64,000 nt of DNA from Apostichopus japonicus (GCF_037975245.1 NC_092575.1:7599001-7663000), one strand, 5' to 3'; numbered from the stretch's first letter, positions 1 through 64,000 are shown. Program-made: numbers and translations. Notes: a model not told the origin generated them from the sequence alone.

Positions 1-24
1 CACTTTCCTGCATTAAAAAAAATG

Positions 25-95
25 TGCGTTGGCCGGGAATTGAACCCGGCCTAATGCTTGGAAGGCATCAATGCTAATCACCACACCACCAACGC
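25..95 (-). pseudogene. tRNA-Gly(UCC) locus 1, one-base deletion
   Basis: This copy is 71 nt long: one base is missing where the variable loop meets the T-stem. It also has two D-arm changes shared with locus 9. It is probably non-functional. Confidence 0.7.
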
Positions 96-181
96 TGCTT
101 TATTGAATTGCAGAACACTTGGTCAAAGTTCTATCGATATTTTCCTTTTCGTAGCGAATGCTCTCCTGCATTAAAAAAGTG

Positions 182-253
182 TGCGTTGGCCGGGAATTGA
201 ACCCGGGCCTAATGCTTGGAAGGCATCAATGCTAACCACTACACCATTAAGGC
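182..253 (-). pseudogene. tRNA-Gly(UCC) locus 2, damaged acceptor
   Basis: The 5' acceptor strand reads GCCTTAA instead of GCGTTGG, so three of seven acceptor pairs are lost. Anticodon and T arms are intact. Confidence 0.65.
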
Positions 254-339
254 TGCATCATTGAACTGAAGAAAACTTGGGTAAAGTTCTATCGATATTT
301 TCCTTTTCGTTGAGAACACTTTCCTGCATTAAAAAAATG

Positions 340-411
340 TGCGTTGGCCGGGAATTGAACCCGGGCCTAATGCTTGGAAGGCATCAATGCTAACCACTAC
401 ACCACCAATGC
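340..411 (-). tRNA. tRNA-Gly(UCC) locus 3
   Basis: It differs from consensus by G3 to A3, giving an A3-C70 mismatch in the acceptor stem. It may be weakened. Confidence 0.75.
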
Positions 412-498
412 TGCTTCATTGAATTTCAGAACACTTGGTCAAAGTTCTATCGATATTTTCCTTTTCGTAGCGAATGCTCTCCTGCATTAAAAAAAGTG

Positions 499-570
499 TG
501 CGTTGGCCGGGAATTGAACCCGGGCCTAATGCTTGGAAGGCATCAATGCTAACCACTACACCACCAAGGC
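499..570 (-). tRNA. tRNA-Gly(UCC) locus 4
   Basis: It differs from consensus by G3 to C3, a C-C clash at 3:70 of the acceptor stem. Confidence 0.75.
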
Positions 571-657
571 TGCTTCATTGAATTGCAGAACACTTGGGTG
601 AAGTTTTTTAGATATTTTACTTTTCGTAGAGAACACTTTCCTGCATTAAAAAAAATG

Positions 658-729
658 TGCGTTGGCCGGGAATTGAACCCGGGCCTAATGCTTGGAAGGC
701 ATCAATGCTAACCACTACACCACCAACGC
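658..729 (-). tRNA. tRNA-Gly(UCC) locus 5, consensus copy
   Basis: All 72 positions match the array consensus, with terminator T-run just downstream. Confidence 0.92.
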
Positions 730-815
730 TGCTTCATTGAATTGCAGAACACTTGGTCAAAGTTCTATCGATATTTTCCTTTTCGTAGCGAATACTCTCC
801 TGCATTAAAAAAGTG

Positions 816-887
816 TGCGTTGGCCGGGAATTGAACCCGGGCCTAATGCTTGGAAGGCATCAATGCTAACCACTACACCACCAACGC
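816..887 (-). tRNA. tRNA-Gly(UCC) locus 6, consensus copy
   Basis: Consensus sequence. The spacer to locus 7 is short, making this the 143-bp unit. Confidence 0.92.
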
Positions 888-958
888 TGCTTCATTGAAT
901 TGCAGAACACTTGGGTAAAGTTATTTCGTAGAGAACACTTTCCTGCATTAAAAAAATG

Positions 959-1030
959 TGCGTTGGCCGGGAATTGAACCCGGGCCTAATGCTTGGAAGG
1001 CATCAATGCTAACCACCACACCACCAACGC
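959..1030 (-). tRNA. tRNA-Gly(UCC) locus 7
   Basis: One A-to-G change lies in the D arm/box A (GTGTGGTGG instead of GTGTAGTGG). Confidence 0.85.
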
Positions 1031-1116
1031 TGCTTTATTGAATTGCTTAACACTTGGTCAAAGTTCTATCGATATTTTCCTTTTCGTAGCAAATACTCTC
1101 CTGCATTAAAAAAATG

Positions 1117-1188
1117 TGCGTTGGCCGGGAATTGAACCCGGGCCTAATGCTTGGAAGGCATCAATGCTAACCACTACACCACCAACGC
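1117..1188 (-). tRNA. tRNA-Gly(UCC) locus 8, consensus copy
   Basis: Consensus over the full gene; the upstream spacer has small differences (CTTCTTTGTATTGC on the plus strand). Confidence 0.92.
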
Positions 1189-1275
1189 TGCTTCTTTGTA
1201 TTGCAAAACACTTGGGTAAAGTTCTATCGATATTTTCCTTTTCGTAGAGAACACTTTCCTGCATTAAAAAAAATG

Positions 1276-1347
1276 TGCGTTGGCCGGGAATTGAACCCGG
1301 GCCTAATGCTTGGAAGGCATCAATGCTAATCACCACACCACCAACGC
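1276..1347 (-). tRNA. tRNA-Gly(UCC) locus 9
   Basis: Two D-arm changes (TGTGGTGATTAGC) are shared with locus 1, but the gene is full length. The shared changes fit unequal exchange inside the array. Confidence 0.8.
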
Positions 1348-1433
1348 TGCTTTATTGAATTGCGGAACACTTGGTCAAAGTTCTATCGATATTTTCCTTT
1401 TCGTAGCGAATGCTCTCCTGCATTAAAAAAGTG

Positions 1434-1505
1434 TGCATTGGCCGGGAATTGAACCCGGGCCTAATGCTTGGAAGGCATCAATGCTAACCACTACACCACC
1501 AACGC
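1434..1505 (-). tRNA. tRNA-Gly(UCC) locus 10 with G3-U70 pair
   Basis: C70 is replaced by U, giving a G3-U70 wobble with A73 still present. G3-U70 is the main identity element for alanyl-tRNA synthetase. The 5' end of this gene (1505) is 36 bp from the poly(A) end of the inserted LINE. Confidence 0.85.
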
Positions 1506-1717
1506 TGCTTCATTGAATTGCAGAACACTTGGTCAAAGTTCTTTTTTTTTTTAAAGTTTCACTTTATTCAACCAAAATCAAAATGTACAGATAAAACAAG
1601 TGCACTTAGTGCACTTTTTGACAAGTACTAAACAGAATTTAGTAAAATAATAATCCAAACAGTTAATGCAGAACAAAGGAAGTATATATTAAGACTTTAG
1701 AAATGAAAAACAAAACC

Positions 1718-4700
1718 TTAAGAGACATTTGTCTTGAGATTAATATGAAGTTTGTCTTTTTTAATTTTAACAAAAGACGTTCCGGACGTCCAAAGTTTAC
1801 TAAACTGATGTTTTGTGAGACGACTGAAGTCTGCTTCTACTCGGGTTTTAATTTCCTTTGCAATAATCGAGAGAAGAGCAGTCCCAGTTTGGGCTTGGTC
1901 TTCAAAAATATGAAGGCACCTTGACTTCCAAATAGCAAATTTCGTAATACAAAAGATAAACCAAATTCTGTTGAAAACTATCTGTGGAAAGTCGACACAA
2001 GGGAATCCAAACAAATACAGTTTCATGTTAAATGAGCTGTTATCACCAGCTAATCTGTGAAAAATTTTCTCTACCCAAATCAAAACTGTCTTGGCTTTTG
2101 GGCATTCCCAGAAAATGTGAGAAATGGTCTCAATTTCGTTACACTGCTCGCAAGGACAAATACCGTCACCCATTCCCCAGTCCTTTATCCTTTTACCGGT
2201 GTACAAAATGTGATGTGCTAGACGCCATTGAAAATCCATTAATTTGTTGCCTAGCATGTTACTAAAGGCCAGCTTCCAGATGGTCTCCCAAGGGAAAGCT
2301 GGGTAATCTCTAACAGCAATTAAGTTGGCACCACTGGGTTGAAGGGATTTAGTAATAAGTTTGATACTCTTACTGGACTGAAAGAAAAGGCTGTCCATGG
2401 AATGTAACCTCCTAATGATATCACTTGCGTAAAGTAACGAGGGTGGACAAACGGCAGAATTTGGCCGCGTATTGGACCATAACTGAGGGAAGACTCTACG
2501 TAGTGGCATGGCCAGAAAGAAACGAGCTATAATAAAATGGATAGGCGGGTCTTGCATGCGAGTCAGCAAGGTAAATAACGGTCTAATTAACAATGCATCC
2601 ATCTTATTTCTAAAACTATCTAAACCTAAGCCGCCTTTTAGTCTGTCCAAGATGATGACTTTCCTAGACACAAGGTCGGGTTTGTTTTCACCCCAAATAA
2701 AGGAGAAAACGGCTTTGTTTACTTCCTTGACCACACTATCAGGCACACGAAAAACGGGGGCCACAAAGTAAAACAGTGGATAAATAACAGTATTAGTAAC
2801 CAGCACTTTGCCTAGGAGAGTCAAGTGTCTGCTGCTCCAAGATTTAGCAAGAAGAGTGGCAGATTTAACCTTGGTAGCCCAATTACAATGGACAGCCTCC
2901 TTTGAACCAAAAGTCACACCCGTGATTTTGATTGAAGAGGTACTCCAATGAATGTTGGTGGGTAACTGACGAGAGGCAAACGTACCCAACTTTAAGCCAC
3001 AAGTCTTGCTCATGTTTACAGAAGCACCGGTAGCTTTTTGAAAAAGTTTAAACACATTAAAATACTGTGCGATATCACCAATATTGGTTGCAACACATGT
3101 GGCGTCATCCGCGTATTGAAGAAATTTAACACGTCTGCCACTCCCACCAGGGATGGGAAAGCCCCGGATGCTATTGCAACTATTAATATATCTAGAAATT
3201 GGCTCAATGAATAACACATACAGAACCGGTGAAAGGGGGCAGCCCTGCCTCACCCCTCGAGCAATGGGTATGATATCAGAGAGATTTCCGTTGATAAGAA
3301 TACGACTGTAAATATTGTTGTACAAAATAGTCACCCATTTTCGAAAATTGCTACCAAACCGTAACTTCTCGAGAACTCTCATAAGAAATGACCAAGAAAC
3401 TTTATCGAAAGCTTTGTGTTGGTCGATTGAGATGAGGGCACAATCAATTTTCTTCATGGCAGAATAATCAATTATATCTCTAATTATGAACATATTATCG
3501 TGAATAGATCTGCCAGGGACAGAACACGTTTGATGCTCGTTTACAATAGTGGGCAATACTTTAGACATTCTGATTTGTAGAACCTTCGAGATCAGTTTAT
3601 AGTCTGTGTTAAGCAGACTGATTGGACGCCAATTGGTTGGGTCAGTCTTATCACCTTTCTTTGGGAGAAGTGTAACGATGCCTGTACGCTGAGACATTGA
3701 CATAGTGCCAGTTTTGAAAATGTTGTTATAAACACCGAGGAGGTCTTCGCCCAACATATCTAGGAAGGAGGAATAGAATTCGTATGGAAGACCATCAATA
3801 CCCGGAGATTTGTTATTGGAAGCAAGCGACAGAGCAATCTTTATCTCATCTAGAGTGATAGGTTTTTCAAGACTTTCAATGTCCTCATCATTTAACATGT
3901 TGTGCAAACTATTAATGAAAACATCTTGAGAACTCTCGTCAAACCCTTCGTGGTTGGAATAGAGATCACTAAAGAATTTGTGGAAAACCTCTATAATTTC
4001 CTTATTATTGCAGGTAATATTACCGTCCGGTTTGCGGACTTGATGAACAACTTTCTGATCGGCTTGACGTTTTTCTTTTCTAAAGAAAAAGGCAGATGGT
4101 TTTTCCCCTTCTTCAAGAAATTTAGCTCTGGAACGAATGTAAGCACCTCTTAACTCAGTGTTAATAATATCATCGATTTCCTGAGAATTTGAAGTCGCAC
4201 AAAGCGTTTGAAGCTCTTTAAGCCGATTTCTCTTCTGACGAGCAATGCGGGAGCTGTGCCGAACCGCAAGCGTTTTAATTCTAGACTTAACGTTCTCCCA
4301 CCAATCAGATAAAGCATTAAAACCTGGCTTCAGAGTGGACCAAAGCTTATAATAAACACGTAATTCTTTGCAGAATTCCTTATCATTGTTAAGAGACACA
4401 TTGTACTTCCAATAACCTTTCCCCCGAGTAGCAGTGTGAGGAATTTTGATGTTGACCTGAATAGGCTTATGGTCAGAATAAGGGATCGGCGACGTAGTCG
4501 CTTTGTTGACAAAAAAATCTCTCGAAGAGTAGATTCGATCAAGTCTAGAACTTTGACTGTTGTTAAAACGAAACCAGGTATGACCGGGTATGGTGGGGTG
4601 GATAACCCTATAACAATCAACAAGATTATAAGTGACAATAAGATCGTTGATCTCATCCCGGCCTACAAAAGCAGAACGGTTGGACGAAATGTTTGAGCGA

Positions 4701-5161
4701 TCGATGTCATCCATTACACAATTAAAATCGCCCCCCAAAATAATAGGGTCGTAACCACGGGTGTAAGTGTAAATTTGCCTGAAAAACGCTTTCCTTTCAC
4801 TCGGGGCGTTAGGCGCATAAATGTTACAAACCCGTACAGTACTGTTATGAATAGTGCAGAGGGCAGAAATGCAACGACCAGAGGTATCGTGTCTTACTTG
4901 CGAAATGACGCAACACAGTTTACTACTGAAAGCAATACCCACCCCACAAGAGTGATTAGAAGAACTAGGGGAGAAAATGAAAGGACCACCCCATTGACGT
5001 CTGAAAAATTGAGAGTCGGCACTATCCGACAAATACAGTTCTTGCAGAAGAATAATATCAAAATTGAATATCTTAGCCCATTGTAAAATCTTTGAACATT
5101 TTTTGTTGTCTCTTAGTCCATTAACGTTAAGTGAAGCAATCGATAGGTTCATAGTAGCCAT
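1718..5161 (-). CDS. LINE ORF2: AP-like endonuclease and reverse transcriptase
   Basis: The protein is about 1147 residues when started at the ATG at 5161; the frame is open from 5206, but that upstream start is TTG. The N-terminal apurinic-type endonuclease shows SLNVNGLRD, the glutamate in LLQELYL, YAPN, GGDFN and SDHKPI. The reverse transcriptase follows with the first catalytic Asp in DQHKAFD, RQGCPLSP and the YADD box at bases 3104-3115 (about residues 683-686). The C-terminus has a Cys/His cluster (CPCEQC, then H and C), as in L1/Tx1 proteins. It nicks target DNA and copies the element RNA at that site. No stop codon or frameshift is visible, so activity is possible. It lies 59 nt downstream of the ORF1 stop. 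Confidence 0.92.
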   Translation of the reverse strand: MATMNLSIASLNVNGLRDNKKCSKILQWAKIFNFDIILLQELYLSDSADSQFFRRQWGGPFIFSPSSSNHSCGVGIAFSSKLCCVISQVRHDTSGRCISALCTIHNSTVRVCNIYAPNAPSERKAFFRQIYTYTRGYDPIILGGDFNCVMDDIDRSNISSNRSAFVGRDEINDLIVTYNLVDCYRVIHPTIPGHTWFRFNNSQSSRLDRIYSSRDFFVNKATTSPIPYSDHKPIQVNIKIPHTATRGKGYWKYNVSLNNDKEFCKELRVYYKLWSTLKPGFNALSDWWENVKSRIKTLAVRHSSRIARQKRNRLKELQTLCATSNSQEIDDIINTELRGAYIRSRAKFLEEGEKPSAFFFRKEKRQADQKVVHQVRKPDGNITCNNKEIIEVFHKFFSDLYSNHEGFDESSQDVFINSLHNMLNDEDIESLEKPITLDEIKIALSLASNNKSPGIDGLPYEFYSSFLDMLGEDLLGVYNNIFKTGTMSMSQRTGIVTLLPKKGDKTDPTNWRPISLLNTDYKLISKVLQIRMSKVLPTIVNEHQTCSVPGRSIHDNMFIIRDIIDYSAMKKIDCALISIDQHKAFDKVSWSFLMRVLEKLRFGSNFRKWVTILYNNIYSRILINGNLSDIIPIARGVRQGCPLSPVLYVLFIEPISRYINSCNSIRGFPIPGGSGRRVKFLQYADDATCVATNIGDIAQYFNVFKLFQKATGASVNMSKTCGLKLGTFASRQLPTNIHWSTSSIKITGVTFGSKEAVHCNWATKVKSATLLAKSWSSRHLTLLGKVLVTNTVIYPLFYFVAPVFRVPDSVVKEVNKAVFSFIWGENKPDLVSRKVIILDRLKGGLGLDSFRNKMDALLIRPLFTLLTRMQDPPIHFIIARFFLAMPLRRVFPQLWSNTRPNSAVCPPSLLYASDIIRRLHSMDSLFFQSSKSIKLITKSLQPSGANLIAVRDYPAFPWETIWKLAFSNMLGNKLMDFQWRLAHHILYTGKRIKDWGMGDGICPCEQCNEIETISHIFWECPKAKTVLIWVEKIFHRLAGDNSSFNMKLYLFGFPCVDFPQIVFNRIWFIFCITKFAIWKSRCLHIFEDQAQTGTALLSIIAKEIKTRVEADFSRLTKHQFSKLWTSGTSFVKIKKDKLHINLKTNVS

Positions 5162-5220
5162 AGAGAGAGAGATAAAGTAAAGAACAGAACGAGATGTATA
5201 CCACAATGAGATTCCGATGA

Positions 5221-6627
5221 TCAGGCATTCCTTAAAAAATACCTGTCGAAAAATTCTATCTCCTTTTTACTGACAAATTCTGGGTGCTCGTCAGCCATAT
5301 GTAAGATCCATTCCTGGGGGGATTTACACGTATTCTTGCATGACTTCATAGCACATGGGTACTTTGACGGTTTCAGCTTTGGGTGGGCGTTTAACAGGTG
5401 CTCTTTCAAAACGTGATACTCAGAAAAAATTTCCGGGCATCCCTTTGCTTTACATGAGTGCCATGGCTCATCCTCTAGAAAAATTTGTGACATTTTCACA
5501 CTATCTTTGGGATCCTCGGCGGGGAAGCGAAGACTTGACCTGGATCTTTCTGGTCTTTTGACTGCCTCAGGTTGGGAGACACTTTTTCTCTTGGGTCTTA
5601 AGCTGGGACGAAATTTATTATCCCCAACGATGTCCTCTTGTGACGATATTTCAGGTGAAGGTTTAGACTGTCTTCTTTCGCTGTTAGATACTTCCCGATG
5701 TTCTGTTTGAGGGGTGGCCCAGCTACTTGATGCTATAGACATTGTCTCCATAACCTCTGTGTTTTCGAAAAAATCTGTGTCGCTATCGTTGATTGTTTGA
5801 CTTTCTTCTTTTTTCTCTAGGTCCTGTGTCATACCTTGTGTATCGACCGTTTCGGCAATGGTGTTGCCATCAGTTACTTTTGCCGTTGGCTCGTCAGTTT
5901 CTTCCGAAATTGTTGCCTCTTGTTGCACGACAGCAGGACCCTTGACCCAGGCTCTGGCGGTAGGGCTGATTTTGTTCGCAAAGGAAATTGGGCAGCTACG
6001 AGAGGTGTGCCCCAACTTTTCGCATACGGTGCACTTAACTTCAGTCACACATTGCTTTGCTGTATGTCCAATTTCGTGACAGTTGTAGCACTTTATCTGG
6101 TCACAGTGTTTTGCTTCATGTCCGTTTGCTCCACATTTCAGGCAAGTTCTGGGCTGGCCTCTATATCTCACCCAACAGTTTCTTCCACCAAGTCTTAAGG
6201 ATGAAGGGATGTCTTTGGTGATTTCAACCTGATACTGCCGAATCCCATTAAACACCTGTGGGTAGTCGGAAAGTGTAAGGAAACGACCACTCACAACTTT
6301 ACCGTAACGGCCTAGTATATACCTCACCACGTTGTCCCCCAATTCATACGGTACATGCAAAACCGTAACTAGCGTCGTGCAACCGGTATATGTTGTTGCA
6401 GTGCAGCAATCTGCACTCGATTGAGCAGGCCAAAACTTCTTCTTCAAATCTACTGTTTTGAAAGTCACGTCCCATAGTCTACCGGGGAGTTCCTGAACTG
6501 CCGTTAGATGTTCTCCGGGATCTATGCACTTTTCCTTCAAAAGATTAAAAAGAACTGACTTTCCCTCACTACAATCTAAGTGAAGCTGTATGGACATGTC
6601 TCGACTAAGAGCAGCCATGTTGACCAT
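5221..6627 (-). CDS. LINE ORF1: zinc-knuckle nucleic-acid-binding protein
   Basis: The protein has 468 residues. An N-terminal region resembling the RRM-like fold of such ORF1 proteins precedes three CCHC knuckles: CLKCGANGHEAKHC, CYNCHEIGHTAKQC and CTVCEKLGHTSRSC (CX2CX4HX4C). A Ser/Glu/Thr-rich linker follows, then two C2H2-like segments near the C-terminus (CKAKGC...HLLNAH and CAMKSC...HMADEH). ORF1 proteins of this kind bind element RNA and act as chaperones in the retrotransposition particle. The start is the ATG at 6627; an in-frame ATG nine bases downstream is an alternative. Confidence 0.9.
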   Translation of the reverse strand: MVNMAALSRDMSIQLHLDCSEGKSVLFNLLKEKCIDPGEHLTAVQELPGRLWDVTFKTVDLKKKFWPAQSSADCCTATTYTGCTTLVTVLHVPYELGDNVVRYILGRYGKVVSGRFLTLSDYPQVFNGIRQYQVEITKDIPSSLRLGGRNCWVRYRGQPRTCLKCGANGHEAKHCDQIKCYNCHEIGHTAKQCVTEVKCTVCEKLGHTSRSCPISFANKISPTARAWVKGPAVVQQEATISEETDEPTAKVTDGNTIAETVDTQGMTQDLEKKEESQTINDSDTDFFENTEVMETMSIASSSWATPQTEHREVSNSERRQSKPSPEISSQEDIVGDNKFRPSLRPKRKSVSQPEAVKRPERSRSSLRFPAEDPKDSVKMSQIFLEDEPWHSCKAKGCPEIFSEYHVLKEHLLNAHPKLKPSKYPCAMKSCKNTCKSPQEWILHMADEHPEFVSKKEIEFFDRYFLRNA

Positions 6628-6766
6628 CTCAATGTTCTCGCTCTACAGCTGTTACAGTGCGCCAAGAAGTCTGGCCACTCTATCGGCTGAGATATTAGCT
6701 ATCGATATCGATATTAGCTATCGATATTTTCCTTTTCGTAGAGAATACTTTGCTGCATTAAAAATG

Positions 6767-6838
6767 TGCGTTGGCCGGGAATTGAACCCGGGCCTAATGC
6801 TTGGAAGGCATCAATGCTAACCACTACACCACCAAAGC
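6767..6838 (-). tRNA. tRNA-Gly(UCC) locus 11
   Basis: First tRNA to the right of the LINE. G3 is replaced by U3, a mismatch with C70. Confidence 0.75.
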
Positions 6839-6924
6839 TGCTTAATTGAATTGCGGAACACTTGGTCAAAGTTCTTTCGATATTTTCCTTTTCGTAGAGA
6901 ACACTTTCCTGCATTAAAAAAATG

Positions 6925-6996
6925 TGCGTTGGCCGGGAATTGAACCCGGGCCTAATGCTTGGAAGGCATCAATGCTAACCACTACACCACCAACGC
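6925..6996 (-). tRNA. tRNA-Gly(UCC) locus 12, consensus copy
   Basis: Consensus gene; a one-base spacer difference next to the 5' end is shared with locus 16. Confidence 0.92.
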
Positions 6997-7082
6997 TGTT
7001 TCATTGAATTGCAGAACACTTGGGTCAAGTTCTTTAGATATTTTCCTTTTCGCAGAGAACACTTTACCGCATTAAAAAATTG

Positions 7083-7154
7083 TGCGTTGGCCGGGAATTG
7101 AACCCGGGCCTAATGCTTGGAAGGCATCAATGCTAACCACTACACCACCAACGC
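7083..7154 (-). tRNA. tRNA-Gly(UCC) locus 13, consensus copy
   Basis: Consensus gene with the spacer variant TTGAAATGTGGAAC upstream, also seen at loci 22, 26 and 33. Confidence 0.92.
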
Positions 7155-7239
7155 TGCTTAATTGAAATGTGGAACACTTGGTCAAAGTTCTATAGATATT
7201 TTCCTTTTCGTAGAGAACACTTTCCTGCATTAAAAAATG

Positions 7240-7311
7240 TGCGTTGGCCGGGAACTGAACCCGGACCTAGTGCTTGGAAGGCATCAATGCTTACCACTAC
7301 ACCACCAACGC
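7240..7311 (-). tRNA. tRNA-Gly(UCC) locus 14, diverged
   Basis: It carries changes in the D loop, anticodon stem, variable region and T loop, and is the most diverged full-length copy. Its duplicate is locus 27, 2792 bp away. Confidence 0.75.
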
Positions 7312-7397
7312 TGCTTCATTGAATTGCAGAACACTTGGTCAAGTTCTATCGATATTTTCCTTTTCGTAGAGAACACTTTCCTGCATTAAAAAAAATG

Positions 7398-7469
7398 TGC
7401 GTTGGCCGGGAATTGAACCCGGGCCTAATGCTTGGAAGGCATCAATGCTTACCACTACACCACCAACGC
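7398..7469 (-). tRNA. tRNA-Gly(UCC) locus 15
   Basis: A single D-loop T-to-A change (GGTAAGC) is shared with its duplicate, locus 28. Confidence 0.87.
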
Positions 7470-7555
7470 TGCTTAATTGAATTGCAGAACACTTGGGTCA
7501 AGTTCTATCGATATTTTCCTTTTCGTAGAGAACACTTTCCTGCATTAAAAAACTG

Positions 7556-7627
7556 TGCGTTGGCCGGGAATTGAACCCGGGCCTAATGCTTGGAAGGCAT
7601 CAATGCTAACCACTACACCACCAACGC
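7556..7627 (-). tRNA. tRNA-Gly(UCC) locus 16, consensus copy
   Basis: Consensus gene; its trailer is CAGTTTTTT rather than CATTTTTT. Confidence 0.92.
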
Positions 7628-7713
7628 TGTTTCATTGAATTGCAGAACACTTGGTCAAAGTTCTTTCGATATTTTCCTTTTCGTAGAGAACACTTTCCTG
7701 CATTAAAAAAATG

Positions 7714-7785
7714 TGCGTTGGCCGGGAATTGAACCCGGGCCTAATGCTTGGAAGGCATCAATGCTAACCACTACACCACCAACGC
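7714..7785 (-). tRNA. tRNA-Gly(UCC) locus 17, consensus copy
   Basis: Consensus gene, near the point where the second duplicate block lacks about two units. Confidence 0.92.
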
Positions 7786-7871
7786 TGCTTAATTGAATTG
7801 CAGAACACTTGGGTCAAGTTCTATCGATATTTTCCTTTTCGTAGAAAACACTTTCCTGCATTAAAAAACTG

Positions 7872-7943
7872 TGCGTTGGCCGGGAATTGAACCCGGGCCT
7901 AATGCTTGGAAGGCATCAATGCTAACCACTACACCACCAACGC
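7872..7943 (-). tRNA. tRNA-Gly(UCC) locus 18, consensus copy
   Basis: Consensus gene with the CAGTTTTTT trailer. Confidence 0.92.
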
Positions 7944-8029
7944 TGCTTCATTGAATTGCAGAACACTTGGTCAAAGTTCTTTCGATATTTTCCTTTTCGT
8001 ACAGAACACTTTCCTGCATTAAAAAACTG

Positions 8030-8101
8030 TGCGTTGGCCGGGAATTGAACCCGGGCCTAATGCTTGGAAGGCATCAATGCTAACCACTACACCACCAACG
8101 C
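8030..8101 (-). tRNA. tRNA-Gly(UCC) locus 19, consensus copy
   Basis: Consensus gene; the downstream spacer has a private TACAGAAC change. Confidence 0.92.
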
Positions 8102-8187
8102 TGCTTCATTGAATTGCAGAACACTTGGTCAAAGTTCTTTCGATATTTTCCTTTTCTTAGAGAACACTTTCCTGCATTAAAAAAATG

Positions 8188-8259
8188 TGCGTTGGCCGGG
8201 AATTGAACCCGGACCTAATGCTTGGAAGGCATCAATGCTAACCACTACACCACCAACGC
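8188..8259 (-). tRNA. tRNA-Gly(UCC) locus 20
   Basis: One C-to-T change lies in the variable region. The neighbouring spacer variant (CTTAGAGAAC) identifies locus 31 as its duplicate. Confidence 0.87.
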
Positions 8260-8343
8260 TGCTTCATTGAATTGAGGAACACTTGGTCAAGTTCTATCGA
8301 TATTTTCCTTTTCGTAGAGAACACTTTCCTGCATTAAAAAAAG

Positions 8344-8415
8344 TGCGTTGGCCGGGAATTGAACCGGGGCCTAATGCTTGGAAGGCATCAATGCTAACCA
8401 CTACACCACCAACGC
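8344..8415 (-). tRNA. tRNA-Gly(UCC) locus 21
   Basis: A G-to-C change in the 5' strand of the T-stem creates one mismatch. It is shared with locus 32. Confidence 0.8.
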
Positions 8416-8501
8416 TGCTTCATTGAATTGCAGAACACTTGGTCAAAGTTCTTTCGATATTTTCCTTTTCGTAGAGAACACTTTCCTGCATTAAAAAAAT
8501 G

Positions 8502-8573
8502 TGCGTTGGCCGGGAATTGAACCCGGGCCTAATGCTTGGAAGGCATCAATGCTAACCACTACACCACCAACGC
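8502..8573 (-). tRNA. tRNA-Gly(UCC) locus 22, consensus copy
   Basis: Consensus gene; duplicate of locus 33 (offset 2477 bp). Confidence 0.92.
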
Positions 8574-8659
8574 TGCTTAATTGAAATGTGGAACACTTGG
8601 TCAAAGTTCTATCGATATTTTCCTTTTCGTAGCGAATACTCTCTTGCATTAAAAAAATG

Positions 8660-8731
8660 TGCGTTGGCTGGGAATTGAACCCGGGCCTAATGCTTGGAAG
8701 GCATCAATGCTAACCACTACACCACCAACGC
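8660..8731 (-). tRNA. tRNA-Gly(UCC) locus 23
   Basis: A G-to-A change at the outer pair of the T-stem is shared with locus 34. Confidence 0.82.
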
Positions 8732-8815
8732 TGCTTCATTGAATTGCAGAACACTTGGTCAAAGTTCTATAGATATTTTCCTTTTCGTAGAGAACACTTT
8801 CCTGCATTAAAAATG

Positions 8816-8887
8816 TGCGTTGGCCGGGAATTGAACCCGGGCCTAATGCTTGGAAGGCATCAATGCTAACCACTAAACCACCAACGC
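8816..8887 (-). tRNA. tRNA-Gly(UCC) locus 24
   Basis: A G-to-T change in box A (TGGTTTAGTGG) is shared with locus 35. Confidence 0.82.
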
Positions 8888-8974
8888 TGCTTCATTGAAT
8901 TGCAGAACACTTGGGTAAAGTTCTATCGATATTTTCCTTTTCGTAGAGAACACTTTCCTGCATTAAAAAAAATG

Positions 8975-9046
8975 TGCGTTGGCCGGGAATTGAACCCGGG
9001 CCTAATGCTTGGAAGGCATCAATGCTAACCACTACACCACCAACGC
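8975..9046 (-). tRNA. tRNA-Gly(UCC) locus 25, consensus copy
   Basis: Last tRNA before the 0.75-kb spacer module; consensus sequence. Confidence 0.92.
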
Positions 9047-9120
9047 TGCTTAATTGAATTGCAGAACACTTGGTCAAAGTTCTATCTATATTTTCCTTTT
9101 CGTAGAGAACACTTTCCTGC

Positions 9121-9872
9121 AAAGTTCACACCACGTTCTGCTATGAAATGATAATAACTGACACTACATACATTAAAGCATATAACATTATCACTGATCG
9201 ATATTTCGCCATCTGGCAGTCACAAAACCGCAGTTGCACCTTTTAATGGGACCATCATTAGTTTCTATGCTGAGACTAACTTAACGTAAAGTTTCATTAA
9301 ATGTCATGTAAAACAAGGGACTAACCAAGCTATACAATGGGGTGAGTGTCTATGGCATGCAGAGGTATTTAAAAGTTGGGGGAGAGGGTGGGTGTATGTT
9401 AAAAAAAATTCCCCGATGGATTTACGGGTGGGGGCTTGAACCTTTATGGAATGTCCATGGTGAAACGGAATTTATAATCCGACTTCCATGTTGGGGATTT
9501 TTAATGCTAAACATATTACATATTATATTATTATATTATAATGATGATAATACAATTTATTGAGCGCAAAATACCAAAAAAAAGAAGTTCCCAAGCGCTG
9601 TACAAAGAAAACATGAACAAATACATCGAAAGTTGCTAGTGTCATCCAGGCTTCGGGTGAACAGGGAACTATTATCTCAATGACAAATTACAACAAACGT
9701 AAATACGTAAAAACGTAAATACGTTGGAATAGAGAATTAACCCTATTTACAAACAATAGAAAGAACCACTATATTATAGCCCTTTCTCGCATTATGTTGC
9801 GTAAACAGAATAACTATATTCCTGTTTTTGACGGCGCTACCAACTCAAACTTGTCATTAAAAAAAAAAAAAA
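9121..9872. repeat. Non-tRNA array module, copy 1
   Basis: A 0.75-kb segment sits between tRNA loci 25 and 26 and has no tRNA or convincing ORF. By eye it is near-identical to copy 2 at 11598-12349. It contains an AT-rich ATTATATTATAATGATGAT stretch next to TTATTGAGCGC...AAGCGCTGTACAAAG. This resembles the 3' ends of truncated LINEs at 30368 and 53461, so it may descend from an old LINE tail. It ends in a run of thirteen A. Confidence 0.8.
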
Positions 9873-9874
9873 TG

Positions 9875-9946
9875 TGCGTTGGCCGGGAATTGAACCCGGG
9901 CCTAATGCTTGGAAGGCATCAATGCTAACCACTACACCACCAACGC
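9875..9946 (-). tRNA. tRNA-Gly(UCC) locus 26, consensus copy
   Basis: Consensus gene; its terminator is a 13-T run, longer than in most units. Confidence 0.92.
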
Positions 9947-10031
9947 TGCTTAATTGAAATGTGGAACACTTGGTCAAAGTTCTATCGATATTTTCCTTTT
10001 CGTAGAGAACACTTTCCTGCATTAAAAAATG

Positions 10032-10103
10032 TGCGTTGGCCGGGAACTGAACCCGGACCTAATGCTTGGAAGGCATCAATGCTTACCACTACACCACCAA
10101 CGC
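10032..10103 (-). tRNA. tRNA-Gly(UCC) locus 27, diverged
   Basis: It has the same D-loop, variable-region and T-loop changes as locus 14 but an intact anticodon stem. Confidence 0.78.
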
Positions 10104-10189
10104 TGCTTCATTGAATTGCAGAACACTTGGTCAAGTTCTATCGATATTTTCCTTTTCGTAGAGAACACTTTCCTGCATTAAAAAAAATG

Positions 10190-10261
10190 TGCGTTGGCCG
10201 GGAATTGAACCCGGGCCTAATGCTTGGAAGGCATCAATGCTTACCACTACACCACCAACGC
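10190..10261 (-). tRNA. tRNA-Gly(UCC) locus 28
   Basis: D-loop T-to-A variant, duplicate of locus 15. Confidence 0.87.
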
Positions 10262-10347
10262 TGCTTAATTGAATTGCAGAACACTTGGGTCAAGTTCTAT
10301 CGATATTTTCCTTTTCGTAGAAAACACTTTCCTGCATTAAAAAACTG

Positions 10348-10419
10348 TGCGTTGGCCGGGAATTGAACCCGGGCCTAATGCTTGGAAGGCATCAATGCTA
10401 ACCACTACACCACCAACGC
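10348..10419 (-). tRNA. tRNA-Gly(UCC) locus 29, consensus copy
   Basis: Consensus gene, CAGTTTTTT trailer. Confidence 0.92.
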
Positions 10420-10505
10420 TGCTTCATTGAATTGCAGAACACTTGGTCAAAGTTCTTTCGATATTTTCCTTTTCGTAGAGAACACTTTCCTGCATTAAAA
10501 AAATG

Positions 10506-10577
10506 TGCGTTGGCCGGGAATTGAACCCGGGCCTAATGCTTGGAAGGCATCAATGCTAACCACTACACCACCAACGC
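10506..10577 (-). tRNA. tRNA-Gly(UCC) locus 30, consensus copy
   Basis: Consensus gene. It lies at the junction where the duplicate block is two units shorter than the original. Confidence 0.92.
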
Positions 10578-10663
10578 TGCTTCATTGAATTGCAGAACAC
10601 TTGGTCAAAGTTCTTTCGATATTTTCCTTTTCTTAGAGAACACTTTCCTGCATTAAAAAAATG

Positions 10664-10735
10664 TGCGTTGGCCGGGAATTGAACCCGGGCCTAATGCTTG
10701 GAAGGCATCAATGCTAACCACTACACCACCAACGC
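10664..10735 (-). tRNA. tRNA-Gly(UCC) locus 31, consensus copy
   Basis: Consensus gene. It lacks the variable-region change of its partner locus 20 but shares that unit's spacer variant. Confidence 0.92.
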
Positions 10736-10820
10736 TGCTTCATTGAATTGCAGAACACTTGGTCAAGTTCTATCGATATTTTCCTTTTCGTAGAGAACAC
10801 TTTCCTGCATTAAAAAATTG

Positions 10821-10892
10821 TGCGTTGGCCGGGAATTGAACCGGGGCCTAATGCTTGGAAGGCATCAATGCTAACCACTACACCACCAACGC
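10821..10892 (-). tRNA. tRNA-Gly(UCC) locus 32
   Basis: T-stem G-to-C variant, duplicate of locus 21. Confidence 0.8.
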
Positions 10893-10978
10893 TGCTTCAT
10901 TGAATTGCAGAACACTTGGTCAAAGTTCTTTCGATATTTTCCTTTTCGTAGAGAACACTTTCCTGCATTAAAAAAATG

Positions 10979-11050
10979 TGCGTTGGCCGGGAATTGAACC
11001 CGGGCCTAATGCTTGGAAGGCATCAATGCTAACCACTACACCACCAACGC
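10979..11050 (-). tRNA. tRNA-Gly(UCC) locus 33, consensus copy
   Basis: Consensus gene, duplicate of locus 22. Confidence 0.92.
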
Positions 11051-11136
11051 TGCTTAATTGAAATGTGGAACACTTGGTCAAAGTTCTATCGATATTTTCC
11101 TTTTCGTAGCGAATACTCTCTTGCATTAAAAAAATG

Positions 11137-11208
11137 TGCGTTGGCTGGGAATTGAACCCGGGCCTAATGCTTGGAAGGCATCAATGCTAACCACTACACC
11201 ACCAACGC
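11137..11208 (-). tRNA. tRNA-Gly(UCC) locus 34
   Basis: T-stem G-to-A variant, duplicate of locus 23. Confidence 0.82.
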
Positions 11209-11292
11209 TGCTTCATTGAATTGCAGAACACTTGGTCAAAGTTCTTTCGATATTTTCCTTTTCGTAGAGAACACTTTCCTGCATTAAAAATG

Positions 11293-11364
11293 TGCGTTGG
11301 CCGGGAATTGAACCCGGGCCTAATGCTTGGAAGGCATCAATGCTAACCACTAAACCACCAACGC
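11293..11364 (-). tRNA. tRNA-Gly(UCC) locus 35
   Basis: Box A G-to-T variant, duplicate of locus 24. Confidence 0.82.
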
Positions 11365-11451
11365 TGCTTCATTGAATTGCAGAACACTTGGGTAAAGTTC
11401 TATCGATATTTTCCTTTTCGTAGAGAACACTTTCCTGCATTAAAAAAAATT

Positions 11452-11523
11452 TGCGTTGGCCGGGAATTGAACCCGGGCCTAATGCTTGGAAGGCATCAAT
11501 GCTAACCACTACACCACCAACGC
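11452..11523 (-). tRNA. tRNA-Gly(UCC) locus 36, consensus copy
   Basis: Consensus gene. The trailer differs from its partner, locus 25, by one base (AAATTTTT on the minus strand). Confidence 0.92.
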
Positions 11524-11597
11524 TGCTTAATTGAATTGCAGAACACTTGGTCAAAGTTCTATCTATATTTTCCTTTTCGTAGAGAACACTTTCCTGC

Positions 11598-12349
11598 AAA
11601 GTTCACACCACGTTCTGCTATGAAATGATAATAACTGACACTACATACATTAAAGCATATAACATTATCACTGATCGATATTTCGCCATCTGGCAGTCAC
11701 AAAACCGCAGTTGCACCTTTTAATGGGACCATCATTAGTTTCTATGCTGAGACTAACTTAACGTAAAGTTTCATTAAATGTCATGTAAAACAAGGGACTA
11801 ACCAAGCTATACAATGGGGTGAGTGTCTATGGCATGCAGAGGTATTTAAAAGTTGGGGGAGAGGGTGGGTGTATGTTAAAAAAAATTCCCCGATGGATTT
11901 ACGGGTGGGGGCTTGAACCTTTATGGAATGTCCATGGTGAAACGGAATTTATAATCCGACTTCCATGTTGGGGATTTTTAATGCTAAACATATTACATAT
12001 TATATTATTATATTATAATGATGATAATACAATTTATTGAGCGCAAAATACCAAAAAAAAGAAGTTCCCAAGCGCTGTACAAAGAAAACATGAACAAATA
12101 CATCGAAAGTTGCTAGTGTCATCCAGGCTTCGGGTGAACAGGGAACTATTATCTCAATGACAAATTACAACAAACGTAAATACGTAAAAACGTAAATACG
12201 TTGGAATAGAGAATTAACCCTATTTACAAACAATAGAAAGAACCACTATATTATAGCCCTTTCTCGCATTATGTTGCGTAAACAGAATAACTATATTCCT
12301 GTTTTTGACGGCGCTACCAACTCAAACTTGTCATTAAAAAAAAAAAAAA
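11598..12349. repeat. Non-tRNA array module, copy 2
   Basis: Second copy of the 0.75-kb module, displaced 2477 bp from copy 1 and matching it by eye over its whole length. It belongs to the larger block duplication of the array. Confidence 0.85.
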
Positions 12350-12351
12350 TG

Positions 12352-12423
12352 TGCGTTGGCCGGGAATTGAACCCGGGCCTAATGCTTGGAAGGCATCAAT
12401 GCTAACCACTACACCACCAACGC
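12352..12423 (-). tRNA. tRNA-Gly(UCC) locus 37, consensus copy
   Basis: Rightmost gene of the array. Its upstream spacer ends at the decayed module copy beginning near 12498. Confidence 0.92.
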
Positions 12424-12497
12424 TGCTTAATTGAATTGCGGAACACTTGTTCAAAGTTCTATCGATATTTTCCTTTTCGTAGAGAATACTTTCCTGC

Positions 12498-13545
12498 AAA
12501 GGTCACACCTCGTTCTGCCATGAAATGATATTAACTGATACTACATATATTAAAGCATATGAAATTTTCACTGATCGATATTTCGCCATCTGGCTGTCAC
12601 AAACCAGCAGTTGCACTTTTTAATGGGACCATCACTAGTTTCTATGCTGAGACTAGCTTAAAGTAAAGTTTCATTAAATTTCATGTAAAAACAAGGGACT
12701 AACCATGACATACAATGCGGTGAGTCTATGTGGCGTGCAGAGGATTTCAAAGGTGGGGAGAGGGTGGAAGTATGTTAATAAAACTCCCGACTGATTTACG
12801 TGGGGGCTTGAACCTTTATGGAATGTCCATTGGCGAAACGGAATTTATAAGCCGACTTCCATGTTGGGGATTTTTAATGCTAAACATATAACATATTATA
12901 TTATTATAATATAATGATATTAATAATACAATTAATAGAGCAGATTAAAGCATTATTTATCTGCTTAAAACAATTTATTTAGCGCAAAATACAAAAATGG
13001 GAAAAGCAGAAGCAGTTTAATGCAGCAGAAGCAGATTAAAGCAGCAGAAGCAGATTAAAGCATTATTAAAGCAGATTATATTAAAGCATAAAACATTATC
13101 ACTGATCGATATTTCGCCATCTGGCAGTCACAAACCAGCAGTTGCACCTTTTAATGGGACCATCATTAGTTTATATGCTGGGACTTACTTAACGTAAAGC
13201 CTCATTAAATGTCATGTAAAACAATTAAGGGACTAACCATGCCATACAATGGGGTGAGTGTCTGTGGCGTGCAGAGGTATAAAAGTTGGGGAGAGGGTGG
13301 GTGTATGTTAAACAAATTCCCCGATGGATTTACGGGGGGGGGGGGGGCTTGAACCTTTATGCATGGAATATCCATTGGTGAAGCGGAATTTATAAGCCGA
13401 CTTCCATGTTGGGGATTTTGGGGTCTTCAATGATTAACACAATATATTATATTATAACAGTAATAATGACAATAATACAATCTGTAGAGCGAAATACAGA
13501 AAAGTTCCTAAGCGCTGTACAAAGTTAACATGAACAAATACACAC
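12498..13545. repeat. Two decayed copies of the array module
   Basis: Copy 3 (about 12498-12990) starts with AAAGGTCACACCTCGTTCTGCC. Copy 4 (about 13080-13545) starts near TTAAAGCATAAAACATTATC. Both follow the module at lower identity with indels. A short AGCAGAAGCAGATTAA tandem repeat separates them (about 13005-13080), and copy 4 contains a 14-G run near 13334. No gene is visible here. Confidence 0.75.
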
Positions 13546-14305
13546 AATAATATAAAGAAGACCGAAAAATAATGTTATATATTAAAAACTAATAGAATTA
13601 AACCAAGCCCAACAATGGTTGGAATTGGGTGAGCAAATTTTAGTGTTTGACACCTCTAGACGCCCGCATAAGACACTGTCATGCGTTCACTGTTGCCAGG
13701 CCCCGGGCGACCGCGTATACCTGCCAACTTCTACCGCAGCAATCTTGTGACTGAGGAAATAATTAGAAATAATTTGGAGGGGAAAACTATCTTTTGACGA
13801 GTCTTAGTCGGTAACCGAGCAGCAAAACTGATAAGCGGCGGATCCTAGCGGCAAGATTTCTCGGAAGAGAAGCTCGGGCAGGGAGACAGACACCCCTATA
13901 TAGCAGTAAATCATTGAAAAGTAAGCGTACCCGGCGACAAACTGTTCCGTTTATTATGTACCTCTTGTTGAGCAAAATGATGTTTGTCGCTAAGTTTAAT
14001 TGCCAACAAATTTCAGAAGATAGTGACCGTCCTCGAACTCGATCCCTGGATCCGCCCCTGCTAATGACCTTGCGGTCCACGTAAAACGGATGATCCAACT
14101 ATATGTGATGTTCCTGTATATGCAGTATTGTTTGTAGCTGCATGGGACCATGCTTCCTGACCAGTTGCCATGTATTTTTGATATGCAACTTATTGACAGC
14201 AACACGTTGTGACCAGGGAGTTGAAACAGCACCCGCTGTGGCTTTCTAGAGGGCTTCGCTAATCTATCTTCTTTTCATGTTTATTTGTCTCCTCATACTT
14301 TAATA
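13546..14305. other. Unassigned sequence between array and TXNDC17
   Basis: No convincing exon, RNA gene or known repeat was recognised. Two short overlapping minus-strand ORFs are present, but neither looks like a conserved protein. Confidence 0.5.
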
Positions 14306-14635
14306 AAAGGATGCATGAAGACTCGCTCAAAAAGAAACGTCTTATGCCGCTAATCTGACCTAGTTTCGAATGCGCTGTAACAGAAGTGTTAGACACCACC
14401 ATCGATCCCAGAAAATAAGCACACAGCTTGCTACCTTCGGTCATTAGGCACTAGTGTACAATCAGTACATACAGATGCGGGCAATACCCACAGCACAGTG
14501 TACAAACGATACAGCGATGGACACCCCGGGTCCAGCTAATGATAACAAGGAAACACGTTTCATTACTGTCTGCATTTTGTAGCGACAAGCAGAAAACTTC
14601 ACTTGCAAGCAACAGAAAGTTATGTTGTTTGAATT
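14306..14635. repeat. Dispersed repeat R330, copy 1
   Basis: Homologous to copies at 31935-32311 and 59409-59800. Shared landmarks are GAAGACTC, AAAGAAACGTCT, TGACCTAGTTTCGAATG, ACACCACCATCGATC and TTTTGTAGCGACA. This copy lies 0.2 kb upstream of the TXNDC17 start codon. No target duplication or terminal inverted repeat was identified, so the class is unknown. Confidence 0.75.
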
Positions 14636-14861
14636 GGACTGATGTTCAAGTTAACTTAGCCGTTGTCTGCACTCGTATTAACTGCATTGTCCAGATGGGC
14701 CTGGGAATGTGGAAATACCCTACTGATCTATTTTGGAAACAGTGATGTAATCTTTCATTTATTCATTCAGTACTAGCTTTTTTCTCTCTTAACATAAAAC
14801 GTTCATCGTATAATGGTATCCACGTCAAATCTAGTCGGGAAAAATAGGGTAGAGTAATAAA

Positions 14862-17800
14862 ATGGCACCGAAGATTCAAACCACCGCAAACAGCGTTGAA
14901 AGCTTTCTTGCCTTAGCAAAAGAACACAAAGAGAAAAGAATTATAGCTCTATTCTGTGGCAGTTCAGATTCTGAAAGCGGGGAGAGCTGGTGCCCTGACT
15001 GTGTTAAAGGTATGTACGAACTTATCTCCCAGTCACACCCCTACATGTACGACAGTAGCCTATCGTATAGCATAATCGTATTCCTAATCAGTTTACCCAT
15101 TACACGAAACTTGACTATGTGTCTTAGGCTACCCCCATTAGTACTAGTGATGTAGGCGTAACCTAACGTTAGTTACTGGGCCAGTATTGTCTGCAATGTA
15201 GTGGGAGACACATGCATCAAGTGACCTATACAGTATACTTCTTTACTGGCCTGTTGTTATGATAATACTAACTTAGACTACTAACTTACCATTATATGTC
15301 ACTGAGTTTGGTAAATGCTAGCCAAAGCATGAGAGCTGCACCTTTCTTGACAAAGGAAAATCCAAACAATTGCAACTATTGTAGGGATGATTTTGATTGG
15401 GAGAAATTGGGGAACAGGGGAATGCTACAGGTACTATAAGTTGCTTCTGTACAGGATTTTGTACCAAATATAGGCTAGCCTTGAATGTATTGAAAATGAC
15501 ATTGTATATGAAACAATCACAATTAGCATGCATACGTGATATGTCTGTTGGTTAATTGATCGAGCAAAAGCATTGCATAAGTAAATTTTCTTAATGTACC
15601 ATCATGCTATCAGATTACTTTCTAGTGAATTTCTAGTGAGTTTTTGTAGCCTTAATGTTAATTCATAAATTTTAATAAGTGAATAGGCAAGAATGTCAGT
15701 TGTATTCCTCTGTATATATTTATAGCCCAATACCAATAATTAAACTTTTATTTCATGCTTTCACTTTTTTATTTTCAGCCGAACCAATTGTAGAGAAAGC
15801 TCTTACCAAGGCAGCAGATGATATTGTATTTGTATTCTGTATTGTTGGGGATAGACAAAGGTAAACTTACTTCTGGCAGTATATGGTCTTTAATTTAAAC
15901 ATGCAATTCACTTTTTTCACTCTTAATTAAAAGTCCTGTTCTCTGTAGCTTCTATATCTTAACCAGCCCCTAAACAAATATCAGCCAGTCGGGACAATTT
16001 TCCAGTGCTGATATAACTCTTTAATGTCCTCCCATATCATGCTTCAGAGCACTTGTATGGACAGTACCAACAGTTCCTAACTCATTTTGCTGATAGAGAG
16101 AGGATATATTCATACTGTCAATATGAGCGCTTTGAAGTGGATTATGAAAGTATTGTCCCAACTAGGTACAAATATCTTTGTCACCATGCATAGTTTTTTT
16201 GTTTTTTTTTAAATTTTTTGTGTCAATTTGAACATGATAAGAAATTAACAACTTTTGCCAAAATTTCTAAAGTTATGGAATATTTGCTTCTTTGAGCTTT
16301 CAAATTTTAAATTTATTCCCACACATTGAGTTGGGCCTGTGTTAACTTTGATAATGAGAATGGTCAAGAATAATACTTGAGATTACCCGTAAAATGCTGA
16401 GTTGACATGAGTACAGGTAATATGACATATTAACGGTGATTTAGTAATTGTTATTTGGCGAAAGGTATCGTTGGGAATGCGTTTGGGCAGTGCAAGGTTT
16501 TCTGTAAATTTACATGTGTTCGTCTAAGGCAGGGTTGTCCAACCTATGGCCCGCGGGCCACAGTCCGGCCCGCCGCAGGGTTGCGTCCGGCCCGCCAGAG
16601 ATGCTCTACGGTGCGAAATTTTAGGGAGCAGATTTATTGATAACAATTTGAATTTCATGTGGCCCTCCTCTGCAAAAGGTTGGACAACCCTGGTCTAAGG
16701 GATGCACTAGTTACTAATATTGAGTAAATTTTAAGAAAACATATGCACTCAAAAGAATAACGTTGATGACATGAATATGTTATATCATCAACTGATGACA
16801 AATCACTGTGCCAACAAAGGTGCTAATTCTGAGCATTCTGGACATTCTTTCAAGCATGTTAATATTAGCGATTTAAGATGTCTCAGTAGGGGGAAATACC
16901 TGAAGGGTACTATTGTAAAATGCTTGTTCAAGCCCGGGCACATATTGAATTCATTTATTTGTTTTATCGCCAATTGTGTACAATGGGAAAGGAAGTCTCC
17001 TATAAAGTCTTAAAAAGACTTAACAAGGTAGGAGACTCCCTGGGAGAAAAGAAAAGAAAAATGTACAAATATATATAATACAGAATATACCTAAGGATTA
17101 AATATACAGTAATAATATCCTAATGATGCTGAGATGGAAACGTGAAAAGATTATATAATACTAGTACGAGTTAATAAATTCCTTTTTCAAATGTCTGGTG
17201 AATGTGGGTTCTGAAGTTATATGAACATATGACCATAAGTTAGTCCATATGACCATAAGACATATATGACCATAAGTTTGTCTCTAGGTCCTTAAAAGGA
17301 TAGCCCAGTGGAAGACAGCGAGATGCTTAAGATATTACTCTCTGTTCTGGAGCTGATCCAGGATATATCACACACTTGTCTTGAAATGGATATTTTGGTA
17401 CCGGACTGAGTTTTATTTCATTCGAGGCACGAATAATATCCCTTAACCTGTATTTTGTGCATGAGTGTAGCCGTGATTGCCAAAAAATTCTTCATTAATT
17501 CAGGAAATGAATCATCCTGTAGTTGGTGTTTTCTGGCATCAAGTTTTAGCTCTATTTCTACAACACTTTTTATTTTCCAATCTGAAAAATTGTTTGAAGA
17601 AAATTGGCTTCTGCCCTTAACAGTGTAAAAGGAGTACTGTCAAGCAGCTATCGTTGTGTAAATTTTGTTTCCTTTTCCGACAATTTTCAGCTGGAAAGAT
17701 CCAAATTGTGAATTTCGAACCCATAAAGATTTTCGATTGACAGCTGTGCCAACCCTACTAGAGTGGAATACGGTAAGAATTAATTGATTTACGTAGGAGA

Positions 17801-18142
17801 TGGGGGTAAATGTAATCTTTCTCAACCTGGGGTCTGCAGACCTTTCCAGGGGCTATGAAAAACTTGAAATGGTGAGGGGAGGGGAGGGGTGCGATCTGTG
17901 AAGGCAAAGGGTTGGCAATAGTAATTCCATAATAAATAACATACTACTAATGCACACAGACCTATTTTATTGGAGAAAAAAGATCATTTCATTTATTAAA
18001 TAGTACTCACAGCTGTATGTGATTGTGATGTTAATCTTTTGCTTCCATTTGTAACGTTGTCTTGTTTTGATAGCCGAAGAGACTCGTGGAAGGAGAATGT
18101 CAGAAAGAAGATCTGGTGAGCTTATTCTTTGAGGAAGATTAA
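14862..18142 (+). CDS. TXNDC17: Thioredoxin domain-containing protein 17 (TRP14), complete
   Basis: Four exons with GT-AG junctions: 14862-15009, 15779-15860, 17691-17772 and 18074-18142. They join in frame to 126 residues (the human protein has 123). The thioredoxin-like fold carries the family's redox motif WCPDC (residues 43-47) at the end of exon 1, followed by AEPIVEKAL, a WKDP motif at the start of exon 3, the cis-Pro region TAVPTLL, and a C-terminal EGECQKEDL like human ESECLQANL. TXNDC17 is a cytosolic disulfide reductase that acts with thioredoxin reductase and reduces cystine and peroxidised thiols. The ATG at 14862 is preceded by AATAAA; no other ATG fits the family N-terminus. A possible polyadenylation signal lies at 18238-18243. 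Confidence 0.95.
16530..16692. mobile_element. hAT-type MITE (163 bp) in TXNDC17 intron 2
   Basis: The terminal inverted repeats are CAGGGTTGTCCAACCT and AGGTTGGACAACCCTG. Perfect 8-bp target duplications GTCTAAGG flank it at 16522-16529 and 16693-16700. The 8-bp duplication and CAGGG termini are hAT hallmarks. The interior is rich in GGCCCGC and has no ORF, so the element is non-autonomous. Confidence 0.93.
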
Positions 18143-21100
18143 CCAAGACTGCTTTCGTCGTGGCCCTAAAGTACAGAAGTCATTTGGTGTTTTTATCACG
18201 TAATGCTTTTTAAACAAGAAACTTCTATAGATAACTGAATAAAGGGGAGCCTTTAAAGTGGGAGGGGCTTAGCTTGATTTCTGTATTAAGCAATTTGTGT
18301 AGCTATAAAAGATAAAGTGTATCTTGTTTGATGGTATTAGTGGAATAAACCTAAATACATATATATAGATATATATATGTACCTACTTCTTTCATGTTGA
18401 TGTACTAAGTATATATTGTGCTTTTTATGGGACAAAGGTTGTCAGGCAATTACATGGCCAAGAATTTGCCAGAATAATAATGGTCGGCTGTTTCAGTTAA
18501 TATGTGTTGAGATTTTGAACAGTGTGACTACTTTCCAGTACCATGGTTTGTGTTAATCATGCTGTCTGTGATAAAATAATACACAAAACTAGAAGTTTGC
18601 AAACTTTGTATTGCTTGTTAAAGTCTGCCTATCGCAATTTTCATGTCAGCCTACAAGCTTTTCAAAAGTGTGTGCTCATGTCACAAATGATCGAACTTAA
18701 GACTGTTAATATTGTGGAGAAATAGCCGATGAAGTTTCATGAAAGTAGCTCAGTGGCCTAGAGATGCCCAGTGACAGTTTCCCTTTTTGTGGTGGTTATT
18801 TGTGGTAATTTTGGAATATACAAACATTTCATCAAACTTAAAGAAACTGGATGGAAATTATGTAAGGATGGAATTAATCGTTACAGTTCATGTCTTCTAG
18901 TTCAGTTATTAATGTTCTTTGTCTTCTATGTCACGATCATGTCCTTTCAAGTATTCATAAACAAAAGCAGCAGACACAAAAGACAAAATGCAGTGATCAC
19001 ATGATTTAACATTAATGTCAAGAGATTTATCTAACACGAAAGAGGAAAGAACGTTCGACGGTGAGTTTGTAGTAAACACAACCGTCTACAACCGTTTACA
19101 ACCGTGTAGAATGAAGTTTGTCTGTGTAGACTTAAAGATAAATGCAGACAAGGCCACTGCCTGGTTTCTGTCATGCAACATTTTAGAAACTAGAAACTGG
19201 TAATGATAACCACTAGTTTCATAGGAAAACGGTTCCATTCATGGGGTGTGGAAATCGGTTCAGAGACACTGCTATGACCTCTTGTCGAAGTTGTAAATTT
19301 CAGTTTGAAACTTTGAGGACTGGTATTCAGTAAGCGTTTAGTCTTCTTTAGTTACTGACGAGGTCTTTGCAGTGAATCAGTAACTATACCCCTGTCAAAG
19401 TCAACTGTAGTTCCAAGGGAATATCCTCCATACAGTTTCCTCCTTAGCAACACATTCCCTGATTCGACAGACGTTGCTGTTTCTGCAACCTTAACTCAAA
19501 GTCCGGTTTGTCCAAAGAAGCTGTCCAAGGGACAACAGCCAGCACTTTTAACAAAGAGCTGTGCCAGTTGGTATTGCTGTGTAGCTCTGAGTATGAAAAT
19601 CCTGGAAACAATTAGGCCATGATCCAGAGAAACATTGGCTACAAAGGTCTGATTTGCTGGTCTCTTGGCTTGAATCTAGAATAAACCATGCAGATGAGAA
19701 GGTACTAGAACAAAGAAATGTGTGTGTTGTTGTAGATCTGTAAAATCATGTTTGTAATGGAAAAAGGGGTGGGGGGAGGGGGAGGGGAAACCTTGTTACA
19801 TGGCAAAATGAATACAAGCTACCATGTTTTAATAAGTAAAGTAAAATCAGTGAAGGAAAACAGTGTTTGTTAATATTAAATATGCAGTTATTGTAGATAA
19901 TGCTGAATCTGTAACTTCTCAACTATGGTTTAAAATTTGCAATGACTGAAATTCCATGTTTTCTTGCCAAGCACATTTATGACTATAATCTATATAACTA
20001 TAGAATGTTTAAAGGCCAATATAATTCTATAGCATCTTCTCATCTTATTTGCATTCCAATATGGTCACTCTTATCAAAAAGAATCCCTTGTCTTTCAATT
20101 TCAGTTAGTTACATCACAGAGAGACTCTTCATCAAGTACTTAATCTCTTCCACAGGGTTTAGTGGGAAAGGAGTCTCAAAAATACGAAAAGACAATTTAC
20201 AGTTTCAAAATGGCATCACACTGTTTTTCAAACCCATCCAGTACATTCTTTTGGAGTCAATTCTCAGTGTCTCTGCTAAAACCTTTCTCTAAAGACTGCT
20301 TAGGATTCCAGATCAGCTTAGGATTCCAGACTAGGATTCCAGCTTAGGATAGCCTAGGATTCCTAGGAAAGCTTAGGATTCCAGATCAAATCCTTGCTTA
20401 TACCTTGCATAATGTCCTGAAATTTTGTGTCGGTTGCATACATACCAGACAACCAAACTGTAAGCCTTGTTTCTCATGCAAATTGCTTTAGAAATTGGTA
20501 TGTAAAGAAAGTTTGACAAAATAGAGAATGACCTTGAATATAGTGAAAATTATTCTAGTACCAAAAATAATACTTGAAATCTATGAATATTTTGTACCCC
20601 ATATTTTTGGGCCTAATCTATCTCTTCCAGTATTTCTTGGTTGACTGTTACCATATATTGCAATGATATAAATCTCTTTCCTAATATTGGCTCTTTCGCA
20701 AAGAAAGCAATAACAGCCAAGGGTTTTATTTACATACTGTCAGCATATGCAGCTCAAGTGCGTTTTATATTAATAGAATCCAGTTACATACAGTATTTAA
20801 AGAAAACCCGGGCAGTGATTCCTTTGAATCTTAAAGGTATGCTGTATTGGCCCCAAGTATGCTAGATTTTCAAATATGGTCACCTTTGGTCAAAATAATG
20901 TTAAACTGGTTTTATTACAAACTTCAAGGAAATATTCCTCCCTGGGACATTCAGCCATCTTGTGTGTTCCTTTAAAGTGTCTGAGGACAATTTGGAGAGT
21001 AAATACTTCCAGGAAAGTACTTTTTGAAAACGTCTAGCAATTATAGCGTGCTATAATTTGGGGCCTATACGGACTACTTATTTGACAAGTTATTTGCTTG

Positions 21101-22742
21101 GGGGGGGGGGGGGAGGGGACTTTAACACAGACCCCAGAAATTTGACTGATAAGCAGATATTGTCGACTGGAAAAATCTGATATTTATAAGTAAACAAGAG
21201 AGGCTGCAACCTTGGAAAGTAAGGCTGAGTGTGTTTCGCAATCTTCATTTTGACATAAACCAGTGAAGTCTACAACACGGTGGTTGCATTACTAGACAAC
21301 AGCTGTAGTCGATCACCACAGAGATGATGATTGTAAAATTCTCTAACATGTTGTTTGTTTCTGTTGAGGGTAGAGGTTCGTTCCCTTTCTTCCAATTTTT
21401 TTTTGTTGATTTTTTATTTCATGGTATTTTTTTTTCTTCTTCTACTATGTGTGCACATGTGATGTGCATAACTATATATAGCTATATGTTTATTCATTAA
21501 TCTGTTCTTCCTTCTACAACTCCTGCTGGCTTTGTTATTTTTAGGTTTTAAATGGGAACAAAAAATGGTTAATAATTAAATGAATCAAATTGGTGTAGAG
21601 AATGATATTCCTACTGACATGCAACAAATGTAATTACTGTATCTCAAACAAGTCTCATCATAATGATAAATTTTCATTAATTCAGCTGATATTTGAAATA
21701 GAAACACAAAGAGAACAAATATTAAGTGGAAAGACAAACATCTGACCAGAATAAGAGAGAATGAAAAAGCATTGTTGGTTTCTGCTATATTTTATTGTTG
21801 TAATTTAAATGTAAATTTAAATCAAGAAATTGAATAACTTACAATATCTCAATTCAAGAAAAACCCTTTCAGCTATACAGGAGTAAAACCCTATGACAGG
21901 GGTCATCTCACTTATACCCAAGAGGTCATCCCTAATTTTGTAAAACAAAGAGACACAGTCAAGTTGCATATGGCGTTAACGAACAGAGTTGTTAACTGAC
22001 AAAAGGCGATTCATGAGAGTTTGGTTTGAATAGCTAAGATTTCAATAAGTGTGTTGAATTGCTAGAGTGTGAACAAAGAGCTCTATGTCTTTGCTTCAGC
22101 TGTGGTTTGGTCTAATAACTTAACTCACAGCCTTCACAGGACAATATGGAAATATCTCACTCACTATGTGATGTCATTATTATATGTTGCCATTTTAGGG
22201 TTTATTTTGCTCATATTTGGAAATACAATGTAATTGTACCAAAAATACTTTATTTCTCTCTCCATTTTTCAATGTTGTTGTATCCTATTGTTCATATATT
22301 AAACAATCTATTGCATTGTTTTAAGGATCAAGATACAAAAGAAACCCAAAGAATACAACATTTGCAGACATAAACTCACAGATCACCCTCTAAGATTCTT
22401 TTCCTTGAATTAACAAGGACCTGTGACATCCCAATGAGTGTTACGGCAGATGGTTGAGTAGTGTATTACTGTGGCAACCCACATGACCCTATAGTTCCAT
22501 GTACTGAACTGCATGCATACATGGTGTTAAGACATTTGACAGATCACAACAGGAAGCTAGGTCTATATCAGTCATCAGTTGTACTTCCAGCACCTATGGT
22601 GGCTCCACTTATGAGATAAAAGTCCTCAAATTTGGCTCATAAGACCACTTCAGCCCAGTTTGTTGACTAGAGCAGCGACTTCTCTGGTACTTCATGAATC
22701 ACGTAAATGTTAAGGCACTTGGCTCTTAAAGCGACGAATCCC
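18143..22742. other. Intergenic region, TXNDC17 to NOC4L (convergent)
   Basis: This holds the TXNDC17 3' UTR (AATAAA at 18238) and presumably the NOC4L 3' UTR at the right end. A short degenerate tandem repeat of CTTAGGATTCCAG lies at about 20298-20390 and a 12-G run near 21101. A segment near 20840-20890 resembles 23110-23165, probably an old dispersed repeat. No further gene was found. Confidence 0.6.
20298..20390. repeat. Short tandem repeat, CTTAGGATTCCAG
   Basis: About six imperfect copies of a TTAGGATTCCAG-like unit in intergenic DNA, some shortened. Confidence 0.7.
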
Positions 22743-25700
22743 TCATCCCCAGCTCCAGAACTCAGAACTGAATTTCTCCTCATGTCCACCAAAAAGCCTC
22801 TTAGCTGGTTGGAATTCTAAAGGCACAGAACTTACTTTCTTTTGAGCCTCTTTGGTGATTAACTATAACAGATGAAAGAAGTCAACATTTTAGAAAGATA
22901 TACAGGCCGACAAATATTGCTTTAATAGTCTAAACTCAAGATGAAAAACAGACAAAAGTGAAGCTGGTACTTATTATTCTGAAATGGGCAAGTGTTGACA
23001 CATGAAAAAAGGTGTGAAAGAGTAGTTAAATTTGGTTTAACATAAAGAAAAAACAAAAACCAATGAATTTGTTGGAAACAATCAGAGTTTCAATGGATAG
23101 CAAACTAACATTAAGGTTACTTCCAGTATTGGCTCCAAATATGCTAGAAAATCAGATAAATGGTCACTGATTATAAGTAGTGATGTTGAACAATCATTTC
23201 ACCAGAGGCATCTGTACACCTTTACTGGATGAGATACTTAATCGTATATAATTGACCACATCTGAGCGTCTGAGAATCATTTCGAGTGTCAGAAGCTCTA
23301 GTAAGAAAAACTTCTGGCAACATGAACTGTAGCAACTTTAATCATGATAAAATTTACAAGCTAATAATGAAATCCCTTCTTCTTTACCAGTGTATCCACA
23401 GATATAGGAATCAACAACAAACTAGCTACTCAAATGGTGTGCATATATTATTCAATAACTCAATAATATTGTCAAATTATAAAAAAAAAAATCATGAAAA
23501 AATGCAAGACAATCGAGGTGTCCCACTACAAGACCACAATGGCAAAAGCTGCTTTCGTTACAGCATTCTTAGGTTGCGCCTCAGGCATCCGATGTTGTGT
23601 GAATACTACGTGGCTTGTTCAGAGTAACACACCCTTACAACCCGACGCATTACACGTCTCTAATGGCGATCGACAGCCATGACCTAAATCAACAGAGGTC
23701 GCTGTCATATCGGTACCATCTAGTTCCGCAACATTTGGCAAGCTGCCGTCTCTGAAACCACTGAGAATCGTTTCCTTCATTCTTATTGAAGACACAATCT
23801 TTAGAAACATGTTTCCACACCTAGCACATAGATTGAATATAAACAATATTTTTGGAGATCATGTATACAGTATAGATTATGTGCAGTAGGATGGATACTG
23901 ACAAACGCCCTCTGTGGAAACATTGAGGTGCCCAGGCATGAGCTTTTTTCCGCGAATTCGCGGAATATCCGTGATTTCTTTTCTACCACGGTGACAAAAA
24001 CTATTATCCTAACACACTGTAGCATACGCAAACTGGAGCCTACAAGTTCCGTGATTTTTTTTTACCGCAGGCTCATCCCTGGGTGCCCCATTGTCGATGT
24101 ATGTTGGCACCAAACTATCGCAAATCCGATGCAAATATGCAGAACTGTAAAACCTGATTTCGTTACTCACATCTGCTACATCCAGATCAAGCAGGTCACT
24201 CAGGTCCTCCTCTAACTTTGGTAAAGGTTGGTGTATCTGCTTGGCCCGGGTGGCCACCCCGTGGTGATAATGAGACTGTAGGGTCTCCAGCTCCCAAAGA
24301 CAGCTCTCCAAAGCATTACTCTTAGCAGGATCTTTCTCTTCATGGTTGTAAGGGTCTGATGTGAAATCTATGAACAATGGTAAACAAATCCCTAAATAGT
24401 TATATCAAATTCACTAGCCTGGGAGACCAATCTATTATCATGATTTTTTAAATTCCCAAACTTTGTGTTAGCGACAGTTATATTTTCGAATGCCTCCTTT
24501 AAGGGAAATGATACCAAAGAGGTGACATTTCAATGTAAACTTGGCCAAAGGGGGATCATAACATGCTTAAAGAGAGATCATCACAATATAATAAATGTGA
24601 ATAAACTCGGTTCCGAGAAGGATCGCATATCGTTGCGGGCTGAAATGTGAATAAATCCTTTTGACTTACCTAACGCTCCCTCCGTTCGATGAACTAAGAT
24701 GCTACAATTCGGATGCCTCACAAAGAGATTGATGATGAACGGAATGACATACTCCAGGGCGTTAGGAGGAGCAACGAGGGACAGCCTTGATAACCTCTTG
24801 GCAAACGCAGCGACTAAGTACGACGGTAAATGTCTGAGAAAGCAGAGAGAAGAGGTCGTAGCTTAAACAGCAGTTCGCTGGACGATATGCTAACGACTTA
24901 TTTAGCCCACTGAGTATTAATCAAAATAAGATTACAATCGATCAAATTACTGTAGGACACCTTCCCAGCATTTATTGGCAATAACTGAACATTAATTTGT
25001 AATTAATTATTCACTCCATTTGATTTTAATAATTATAACCATCCAGATTCATCTTTGTATCAGTATTCAGCAAAATATGAAAAGCATCTTTGAAAAAGTT
25101 AAACCGTTTTTCACATTATTTTCGAAATTTATGCTAATGATCAACTAGGTTAATTTTTTTTACCCAAATCAATATAAATTCTGTTTTAAATCTAACTGAT
25201 GAATATGCAACTGGTGATTTTTCATAACTTTGCAAATGTTTGCTGTCTAGAAATTGTTGACATCTTAATCTAGTATATAAACTGTACTGTAGGTCCTGTG
25301 GAAAAATGTTGAAACTAATGTACAAGAAGAGTCTTTTGTCAGTGAATCTGTCCTACTTTCCCCCAAAAAACATACCCTAACCCCTCCCTCAAGTAATAAT
25401 AATAAACCCTCTTGTGTCCACTCGGTATTGTAATGTATAACCTCAAGTTAAGGGCAATGAGCAACACCAACACAATACTTTCATTGAATAAATGATTTCA
25501 GTAACTCGTTCTATCGGACGAAGATACTCACGTGGATGTTAGAAACAGATCTGCGAGATGGAAGAATCTAGCTTTGTACTTGACATGGAAGATGGACGGC
25601 TCAAATAAGTTGTACAATTTAGTATAAAATTCGGGATATTCCCTGAAACAGAATAAAATGACAATAAATAAGATAGTAAATAAGAGAAATATCAGGAAGG

Positions 25701-28700
25701 CTGGAGATATTACGTTAGTTACACAACCAGCTGTTGAGACGATACTCTGTGAAACTGGATTAAGATTGACCAGCAAACGTGTGGATGATCATATTATTTA
25801 CATATCTCTGCTTTTATTAATTAAATGAATTTAAATTCCTTTGTAAATGATATTATAAAGAATTGATATGTATGAGGCAAGATGGAGAAATGATACTTAC
25901 AAATTGTATTTTGTGATCAGAAAGAACAGTCCATTCAGTGCTAAGAGACTGACGGCACCACCTGAAAGAAACAAAATAGGTAATGTGACACTGACCAATG
26001 AAATAGTAAGAAATACGTTGACATTATACAGGAAATATACGAAAAAATGAATATTTATACCCCCCCCCAAAATCTGAATCCAACATCCTCCCATACGACG
26101 ACCCTGTTCGAAACTTCACTATCCTTTCGAGGCTTTCGTTCCTACCAACTGTTCATCATCTTGAGATCACCCAATTGAGAGATACACTTCTACTTGTTTG
26201 TATGCCAAGGAGACTTGTGTTGTTAAGGGACAGCAAAATTATTTCATCTGCAACTTTGTGTATATGAACATTGTGCACAGCACTGATATGCTACAAGCAT
26301 TCCATCGATTGTGTGTGTGTTTGAAAGAAAACAGAAACATTTGGTCATATTGAAAATTGCAGTGAACATTGATTATAACACTTAGCTAGAGTACTTGGTT
26401 TGTGTGGTGAAACCTGAAAAGGTGGCAACTATGTGATTGTGACATGAACTGTTATTAGAATCTACATACGAGCCATACATACAGTACCATAAGAGTTAAG
26501 TGCTACCACGGGGAACGTCACATGACCCTCCATGGTCGGCCTGATTTTTCCCGTCTCCTTCGGCTTCATATGTCTATGAGGAGCACATGCAGACATGCAG
26601 CCTGTTTCACTTACCACCGATAACTGATTATATCTCCAGATATATCAAACCAGAAATAAAACTAACTAATCACAACTACATTTCCCATTTGTCACCATCC
26701 TCCCCACCCCACTGCCCTCGCTCTCCCCCTCAATCCCCTCCACTCCTTTTGCTTTTTCCGTATTTTGAACTCACCGACATTGTAAGACGACGTCAGGAAG
26801 TCCGTGAGGAGTACAGGACTTGACATGTGAGGCATGACCTTCTCGTGTAGGAGCACTAAAACTCTCTTGTAGACTTTAGAAGGTAGTTTCAGCTTCAAGA
26901 AGGTTAACCAAGCATTGCCAAAGACTCTACGATGCTCCTGGAAGAGATAGGAGACAAGGTTTGTGAAGAATGTCATAACTTTAGCGCTAACATGTGTGTC
27001 TTCTCCTGAATCAAAGTGTTTAACTTAAAAACATTTGACGATAATCGGACCACAAAAAAACTCAAAAATAAATATGATTAAATAAATCACAATAAAATAA
27101 TTATTTTTTAACAGAAATTCATTGAGTCACTCCTTGTTACTTTGTAGTGAGGCATTATCAGTATTCAACTAGACTGTAGTGATGCACTCTTACCTGTTAT
27201 CTCTTGAATCAACTGACTCAAGTCACCACTGAAAGTGACTATTAACCTGAGTGAGTCATACCTGTTAGCTCTTGAATCAAGTGCTTAGGGTCACCATTGA
27301 AAGTGACTATTAACATGAATGAGTCATACCTGTTAGCTCTTGAATCAAGTGACTTGAGTCACCATTGAAAGTGACTCAACCTGAGTGAGTCATACCTGTT
27401 AGCTCTTGAATCAAGTGACTTGAGTCACCATTGAAAGTGATTTATTAACCTGAGTGAGTCGTACATGTTAGCTCTTGAATCAAGTGACTCGATTCACCAT
27501 TGAAAGTGACTATTAACCTGAGTGAGTCATACCTGTTAGCTCTTGAATCAAGTGACTTGAGTCACCATTGAAAGTGGTTATTTACCTGAGTGAGTCATAC
27601 CTGTAAGCTCTTGAATCAAGTGACTCGATTCACCATTGAAAGTGACTATTAACCTGAGTGAGTCATACCTGTTAGCTCTTGAATCAAGTGACTGGAGTCA
27701 CCATTGAAAAGTGGTTATCAACTTGAGTGAGTCATACCTGTTAGCTCTTGAATCAAGTGACTTGAGTCACCATTGAAAGTGAATATGAACCTGAGTGAGT
27801 CATACCTGTAAGCTCTTGAATCAAGTGACTCGAGTCACCATTGAAAGTGGTTATTTACCTGAGTGAGTCATACCTGTTAACTCTTGAATCAAGTGACTCG
27901 AGTCACCATTGAAAGTGACTATTAACCTGAGTCAGTCATACCTGTTAGCTCTTGAATCAAGTGACTCGAGTCACCATTGAAAGTGACTATTAACCTGAGT
28001 GAGTCATACCTGTTAGCTCTTGAATCAAGTGACTCGAGTCACCATTGAAAGTGACTATGAACCTGAGTGAGTCATACCTATTAGCTCTTGAATCAAGTGA
28101 CTTGAGTCACCATTGAAAGTGATTTATTAACCTGAATGATTCATAACTCAACACAATACTGCCGAGTACCGACACTTTGAAATCTATCAAGGGTACAGAC
28201 AAAACAAATTGAACCAGCTTGAAAAGCTTACCTGCAGTGATAAAATTCTCAAATTAGCCTCTACATCTGGACTGACCCCAACAAACTTCTGTATATCTTC
28301 ATCTTTAGTTGGCATGGTAACCATCTCCAGTAATGTGAGAGTGTTTTGACATACATTTGCCATTTCACCCTAAAATTGAATAAGGAGAGAATGAAAAATA
28401 TAACAGCTGTTCAAACAATGCTAAAAAGTTTTAGACATCCTAAGGTCTGTAGGATATCATGAAGATGACTGAGATATAATATGACAATCTGTACTTGCAT
28501 CGAACGTCTGTTTTTACGGAAATAGAATAATATCCATAATACTTCATAGGGCTAATCAGGATGGTCCATATTACCAAGATGGTTTTTAATGCGATGACTA
28601 TGTGCACTGCTATGTCCATCAAAGGATATAGATTAAACTCAAGGCATTTCATGTTTCTATATCCATTTTGCTTTCAATTTTGAAATAAAATCTGCTGGAT

Positions 28701-31700
28701 GTCTAAATAATACAAACTTTTGACTCAACTCATCAGTTTACAACACTGATTGATATATTTTAAAAACCTCAAGAATTTTTTTCCCTTTCCAAAAATCCAA
28801 AAATGAAATTCAACACCATTTTTTGTCAAAGTTGAATTAATCCTTTATAAATATGTAACACCTCAAAGCACTAATTCCCTGTTCAATTTATTGTTGCCTC
28901 AGAAGAAGGTCGTCCAGTCATTGGATTGAGCTTCCTGAAGCTCTCTAAAACATAACAATAGAAACCAGCTGAAACTGATATTGCGATGCAATCTGCACTG
29001 AAAGTAGTTGCTTCCAAATTCAATGGTCTGTTACATAATACATATCAACAACAATGTTTACCTACAGTTCTTTAATTTCATTCTCTCCAAGAAAAAAAAA
29101 CTCTCCTTACTTGTTTAAAATGTTAACATTTCTGCACAGAATAAAAACAGACAAAATATCACGTGACTGAAGCCATCAACGAATCATTCACTCACAGCCA
29201 CAACTGAGGAAGAGTGAAATGATTGCTGTCTAAATGTGAAACACAAATAATTCTTTGTCACATAGTGTAACAAAATAGTAAAAAAAAGTGACGGGTGTTT
29301 AATTGTTCAGCTACTGACTACATGAAAAAGCAATAAGGATTTGGCATACGAAAATGAAAATTTCTTTGCAGAACAGGCCGAAAAAAATGTGACACTAGAT
29401 TTATTAGTACACCCAATTGATGTTTGGAAGGAAAGATATACAGACTTTGTTGCTATGAGCTAGCTTTGACCTTGATGAAAATTAGGTGACATATATATAA
29501 AGTGTTCTCAAGTGGTTGTTTACTTGTGTCAAGGACTGGTTCTTCACATTTGGCAGGTGAGCGGCAAGTTTTGTAAGGAGGAAGAAACGGAGATCGTCAA
29601 ACTCTAAATACTCCTCAAATCTCCCGAGCAATTCTCCCTGATCTTTCCGATGGGTGACCAGATGAGGGACTAGATTCTGTAAAGGAATTGAAATGAGAAT
29701 ACACCACATGCGATATTATGCTATGGTACATCCTGAACTCAAGTGCAGATCCTTCATGGTGAGGGACTGCAAGATTGACCGTAAAATCTATTCAATGTCA
29801 TGAAAACTCATGAAAATATGAAAATAATTTATCACACTCGGGTGTCTATTATGGTTTTCATATGCTGACTGACATACTAGCACAAGTTTTTGAAAAAATT
29901 AATAAATACGAAAATATTGAATAGATATGTCAACATTTGTAAAATAAAATACAAAGAAAGGTACAACCACTAGTGAAAGACATTAACAAAATGTTTACAA
30001 ACATACAGTAATATAATATTATATACACATTCCAAATGAGTGATGTCACTGAAAGTGATTTATCTATAAAGGTTTTATTATTGGGTATAAATATATTAAT
30101 TCCAAGAATAGCTTTAACCTATATATATTATGAAAGCATTTATCTGAGACTCACTGAAATTACAGTCTGTTGAAAGATATACTCATGTTGCTTCCTCGCC
30201 ACTATTGGGTGGTGATTTTCAGTCTCCATAAACTTCATAAGTGTACATAGAGAGAGTTCCTGGCCAAAGGGAGAGAAAATACAAAAAAAAACTTTAAGTG
30301 ATTTAACATTGACTGAAGAAACCTGAAAACAAAACATGTCATGGTTTATTCTGTCAGGGTAAATTATTATTATTATTTTACCAAATTTATATAGCGCTCT
30401 TTTCATGCTTAAGCGATGTTCAAGAGCGCTTTACTATGACAACAAAATGACAAAACCCTTAAAATATGAAAATGAAGAATAAAATTGACACAGCTTGAAT
30501 ATTAATATATAAAAATGTATATATATATATATAAACGAAGGAATCATTTTAAAAATAATATAGATTTACAGTGAAATTCCTAAAAAAGAAAAAGTGAGTT
30601 TTTAAGTAAATTTAAGTAACAAAATGACAAAATCCCTTAAAATATGAATACGAAAAATAAAATGGACGCAGCTTGAACATAAAAGTTTTGGAAAAAATGT
30701 GGGGAAAAAATTGATGACCGTTAACGTTTGACTTTTCTTTCAATGTTACCTGGACTGTCGGAGAACTACCACCATCTGAGATAAGTTCGGCGAGACATTT
30801 CACAGAGTCTCTATACATTCCCCGTAGCCATTCCTTGTACTTGTGTTCAACGTGTACCGTCTTGGGAGGAGACTCTCTTGCACTCTGACTCTCTTTAGTT
30901 ACCATCGATTCATTTTTCAGTAAAGTTGAAAATATTTGGTGAAGGGCCTTAATCGATGCAAGAACTGCTCCTTTTTCTTCGTTCTGATGAGAAAAGAAAG
31001 ATGAAAGAGAAAAGTGAAATTAAAAATCACCAACAAGTTCTTACAACTTTGACAGAGATAGATCTAAATTTCTTCGAAGATATGTTTCATTTATTTTAGA
31101 GTGAAGAGTGATCTTATGATATGAATAAATTTCTATATTAAGCAGCAAATGGTGACTATGGGCTGGTGTTGTTTGGGAACTATATCTGTACAGCAGTGTG
31201 GTTGTTTAGCATAGGATGATATAATGTAGTTAGAGGTGGTCATCGCCTACCATGGAAACCCCACATCATCCATGCTATATAATTAAAACGTGAATTGATT
31301 TCCAAAATATCATTGTAAAAAACACCATTGATATGTTGAATTCCTGGAGGGCATTTCCCCTCCTGGATATTTTCTGACTATTGGGTGTCTTATTGCGTGC
31401 TTGCTTCAATCCAATTTTTTAGTTCACTAATAATATACTTTTCGTGTTATTACTGTTAGTACTAGTACTACAGTACGGGGCCATTACTTTCTGGACCCAT
31501 CTGTTTCCTCCCCTGAAAAACGTTAGTTTCCTCCTCTAAAAAACGTATCTTTCCTCCTACAAATCATAGGGGAGGAAACTCACATTTCAGGGACAAAACT
31601 AACGTTTCTAAGGGGAGGATATGTGTCCGGAGACCAAAGGGAGCCCTACAGTACTACTACTACTACTAGCCTAATGGCCAGGTAGGCAGTTAGGTTATGT

Positions 31701-32553
31701 ATTGTTAAACCCACACAAAAACTCAGAAAAAAATATATTATCTTCTGCCAACCACTGGAAAAGTTTCCATTGGCATTGTCTTTGCACATTTTCGTGGTGT
31801 TTATTTTTATCATCCCGCTTCTGTAGCATGACGTAGTTGGAAGCTCATGTGATCATGGCTGTCTACCTAAATGGCGTTACTACTAGTACTACTATAGTAC
31901 TAGTATTATTGCAAGAACTCACGTTAAGCTTAAAGGGTGTGAAGACTCATGCAAAAAGAAACGTCTAATGCCAGTAATTTGACCTAGTTTCGAATGAGGT
32001 GTAACAGAACTGTTAAACACCACCATCGATCTCAGAAAATACACACACAGCTTGCTACCGTCGGTAATTAGACACTAGTGTACAGTTCAGTACATACAGC
32101 TGCGGTCAATACCCACAGCACAGTATACAAACGATACAGCGATGGACATCTCAGGTCCAGCTAAAGATAACAATTAAGGTATCACGTTTCGTTACTGTCT
32201 ACATTTTGTAGCGACACGAACAAAACGTCACTTGCAATCAACAGAAAGTTAACTTTTTCAGATAGGCGGTTTGGGGTGAGTCTTCAATGCCTTTAACGTG
32301 TAGTGTATGATCGAAGCTAACATTAAGTCACGCAAACCTAACGTTAGGCTTTAACACAACTTTCTCACAAGTAGTACTTGTAGTTTTATATCACCTGTGT
32401 ATATTCTAGTAATTCAACCAGTACGTTAGAATTTTCTTTACTTGACAGGAACATGATAGCTTTCTCTTTAATATGAGAAAACTTGCTCTTCTTTGGTCCT
32501 GCAGTAGAAAACTTTTCATCGCGGACATGCTTGTTTACCATGGAGGTAGCCAT
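22743..32553 (-). CDS. NOC4L: Nucleolar complex protein 4 homolog, complete
   Basis: Eleven exons join in frame to 534 residues (human 516): 32395-32553, 30750-30983, 30155-30259, 29524-29676, 28232-28369, 26775-26937, 25901-25961, 25532-25642, 24670-24833, 24171-24367 and 22743-22862. NOC4 pairs with NOP14 in the nucleolus for 40S subunit assembly. Diagnostic motifs of the CBF/Mak21 (NOC) domain are EHRRVF, LALNGLF, YPEFYTKLY, HVKYKARFFHLADLFL, LVAAFAKRL, NALESCLWELETLQSHYH and a C-terminal VPLEFQPA. The start at 32553 gives MATSMVNKHV; an upstream in-frame ATG lies outside the conserved part. The exon 3 donor is the GTGAGT after 30155, which gives the same spacing as human between EYIF and EYLEFDD. 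Introns 1, 2 and 5 carry repeats. The promoter is shared or close with the divergent gene at 33543. Confidence 0.95.
27190..28145. repeat. ~67-bp minisatellite in NOC4L intron 5
   Basis: About fourteen units contain the landmark CCTGTTAGCTCTTGAATCA at 66-69-bp spacing. Most units carry TGAGTCAT, a consensus AP-1 site, and TGACTCGAGTCA or TGACTTGAGTCA, a palindrome-like pair of AP-1 half-sites. On the gene strand the first unit ends in ATAACAG/GTAAGAG and the others in CTAACAG/GTATGAC, which look like 5' splice sites. Confidence 0.92.
30368..30680. mobile_element. Truncated LINE 3' end(s) in NOC4L intron 2
   Basis: An ATTATTATTATT stretch is followed by TTATATAGCGCTC...AGAGCGCTTTAC, the same architecture as the LINE 3' end at 53461. 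A 65-bp segment (30437-30500) is repeated at about 30615-30680. No coding part is recognisable. Confidence 0.5.
31471..31653. mobile_element. Inverted-repeat (MITE-like) element in NOC4L intron 1
   Basis: The two ends form an imperfect inverted repeat of about 60 bp that meets at AACGTTAG / CTAACGTT, with mirrored TCCTCCCC / GGGGAGGA and GGGGCC / GGAGCCC. The flanks are TACTAC-rich, so a target duplication cannot be defined. The family was not recognised. Confidence 0.5.
31935..32311. repeat. Dispersed repeat R330, copy 2
   Basis: Lies in NOC4L intron 1, just downstream of exon 1. It extends past the end of copy 1 into TTTGGGGTGAGTCTTCAATGC, which copy 3 also has. Confidence 0.8.
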
Positions 32554-33542
32554 TTTGAAACGATGCCGGAAGTAAATAATTGGATTTATCTCTTTAACTC
32601 TTTTATAATTAAAAAGAATTACATGATATACAAAATTCATTTTTCATCTATATTTGTTCGTAAAATTAATATCAAGTACTTATTACACGGTTAACGAATT
32701 TTTGTATGGATTTTTCTATTTGTATTTCATGTCATACACCAAAAATGAGGTATTGCCTTCAGCTTAGATGTTCTACGATGTTCGTGTGTGTACCAGACAT
32801 TGAGCAGAAGTTGTTTTATTCTGCTCTATGGTACGACAGTGTTTATTTTCTGTGGTGTGCACTAGGTCCAAAACCGAAGTTCAAAACTAATTAAGTGCTA
32901 CTGGTATGGCAACTTGAAAGTTGCGCAGAAATATCGGTAGATGTTGGCCTACAAGCGACCATAGTTCAAACTATCCCTGTTCTTTATGTCTCTCTTCATT
33001 TGCGTTGTCGGCTATTTTGCATTCAAACAATTTGTTTCCTTGTTAGCCAGGTACTGTAACTTTGTAAGTTGTATTGGTAATTTAGGCCTAGTCCTAGGCA
33101 TAAACAGAGGCCTCATATCCCAAGGTACTGCTACTCAATGTTGGTTCAATGGGATGCTGAACAACATTTGTTCTTAGCCTGTATTGTACTGTATTGTATA
33201 GATTCTAAGCTTTGTAGAACAGTTGTTGATGTTCTTATAGTTCATTTTAAGATGCATGCATTTCTGTGTAATTTGTACAATTGCACTCGATGATATTTTA
33301 ATATTGATGAATTTGATGAAGGCTTTGATCTGGGCAAAATCAGTTATTACTATGATCTTTGAAACTTTGTTTTATTTTCAATTTTAGCAACACTTAAAAA
33401 TGGTCACAATGTAAGTTAATTTTGTCAATAACATATAAATTCCACCATGGAGTTAAATTTCTTAATTTGCCAAAGCTGGTTAATAATATACTGTATGCCT
33501 ATAAATGCTATTCTTGTACTTGGTTTCAGTTATTGCAAGGTG
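32554..33542. promoter_or_regulatory. Divergent intergenic region, NOC4L and RRM/F-box gene
   Basis: Only 1 kb separates the two start codons, which read outward. The region therefore probably contains both promoters. No TATA box or clear CpG island is visible. TTTCAG just before 33531 could be the acceptor of a 5' UTR exon for the plus-strand gene, so its transcription start may lie nearer NOC4L. Confidence 0.5.
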
Positions 33543-36500
33543 ATGGAACCTGTCTCTTCTGCAGACTTGGATCTTTCGGAAAGAGAACAAGAAACAAAGT
33601 TGATGCACCAAGCCGACCAAGGAGAAACTGGCAACCCTAGGAAAGTTTTTGTCGGAAATATTTGTTATGAGGTAATATCATGTGGAGTGGAAGAACATCT
33701 CCACTTTTCTGCAGTTTTGTATGGTTGGTCATATTTTCTTTCCTTTTTCTTTGCTTTGTTTGTTAATTTACACTTAAGAAAAGTTATGAATTCAATGTTT
33801 GGGTATGAATTATGAAAACATTATACCAACATTATCCATGCATAGTGCATACATGTAGTTATTATTGTAAATTATTTCATTTTCATATTAAATGCTTTCA
33901 CCTCAAATATTCCTTTGACTAAGTTCTGCGATTTGCCATTGATTTGTGTATCACTGGCCCTTGGCGGTTATTTAAATTTCCAAGACATGTAAAATTATTT
34001 CACTGCATAGAACAGGAATATTCTGAACAGTTCATTAGTAAGTAATTAACCTTTATTCTAATAATTTTTTGATGTAGGTCAGAAGTGGTGACCTGAAGTC
34101 GTTTTTCAAATCTTTTGGTGATGTTAAATTTGTCCAACTCTTGTGGGATAAAGGAAGAAGAAGATTTAAAGGGTAAGTAAAAAGAAGTTTTGATGTTCCA
34201 TTGATGTCATTTTCTCAGTTTGTTAGAGAGACATTACCATCATTATATCCAATTCAATGTGCTTCACTCCTCTGAATTTTCCTAAATATAATGGACAAAA
34301 TTTCCATTTATGAACTATACAGTAAACATTAAAGTTTCTTAATTGTTAGTAGTAAATGGAATCAATTAAAGTACATTTTGAATTTGCGGGGAGTGAATTA
34401 AACTTTCACATATCTTTAATTTCATTTTTAGGTCAGCATTTGTCACTTTTTGCTCCAATGAAGGTGCTGTGAGTGCTAAATCTGCCCCCGAGGATGCTAG
34501 AACCTTAAACGGCAGGTCGGTGAGAATGAAATCGTCTTTATCTTCCTTCACCATTTTAATGTTGAAATAATGTAATTATCAGAAATTCTTAAACTCCTTT
34601 TTGTCCTTCAATAACCATCTTTTGTAAAGACAGACTTTTCATTTCATGTTGGTACAAATATGTGAGAGAATTACGTGCATTTGTGAGAGAAATATATCAA
34701 GGACAACCATTATATTTTTGATATTCACTGAATGAGAAATGAGAAAATTTTACTGTATCTAGTAAAGGCAATGGTAAGTTGCTTATTGGGGTATTTCATG
34801 AATTCTGTTCTCAACTCTAGACACATGTGTAATGCAAAGTAGTTTATCATTGATTTGTACTTCTGTTATAGTTTAGAAACATTCTTTTTGTAGGGCTAAT
34901 ATTCTATTCTTTGCTTATGATATTCTCATTGGTTTGTATTTTCTGCTACAGTCTTCAAGATTCTGTCCATGGCAAATATTATCGTGTTAGGTTAACTGTT
35001 TCCTTGACTTCTTTTTTAGAAGAAGCTCCTGCTAGGAATGAAATATCAGCTCCACAATCTGTCAACTGATACGAGATGCATCAAGTTACATCAAATTGCA
35101 ATGTGTACATTAAACAATGCAGTGTTAAAACAAATTGTTCTATTCATTAAAATAAACCGCTTTTGAAGTTTTACTAGGATGTGAGGAACGTAGCTGAAGA
35201 AACAACAAACATGTTTCATGATACTTCCTAAAGTTGTCAATTATAACATTTTACTAAAAGAGCCTTTGATTTGATTTGATTTTATTCGCACTCAGATTGT
35301 TCAAAATACAAAAATATTACAAAGACAAAATAGACAAAAAGGACGGAATTGAAAAGAACAAAAAGAGTAACAGGAGCTAAACCCATTAGGCTGACAGAAT
35401 GTCGGCCCATTCCCAATGGGGCCCTATACTGTTGACGAAAAATTGCACTTTCAATGGTAAATACTATGGAAACCAATAAATAAGACACAAAAAGTTGCTC
35501 TTGGCCTTCAATTATAAACTCTATGTGTTACTGTCGTTGACAGGGTAATGACCATAACTGCTGCTGAAGGCCGAAGAAGACATAAGAGACAGAAGGAAAA
35601 AATCAAGTCAGAAGAATTCAATGATGAGGTGAGTATATTATATGAACAGCCGAGACCACAGATAAAAGAAAGTACAATGTGAAAAAGTAGCTTGTTTTAT
35701 TCCTAAATCCACATTCCACTTTTCAAATATTTCTCTCATAATCCCAGTGAATGGTTTCATATTCATGATCCGTGTGAAAGTATTTCTTCTAGTCCAGATT
35801 AGTTTCATTTGTCTGATAATAATAACAACTCCAACGCAACCATGTGCAAAGTTTCGTAGACCTAAAAGCAACTGCTACTGTACATTTAAAGTGTTGTTCA
35901 GCTAGGGTAATTGTTAATGATTGATCACTAGTAGTGAAATAAAGTTGTTTTTGTGTTTCTGTTTACAGACCCCTGAACAAAGCACAGATAAATCACAAGT
36001 ACCAGATCAGACAACAGAAATAAACCTTGAATCGTTGACTGTGACTGATGCTAAACAAACACAGATTATCGTTGAAGACCAATCACTCGCAGGATCTCTT
36101 CCTGACGATATCCTCCTCTCAATCTTTTCTTCTCTCCAAGTAGCAGACAGGATCAGAGTAGAAAGAGGTAAGAATAAAACTCACACATTGTTTTCATTTT
36201 TTTTTTCGGATGGGGGGCTGGGGAATTTGAGGATATAACATTCCATAAGTCTGTACAGTATTTCTGTATCTTATGTTGTATTTTCAGGGACTTATCAGAA
36301 ATATGTGTTTGCCCTGTTCTTGAATGTTCATCACAGAACTGAAATACGTGGATGCTTCTGAAGGGCTATGACTTAGTAGCATTGGTATCTGTTGAAATAA
36401 ATGTGTCATGTGACATAATATTTATACAATGCCATCTTTGTCTGTAACTCTGTGTGGTATAGATGGTATATCTATATAGGTTTGTCTCGGAATGTGATGT

Positions 36501-39500
36501 AAGAAAAGAAACCCACTGTCTTTTTAAAAGACCTGACCTAAGAATTTAAAGTTAATTGCTTCTGATGGCTAATAGCTTGTTTACTGTACACTGTATCTCA
36601 TTTAATACTATATGCCTTGTATACTATGAATCCTAACCTTGTTCTAATCTAATCTAAGTTCCAGCATTTGCGGGCCTTGATGGACAAAGGGAGTTCTACT
36701 GCAGTTTCCCAGTGAGGGAATGGGCAGGGCGGGGGGGGGGGGGGGTTGGATGGATAGGGGAGGGATTGACCAACAAGTGATAAAAAATTAGTATGTGTTT
36801 ATTGTGGTTGTATTCTAAGAGAAATACTTACCTCTCTCCCAACTGAAAATTGTTCAGTATTATTTACTTAATTAGTTAGTTGCAGAATTTAGTAAACATA
36901 TACCTTAAGAAGTTGAGGTGTACCCAATGATCAATTTTCTGTAAAGATTTAGTGTAGCACCTTTATTTACCTGTTTTTATTATTTCCACTTCTTTAGTAT
37001 GTAAAAGATGGAGACATGCTGCATTGTTGTCATGGCAGGGATTAAAGTGCCTCCATTTTAAGAATGTTTTCAGAGGATTTTTTGGTAATGGTGAGTATTA
37101 ACTCTAGTTTTATTTTATATTCTTGTTATGATTGCAATATATATCTGTATCAGCCCACTTGATGCCCTCTCTCTGTACGACCTTGACAGCATGATTTCAA
37201 CGTTGCCTTTGGAAGAACAAATTCTAATTGTAAGGTGAAAAGAAGGGATAAGAGGAATGTTAAAGTTAGATTACTGAATTCCAACTGTTTATGGAAGGTC
37301 ATGGATTTCTTGGTTCCTTTATAAAGCCTATTTATTTGTTGACTGTTGAGGAAAATTGGACTCTATCAAGCCTCTTTTCGATCATGAAATATTCAGGAAT
37401 TACACAGGTGTCGTAGGTATTTCAGTTTGTGCCCCCTCAATGCCCGCTCTTGGTTAATCCCTCGAGCAATGTCAATTCCTTTTAATCCATTCGAAGACAT
37501 TGGAAACACATTTGTCTTCACATTATTTCATATCTGTCATTTCTTTTGTACTGTTTATTAGATACTCACGTCCTGACACACAGAATCCTGAAATCCATCC
37601 TACAGAGAGGTTGCCATGGCCTCCAGTCATTGGATGTATCAGCATCTCCTAAAATGCTGAATACTCATTCAGCAGAACTGATTGGTAAGCCATTTGTAGC
37701 TACCTATGTATTTTAGATCCTCGAGCCTGCAAGCAGGAACTCTATATTGTTCACTTTATACACTGATGAGATTAGATCTAATGACCATCTCTCAGTCACG
37801 AAATATGCTGACGACACCGCAATATCCTGTGGAATATCGAAGAGTTCGTTTGCCAATGATCAGTCAAATTATCGGAGTTCAGTGAATGATATAGTCTCAA
37901 CCTGTGATCGGAAGAATCTACTGCTCAATCTGGCAAAGTCCAAGGAAATGTGCTTTGCTAACGCTAGCATAAAGCACGAAGGTCTCTTATCGGCAGGATC
38001 AAGTAGGGTTGAAATACATGGGTCGAAGGTAGAGCACACGTCAAAGAGTGACTACTTAGGGGTATGCATAGATGGTAAACTGATATTCAGTTGTCATATA
38101 TCGAAGGCATTGAGTAAAGTGTATTACATGCTGTCCAGCTTGGCTTATGTAGTATCTTTCTTCAATGAAGGTGCAAAGGAGAGTGTTTTCCGTTCTTTCA
38201 TCTTGCCACACATTATATATCCTGTACCTGTCTGGTATCACTTCATTTCCGCTTAAGATAAATCCAGACTGATAAAATTCCTTAAGTATGCATCACAAAT
38301 ACTGCATATCGACTATCAATCATTAAGAGAGGAAGTAAATGGAGCTGCTAGGAGAGACTTCGTCAGAATGACAGAAAAAATCAGGAATGACGAAAAACAC
38401 CCACTGCATGTCCCACTCATGAGTCATCTAGTGAAGTCAACCAGAACCCTCAGAAATCCAAATATCTTGCCCAAATATAGAATTCAACTGTATAGAAATT
38501 CGTTCATATACCGTGCAGCAATGTTTATACAATTTGATAGTTTAGAACCTTTATTATAGTTTCAGTAATGACTGTTTCATCATTTTATGTTTAAACCATT
38601 TAACAATCTTATTTCTTTCACTTACCATTTACCATATCATTTGTTTAATCTCAACAAGAACTGTTTTTTGATGTACGCCTATTTATAAATATTTTATATT
38701 TATACTGGTTTAAAATAAATCGAAACTCGCGAAGAAGCCATCATTGGTTTATTGAAGCCGCAAGCTGACAGAAATCAGTCTCTTAGATTCATATTTTAAC
38801 ATCCATGATGATGAATTGTCAATTATCAATTATCAACAACTCTGTAACTGGACGACAAACATTAATCTTGGAGTGACTCGAACTCGGGACCTTACGATTG
38901 AAAGGCACCGGCATTAACCACTGAGCTAGCACTCCCTGAAAGTAAGAAACAAAGTCACAATAAAAGAAAGAGCAAATTCTATGTATTGTTAGAAAAAATC
39001 ATTTAAAACTTAGATTAGTAAATCTCTCCAGTGATCCAATTAACCACCTTTGAATATTACGTAATTTACCTGTTCCAACTGATGTTCAACATTTGCAGTT
39101 TTGCATCCTGAAGATAATCACCATAGTTAGGTATTTGTCAGGTCCAAACACAATCAAGAACCAAGGTGAAAGTTGGAAGGCAGCATGTGGACGGAGAGCG
39201 TTCACTGTAATTAAAGGACTTACATCAGTTACCGATCAATAGTTGCTGGTCTTGTCTTCCCAAAGTCGTTCATTACATCAGCTCTTAAAAAAGTCAGAAT
39301 TCTAGAGAAACTATTGGTTCCAACTGTACCTAAACTATCATGACCATTCAAAATCATGACTCAAACAATGTATGGCTGTCTGCTTCAGTTTCAATCCATT
39401 AATTGGTTCCAGTCCATTTATTGGTTTCAGTGCATTTATTGGTTTCAGTCCATTTATTGGTTCAGTCCATTTATTGGTTTAGTCCATTCATTCACTCCCA

Positions 39501-42500
39501 TATCTCATACCTAATACATACTACACATACTGGTAAAGCCTGTTAATATGTTTGCGTGGCACTCACTACGTCCCACACTAAGTCCCAGCAAATATTTTAA
39601 CAGACATGTTTGTTACATTCTTTTGCATCATTCATTTGGTTTGGTATGGTACAGTGTGGATATGAGTACTATCACGTTTGGTTGGGTATGGATAATTTGA
39701 TGTGACAAGGCATTCAAAATGTTCTTCAAATAAACAGCATGACAGTCTGTATTAAAGCCGGCAATTGAATATTGTTAATGTGTTTCGATTTCAGTTTGTC
39801 TACATTTTGTTCGGTGCTATCGTGTCTACAAATTATTGCATTGTATTATCTCAAGAAATCGGTACCTGACAGTTAGAATAGAAAGAAAAATGGAAAGAGA
39901 AGGAGTAAACCTTATTTAAATACCGTTATCGCAATTGACATGAATATCACATCTAATAACCAATAACGCTTTCTCCTGTTACAGGCAGGGAATGTCCGAA
40001 TTTGACGGACATAAACCTCTCAGGGATGAGAATTAACAACCACAGTCTTCAAGAAATATCAAAACACTGTACCAAACTAAAGGTATTGTGATCTGCTCGG
40101 ACCTTAGTCAAGGGGACTGGTTTTATTGGTGTGGCTGGAGGAAAGAGTAACAGAATATAGTGGCACAAACTGTATTATAAAGATTAGAGTGCATTGATAA
40201 TGCTAAGCAACACCTCACCCATATGACCTCCCCAGTACCACACCCCAGCTGTTATTTTATCTTCCTGTATGAGCTAAGGATGTCTTAAAATAATGACAAC
40301 ACTAGGATGTTAAACGCAAAGACATGTAGTTTTCGCTATTGGACTCAGAGCAGTAAGTGAAGGTTATGAAACTATCGTTTCATTTGCAACATTTGAAGAG
40401 GCAATCATTTGTAACAGCACAACAGATAATGGTGAACATTTCACAGCTGTTACATAAATCATGTAATTCTATCGTCAAAGTCACATAGGGTTAGATTGAC
40501 TGAGGTCAGACCAGGTCAGGTCAAACCAGGATAGACCATACCCAGTATAGTCTATGTATCAAACTCAAAACCCATTTGGTTTGACTAGGATTGAGTGACT
40601 AGTACATCAAAGATCCAGAAAAAAAGTCACTCTATGATTATAAGAAGACCTACCTGCATGCATGGTCGAAAATTAATTGGTCTGTTTACAGTAGCCAAGG
40701 TGGTTAGTTATGAGCCAACTAAAATAAATAAGGAGATGTTTCACTCTGATTTTCATAATTTTAATCTTTGTGCTTACTCACTAAATGTGAATGTTACCAT
40801 CTTGAATATTGCAATTGAATTCACAAATAAAAACAGATGAAATTTGAAATTCAGTGGTTGCAATGAATCGTTTGTCATTTCAGAAAGTGCAGTTGAGGCG
40901 TTGCTATGACATTGGTGAGAAGGGGTAAGAGTTTTCTTGTATTTCAGTATCCCTTTTTTGCTACAAATCTTACCATTTGATGCCAAAAAAGCTGTAAGTT
41001 TTGCATATTTCTCATTAATTTAAGGAATGAAAAAACTCCTAATTTTGCAATGCTATCAGATAACATATTGACTGAAGAGAAATGAGCTCTTTGGCACAAA
41101 GCCAAATATCGAAAGTTGGAATGTCTAGCTTGGAACTGTTCACTGAGGTCTTTTGACACTGGGTGGGGGGGGTCCATTGACCTTGGGGGCCTTTGTAATT
41201 ACTTCGTCAGCCTCTTGGATAATTCAGCACTGCTCATGACCATTGTACTGTTTATATTTTTCATCCATAAAAATAACTAATTTTAACTCTCGTATTAAAG
41301 GTAACACGTCTATGATAAACTGATGAAACTTGAACTGTTTATAACCCACAATCTTCATGGACAAATTTTCAGATTCTGGTGGCTGTTTAAAAATTGTCCT
41401 GATATCGAATACTTTGATGGAAGAGAAAACATGAGAATAACAGGACAGGTTCGTATTGGAAATAAAACTTTCCATCGCAGAAAAATTTGATAGTTAAATC
41501 ACAGCTTGCATGAACTTACATTTTTCCATAATTAGACTCTTGCCATTGATTTCTTCGCATGAATATTCATGTATTGTAATGCTCCTTTTTACCATCTTCA
41601 TCCCTTTTTTTTATATCGTCCCTTCTTTACAGTCTGATCCCTTCTCTGTGTTATCCAATTTTTTTTATCTTATCCCATAACTTGTCATACTCCTTAGAAT
41701 GTGTTATTTTACATGATGAGTTCATTTATCAAATTTGCAGGCTTCTCCCACATTTGTGGACGCATAAGCGTCGTAAAAGTAACTGCTGATTAATATTATG
41801 ATATTATTGAGACTAATTTGATCATTTTTAAGTTATCCATTTTAAGATGGATGAACCCTAGAATGTAACATTCGCAATCAGCCAAACTGTAGTGATACTT
41901 ACATGTAATAGCGTAATGCTGTGCAACCAATCGTGTTGGAAACTAAAATACATAGTGGCGAAATAGAAATTTCTTCATCTATTCTTTATTTACAAAAATT
42001 TCCGTAAATCATCAGTCATTATAGGTTTTTTCAATGATTTACTTCTACAATAATTATAGCTCTGATTTATTCATTGTAGTGTTTCCACCTGTTAAATCCT
42101 GCCTGCCATACCGTGCTGGTCGATGACTGTTCTAATCTGAGCGATATGGGTATGAAGAGGCTGACAGATAAATGTCCCCAGATGAAAACTCTTGCCATCA
42201 GTAAATGTTTCGGGCTCACCGGTGATTCTGTCTGCAGAATCTCAGAGGTGAGGTCCATGTTTAATATATACACTAAATTGACCTTCCAATGTCAGTATAT
42301 TTTATTGCTGTAATTTCATTTCACAACAGAAATAGGTGGATAGAGTTCTAATTCATCTATTTTTTCTTGGGGTTTGACACCCAATCCCCATCCTTTTGCC
42401 CTATTGATTATTTTCATGCAAAAATATTTGGTCCAAAAGGAACTATCTTTGCCCTTTCTGACTCTTGTTTCCTAATTTCTTCCCCCTGTTTTTCAAAATG

Positions 42501-45500
42501 TTCAGTATTAAAATATGTTTAGAATCTGTAATGCTTCTTTTAGGCAAACCCAATAGTGTAATTGGCTTGTCCATTTAGTTGAATATATCACTGTTTAAGA
42601 TAACTCAGTATTTTGAAAAATGTGTAATTCCTCTGTTAAAAATATTTTTTATCTTAAACTGACAACAGAGAATCCAACAATGAAATACTATATAATTTAT
42701 CTTTGAAAAAGTTGTTTTGGAAATGTCTTATATGAAGTAAAAGAGCTCTTTCTATCCCTATGCCTTCCTTCTGATGACCCAATCTATTTGTCTGTTTGTT
42801 AGACTAGGCAGGCCAGCCACTTTGATTGGTGAACCTCCCATGTAACAAAGGTTTTTTTTAAAATCTTAAATCTGATTGTTAAATTTTATTGATGTTATGT
42901 GCATTTTAAGATGTTACATTTAGTTATCTGCTACAGATTGAAAATTAATTCACTACATTATGTTACAAAATTGAATCAGTCAATTGTCAGCTCACATTTT
43001 GAGCATCAGACCTCCGAATTCTTTTATAACTTTGTAGTAGTTGCTTCACCTTCAATGTTTGTAATCCTTGACATTTTACAGTTTTGAGCTACACAATTTA
43101 TCATTTCTCATCAATAATGAAAAAACCATGAATATTTGATAATTTTTGCAATTTTCTCTATTCCACTTTATTTTGAAGCTGTTTACATCTTTAGAAAAGC
43201 TCTACCTCATTGGGGATTATCCATCAGGTACGTTCAGATCAAGTTTTCTTCCAGTATAAATATCAGGCAATTTCTAAATACGAAGATTGTGACTAAACCT
43301 TAAAGAAGGAAATCAATCATTTAAAATGAAGATAGTAAAATTTTAAATGAACAAGATAAGCATTAGTGAAAGTTAAGCCTAACAATGAAAAGATTTTTAC
43401 TTATAATCTTTAATACTCTCTAAATTAGACAAATTATGCACAGCACAATTAGGTGTTTACAGGGGTATTTATGGTTTAGAATGAAGGGGATGGCTGTTGC
43501 AATTACAAAAATTTGTCATAACCCTTATATTAATAAAAGAAAGGCTTTTTGTGCAGTTTCATTGACTTTATGAAAAAGGAACAGTGCAATTCATAATTTA
43601 AGGACTAAGGTTATTCTTATGTGGTTATTGCCTGGTTAATATTAAAGAATAAAAGATTACATCAGTTGGGGATGAATTTGATAAAAAATACCCCAAAATG
43701 CACAGAATTGGATGATGTTGCCAGTTTGGGTTTCGATGATAATCGTAACCTTTGCATTCATGATGGCATATGTGTGTGTGTGAGTGCGATTGTGAAGCCC
43801 AGCTTGTAAACACGATATCTCAAGAAGAGAAGGTCAATGTTATATTCCGTGTGTAGAAGTACCACGTTGAGTACAAGAAGCTTGTTGTTTTTGGCAGAGG
43901 TCAAAGGTCATTTGAGGTCACCAGGGGTCAAATTGTGAAAACCTTGTAAACACGATATCTCAAGAAGGGAAGGTCAGACCAATTTTATATTTAATGTGCA
44001 GAAGTACGACATTGAGTACAAGAAGCCTGTTGTATTTGGTCAAAGTCAAAGGTCATTTGGGGTCACCAGGGGTAAAATTGTGAAAACCTTTTAAACAAGA
44101 TTTTTCAATACTGGAAGCTTGGGCCGACCTCATATTTGCTATGTAAAAGTACCACATTGAGTTAAAGAAGCCTATTGTTTTTGATGGAGGTCAAATTTCA
44201 TTTGGGGTCATCAGAGGTCAATCGTTAAACCTTTGTAAACATGTACACTCTCACTATACATTATGTCAGATTCATGAAGAAAACTGCTCATGTTACATCA
44301 TCAAAACCACAATGCATTGCTGCATTCTGGTTTAAGTTTGCAATAGATCCATCATCATCAAAAGACATCCTAATAGTTTTCTTTAAATGTCTTCTTTTTT
44401 GCTTCTTCTTTTTATGGCTGCAGTCAAATATGTGTAGTAGCAAGTAGATGACAGAATAGCCTCTTATCAGCTTCCTTACTGTTTTATTTGAAAATGTGAT
44501 AATGTAAGTTGTAAATTGTGACTGTTTCTTCTGCAGTTCCCTCTGTGTCTCTCTATCAGCTTGGCATGCTCCCTTCTCTGGAATATCTTCATCTGAGAGA
44601 CAACCTCAACGTATCCGATGATGTCCTCCTCAGGATATCGAAAGGATGCCAGAAATTAAAGTGAGTATCTTCTTCAAATCTTGTCAGGATTAGATAAATC
44701 TTTTAGAATGCTAAAGTTATTAATGAAATGTAGCAACGAATATTTCTCTCAAGGGTCTTACACTCTCAAGTTATTCAGATATATGGAGGAGGTTCAGTTA
44801 AATAGTACAATGTATGTTAATGGGGGCTTTTGTGTAGATTGCAGTAAACCACTTGTTGTAGTAAATGAGTGACCATTCATGACTGTCTACCTTATTAGGT
44901 GTAATAAACCATTGTTGACTGTCTAGCATATTTGGCGTGACCATTATTAACTCTCTGGCATATGTGGCGGCAGTACTGATGGTCATATCTGTGTGTAACG
45001 AAACGTCCAGCGAAATTTCCACGACAGATGGTTGTTTACTCTAATGAAAGTCATTTAGTGATATGCTCTTAAGGGCCTGTACTTAGCTTTGTTAACCACT
45101 TTTATGACAGCAGCATTTGTCATTTTTTAATTATTCTATGGCTTAGTGTATCTGCTGGAAGAAGCAGGTTATTATAAAACCTGGCAGATGAGGAAGAACA
45201 AATTGATTCCATGGAAATAGTACACATCTGCTGTGAAAATATAATGCAATGCAATTAGAAATTGGCCTTTTTTTGTTTGTCTCAGAATCAATGAAGGAAA
45301 CTCTATGATAAACACAGGGAAAATTCACTAAAACATTAAAACATAAACAGTTGTTTGTCCAGAGGAATTCAATAAACTTGTGTCTTTTAAGTAATATTGC
45401 ACTCTGTTAAAACAAATATAACCTGTCTTAAATACCATATTTTTGGGCTGTTGCAACCAGTGAGAGAGTTCTTTTTTTATTTTTGGAAATCTGTTAAAAC

Positions 45501-48500
45501 TACAGTTGGTATTTGGTGCAAACTTATAAATACCAAGCTGGCATGAATTTTTTTCCCTATTGTAGGTTTCTGGATATTTCTGGTTGTTACAAGCTGGTCA
45601 CGACAGTTGGCATTTTCGTACTCAGTACTTGCACTGCCTTGGAAGACATCAATATCAGCTATATTGACAAGGTAGGTACAAATTAGACACATGTTATTGA
45701 TTAAAAGCCAGCACCACGCTGACACTCTGACAAAGACATGTCTCAACTCGATTGTTATGAATTAGTCTACACTTTTGACTTTCCTTTGGTAGTCACGACC
45801 TTTGTGACCCTTAATTGAAAACAGATTCATTGACTAAAAAGAATATTCTGGTGGCTAAAGTTGATTGCTGAACAAAAATGCTGAAAATTGTCTGAATCTA
45901 ACTGTGGAAACCACATCCTAATAGCATTTTATATTGTGAAGATATGAATTTTTAAAATTTTGTGATATTTTGTAAATGCATCTGGCAACAGCAGTATGGA
46001 TGATGTCATCATGACACTTCCGCTGAAAATGTCTTTGTTTTTCTTTATAATATCACAATGATTTGTTCACAAACAAAGAGAATATTTCTACAAAAAGATG
46101 CATTTTGATGAAATTCTAAATACAGAGAACTTTGACACCTGTGCAAAAATTCCAAATGAATCAAGTTTCAAGGACAAATAAACAATAAGATTATAATAGC
46201 CTTAGTAAAGCTTTCAAACAGCATTTGTCCAGATGACATCACAGACCCCCTACTGTGATCCAACTTCCTGGAGTAGTTGAGGGTTTAGTCAGTCAAAAAC
46301 GGTCACATTCAGTCTAACACATCTCAAGTTAGGGGCACGATATTGAGATGGGGTTTTCAACTAGCAGTGTGGAATATTTTTCTCTTTAATAAAATTTTCA
46401 CATTGTCTGTCACCAGAAAACCCTTTTAATCCTATGATAAACTAGCATCAATAGAAGGGAAGTGTACAAGTGACACTGGATAGGCTTACAGACTACACTG
46501 AGCATGTGAATGATAGGCTGTTCAATTCATTCAACGCTGTCATTATAAAGAAGGCCAATGAAGACAGCTGTGCATATTCATGCAAACAGATGTCCTTATA
46601 TTTTCATGACACTGACATTGCAACTCTAACACATACAAACTCTTTGTTTACATGATTTTATAGAATATTTTCAGTAATTTTTCAATTCTTAACACATTTG
46701 CATCCTTCATGGAATTCTCCATTCTTTTTGTTCTTTCCTAGGTGACTGATGATGCCATAGAGACTCTAGCTATCAATTGTCCATTGAGGCGATTGATTGC
46801 CAGGACTTGCCCAGAAATTACAGATCAGGGTGAGTTTTAACTGCAAAAGTGTAACTTGTTTTTATATAATTACATCAGTAACTGAATAACTGACAGAATA
46901 TTGACTGCAAAATTTAAAATAATGGAAAATAGCAAACTGTTTTTTTATCTTGGTGATCTTTTAGATTTTCTAAAGTTGTCTCTTTGCCACATAATTGAAA
47001 GAAATCATGTTAGTTTACAAATTGTAAGAACTGAAAACCTGCAGAAGGGGGGGGGGGGAGGATGGGGCCGGGAGGGGGTTTTCTTTTTCTTCCAATTTAA
47101 GTAACACTGACTCACCAACTGCAAGTGCTAATTTAGCTTGTTAAATCTTTTTGGCGTCTTGTAAACCTTGGTAACAAATGGACCTTTTTCATTCTCATTT
47201 ATCTGATAATGAAGATGGTTTAGCTGAATAATTAAGATTGAACTGATGTTAGTCCAGTCATATATCCTTGAGGTTTCATGTCTTTTGGGTAATGTTTGCA
47301 TCGCTATAATGCTACACCCTACAATGCCGTATACTCTCATTGGTCGATCTGTTCCTTAATTTCTTGAATTATTGTCTTCCTGTAACTTACAGTTATCATT
47401 GTCATAAATGTTAATGGGGCTGAATTCCTATTGTCTCAAGTAGTGGTGGGTATAAAACACACATTTTGCTCTCTGAAGGGTTTGATTATGTGTTAGGCTA
47501 TGAAGCCTATATATTATATCTTAGAGCAATCCAAATAATGGAGATTAAACAGTTCAAGTTCCTTTGATATCGATTTATTCTCTTCTCTCAACTATATGGC
47601 CGTTACTCTAAAAAACCATGATTATGAGAGATTCTGAGTCTTGCAATAAGTCAGATCCGATGTTGATGATCTGCAACGTTCTGGGATGTGGTGCAGGGTC
47701 ATCATCTGTGAATTTAAATGAGAGCACATACCTAAGAATACTACTGTGAATGAGGAAGTTGCCCCAAAGAGCCAATCACAAGTAAACAAGAAAAGTTTAA
47801 GCATAAGTTCCATCTACAAGCTGGAAACCATTTAATTAGACAACATTTTAAGTTATTCCTGTAAAGCTTGTCTCTTATAAACGTGTGTGGAAAATTGGCA
47901 AGTAACCACACTCACTGGGAAGTTGGGAGAGATCTCCCGGGTTACTAAGGGAGTTTAAAGAAACTTTATAAATATATAAATTTCTCTTTTCTTTGCAGGT
48001 TTGATATCTTTGGCAAATCATTGCCTTACTCTCTCTGAGCTGGATGTCAGTGGCTGTGAGGAGATCACAGATAAAGGAGCGGAAGAGTTTGCCAGGATAA
48101 GAGAAGAAATGGACTCTGATGTAGCAGCTGTCTATCCTACCATACATCTAACATTAGGTGGTAAGTCAAATGTATGTATTACATGTATCTGTCTATCTAT
48201 CCTACCATACATCTAACATTAGGTGGTAAGTCAAATGTATGTATTACATGTATCTGTCTATCTATCCTACCTGTCTATCCTACCATACATCTAACATTAC
48301 TGTAGGTGGTAAGTCAAATGTATGTATTACATGTATCTGTCTATATATCCTACCTGTCTATCCTACCATACATCTAACATTAGGTGGTAAGTCAAATGTA
48401 TGTATTACATGTATCTGTCTATATATCCTACTTGTCTATCCTACCATACATCTAACATTACATTAGGTGGTAAGTCAAATGTATGTATTACATGTATCTG

Positions 48501-51500
48501 TCTATATATCCTACCTGTCTATCCTACCATACATCTAACATTACGTGGGTAAGTCAAATGAATGTATTACATGTATCTGTCTATATATCCTACTTGTCTA
48601 TCCTACCATACATCTAACATTAGGTGGTAAGTCAAATGAATGAATTACATGTAGCTATGAGTGAACCACAGTGGCAGAGCGTCCATACAGTCAGGATGAC
48701 CCCCCTGACGGACTCAAATGGACTGCTGGCGCCCTTTTCAGCTTTTTACTACTTTTTACTTATTCGCGATTATTTACTTTTTTATTGCGCTCTCATCTAC
48801 CTATTGACATTTGTCACATTTTGTTGGCGATGACACCTATTTATTCTTTGTTTATCTGCAAATTATCAAAGCCAGGGAAGGGTCATTTCCGGCGATCTAG
48901 GAAGTATCTTTACCCCCCAAAGTAATGTTTGCTCCGCGCCAACCTGTGGTGGCACTCCGCTTAGATAGTGTCGAAAGCGCCCCTACAGACCATTCTCGCC
49001 CCCCTAGACCAATACCCGTAGCTCTGCCACTGATGAACCATGGTGTAAAGGCTGTCCTAGGCTTCAGCAACACTTTAATAATACTGTTTTCACCTGAGTA
49101 CAACTACAATACAAACAGTCAGAAACACCATTGACAATCCAGATCATGTATGCAGAAGTTTTATGAGAGACTGTGAATTATCAGCTACAGTTACAAATAA
49201 TTTGAGAAAATAAACAAGAAATCATTGACCACTAAATTCTTACATTGTTTTATCTCAGGTACGAGTGTCAGTGAATCTTTCCTAACTGCCTGTCATGGCC
49301 GCATCAACGTGAGTGACTTAAACCTCAGTGTACCCCAGAAACGACTCCAGCTGGAAGAATGTGCTATGTGTAAGTCTTGCTAGCACCTTCATGGTTACTA
49401 GTAGTAGAAATGGTAACCTAATATTAGTACACATGGTTACTAGTCAGGAAGTATACATGGTTACTAGTAGTACACATGTTTACAAACTGCAGTATATGTT
49501 GTTTATACTAGTCTAGAAGTATACATGGTTCCTGGTAATGATTCCTAGTAGTACACATGGTTACAAGTAGTATGTATTGTAACTATAGTCTAGAAGTATA
49601 GTATACATGAAGTAAACTAGAAGTATATACATGGTTCCTAGTAACACACTTGATTACTAGTAGTATTTTATATATATTATTTTACAGTAGTATGTTTTGT
49701 TACTAGTCTAGAAGTACAGTATACATGAAGTATACTAGAAGTATATACATGGTTGCTAGTAGCACACATGGTTACTAGTAGTACACATGGTAATAAGTAG
49801 TATGTATTATTACTAGTCTAGAAGTATAGTATACATGAAGTATACTAGAAGTATATACATGGTTGCTAGTAGCACACATGGTTACTAGTAGTATATATAA
49901 GTTAGTTTACTAGTAGCACAAATAGTAGTATGAATTGTTAACTAGTCTACAAGTATACATAATTGATTGTAGCACAAACAAGTTGCAAGTAGTACACATG
50001 GTGACTAGGAATATATATTGTTACATGGTTACTAGTCTAGAAGAATAAATGCTTGCTAGTGCCACACATGGTTACTAGTAGTATATATAGTTACTAGTCA
50101 AGTAACCATGTAAGTAGCCATGGTTGATAGTAGCAAACATGGTTGCTAGGTATATATTTTGTTACTTGTCTAGAAGTAAACATGGTTGCTAGTAGCACAC
50201 ATGGTTACTAGTAGTATATATTGTTACTTTTCTAGAAGTTAGGTTGCTAATAGCACAAATAGAAGTATAAATTGTTACTAGTCTACGCGTTTACATAATT
50301 ATTAGTAGCATAAATGCTTGTTAGTACCACACATAGTACTAGTAGTATGTATTGTTACTAGTTTAGAAGTATATATGGTTGCTAGTAGCAAATATGGGCA
50401 GTGCTAGGAATACATATTGTTACTTGTCTAGAAGAATACATGGTTGCTAGTGGCACATATGGTTACTAGTAGTATTATTGTTACTAGTCTACAGATATAC
50501 ATGATTGCTAGTTGCACAAATGATTGCTAGTAGTACACATGGTTACTAGAAATATATATTGCTACTATTCTAGTGATACACATTATTCTAGTAGTATCTA
50601 TTGTTACTAGTCTAGAAGTAAACATGGTTGCTAGTATAGCAAAAATGGTTGCTAATAGTACACATGGTTACAAGGTATATATAAGTATACATTGTTGCTA
50701 GTAGCACACATGGTTACTAGTACAGCTGTTACTAGTCCAGAAGTATACATGGTCACTACTAGTGTACATAAATAATTGTAGTAAACATGGTTACTAGGAA
50801 CATATACTGTTATTACTCTAGAAGTATACATTGTTGCTAGTTGCACACATGGTTACTAGTAGTATATATTGTTACTAGTCTAGAAGTAAACATGGTTGCT
50901 ACTAGCACACATAGTTGGTATAGTAGTATACATGGTTACTAGTAGTATCTATTGTTACTAGTCTAGAAATATACATGGTTGGTAGTATACCACACATGGC
51001 TGGTAGTAGTGCACATGGTAACTAGAAAAAAAAATATTGTTACTAGTCTAGAAGTGGTCGCTACTAGCACACAAGTGATAGTAGTACACATGGTTACTAG
51101 AAATATACATTGTTACTAGTCTAGAAGTATACATGATTGCTAATAGCACAAATGACTGCTAGTAGCACAGATGATTGCTAGTAGTAGACATGGTTACTAG
51201 AAATATACATTGTTACTAGTCTAGAAGTATACATGATTGCTAGTAGCACAGATGATTGCTAGCAGTACACATGGTTGCTAATACTAGTCTAGGATATGCT
51301 TACAGTAAGTCACATTGTTTACCTTTCATACCTACCAACACACAATCATTGCTTTGACAGTGTTCAAGGATAGTACTACTTACGTTGTACAATAGCAATC
51401 TTGGATGAAGTGTTGTTTCTCATACAATACTGAAAAACAAACTTCAGTATGAAATGTTGCCCAGACAGGAAATAAGGGCAGAATTGAAGAATATACTATG

Positions 51501-52182
51501 CATCGTTTCCGGATGTGTGACCTGATTAATTCACTTTGGCTTCGGCTTTGAGTACATCGTTTCTGTATGCTGCCGTGTTGGAGAAATCCAACCGTAATAG
51601 TAGTTACTGACTTTGCCATTCGCGTTGTAGTTATCGCTGACTTTGCAATCTCTGGTCACCCTCACAATATTGCAAGGTCGGTAAGAGTGATGCTATAGTT
51701 TCCCCGTATTGGAAAACCGAATTATATGGTTTTCTGGCTTAAATCTGCAATATATGGCATTTGTGCTTTTCGGAACAATTTATGATGCGATATCAAATGC
51801 ATTAGATCAAAGGTTTGGAATATTTATTTGCATGATAAATAATAACATATTCAAAGAGAAATTTGTGATCTACTTTAATCAATATTTCTCTCATTTGATT
51901 TTAACAATTTTGATATCTTTTCATTCTGTTATTTTTTTAGTCTTCCCATCAGAGGGAGAAGAGGATTGGGATGTGGAGATGGATCCACCAGACCACCCTG
52001 TTGCACCTCCAGACCATTCCCATCACCTTGAAGAACTAGGAGTAGACGATATGGATGAGTGGAACAATCAAAGACAGATGCATTATGGGGCTGTACAGTA
52101 TTCAATGCCTGAAGATTACGCAGAGGACTTTCTGGATGCAGATGACCCATCACTATGGGAGGACGAATTCTTTGTTTCATAG
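33543..52182 (+). CDS. RRM, F-box and leucine-rich-repeat protein (EEED8.10-like)
   Basis: Eighteen exons: 33543-33671, 34078-34172, 34432-34515, 34952-34990, 35544-35628, 35969-36167, 36998-37090, 37562-37684, 39985-40082, 40884-40924, 42080-42247, 43179-43227, 44537-44660, 45566-45671, 46742-46829, 47999-48160, 49259-49369 and 51941-52182. The product is about 678 residues. An RRM begins at residue 34 (RNP2 VFVGNI, RNP1 RFKGSAFVTF). A basic KRQKEK stretch follows, then an F-box at about 187-230 (SLPDDILLSIFSSL, VCKRWRHAALLSW). At least eight AMN1/FBXL-type leucine-rich repeats come next (LDVSGCEEITDKG, LDISGCYKLVT), and the protein ends in an acidic tail. F-box/LRR proteins recruit substrates to SCF ubiquitin ligases; the RRM suggests RNA or RNP contact. 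The same domain set is known in C. elegans EEED8.10, of unknown function. Exons 10 and 11 are out of phase by one base. Confidence 0.88.
34952..34990 (+). CDS. Predicted 39-nt exon inside the RRM
   Basis: It lies between CTACAG and GTTAAC with phase 2 on both sides, so inclusion keeps the frame and adds thirteen residues (SLQDSVHGKYYRV). With it the RRM has a normal loop and beta-4 strand (HGKYYRVRVMTI) after LNG; without it LNGR joins directly to VMTI. The donor is weak, so this may be alternative. Confidence 0.6.
   Translation, partial: SSRFCPWQILSC
35265..35480. other. Possible LINE 3' tail in RRM/F-box intron 4
   Basis: TTTGATTTGATTTGATTTTATT is followed by A/T-rich sequence on the plus strand. 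This resembles the simple-repeat tail of a truncated LINE, but no coding trace is recognisable. Confidence 0.3.
37741..38559 (+). pseudogene. LINE reverse-transcriptase fragment in RRM/F-box intron 8
   Basis: The frame encodes LYTDEI, KYADDTAISC (the RT active-site box), NLLLNLAKSKEM and YLGVCID, then the thumb and C-terminal region, with LYRNSFIYRAAMF near the end. A single in-frame TAA at 38254-38256 breaks it; the same frame continues for 100 more residues to 38559. It is 5'-truncated, lacking the endonuclease and most RT fingers. It resembles CR1/L2-like elements. Confidence 0.85.
38870..38935 (-). pseudogene. tRNA-like sequence (tRNA pseudogene or SINE head)
   Basis: On the minus strand GGAGTG and CACTCC can pair as an acceptor. 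The D arm (GCTAGCTCAGTGGTTAATGC) and a box-B-like GAGTTCGAGTC are clear. The anticodon stem GCCTT/AAGGT encloses 8 nt and the T-stem does not pair, so it is not a functional tRNA. It directly follows the LINE fragment. Confidence 0.5.
39395..39495. repeat. ~20-bp tandem repeat (TCCATTTATTGGTTTCAG)
   Basis: About five imperfect copies in RRM/F-box intron 8. Confidence 0.7.
43805..44345. repeat. AGGTCA-rich tandem repeat element, copy 1
   Basis: Three ~135-bp units in RRM/F-box intron 12 share AAACACGATATCTCAAGAAG, GAGTACAAGAAGC and GAGGTCAAAGGTCATTTG. Unit 1 holds AGGTCA at 43898, 43905 and 43915 and GGGTCA at 43925, giving one DR1 and two DR4 arrangements. The 3' part (CAGATTCATGAAGAAAACTGC, ATCAAAACCACAATGCA) also occurs at 53285-53345, so this is a dispersed element with internal tandem repeats. 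Confidence 0.85.
48130..48640 (+). repeat. Minisatellite containing the exon 16 splice donor
   Basis: Seven units of about 65-75 bp. Each has TATCCTACCATACATCTAACATTA (written here only as TATCC...CATTA), then a GGTGGTAAGTC-type junction and ATGTATTACATGTATCTGTC. The first unit is the real end of exon 16 (48160) plus its GTAAGT donor. The following units copy that exon end and donor into the intron; one unit has GTGGGTAAGTC. Confidence 0.93.
49385..51300. repeat. ~62-bp ACTAGT-rich degenerate array in intron 17
   Basis: About thirty degenerate units repeat TACATGGTTGCTAGTAGCAC, ACATGGTTACTAGTAGTA and TATTGTTACTAGTCTAGAAG. CTAG and ACTAGT palindromes are dense. It fills most of the proximal half of intron 17 and has no open frame of note. 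Confidence 0.92.
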
Positions 52183-52794
52183 TGAAAATCTTGAAGATGA
52201 AGACTGATGGAGTTTATCAGAGTTGTCATGGTGATTGGTCAGATGCATGGTGGGTTGGATGTACAGAGCTAGACTTGGAACAAAACTCTGTGGCAATGGT
52301 TCCCTATTTTATATCTCAGTTTATTTCTCTTTGAAGTAAAATCAGGGAAATATTTATTGAGTTTATTTCGGGCGAGGCCTGTTCAGGGAGAGAACACACC
52401 AGGGGTGCATTATGGTACCGAAGGGTGGTGTCAAAGGTACTTTCGATGGTATCCTTCAAATAGAGAGACTTCAAGAAAGCAACAGGTTGTCTTTGATTTA
52501 TTCTTTGGGCTTTTAATATTCCGTTTTACCTTTGATAAATATCGTGCCAATTGGGCTGCTGAATATCCATTTGAACGAGTGAAAGCTAAAAAGATTTTTA
52601 CAAGTATTCATCCAAATGTAGGGTTATCTTAAATGTAGATAAAATTCCAAAGTAGCCTGATAATAGTCCTGAAGGTTCTGACTATTCATGACACACATTG
52701 ACTGAGCAAAGTCAGAAAATGAAAGGGTAAATGGGGGGGGGGGTGGTTGGGTGGGGAGTTACAGGGCTAGAGTAGCTAGTTCATTCTATTTTCA

Positions 52795-53365
52795 TTTTTA
52801 CATATCTCAAAATGGTAGGAAGCTGTATAACATTGAGTAAAAGAAGCCTCTTGGTATTGGTGGAGGTCAAAGGTAATTTGAAGTCAACAAATGCCAAACA
52901 TTTACTTCACTCCCCTTACATGTCTCTCTACACTAACACACCTTCCTAAACCATATCACAAGGGAAGCTAGGACAGATCGCATATTTGGTATGTAATTGT
53001 ATCACATAGAGTACAAGAAGCCTAGTGTTGTGGGCGGAGGTCAATGGTCGTTTTGAGTTCACCAGGGGTCAAATTGTGAAAACTATGTTTTACACAATAT
53101 TTCAACAAGAACAGATGTCATATTTAACTGTATGCTGATGTATCACATTTAGTACCAGAAGCCTGTTGTTGAGGTCATTTCAGGACAGCCTGGGCATTGT
53201 GATTTCTGTTTGTCACATCACACTGCTTTCCACTGTGTTACTAAGATCAAGTATGTTGTACACCCCGAGTCACTACACATTACGTCAGATTCATGAAGAA
53301 AACTGCTCTTTACATCATCAAAACCACAATGCACCTTTGCATTGTGGTTAATGTTTTTGCACATA
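52795..53365. repeat. AGGTCA-rich tandem repeat element, copy 2
   Basis: A diverged copy of the element at 43805: TTGAGTAAAAGAAGCC, GGAGGTCAAAGGTAATTTG, GGAGGTCAATGGTCG and ACCAGGGGTCAAATTGTG, ending in the same CAGATTCATGAAGAAAACTGC block. Most half-sites are damaged here. Confidence 0.8.
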
Positions 53366-53460
53366 CTTTGTGTCATTAGTGACCTTATTTTTCAGATATA
53401 TATTAAACTGAGTAACTTTGAGAAATGAGTATTAAATATGGAACGTCTTAAAGCAGCTTT

Positions 53461-53950
53461 ATATTATTATTATTACAATATTTCTATAGCGCCATGACTA
53501 AAAAGATATTCTGTGGCGCTTTACAAAACATATAGCTAAACACAAGGATATACAAAAAGATGAAAGCAATACGAAGACAAGATACAAATAACAACTAGGC
53601 ATTGACAAAAGACAACCACAGAGACAGGCAAGAGACTTAACCAAATGCTTCGCAACAAAGATGTGTCTTAAGGGATTTCTTGAAAGTAGGAAAAGACACC
53701 TGATCCCAAACGTACGAAGGCAAGTCATTCCATAGTTTGGGCCCACACACAGCGAAAGCCTGGCTACCAAATTTGGTGCGTGTGGTGGGAATATATAACG
53801 AGTGGGAAGAAATGCTCTTGATGCTGTATGTGGAGACACGTGTAATCAACATGGTATGGAGATAATCTGGAGCTTGTTTATGGATACATTTGAATACTAA
53901 GCAAATAAGTTTAAATTTGATTCGCTGAGCTTTCGGGGTACATTAGGATG
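53461..53950 (-). pseudogene. Truncated LINE 3' end with RT C-terminal tail
   Basis: The minus-strand frame from 53852 reads YIPTTRTKFGSQAFAVCGPK, then LWNDLP and SFPTFKKSLKTHL, the widespread C-terminal tail of CR1/L2-type reverse transcriptases. The 3' end follows, with a TATAGCGCC...GGCGCTTTAC region and an ATTATTATT tail at 53461-53475. The rest of the element is missing. Confidence 0.85.
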
Positions 53951-54475
53951 AATTTTCCTGATACCACTACAAACTGATTAACGATGTACGTAGCTCGAAT
54001 TGCCAAGTTTTAGTGAGGAAGAAAGTCAACTATTTGTATTGTTCAATCTACTTTGTACATGTGAGTTATGCAGACTTATATGAAGAAGATAAAATATTGA
54101 CGGTTGAATTTACGTTCAGTTGGTAGAAAGCTGGATGTTTTAGTAAAGGCGAATGTAAGCTTGTTTTGAGTGATAGTTGGTCAGTATTTTGATGTAAAAA
54201 TTAATAGAAGATATATAGGTATTAAAATGATACTTGAAAGAAATATAAAGTGTATACCTGTTTAGTTGTAATGAGAAAAGAGCAAAATGGTGATTAATGT
54301 AAAATTGAATATTTCTTATTGTTTAAAATTTAGTTTTTGTTTGACCATCAAAGAACAATAATTTGCTGATGAAGAAAGAATCCTTGTTTGAAGAAAATAT
54401 CTAAATAAAATAAAACTGTTAGCAAACTGCTTATCCACTAGAGAGCCTGTGTAATAGAATGTGTAAAAGTAAGTT

Positions 54476-54516
54476 GGCCTGATGTTTCGATCCTAGCAGA
54501 ATCTTCTTCAGAGGCT
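54476..54516 (-). ncRNA. Hammerhead-ribozyme-like motif (Penelope-type candidate)
   Basis: In minus-strand order: AGCCT, the core CTGAAGA, a hairpin GATTC-TGCTA-GGATC, GAAA, C, ATC, then AGGCC. The flanks can form stem I (four pairs), the hairpin is stem II, and ATC fits the NUH cleavage triplet with a minimal stem III. One unpaired A lies between CTGAAGA and stem II, which departs from the canonical form. Penelope-like elements are known to carry such motifs. No Penelope coding sequence was seen nearby. Confidence 0.4.
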
Positions 54517-55499
54517 AAATGACAAGTAACAGTAACAGAGGGGACAAAAACAAGCACAGAAAACAGACAGGTTAATGAGCACGGTGAACCCAATGAGATA
54601 TATGAAAGGGGATTATAAGTAGACAAGGGATGGTGAGTAGAAAGCAACTGGGGAAGAGGAGAGGTAGGAAAATATCTGGCGAATAGGCATGTCACTAGAT
54701 AATAACTAATATAACTAATAACCTTCAAGAAGATAAAATCAGCTGATTATATCTTGCAACATAATTTCTTTTCAAAACTAGCATAATCGATGCGTTTTCG
54801 ACCTATCACTTTCTCATACCTAGGCTTAATTTGATACCTATCCTTTTTGTAAGTCAAAATAATGAGGTTTAAACTCAAATAGTTGATTTTTATTTCACAA
54901 TTTGTACATTGATTAACACATAGCGGGACCAGATGTAAGATAACTTTTCGAGTCTGGTCCGTTACATAGTAAAATGAGAAAATAAGTAAGTCCTGGACAT
55001 AAGCGTTTGTAACACATCAAACCAAAAGCCAGTGGGTTTATTGTGATTCCTTGCCAATTAATATTTTAATCCCAAGCTTTCGTCATTGTTGATTAAGTTG
55101 ATCAGCAAGGTTCTTTCATTGACTGGACCTACCTACTAAATATCTTAACTTACCATGTTTACAAGCAAATTTTTAGAAAAAATAAACATAAGCCCTGCCA
55201 CCTAATAAATGTGCATAATATTACATTGAACATACATTATTTTGTACCCGCTATCTACCAATGGCACATCTATGTACTAAGTATGACTTCAATCCAACTT
55301 GCCATTGTTGAGTTATCCTGTTTACAAGCCAAGAGCAACACATACGCACACATACACGCAATCACCATCGCATAGATTCCTTGAGCCTTCGGGCCAGGAA
55401 TTAAAAACAAGTGTTGTATGAATGAAATCTATTGTTATTATGAGAAAAAAAATATCTGGGAGTAACCCGTTATGAAACTTCTAATTCCTTATTCTATTT

Positions 55500-56152
55500 A
55501 TAGAGCTCATTTAGGGTAAGCAAGTTTAGGTTTTTGAAAAGGGGTGCAGAATGTGAGATATATGAAGCATTCAAGATATTTCTAACAGTCATTTTCTGGA
55601 TCTTTTATAAGCTATCAAGTGTTGACATGTGGGCTTTTACCACAACACGAGGATGTTGTAGTGTAAACGAGGCAAAAACAAGTGCATTGTATATTGTCAG
55701 CAAAAGTGAGTTTGGGTATTATAGTATCAACCTATTAATTGCACATGACAGATAGATGTTTTTTCAATTAAGTTTTGAATCAATATACAATCCTAGAAAT
55801 TTAGCATAATCAGATGCGTTAATACGCACTCCATCAAGTATTACTGAAACTTTTGTGTAATCACAAAATCTGTTGCCAAACACCATTAATGTTGTTTTTA
55901 CCTATATTAAATGACAATCTCTATGATTTTAGCCAGTCAGATATTTTGAGGAATTCATTATAAATATTTAAAGGGCATTCTCTAAATGTTTGTGTTGGAT
56001 GAAAACAGTCATCTAACTGTCATCTGCAATCATAATGAAGGAAACCTTATGAGAAAACATGTAAATATCGTTTATATACATAACAAAAAGTAGTGGTCCT
56101 AAAATGGACCCTTGTGGAACGCCAACATTGCGAGAAATATGTGATGAGCCAG
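55500..56152 (-). pseudogene. Decayed LINE reverse transcriptase
   Basis: Reading right to left: GVPQGSILGPLLFVMYINDI, MIADDS (the RT active-site box), then a frameshift, VFGNRFCDYTKVSVILDG, YAKFLGLYIDSKLN, and the C-terminal YISHSAPLFKNLNLLTLNELY. Several stops and at least one frameshift are present. It is a CR1/L2/Jockey-like remnant distinct from the Tx1-type LINE. Confidence 0.85.
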
Positions 56153-57753
56153 GTCTCAGTTAGTGCAATAATTTTAACTCCTGCTTTTCAAATTTGCTTA
56201 AAAGATTAATTAAAGCATCATAATTCTTGGTTAGGCTTCTTGTGTATAGATGTAATACTGAATATGCTTAGTTTTGCTACAAGAAAAATTATCAACATTC
56301 CAACATTATCTTTCTCCAATCAAGCAATTTCTGATCATTTCTGTTTCAATTTGAGAGTGACCCGACTAATTAAGGGAAAAAATTCTTTGGTTTTGAGTTA
56401 TTTAACTCACTATCAATCATTGTCAGGGTTAATTTCTAAGAATTTTTTTCTGGTTCTCCCCCGGAAAACAATGTTTTAGTTTTGGGTACTTCAAACAGCA
56501 AATTCGGTTGTCCGAAACATATGTAGTAAGATAACACCGAATGACCAATATGTACACTGTAAGAGAAATGTGTAGGTTTCGTGAATAGAACACCAGCTTT
56601 GGGCCAGTAAATCCCAAAGGCCTACTACTAATTTTGTTTTAATTCAGTATCTCCAAGATGAAGGTGGGTGAATTCCAATTGATCCATCAAATGATCAGTT
56701 TATCTATTTTGGGGACATTTAGTTACAATGCAATCTGAATTTTGATGTCAACAATTAATTGTCCACCAGACCACCTCCAAAGCTGATTTGGTCGTCCGAA
56801 AAGACATTTGGTCTTCTCGAACGACCATTAAAGATTTGCCCTGAATTGAACAAGTACCATGAACAACAAAAACAATCTATGTAGTTCTAAATAGGGTTAG
56901 TAGATGATGACATGCACTTTTAGCAAGGGTAAATGAATTCCCTCTGGCCAAACAAGTCTCGAAAAGTCCATCTTCTTGCCGTTGAAAAGCCACTACAACA
57001 ATCCTGGTTTTTAAGTGCAGTGGGGATGAGATTATCTTTTCACAGCAGTGCTTTTAACGGTGTATAATATGTGAAAATTTAAAGACGTCCTTTAAATTCT
57101 GATCAGAGTCCAAAAATAGGATGAATTCTCAACCATAGCTGGAGTTTGATTTCTTGAAGCCGTTGTTTCAAGTGTTCATTCATAATGGGATCTTAACTTT
57201 TTGTCAATCCGGCCAAATCTGGTAATATTTGCACATCGAGTATCGATAATGCTCGCTGAGAAGGAATATCTGATTACAGCCAATTGGCTTCTCTGAAATT
57301 AACAAGTTAGTAACCATTCAGTCCAGTCAAAGAAATGTTTGTTTTGTGATACCTCTTCATTTTCAGACTTTTTGCTAGTTTACAGCTTTTTTATTTTCTA
57401 CTGTCACAGTTCTTCATCTATTTTTGGTGGACTGCAATAAGGACTTCAAGTTTTCAGCCAACTTGTCATTCTCTTGAATAGTCATATATAGTGCCACTAA
57501 ATTGTGGCAAATTAAACACAACATTTTAGCTATATAACATTCATGCAGCCAAATCATTTTTTTTTAAAGTTGTCACCACAATATTTCTCTATTTCTCCCC
57601 TCCCCCCATTCCCATCCCCCCAACTCATACACACTCCCATCACACATATTCAATCTCACTATCCCAGATTCCCAATTACCTAAATTCAAATCATAAACAA
57701 ATAAGCTATCTACAAATGTTTTCCTTCATAACATAAAAAACTCATACCAAAGC

Positions 57754-60700
57754 TCATGCCACAAGTAATTGTTTTGGTGCATGATCAAATTTCTCTAGCT
57801 TCTTACCAAGAAGAATTTCACTGTTGGGAAATATCGGTTTGAGATCCACTGAACTGTGCGCGAAGGGACAATTTAATTCGTGTAGCGGACATCCATCTGG
57901 GTGGTTGTCATGAAACCAACAGAGTTTTGTCTTCTTTTTCTCTTCTCTCCTCTCACTGTCTTTCTGCTTATTCTTTGAACTTACTTTTGGTGAACGGGAA
58001 TCTTTTTCAGACCAATCTCTCATGTGCACTCTGTTACCTTCAACTGAAGAAAGACGATTCCATGAAATTCAAACGATTATTAACAACCTGGCATCAACAG
58101 ACAGATTTATTTCAAAAGAATCCCCTTATGAAATGACTTCTGATGACAATATGACGAAAAAAGATTGTTGTGGCAATTGCGAGTGACACACTTGGGGTAA
58201 GAAGGGTAACCAGGCGGAGGCACGGGGGTGGGGGATCAGGGGGAGGGGGCTCAGACCCACCGTGTCACCATCATGTGTACAGGACAAATATTGTGCCTCC
58301 TGACTAAGGCCTTACTTAGGGTTTGTGTGACACTTGACTCCATGACTTAGTTACATGGGTAAGGTCTACCTTACCATGTAGGCAATACCTGCATTATATT
58401 CCAATTTATGCCCTTTCCAGGCAGAGCTCATAACATCAAAATATGTTATCCCTCATATACTGATAAATTATCCTTTACAGTCAGTACATAAGAGAAATGA
58501 TCCAGGCTCTAAAAAGTCTGAACTGAAAAAAAAAAAATATTGATCGAATTTGATAAAAAATAAAGAGTAGTTTCTCGCATCCGATACATAATTCACTTTG
58601 GTCCTTCCTTAAAATTGCCAGGCAACCGTTTACACTGTACGATTCAGCCGACTGATCACATCATCAAAGAATGAAAGAATTGAGCCATTCATTAGTCACA
58701 TATTTATGTAAATGTTAGAGGATATGGCGCAAACAAAACAAAGTAAGAAACATTAAGAGACACAGAAACCATTTCCTCTGTCTACTAATGTATTCTTGTG
58801 TTGGTTATTTCCGTCCGTTAACCTCCAAGGAAGATCCTGCAGGGATCGATACATCAAGCCCTCTTACTTTTCAAGTATTTACCTACAAAGGCTTTCTGCA
58901 GTCTGTTAACAGTTGTTTTTTCCCTCATTAACTTTCACCTTTAGTGTAAACTCTGAGCCCATACAGGCTATTCCAACAACACCAATGACACAATTGAAAA
59001 GAACCACGCTTGAGTACTAGTGCCTAGACACTTCTTAGTTTTAGTTTTAACAGGCCAATTTATTTTTTTAGTCTTAGTAGTATATTCTTAGACAATACAC
59101 TATCACCTTCTGAGAGGTGCTCATGAAACATTCAGTAAACAGTACTGCTCAAAAGAGACAACGAGATGCAACAACTTTCCAAAGAACAAGATCAGACTGA
59201 ACTTACCCTGAAATATTTGATAATGGTTTTTGAGTAACGTCTTTAGTCCCCCACATTCGCTCTTCAGCTGCTTTAATGTGTCTTGCTCAAATAATTCAAC
59301 AACTTCTTTTATTGTGATCACACCTAAACGAGAAAAGAATTGTTAACCTGATAGCTGAGAAGGGGCAAGTATAGGTTTGAAGCAATGCAATGATAGTCCA
59401 TATTTTTAAAGGGTGTGAAGACTCGCGCACAAAGAAACGTCTCATGCCAGTAATCTGACCTAGTTTCGAATGAGGTATAACAGAAGTGTTAGACACCACC
59501 ATCGATCCCAGAAATTACACACACAGCTTGCTACCGTCGGTAATTAGACAATAGTGTAAAGTCAATTCATACAGCTACCGTCAATACCCACAACACAGTG
59601 GATATATAAGCGATGGACATCTCAGGTCTAGATGAAAAGAATAACAAGGTATCAGGTTTCATTACTGTCTGCATTTTGTAGCGACAAGAAGAAAACTTCC
59701 CTTGCAAGCAACAGAAAGTTAACTTTTTCAGAGCGTGGCACACGGTTTGGGGCAAGTCTTCAATGCATTTAATAACATATTGAATGTACTGTGTAGTGGT
59801 TACTTGCTTCCCAACCCACACTCCATCCCTATCCTAGCACAGCTTCCTATCACACATGATGACTGTTCCCACCAAGCTCCCTCCCTCACAAACTTCCATG
59901 TTAAAGCCTTGACTGGAATCTAATTCCTTTGTGTGACCTGGCCAGAGCTGTGGCTGTGTAATGGCAAAGAAGATTCTTCCATAGATTTTGGAGAAAGGAG
60001 TTTACAGAGATCTCTTTGCTGCACAGTAATGATATATATTCAACAAGTTGCATTCATCATCCTCATGATTTCGGAGAGTTGTCAGACGCATCGCTGGGAT
60101 GCAGTATCTTCCGTTGATATGAGAGTGAAAAATTGAACGAGCCTGCAATTTCGTTATGTCGAAAAAAAAACACAGCTAAGCATCTTCAATCAAATACTTC
60201 AGAGCGAAGTTAATGATATTCTTGCAAAACATGGATATCTGAAGTTTTCTGTTTAGTTTCTTTACTGCATCTGATATTGTGTTGTGTGTCACATAACAAT
60301 TTACTGCATCTGATATTGTGTTGTATGTTATATACCAATTTACTGCATCTGATATTGTGTTGTATGTCATATACCAATTTACTGCATCTGATATTGTGTT
60401 GTATGTCACATACCAATTTACTGCCTCTGATATTGTGTTGTATGTCATATACCAATTTACTGCGTCTGATATTGTGTTGTATGTCACATACCAATTTACT
60501 GCGTCTGATATTGTGTTGTATGTCATATACCAATTTACTGCATCTGATAGAGTGTTGTATGTCACATACCAATTTACTGCATCTGGTATTGTGTTGTATG
60601 TCACATACCAATTTACTGCATCTGATAGAGTGTTGTATGTCACATACCAATTTACTGCATCTGATATTGTGTTGTATGTCATATACCAATTTACTGCGTC

Positions 60701-63634
60701 TGATATTGTGTTGTATGTCACATACCAATTTACTGCGTCTGATATTGTGTTGTATGTCATATACCAATTTACTGCATCTGATAGAGTGTTGTATGTCACA
60801 TACCAATTTACTGCATCTGGTATTGTGTTGTATGTCACATACCAATTTACTGCATCTGATATTGTGTTGTATGTCATATACCAATTTACTGCATCTGATA
60901 TTGTGTTGTATGTCACATACCAATTTACTGCATCTGGTATTGTGTTGTATGTCATATACCAATTTACTGCATCTGATATTGTGTTGTATGTCACATACTA
61001 ATTTACTGCATCTGATAGAGTGTTGTATGTCATATACCAATTTACTGCATCTGATATTGTGTTGTATGTCACATACCAATTTACTGCATCTGATATTGTG
61101 TTGTATGTCACATACCAATCTACTGCATCTGATATTGTGTTGTATGTCACATACCAATTTACTGCGTCTGATATTGTGTTGTATGTCATATACCAATTTA
61201 CTGCGTCTGATATAGTGTTGTATGTCACATACCAATTTACTACATCTGATATTGTGTTGAATGTCACATACCAATTTACTGCGTCTGATAGAGTGTTGTA
61301 TGTCACATACCAATTTACTGCATCTGGTATTGTGTTGTATGTCACATACCAATTTACTGCATCTGATAGAGTGTTGTATGTCACATACCAATTTACTGCA
61401 TCTGATATTGTGTTGTATGTCATATACCAATTTACTGCATCTGATAGAGTGTTGTATGTCACATACCAATTTACTGCATCTGGTATTGTGTTGTATGTCA
61501 CATACCAATTTACTGCATCTGATAGAGTGTTGTATGTCACATACCAATTTACTGCATCTGATATTGTGTTGTATGTCATATACCAATTTACTGCATCTGA
61601 TATTGTGTTGTATGTCACATACCAATTTACTGCATCTGATATTGTGTTGTATGTCACATACCAATTTACTGCATCTGATATTGTGTTGTATGTCATATAC
61701 CAATTTACTGCATCTGATATTGTGTTGTATGTCACATACCAATTTACTGCATCTGATATTGTGTTGTATGTCATATACCAATTTACTGCATCTTATATTG
61801 TGTTGTATGTCACATACCAATTTACTGCATCTTATATTGTGTTGTATGTCACATACTAATTTACTGCATCTGATAGAGTGTTGTATGTCATATACCAATT
61901 TACTGCATCTGATAGAGTGTTGTATGTCACATACCAATTTACTGCATCTGGTATTGTGTTGTATGTCACATACCAATTTACTGCATCTGATATTGTGTTG
62001 TATGTCACATACCAATTTACTGCATCTGATATTGTGTTCCTTAATTTACTCTCCATTTTTGTGAATTAGCTTCATATTCTTTTACCTCCTTTCCTCCAGC
62101 TTTTCGGTTTCTTTGCTTTTTGACCTTCGACCTCAGGGTTCTCTCCTGCTGCGAGTATAGCATCAAAAACTTTTCTAACGATTTCTTCCTTCAAGTCATT
62201 ACTAAGGTTTGAACAATTCCTAACAGTTTCTTCTCTTTGTCTAGGTTCAAAGTTCGCGGACAATTTTGAGCTTACTGCTTTTTCTGACATTGGCTTGTCC
62301 AAGTCTGCCATATAATCCTCAAGACTGCCAGTAGCATTACAAGATTTCTGTCCTTCTTTTGAGGTACTCCTTGTCTCGATATACCAATTAATCTGAGAAT
62401 ACTTAAGTGTTCTCAGCTCAGGAGGTGGTAGTTCCATTCCTATCTGGCAAATCTTATAACGTGAAAAGGCAAAAGTCGGCACGTTATAATGATTAACGCA
62501 AAAGAGAAAAAAAGTTGAATCAATGAAGAAAAAAGTTGAAGGTTTGTTGACATGGTACCATGGATTTCCTGCAGAGTCCCAGATATTTGACATAAAATCG
62601 TATAAATATGATTAAGAATGTAACGTCACTTTCAAAATTATACAGAACACATGTTGTACATGTAAAACTGAAAGCACTCCTCAAAATTCTTTTGCTAAAG
62701 TAGTTTAATTGCTGCAGTTCGAGTAAATTTTGATAAGCTTTGAGATGCTCTTTTCATGCTAAAGAATCTATCACATGATACTCATTAGATACAGTAGCCT
62801 AAGCACAAGAGTCAAGTTTTCTTCACAAGCAGAAAGCAAGAATCACCCCTCCCCCCACGTCCCCTCCCCAGGACTTTCCCACAAAATGCAGTGTTTTGAA
62901 ACCTTCTCTGATGACATTGGGGTAATGAAAAACTATGAGACGTCTTCCAATGAAAATATGCCGATAAACTGTGATCAATTTTATGATGAGTCCCACAATT
63001 CTTAAAAATTCACCTGGTTAATACAAAATCTACATGAGTATCTTAACTGGGGATCAATTGCAGCTTTAACTTGAAACTTAACTTGGCAAAATGCCACTTG
63101 AAATTGATGATAATGGGATCCAACGATTTCACTTTTTGTTGTTCTTGTTGAAAATATTGATATGTTGTATAATTATTCTCGCATGGAATAGCAAAATGGC
63201 TATATTACTACCAAAAATATACAAAATATAATTGATAAATTATTAAAATAAAATAATACATAATAATAATATATATAATATACATAAAATAATATATAAT
63301 AATAATATATATAAACAATAATTAATAATATATTATAATAATAATAACAATAATATATCACAATAATCATAAATAAAATAAAATAAAATATATTTAAAAA
63401 ATATATAAATGATTAATTCAAGGAAGCCTACAATAATAAAGAAATACCTTTTTCGTTGATGGTATTCTAAGGCTGTCTTCCTCGACCTGGTAGCCACAAA
63501 TTTTGCCGCCTACTTCTTGAATGAAATTCAAGTAGGACCGGTACTGAGTTATACTGGAATCGTCCTTAATGTACTTCCTATCGAAATCATAAAAACAACA
63601 CGGCAGAACAAAGTATCTTGTATTTAGAGAGGAC
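57754..63634 (-). CDS. TRMT44: tRNA uridine-44 2'-O-methyltransferase, C-terminal exons
   Basis: Four exons join in frame: 63448-63634, 62086-62452, 59207-59323 and 57754-58043. The 5' part, with most of the methyltransferase domain, lies beyond the window. Exon one has FVLPCCFYDF, TQYRSYLNFI and EEDSLRIPSTKK, which match human TRMT44 closely. A poorly conserved linker follows (exon two), then LKQLKSECGGLKTLLKNHYQ, RVHMRDW, and a C-terminal CCCH zinc finger CWFHDNHPDGC...C...CPFAH (spacing 9-6-3). The enzyme family (yeast Trm44) methylates the 2'-O of uridine 44 in serine tRNAs in the cytoplasm. Exon phases agree at every junction and the stop is at 57754. The intron between 59323 and 62086 holds a 39-bp minisatellite and repeat R330. 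Confidence 0.95.
59409..59800. repeat. Dispersed repeat R330, copy 3
   Basis: Lies in a TRMT44 intron. It is closest to copy 2, including the TTTGGGGCAAGTCTTCAATGC end. On the minus strand it keeps an open stretch beginning MVVSNTSV and HSKLGQITG that is also open in copies 1 and 2. Confidence 0.8.
60259..62036. repeat. 39-bp minisatellite, ~45 units, in a TRMT44 intron
   Basis: The unit is ACTGCATCTGATATTGTG + TTGTATGTCACATACCAATTT, exactly 39 bp with almost no indels. Variants recur at fixed sites: CAC/CAT, GATATT/GATAGA/GGTATT and GCATCT/GCGTCT/GCCTCT. Because 39 is a multiple of three and the unit lacks stops in several frames, long ORFs run through it on both strands (for example units of CDIQHNIRCSKLV or VTYNTISDAVNWY). 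These are repeat translations, not supported genes. Confidence 0.95.
62453..63447. other. TRMT44 intron, A/T-rich microsatellite
   Basis: Contains a long low-complexity ATA/AATAAT stretch at about 63225-63410 and no recognisable gene. Confidence 0.7.
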
Positions 63635-64000
63635 CTGTAAACAGAGAAAAACAAAATAAACAGTGGATATTATATTCCTGGAGTATTTACAGGAGACAAA
63701 TATTGTTATACTCTACATATTAGTTAACACAGTTGCTTACCATCCCTCCTATCCCCCTCCCCTTATTCAATCTTAAAAAGAAAAACTCCCCCACCCCACC
63801 CCCAAATAAATTATATTTACAAATTTTAATCAATCTTAACTACATGTCTTGGGATCCTACATTGTCCAAACTGTAATGTTACTTTCTATCCATATTGTCA
63901 GAACAAAATATTTCTGTTAAATAGAAAATATTTCTGTTTAATAACTACTTGAACAGTGAGACCACATTCCTGCATTTGCAGGGTTCTGCCCAGGGTTGAT
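63635..64000. other. TRMT44 upstream intron (partial)
   Basis: No exon is visible to the window edge, so the next upstream coding exon lies outside. Confidence 0.6.

Follow-up and report, generated by a model that had tools for sequence, protein, structure and literature searches.

Did the LINE that interrupts a tRNA gene array of Apostichopus japonicus land there by chance, or does it belong to a family that is directed to such genes? The window, meaning the whole stretch of 64,000 nucleotides that was analyzed (GCF_037975245.1 NC_092575.1:7599001-7663000), contains a tandem array of tRNA-Gly genes, all called on the minus strand. A preliminary description of this DNA had placed a LINE 36 bp 5' of one of the tRNA genes and in the same orientation, and the coordinates bear this out. 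On the basis of sequence, ORF, and domain calls, the minus strand of positions 1542-6717 is a LINE with two ORFs and a poly(A) tail. The features of the locus are as follows.

24-12423, minus strand: tandem tRNA-Gly(TCC) array, 37 called genes, period of about 158 bp (ARAGORN, Rfam RF00005)
6766-6838, minus strand: preceding tRNA-Gly, on the 5' side of the LINE; the insertion site is 47 bp past the 3' end of this gene
6699-6733, minus strand: LINE 5' junction, with the target motif TATCGATAGCTAATATCGATATCGATAGCTAATATC repeated; element boundary at about 6717/6718
6636-6698, minus strand: 5' extension of this copy, resembling the tRNA-like array unit at the insertion site on contig C9
5221-6627, minus strand: ORF1, 468 aa, with three CCHC knuckles and two C2H2-like fingers at the C terminus
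1718-5206, minus strand: ORF2, 1162 aa counted from an upstream TTG, about 1147 aa from the first ATG near 5161
4469-5137, minus strand: APE-type endonuclease, ORF2 residues 24-246 (Pfam PF03372, E 9.6e-17)
2909-3664, minus strand: reverse transcriptase (RT), ORF2 residues 515-766 (Pfam PF00078, E 3.1e-37)
2084-2284, minus strand: zf-RVT domain, ORF2 residues 975-1041 (Pfam PF13966, E 1.9e-07)
1542-1717, minus strand: 3' UTR, with AATAAA at 1563-1568 and an 11-base poly(A) at 1542-1552
1433-1505, minus strand: following tRNA-Gly, 36 bp 3' of the LINE poly(A) end and in the same orientation

The best PDB match of ORF2 was LINE-1 ORF2p (E about 5e-81), and the element has the APE endonuclease, the LINE-1 ORF2p-related RT, and the poly(A) end of an L1-group, APE-type LINE. 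It is apparently intact and recently active. The 5' extension is 83-84% identical to the 164-bp C9 unit and, over 54 bases, up to 93% identical to an array unit on C7; it was not found in other full-length copies. The 36-bp gap upstream of the tRNA at 1433-1505 is explained by the 158-bp period of the array. The 47-bp gap on the other side of the LINE, to the preceding tRNA, was absent from the preliminary description. Elsewhere in the window, several long ORFs of up to 601 aa overlap one another at positions 60176-62593, with both strands represented; they may belong to a coding repeat or to a further mobile element.

Other copies were gathered from the source assembly (671.6 Mb, 35 contigs) by a search with ORF2, followed by a search with the last 600 bases of the LINE. 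The ORF2 search found nine copies at 97-100% amino acid identity on seven contigs: C4, C8, C9, C11, C13, C15 (two copies), and C18 (two copies). The search with the last 600 bases added six, namely, C11:4277150, C16:15038240, C23:242038, and three short insertions on C7, C8, and C23, bringing the family to 15 insertions. In four copies ORF2 is nearly full length and free of interruptions, and these four also have an open ORF1; the C4 copy reaches into an assembly gap. The most diverged copy is C23:242038 (89% identical), and the short insertions are 5' truncated and 91-100% identical. Since a tRNA gene followed by a LINE tail is also the layout of a SINE, that reading of the short tails on C7, C8, and C23 was considered and rejected. 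Each tail has its own target-site duplication in tRNA-flanking DNA and the three have no common body, and so they look like 5'-truncated LINE insertions.

The flanks of all 15 insertions were then compared, with tRNA genes called by ARAGORN or cmscan. Eight insertions are at called tRNA genes, three are in tRNA-like tandem arrays, and three are in a multicopy Pol III-like unit. The sole exception is an older copy, C23:242038, where no tRNA was found within the 0.9-1.5 kb examined on each side. The called tRNA genes comprise Gly (window), a Leu array (C13), a Glu array (C15), Ser(AGA) (C18), a Phe-like array (C8), and, beside the short insertions on C7, C8, and C23, genes with anticodons called ACA, TTA, and ATA. 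These last three have upstream sequence in common and may be members of one tRNA-derived family. The LINE family is thus associated with at least five tRNA isotypes as well as with tRNA-like arrays, arrays within one genome not being fully independent of one another. The tRNA-like arrays have a 164-bp unit at the C9 insertion and a 156-bp unit at the C11 and C4 insertions. On the sense strand, the units at C9 and C11 have motifs resembling an A box and a B box as well as a T-run, a set matched in 0 of 500 shuffles; cmscan called no tRNA in these units or in the 337-bp multicopy unit described below, and the Pol III nature of all of them is motif based. These flanks provide strong support for the proposal in the preliminary description that this LINE targets tRNA genes and did not land here by chance. 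The contrary outcome named in that description, copies scattered without relation to tRNA genes, did not appear, given that 14 of the 15 insertions are associated with one of the three kinds of site.

Two further observations were made at such loci. The tRNA-Phe-like tandem array at C8:3.93-3.95 Mb (L037, L038) has a period of about 284 bp and is partly masked as N, and the T arm of its genes appears to hold an insertion of about 36 bp. At C17:23721360 (L060:461-761), a 5S rRNA gene is preceded, at a distance of 30 bp, by the 3' end of a diverged relative (74-86% identical) that has the same orientation as the gene.

The insertions also have a uniform geometry. All 14 associated insertions have the orientation of the RNA gene. 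Counted from the 3' end of the preceding tRNA, the target duplication starts after 47 bp (Gly), 51 bp (Ser), about 41 bp (Leu), about 51 bp (Glu), 21 bp (Phe-like), 44 bp (C23), 32 bp (C8 short insertion), and 174 bp (C7). Seven of the eight called-tRNA cases therefore fall within 21-51 bp, a range that was read from the same data and for which we claim no P value. On the other side, the next tRNA follows after 36 bp (window), about 56 bp (Leu), about 195 bp (Glu), and 2.7 kb (Ser). Comparison of the distances on the two sides identifies the downstream side of the preceding tRNA as the regular one. The spacing is not fixed, since the C9 site lies inside a tRNA-like unit, between the A and B boxes (also about 130 bp past the B box of the previous unit), and the C11 site lies at the very end of a unit. 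Most insertions show target duplications of about 9-21 bp, as is typical of LINE integration. Outside this range are the window copy, where no more than 2 bp are duplicated, and the Glu copy, with a duplication of about 150 bp.

The 5' ends of two copies hold pieces of other loci. The 5' piece of the window copy is part of a C9-type array unit and extends up to that array's own insertion site, as expected if the parent element had resided in an array of this type and its transcript had started inside a unit. At the 5' end of the C18a copy (L033, C18:7751414-7751530), 117 bp match a single other locus, C19:23045007-23045123, at 100% identity; this piece came either from a lost C19 parent, by 5' transduction, or from template switching. 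Several 5' junctions (window 6690-6733, L049, L053, and L055) show short tandem copies of target sequence, a stutter that suggests slippage in second-strand synthesis.

Could random insertion, with better survival of copies that landed in multicopy arrays, account for this pattern? Neighboring tRNA genes are not rare in this genome, in which the B box GGTTCRANNCC has 72,743 matches, compared with 4,624 for the reversed pattern. The background was therefore bounded by these B-box counts, with each match treated as a tRNA. Even at this generous density, the probability of a sense insertion no more than 200 bp downstream is 0.011 per copy, and 8 of 15 such insertions gives a P of about 1e-12. Survival bias, moreover, predicts neither the spacing nor the single orientation seen in 14 of 14 cases. 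At 97-100% identity the copies are young, so that selection has had little time to act, and in a genome of 671 Mb there is ample DNA where an insertion would do no harm. Chance insertion was rejected on the basis of the copy table, this P value, and the orientation, and with survival bias included the explanation is barely credible. Three copies of a control LINE family (35% identical) had no tRNA within 1.5 kb on each side. As a separate observation, the excess of B boxes over the reversed-pattern expectation is about 68,000, and tRNA-derived arrays and repeats are extremely abundant in this genome.

A second possibility is direct DNA sequence specificity, in which the endonuclease reads a motif or DNA shape in tRNA-flanking spacers, as Keno does in U2 and Dewa reportedly does in the tRNA-Leu spacer. 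The preliminary description raised a sequence preference for the spacer as one of two options, placing the insertion within ATCGATA and stating that this motif occurs in every spacer. The nick of the window LINE does adjoin the motif (CAAAGTTC/TATCGATATTTT, plus strand), but ATCGATA is present in only 19 of the 33 spacers of the window array and is absent from the other listed target sites, and it was rejected as the determinant. Among the flanks of different sites, no common motif was evident apart from an A/T bias, which is to be expected at the place of poly(A) annealing. Several sites are T-rich and then purine on the nicked strand, a pattern that would fit a reading of sequence by the endonuclease, and that may reflect a weak nick preference. 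Nevertheless, the targets are unrelated tRNA spacers that have only a neighboring Pol III gene in common.

More support for sequence specificity comes from the 337-bp unit. The C18b, C11b, and C16b insertions are at one exact site of this unit, AAAAG/AACCCGGGAGGAT. The three look mutually independent because their 5' ends differ and because their flanks are 84-90% alike, whereas the elements match the window copy at 97-100%. A first look gave 344 candidates for the unit in the genome, and the 40 that were scored are 96-99% identical; it is seen at L019:5077-5460, at C16:14.5-20 Mb, and on other contigs. The unit has A- and B-box-like motifs, although 3 of 500 shuffles had equally good ones, and a T-run about 45 bp ahead of the insertion site. 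An Rfam search gave no match to the unit even at an E value of 5, and its predicted fold was no better than those of shuffles (z -1.1). It is possibly an undescribed Pol III RNA gene. The elements L019 and L027, 47-48% identical to the window ORF2 and with different 5' ends, share a different exact site in the unit, just 5' of the box-A-like motif. Two LINE families thus use two distinct exact sites of the 337-bp unit. Exact sites are used by sister families in U2 as well. Weighed against the unrelated spacers at the other insertions, these data leave direct sequence specificity as a rather unlikely explanation for the family as a whole.

The relatives of the family were found in U2 snRNA genes. 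Families with 37-51% ORF2 identity sit in U2 genes at C16:31.01-31.17 Mb, with the 3' flank GTATCTGTTCTT, a position within U2 that we take to be the Keno site. A single site inside U2 is occupied in this gene cluster (L010-L026) by LINEs of at least four families, some of them with an open ORF2. In the ORF2 tree, the tRNA-associated family, three U2-inserted families, and L019/L027 form one clade with 100/100 support, indicating common descent with APE-type LINEs of the U2 site; a fourth U2-inserted family (L022/L024) falls outside the clade, beside the control family, under midpoint rooting. The Tx1-clade assignment given in the preliminary description is tentative, with indirect support from this grouping with U2-inserted families. 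The double C2H2 motif of ORF1 is present in the 100/100 clade and absent in L022 and in the control. None of the 15 insertions of the tRNA-associated family is in U2. Because the families with exact sites in U2 and in the 337-bp unit group with the tRNA-associated family, exact-site choice and loose choice of Pol III genes occur in sister lineages. The grouping of its ORF2 with U2-inserted families from this genome makes it probable that exact targeting of U2 gave way to a looser preference for Pol III genes.

We consider it fairly likely that this is a recently active APE-type LINE, close kin of the U2-inserted LINEs of this genome, whose integration machinery is brought to Pol III-type genes. 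Among the options raised in the preliminary description, we infer that a tether to the Pol III machinery explains the data best, and it is also our preferred explanation overall. In the proposed mechanism, a ribonucleoprotein of ORF1 and ORF2 would arrive at a tRNA or tRNA-like gene and dock there on the Pol III transcription complex through a putative protein tether and its partner, with the two C2H2-like fingers of ORF1 having a possible role. The endonuclease would nick a loosely preferred site, typically 20-50 bp past the 3' end of the gene, and target-primed reverse transcription (TPRT) primed by poly(A) would leave a copy in the orientation of the gene. An alternative without a specific protein tether is that the LINE prefers the open chromatin, R-loops, or stalled replication forks found where Pol III genes are highly transcribed. 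This would likewise enrich insertions behind strongly transcribed tRNA genes and bias their orientation, and tRNA gene arrays are strong replication-fork barriers. Such conditions should affect other LINEs, yet neither the three control copies, a small sample, nor the U2-inserted families are at tRNA genes. We regard this tether-free account as quite improbable.

Among known systems, the closest in habit to the proposed Pol III-tethered LINE is TRE3, an L1-type LINE of Dictyostelium that inserts downstream of many kinds of tRNA genes, in the same orientation, within a window of 40-150 bp (PMC5911963, PMC5006619). The two share an APE endonuclease, an RT, a zinc finger in ORF2, two ORFs, and an oligo(A) end, as well as insertion downstream of many kinds of tRNA genes in the orientation of the gene, here with eight insertions 21-174 bp 3' of a called tRNA. 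They differ in spacing (40-150 bp for TRE3 versus mostly 21-51 bp here), in host (a compact amoeba genome versus one of 671 Mb), and in the kinship of the present family with U2-inserted LINEs. TRE5-A is likewise a LINE that targets tRNA genes, inserting about 44-54 bp upstream by a B-box-dependent contact with TFIIIB, and TRE5 elements insert upstream of tRNA genes in the opposite orientation (PMC5911963). The upstream geometry of TRE5, which the preliminary description had invoked, does not describe this family: all associated copies are in the same orientation, their upstream distances run from 36 bp to 2.7 kb, and the spacing that is regular across copies is the one downstream of the preceding tRNA.

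Keno, an APE-type LINE reported only from animals, shares its U2 site with Utopia, a distinct element with a restriction-like endonuclease (PMC4640811). The present family resembles Keno in being APE type and in sharing its ORF2 clade (100/100) and the ORF1 double C2H2 motif with the three U2-inserted families at GTATCTGTTCTT. Keno, however, has one exact U2 site, whereas this family lies outside U2 and has no single site sequence. Dewa, a zebrafish LINE reported for the tRNA-Leu spacer, was described together with Keno and Mutsu in one set of target-specific LINEs (PMC3706591). It too is a LINE in a tRNA gene spacer, but its description sets it apart by a single tRNA type, compared with at least five isotypes and tRNA-like arrays here; only 1 of the 15 insertions is at tRNA-Leu, and a single-target habit like that of Dewa was rejected for this family. 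A 2018 review described retrotransposon insertion downstream of tRNA genes as limited to dictyostelid genomes (PMC5911963). Our literature search for an animal LINE that inserts behind tRNA genes, which covered papers outside subscription, found no precedent besides Dewa. On the present evidence, the family behaves like TRE3, but its kin are the Keno-like LINEs inserted in U2.

A fuller history, the chances of which we judge to be evenly balanced, is that a lineage of elements strict for the U2 site gave up reading a single target sequence and came to follow Pol III complexes instead. Such a LINE would insert 3' of any tRNA-type gene, convergently with the amoeba TRE3, and would hop between tRNA-type arrays, sometimes carrying a 5' piece of the previous array. 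The presence in one genome of related LINEs with a strict U2 habit and with a tRNA gene habit permits a direct comparison of sequence-guided and complex-guided targeting, and comparison of the related proteins could reveal which protein part determines the target. These findings suggest that insertion behind Pol III genes evolves repeatedly, large genomes included.
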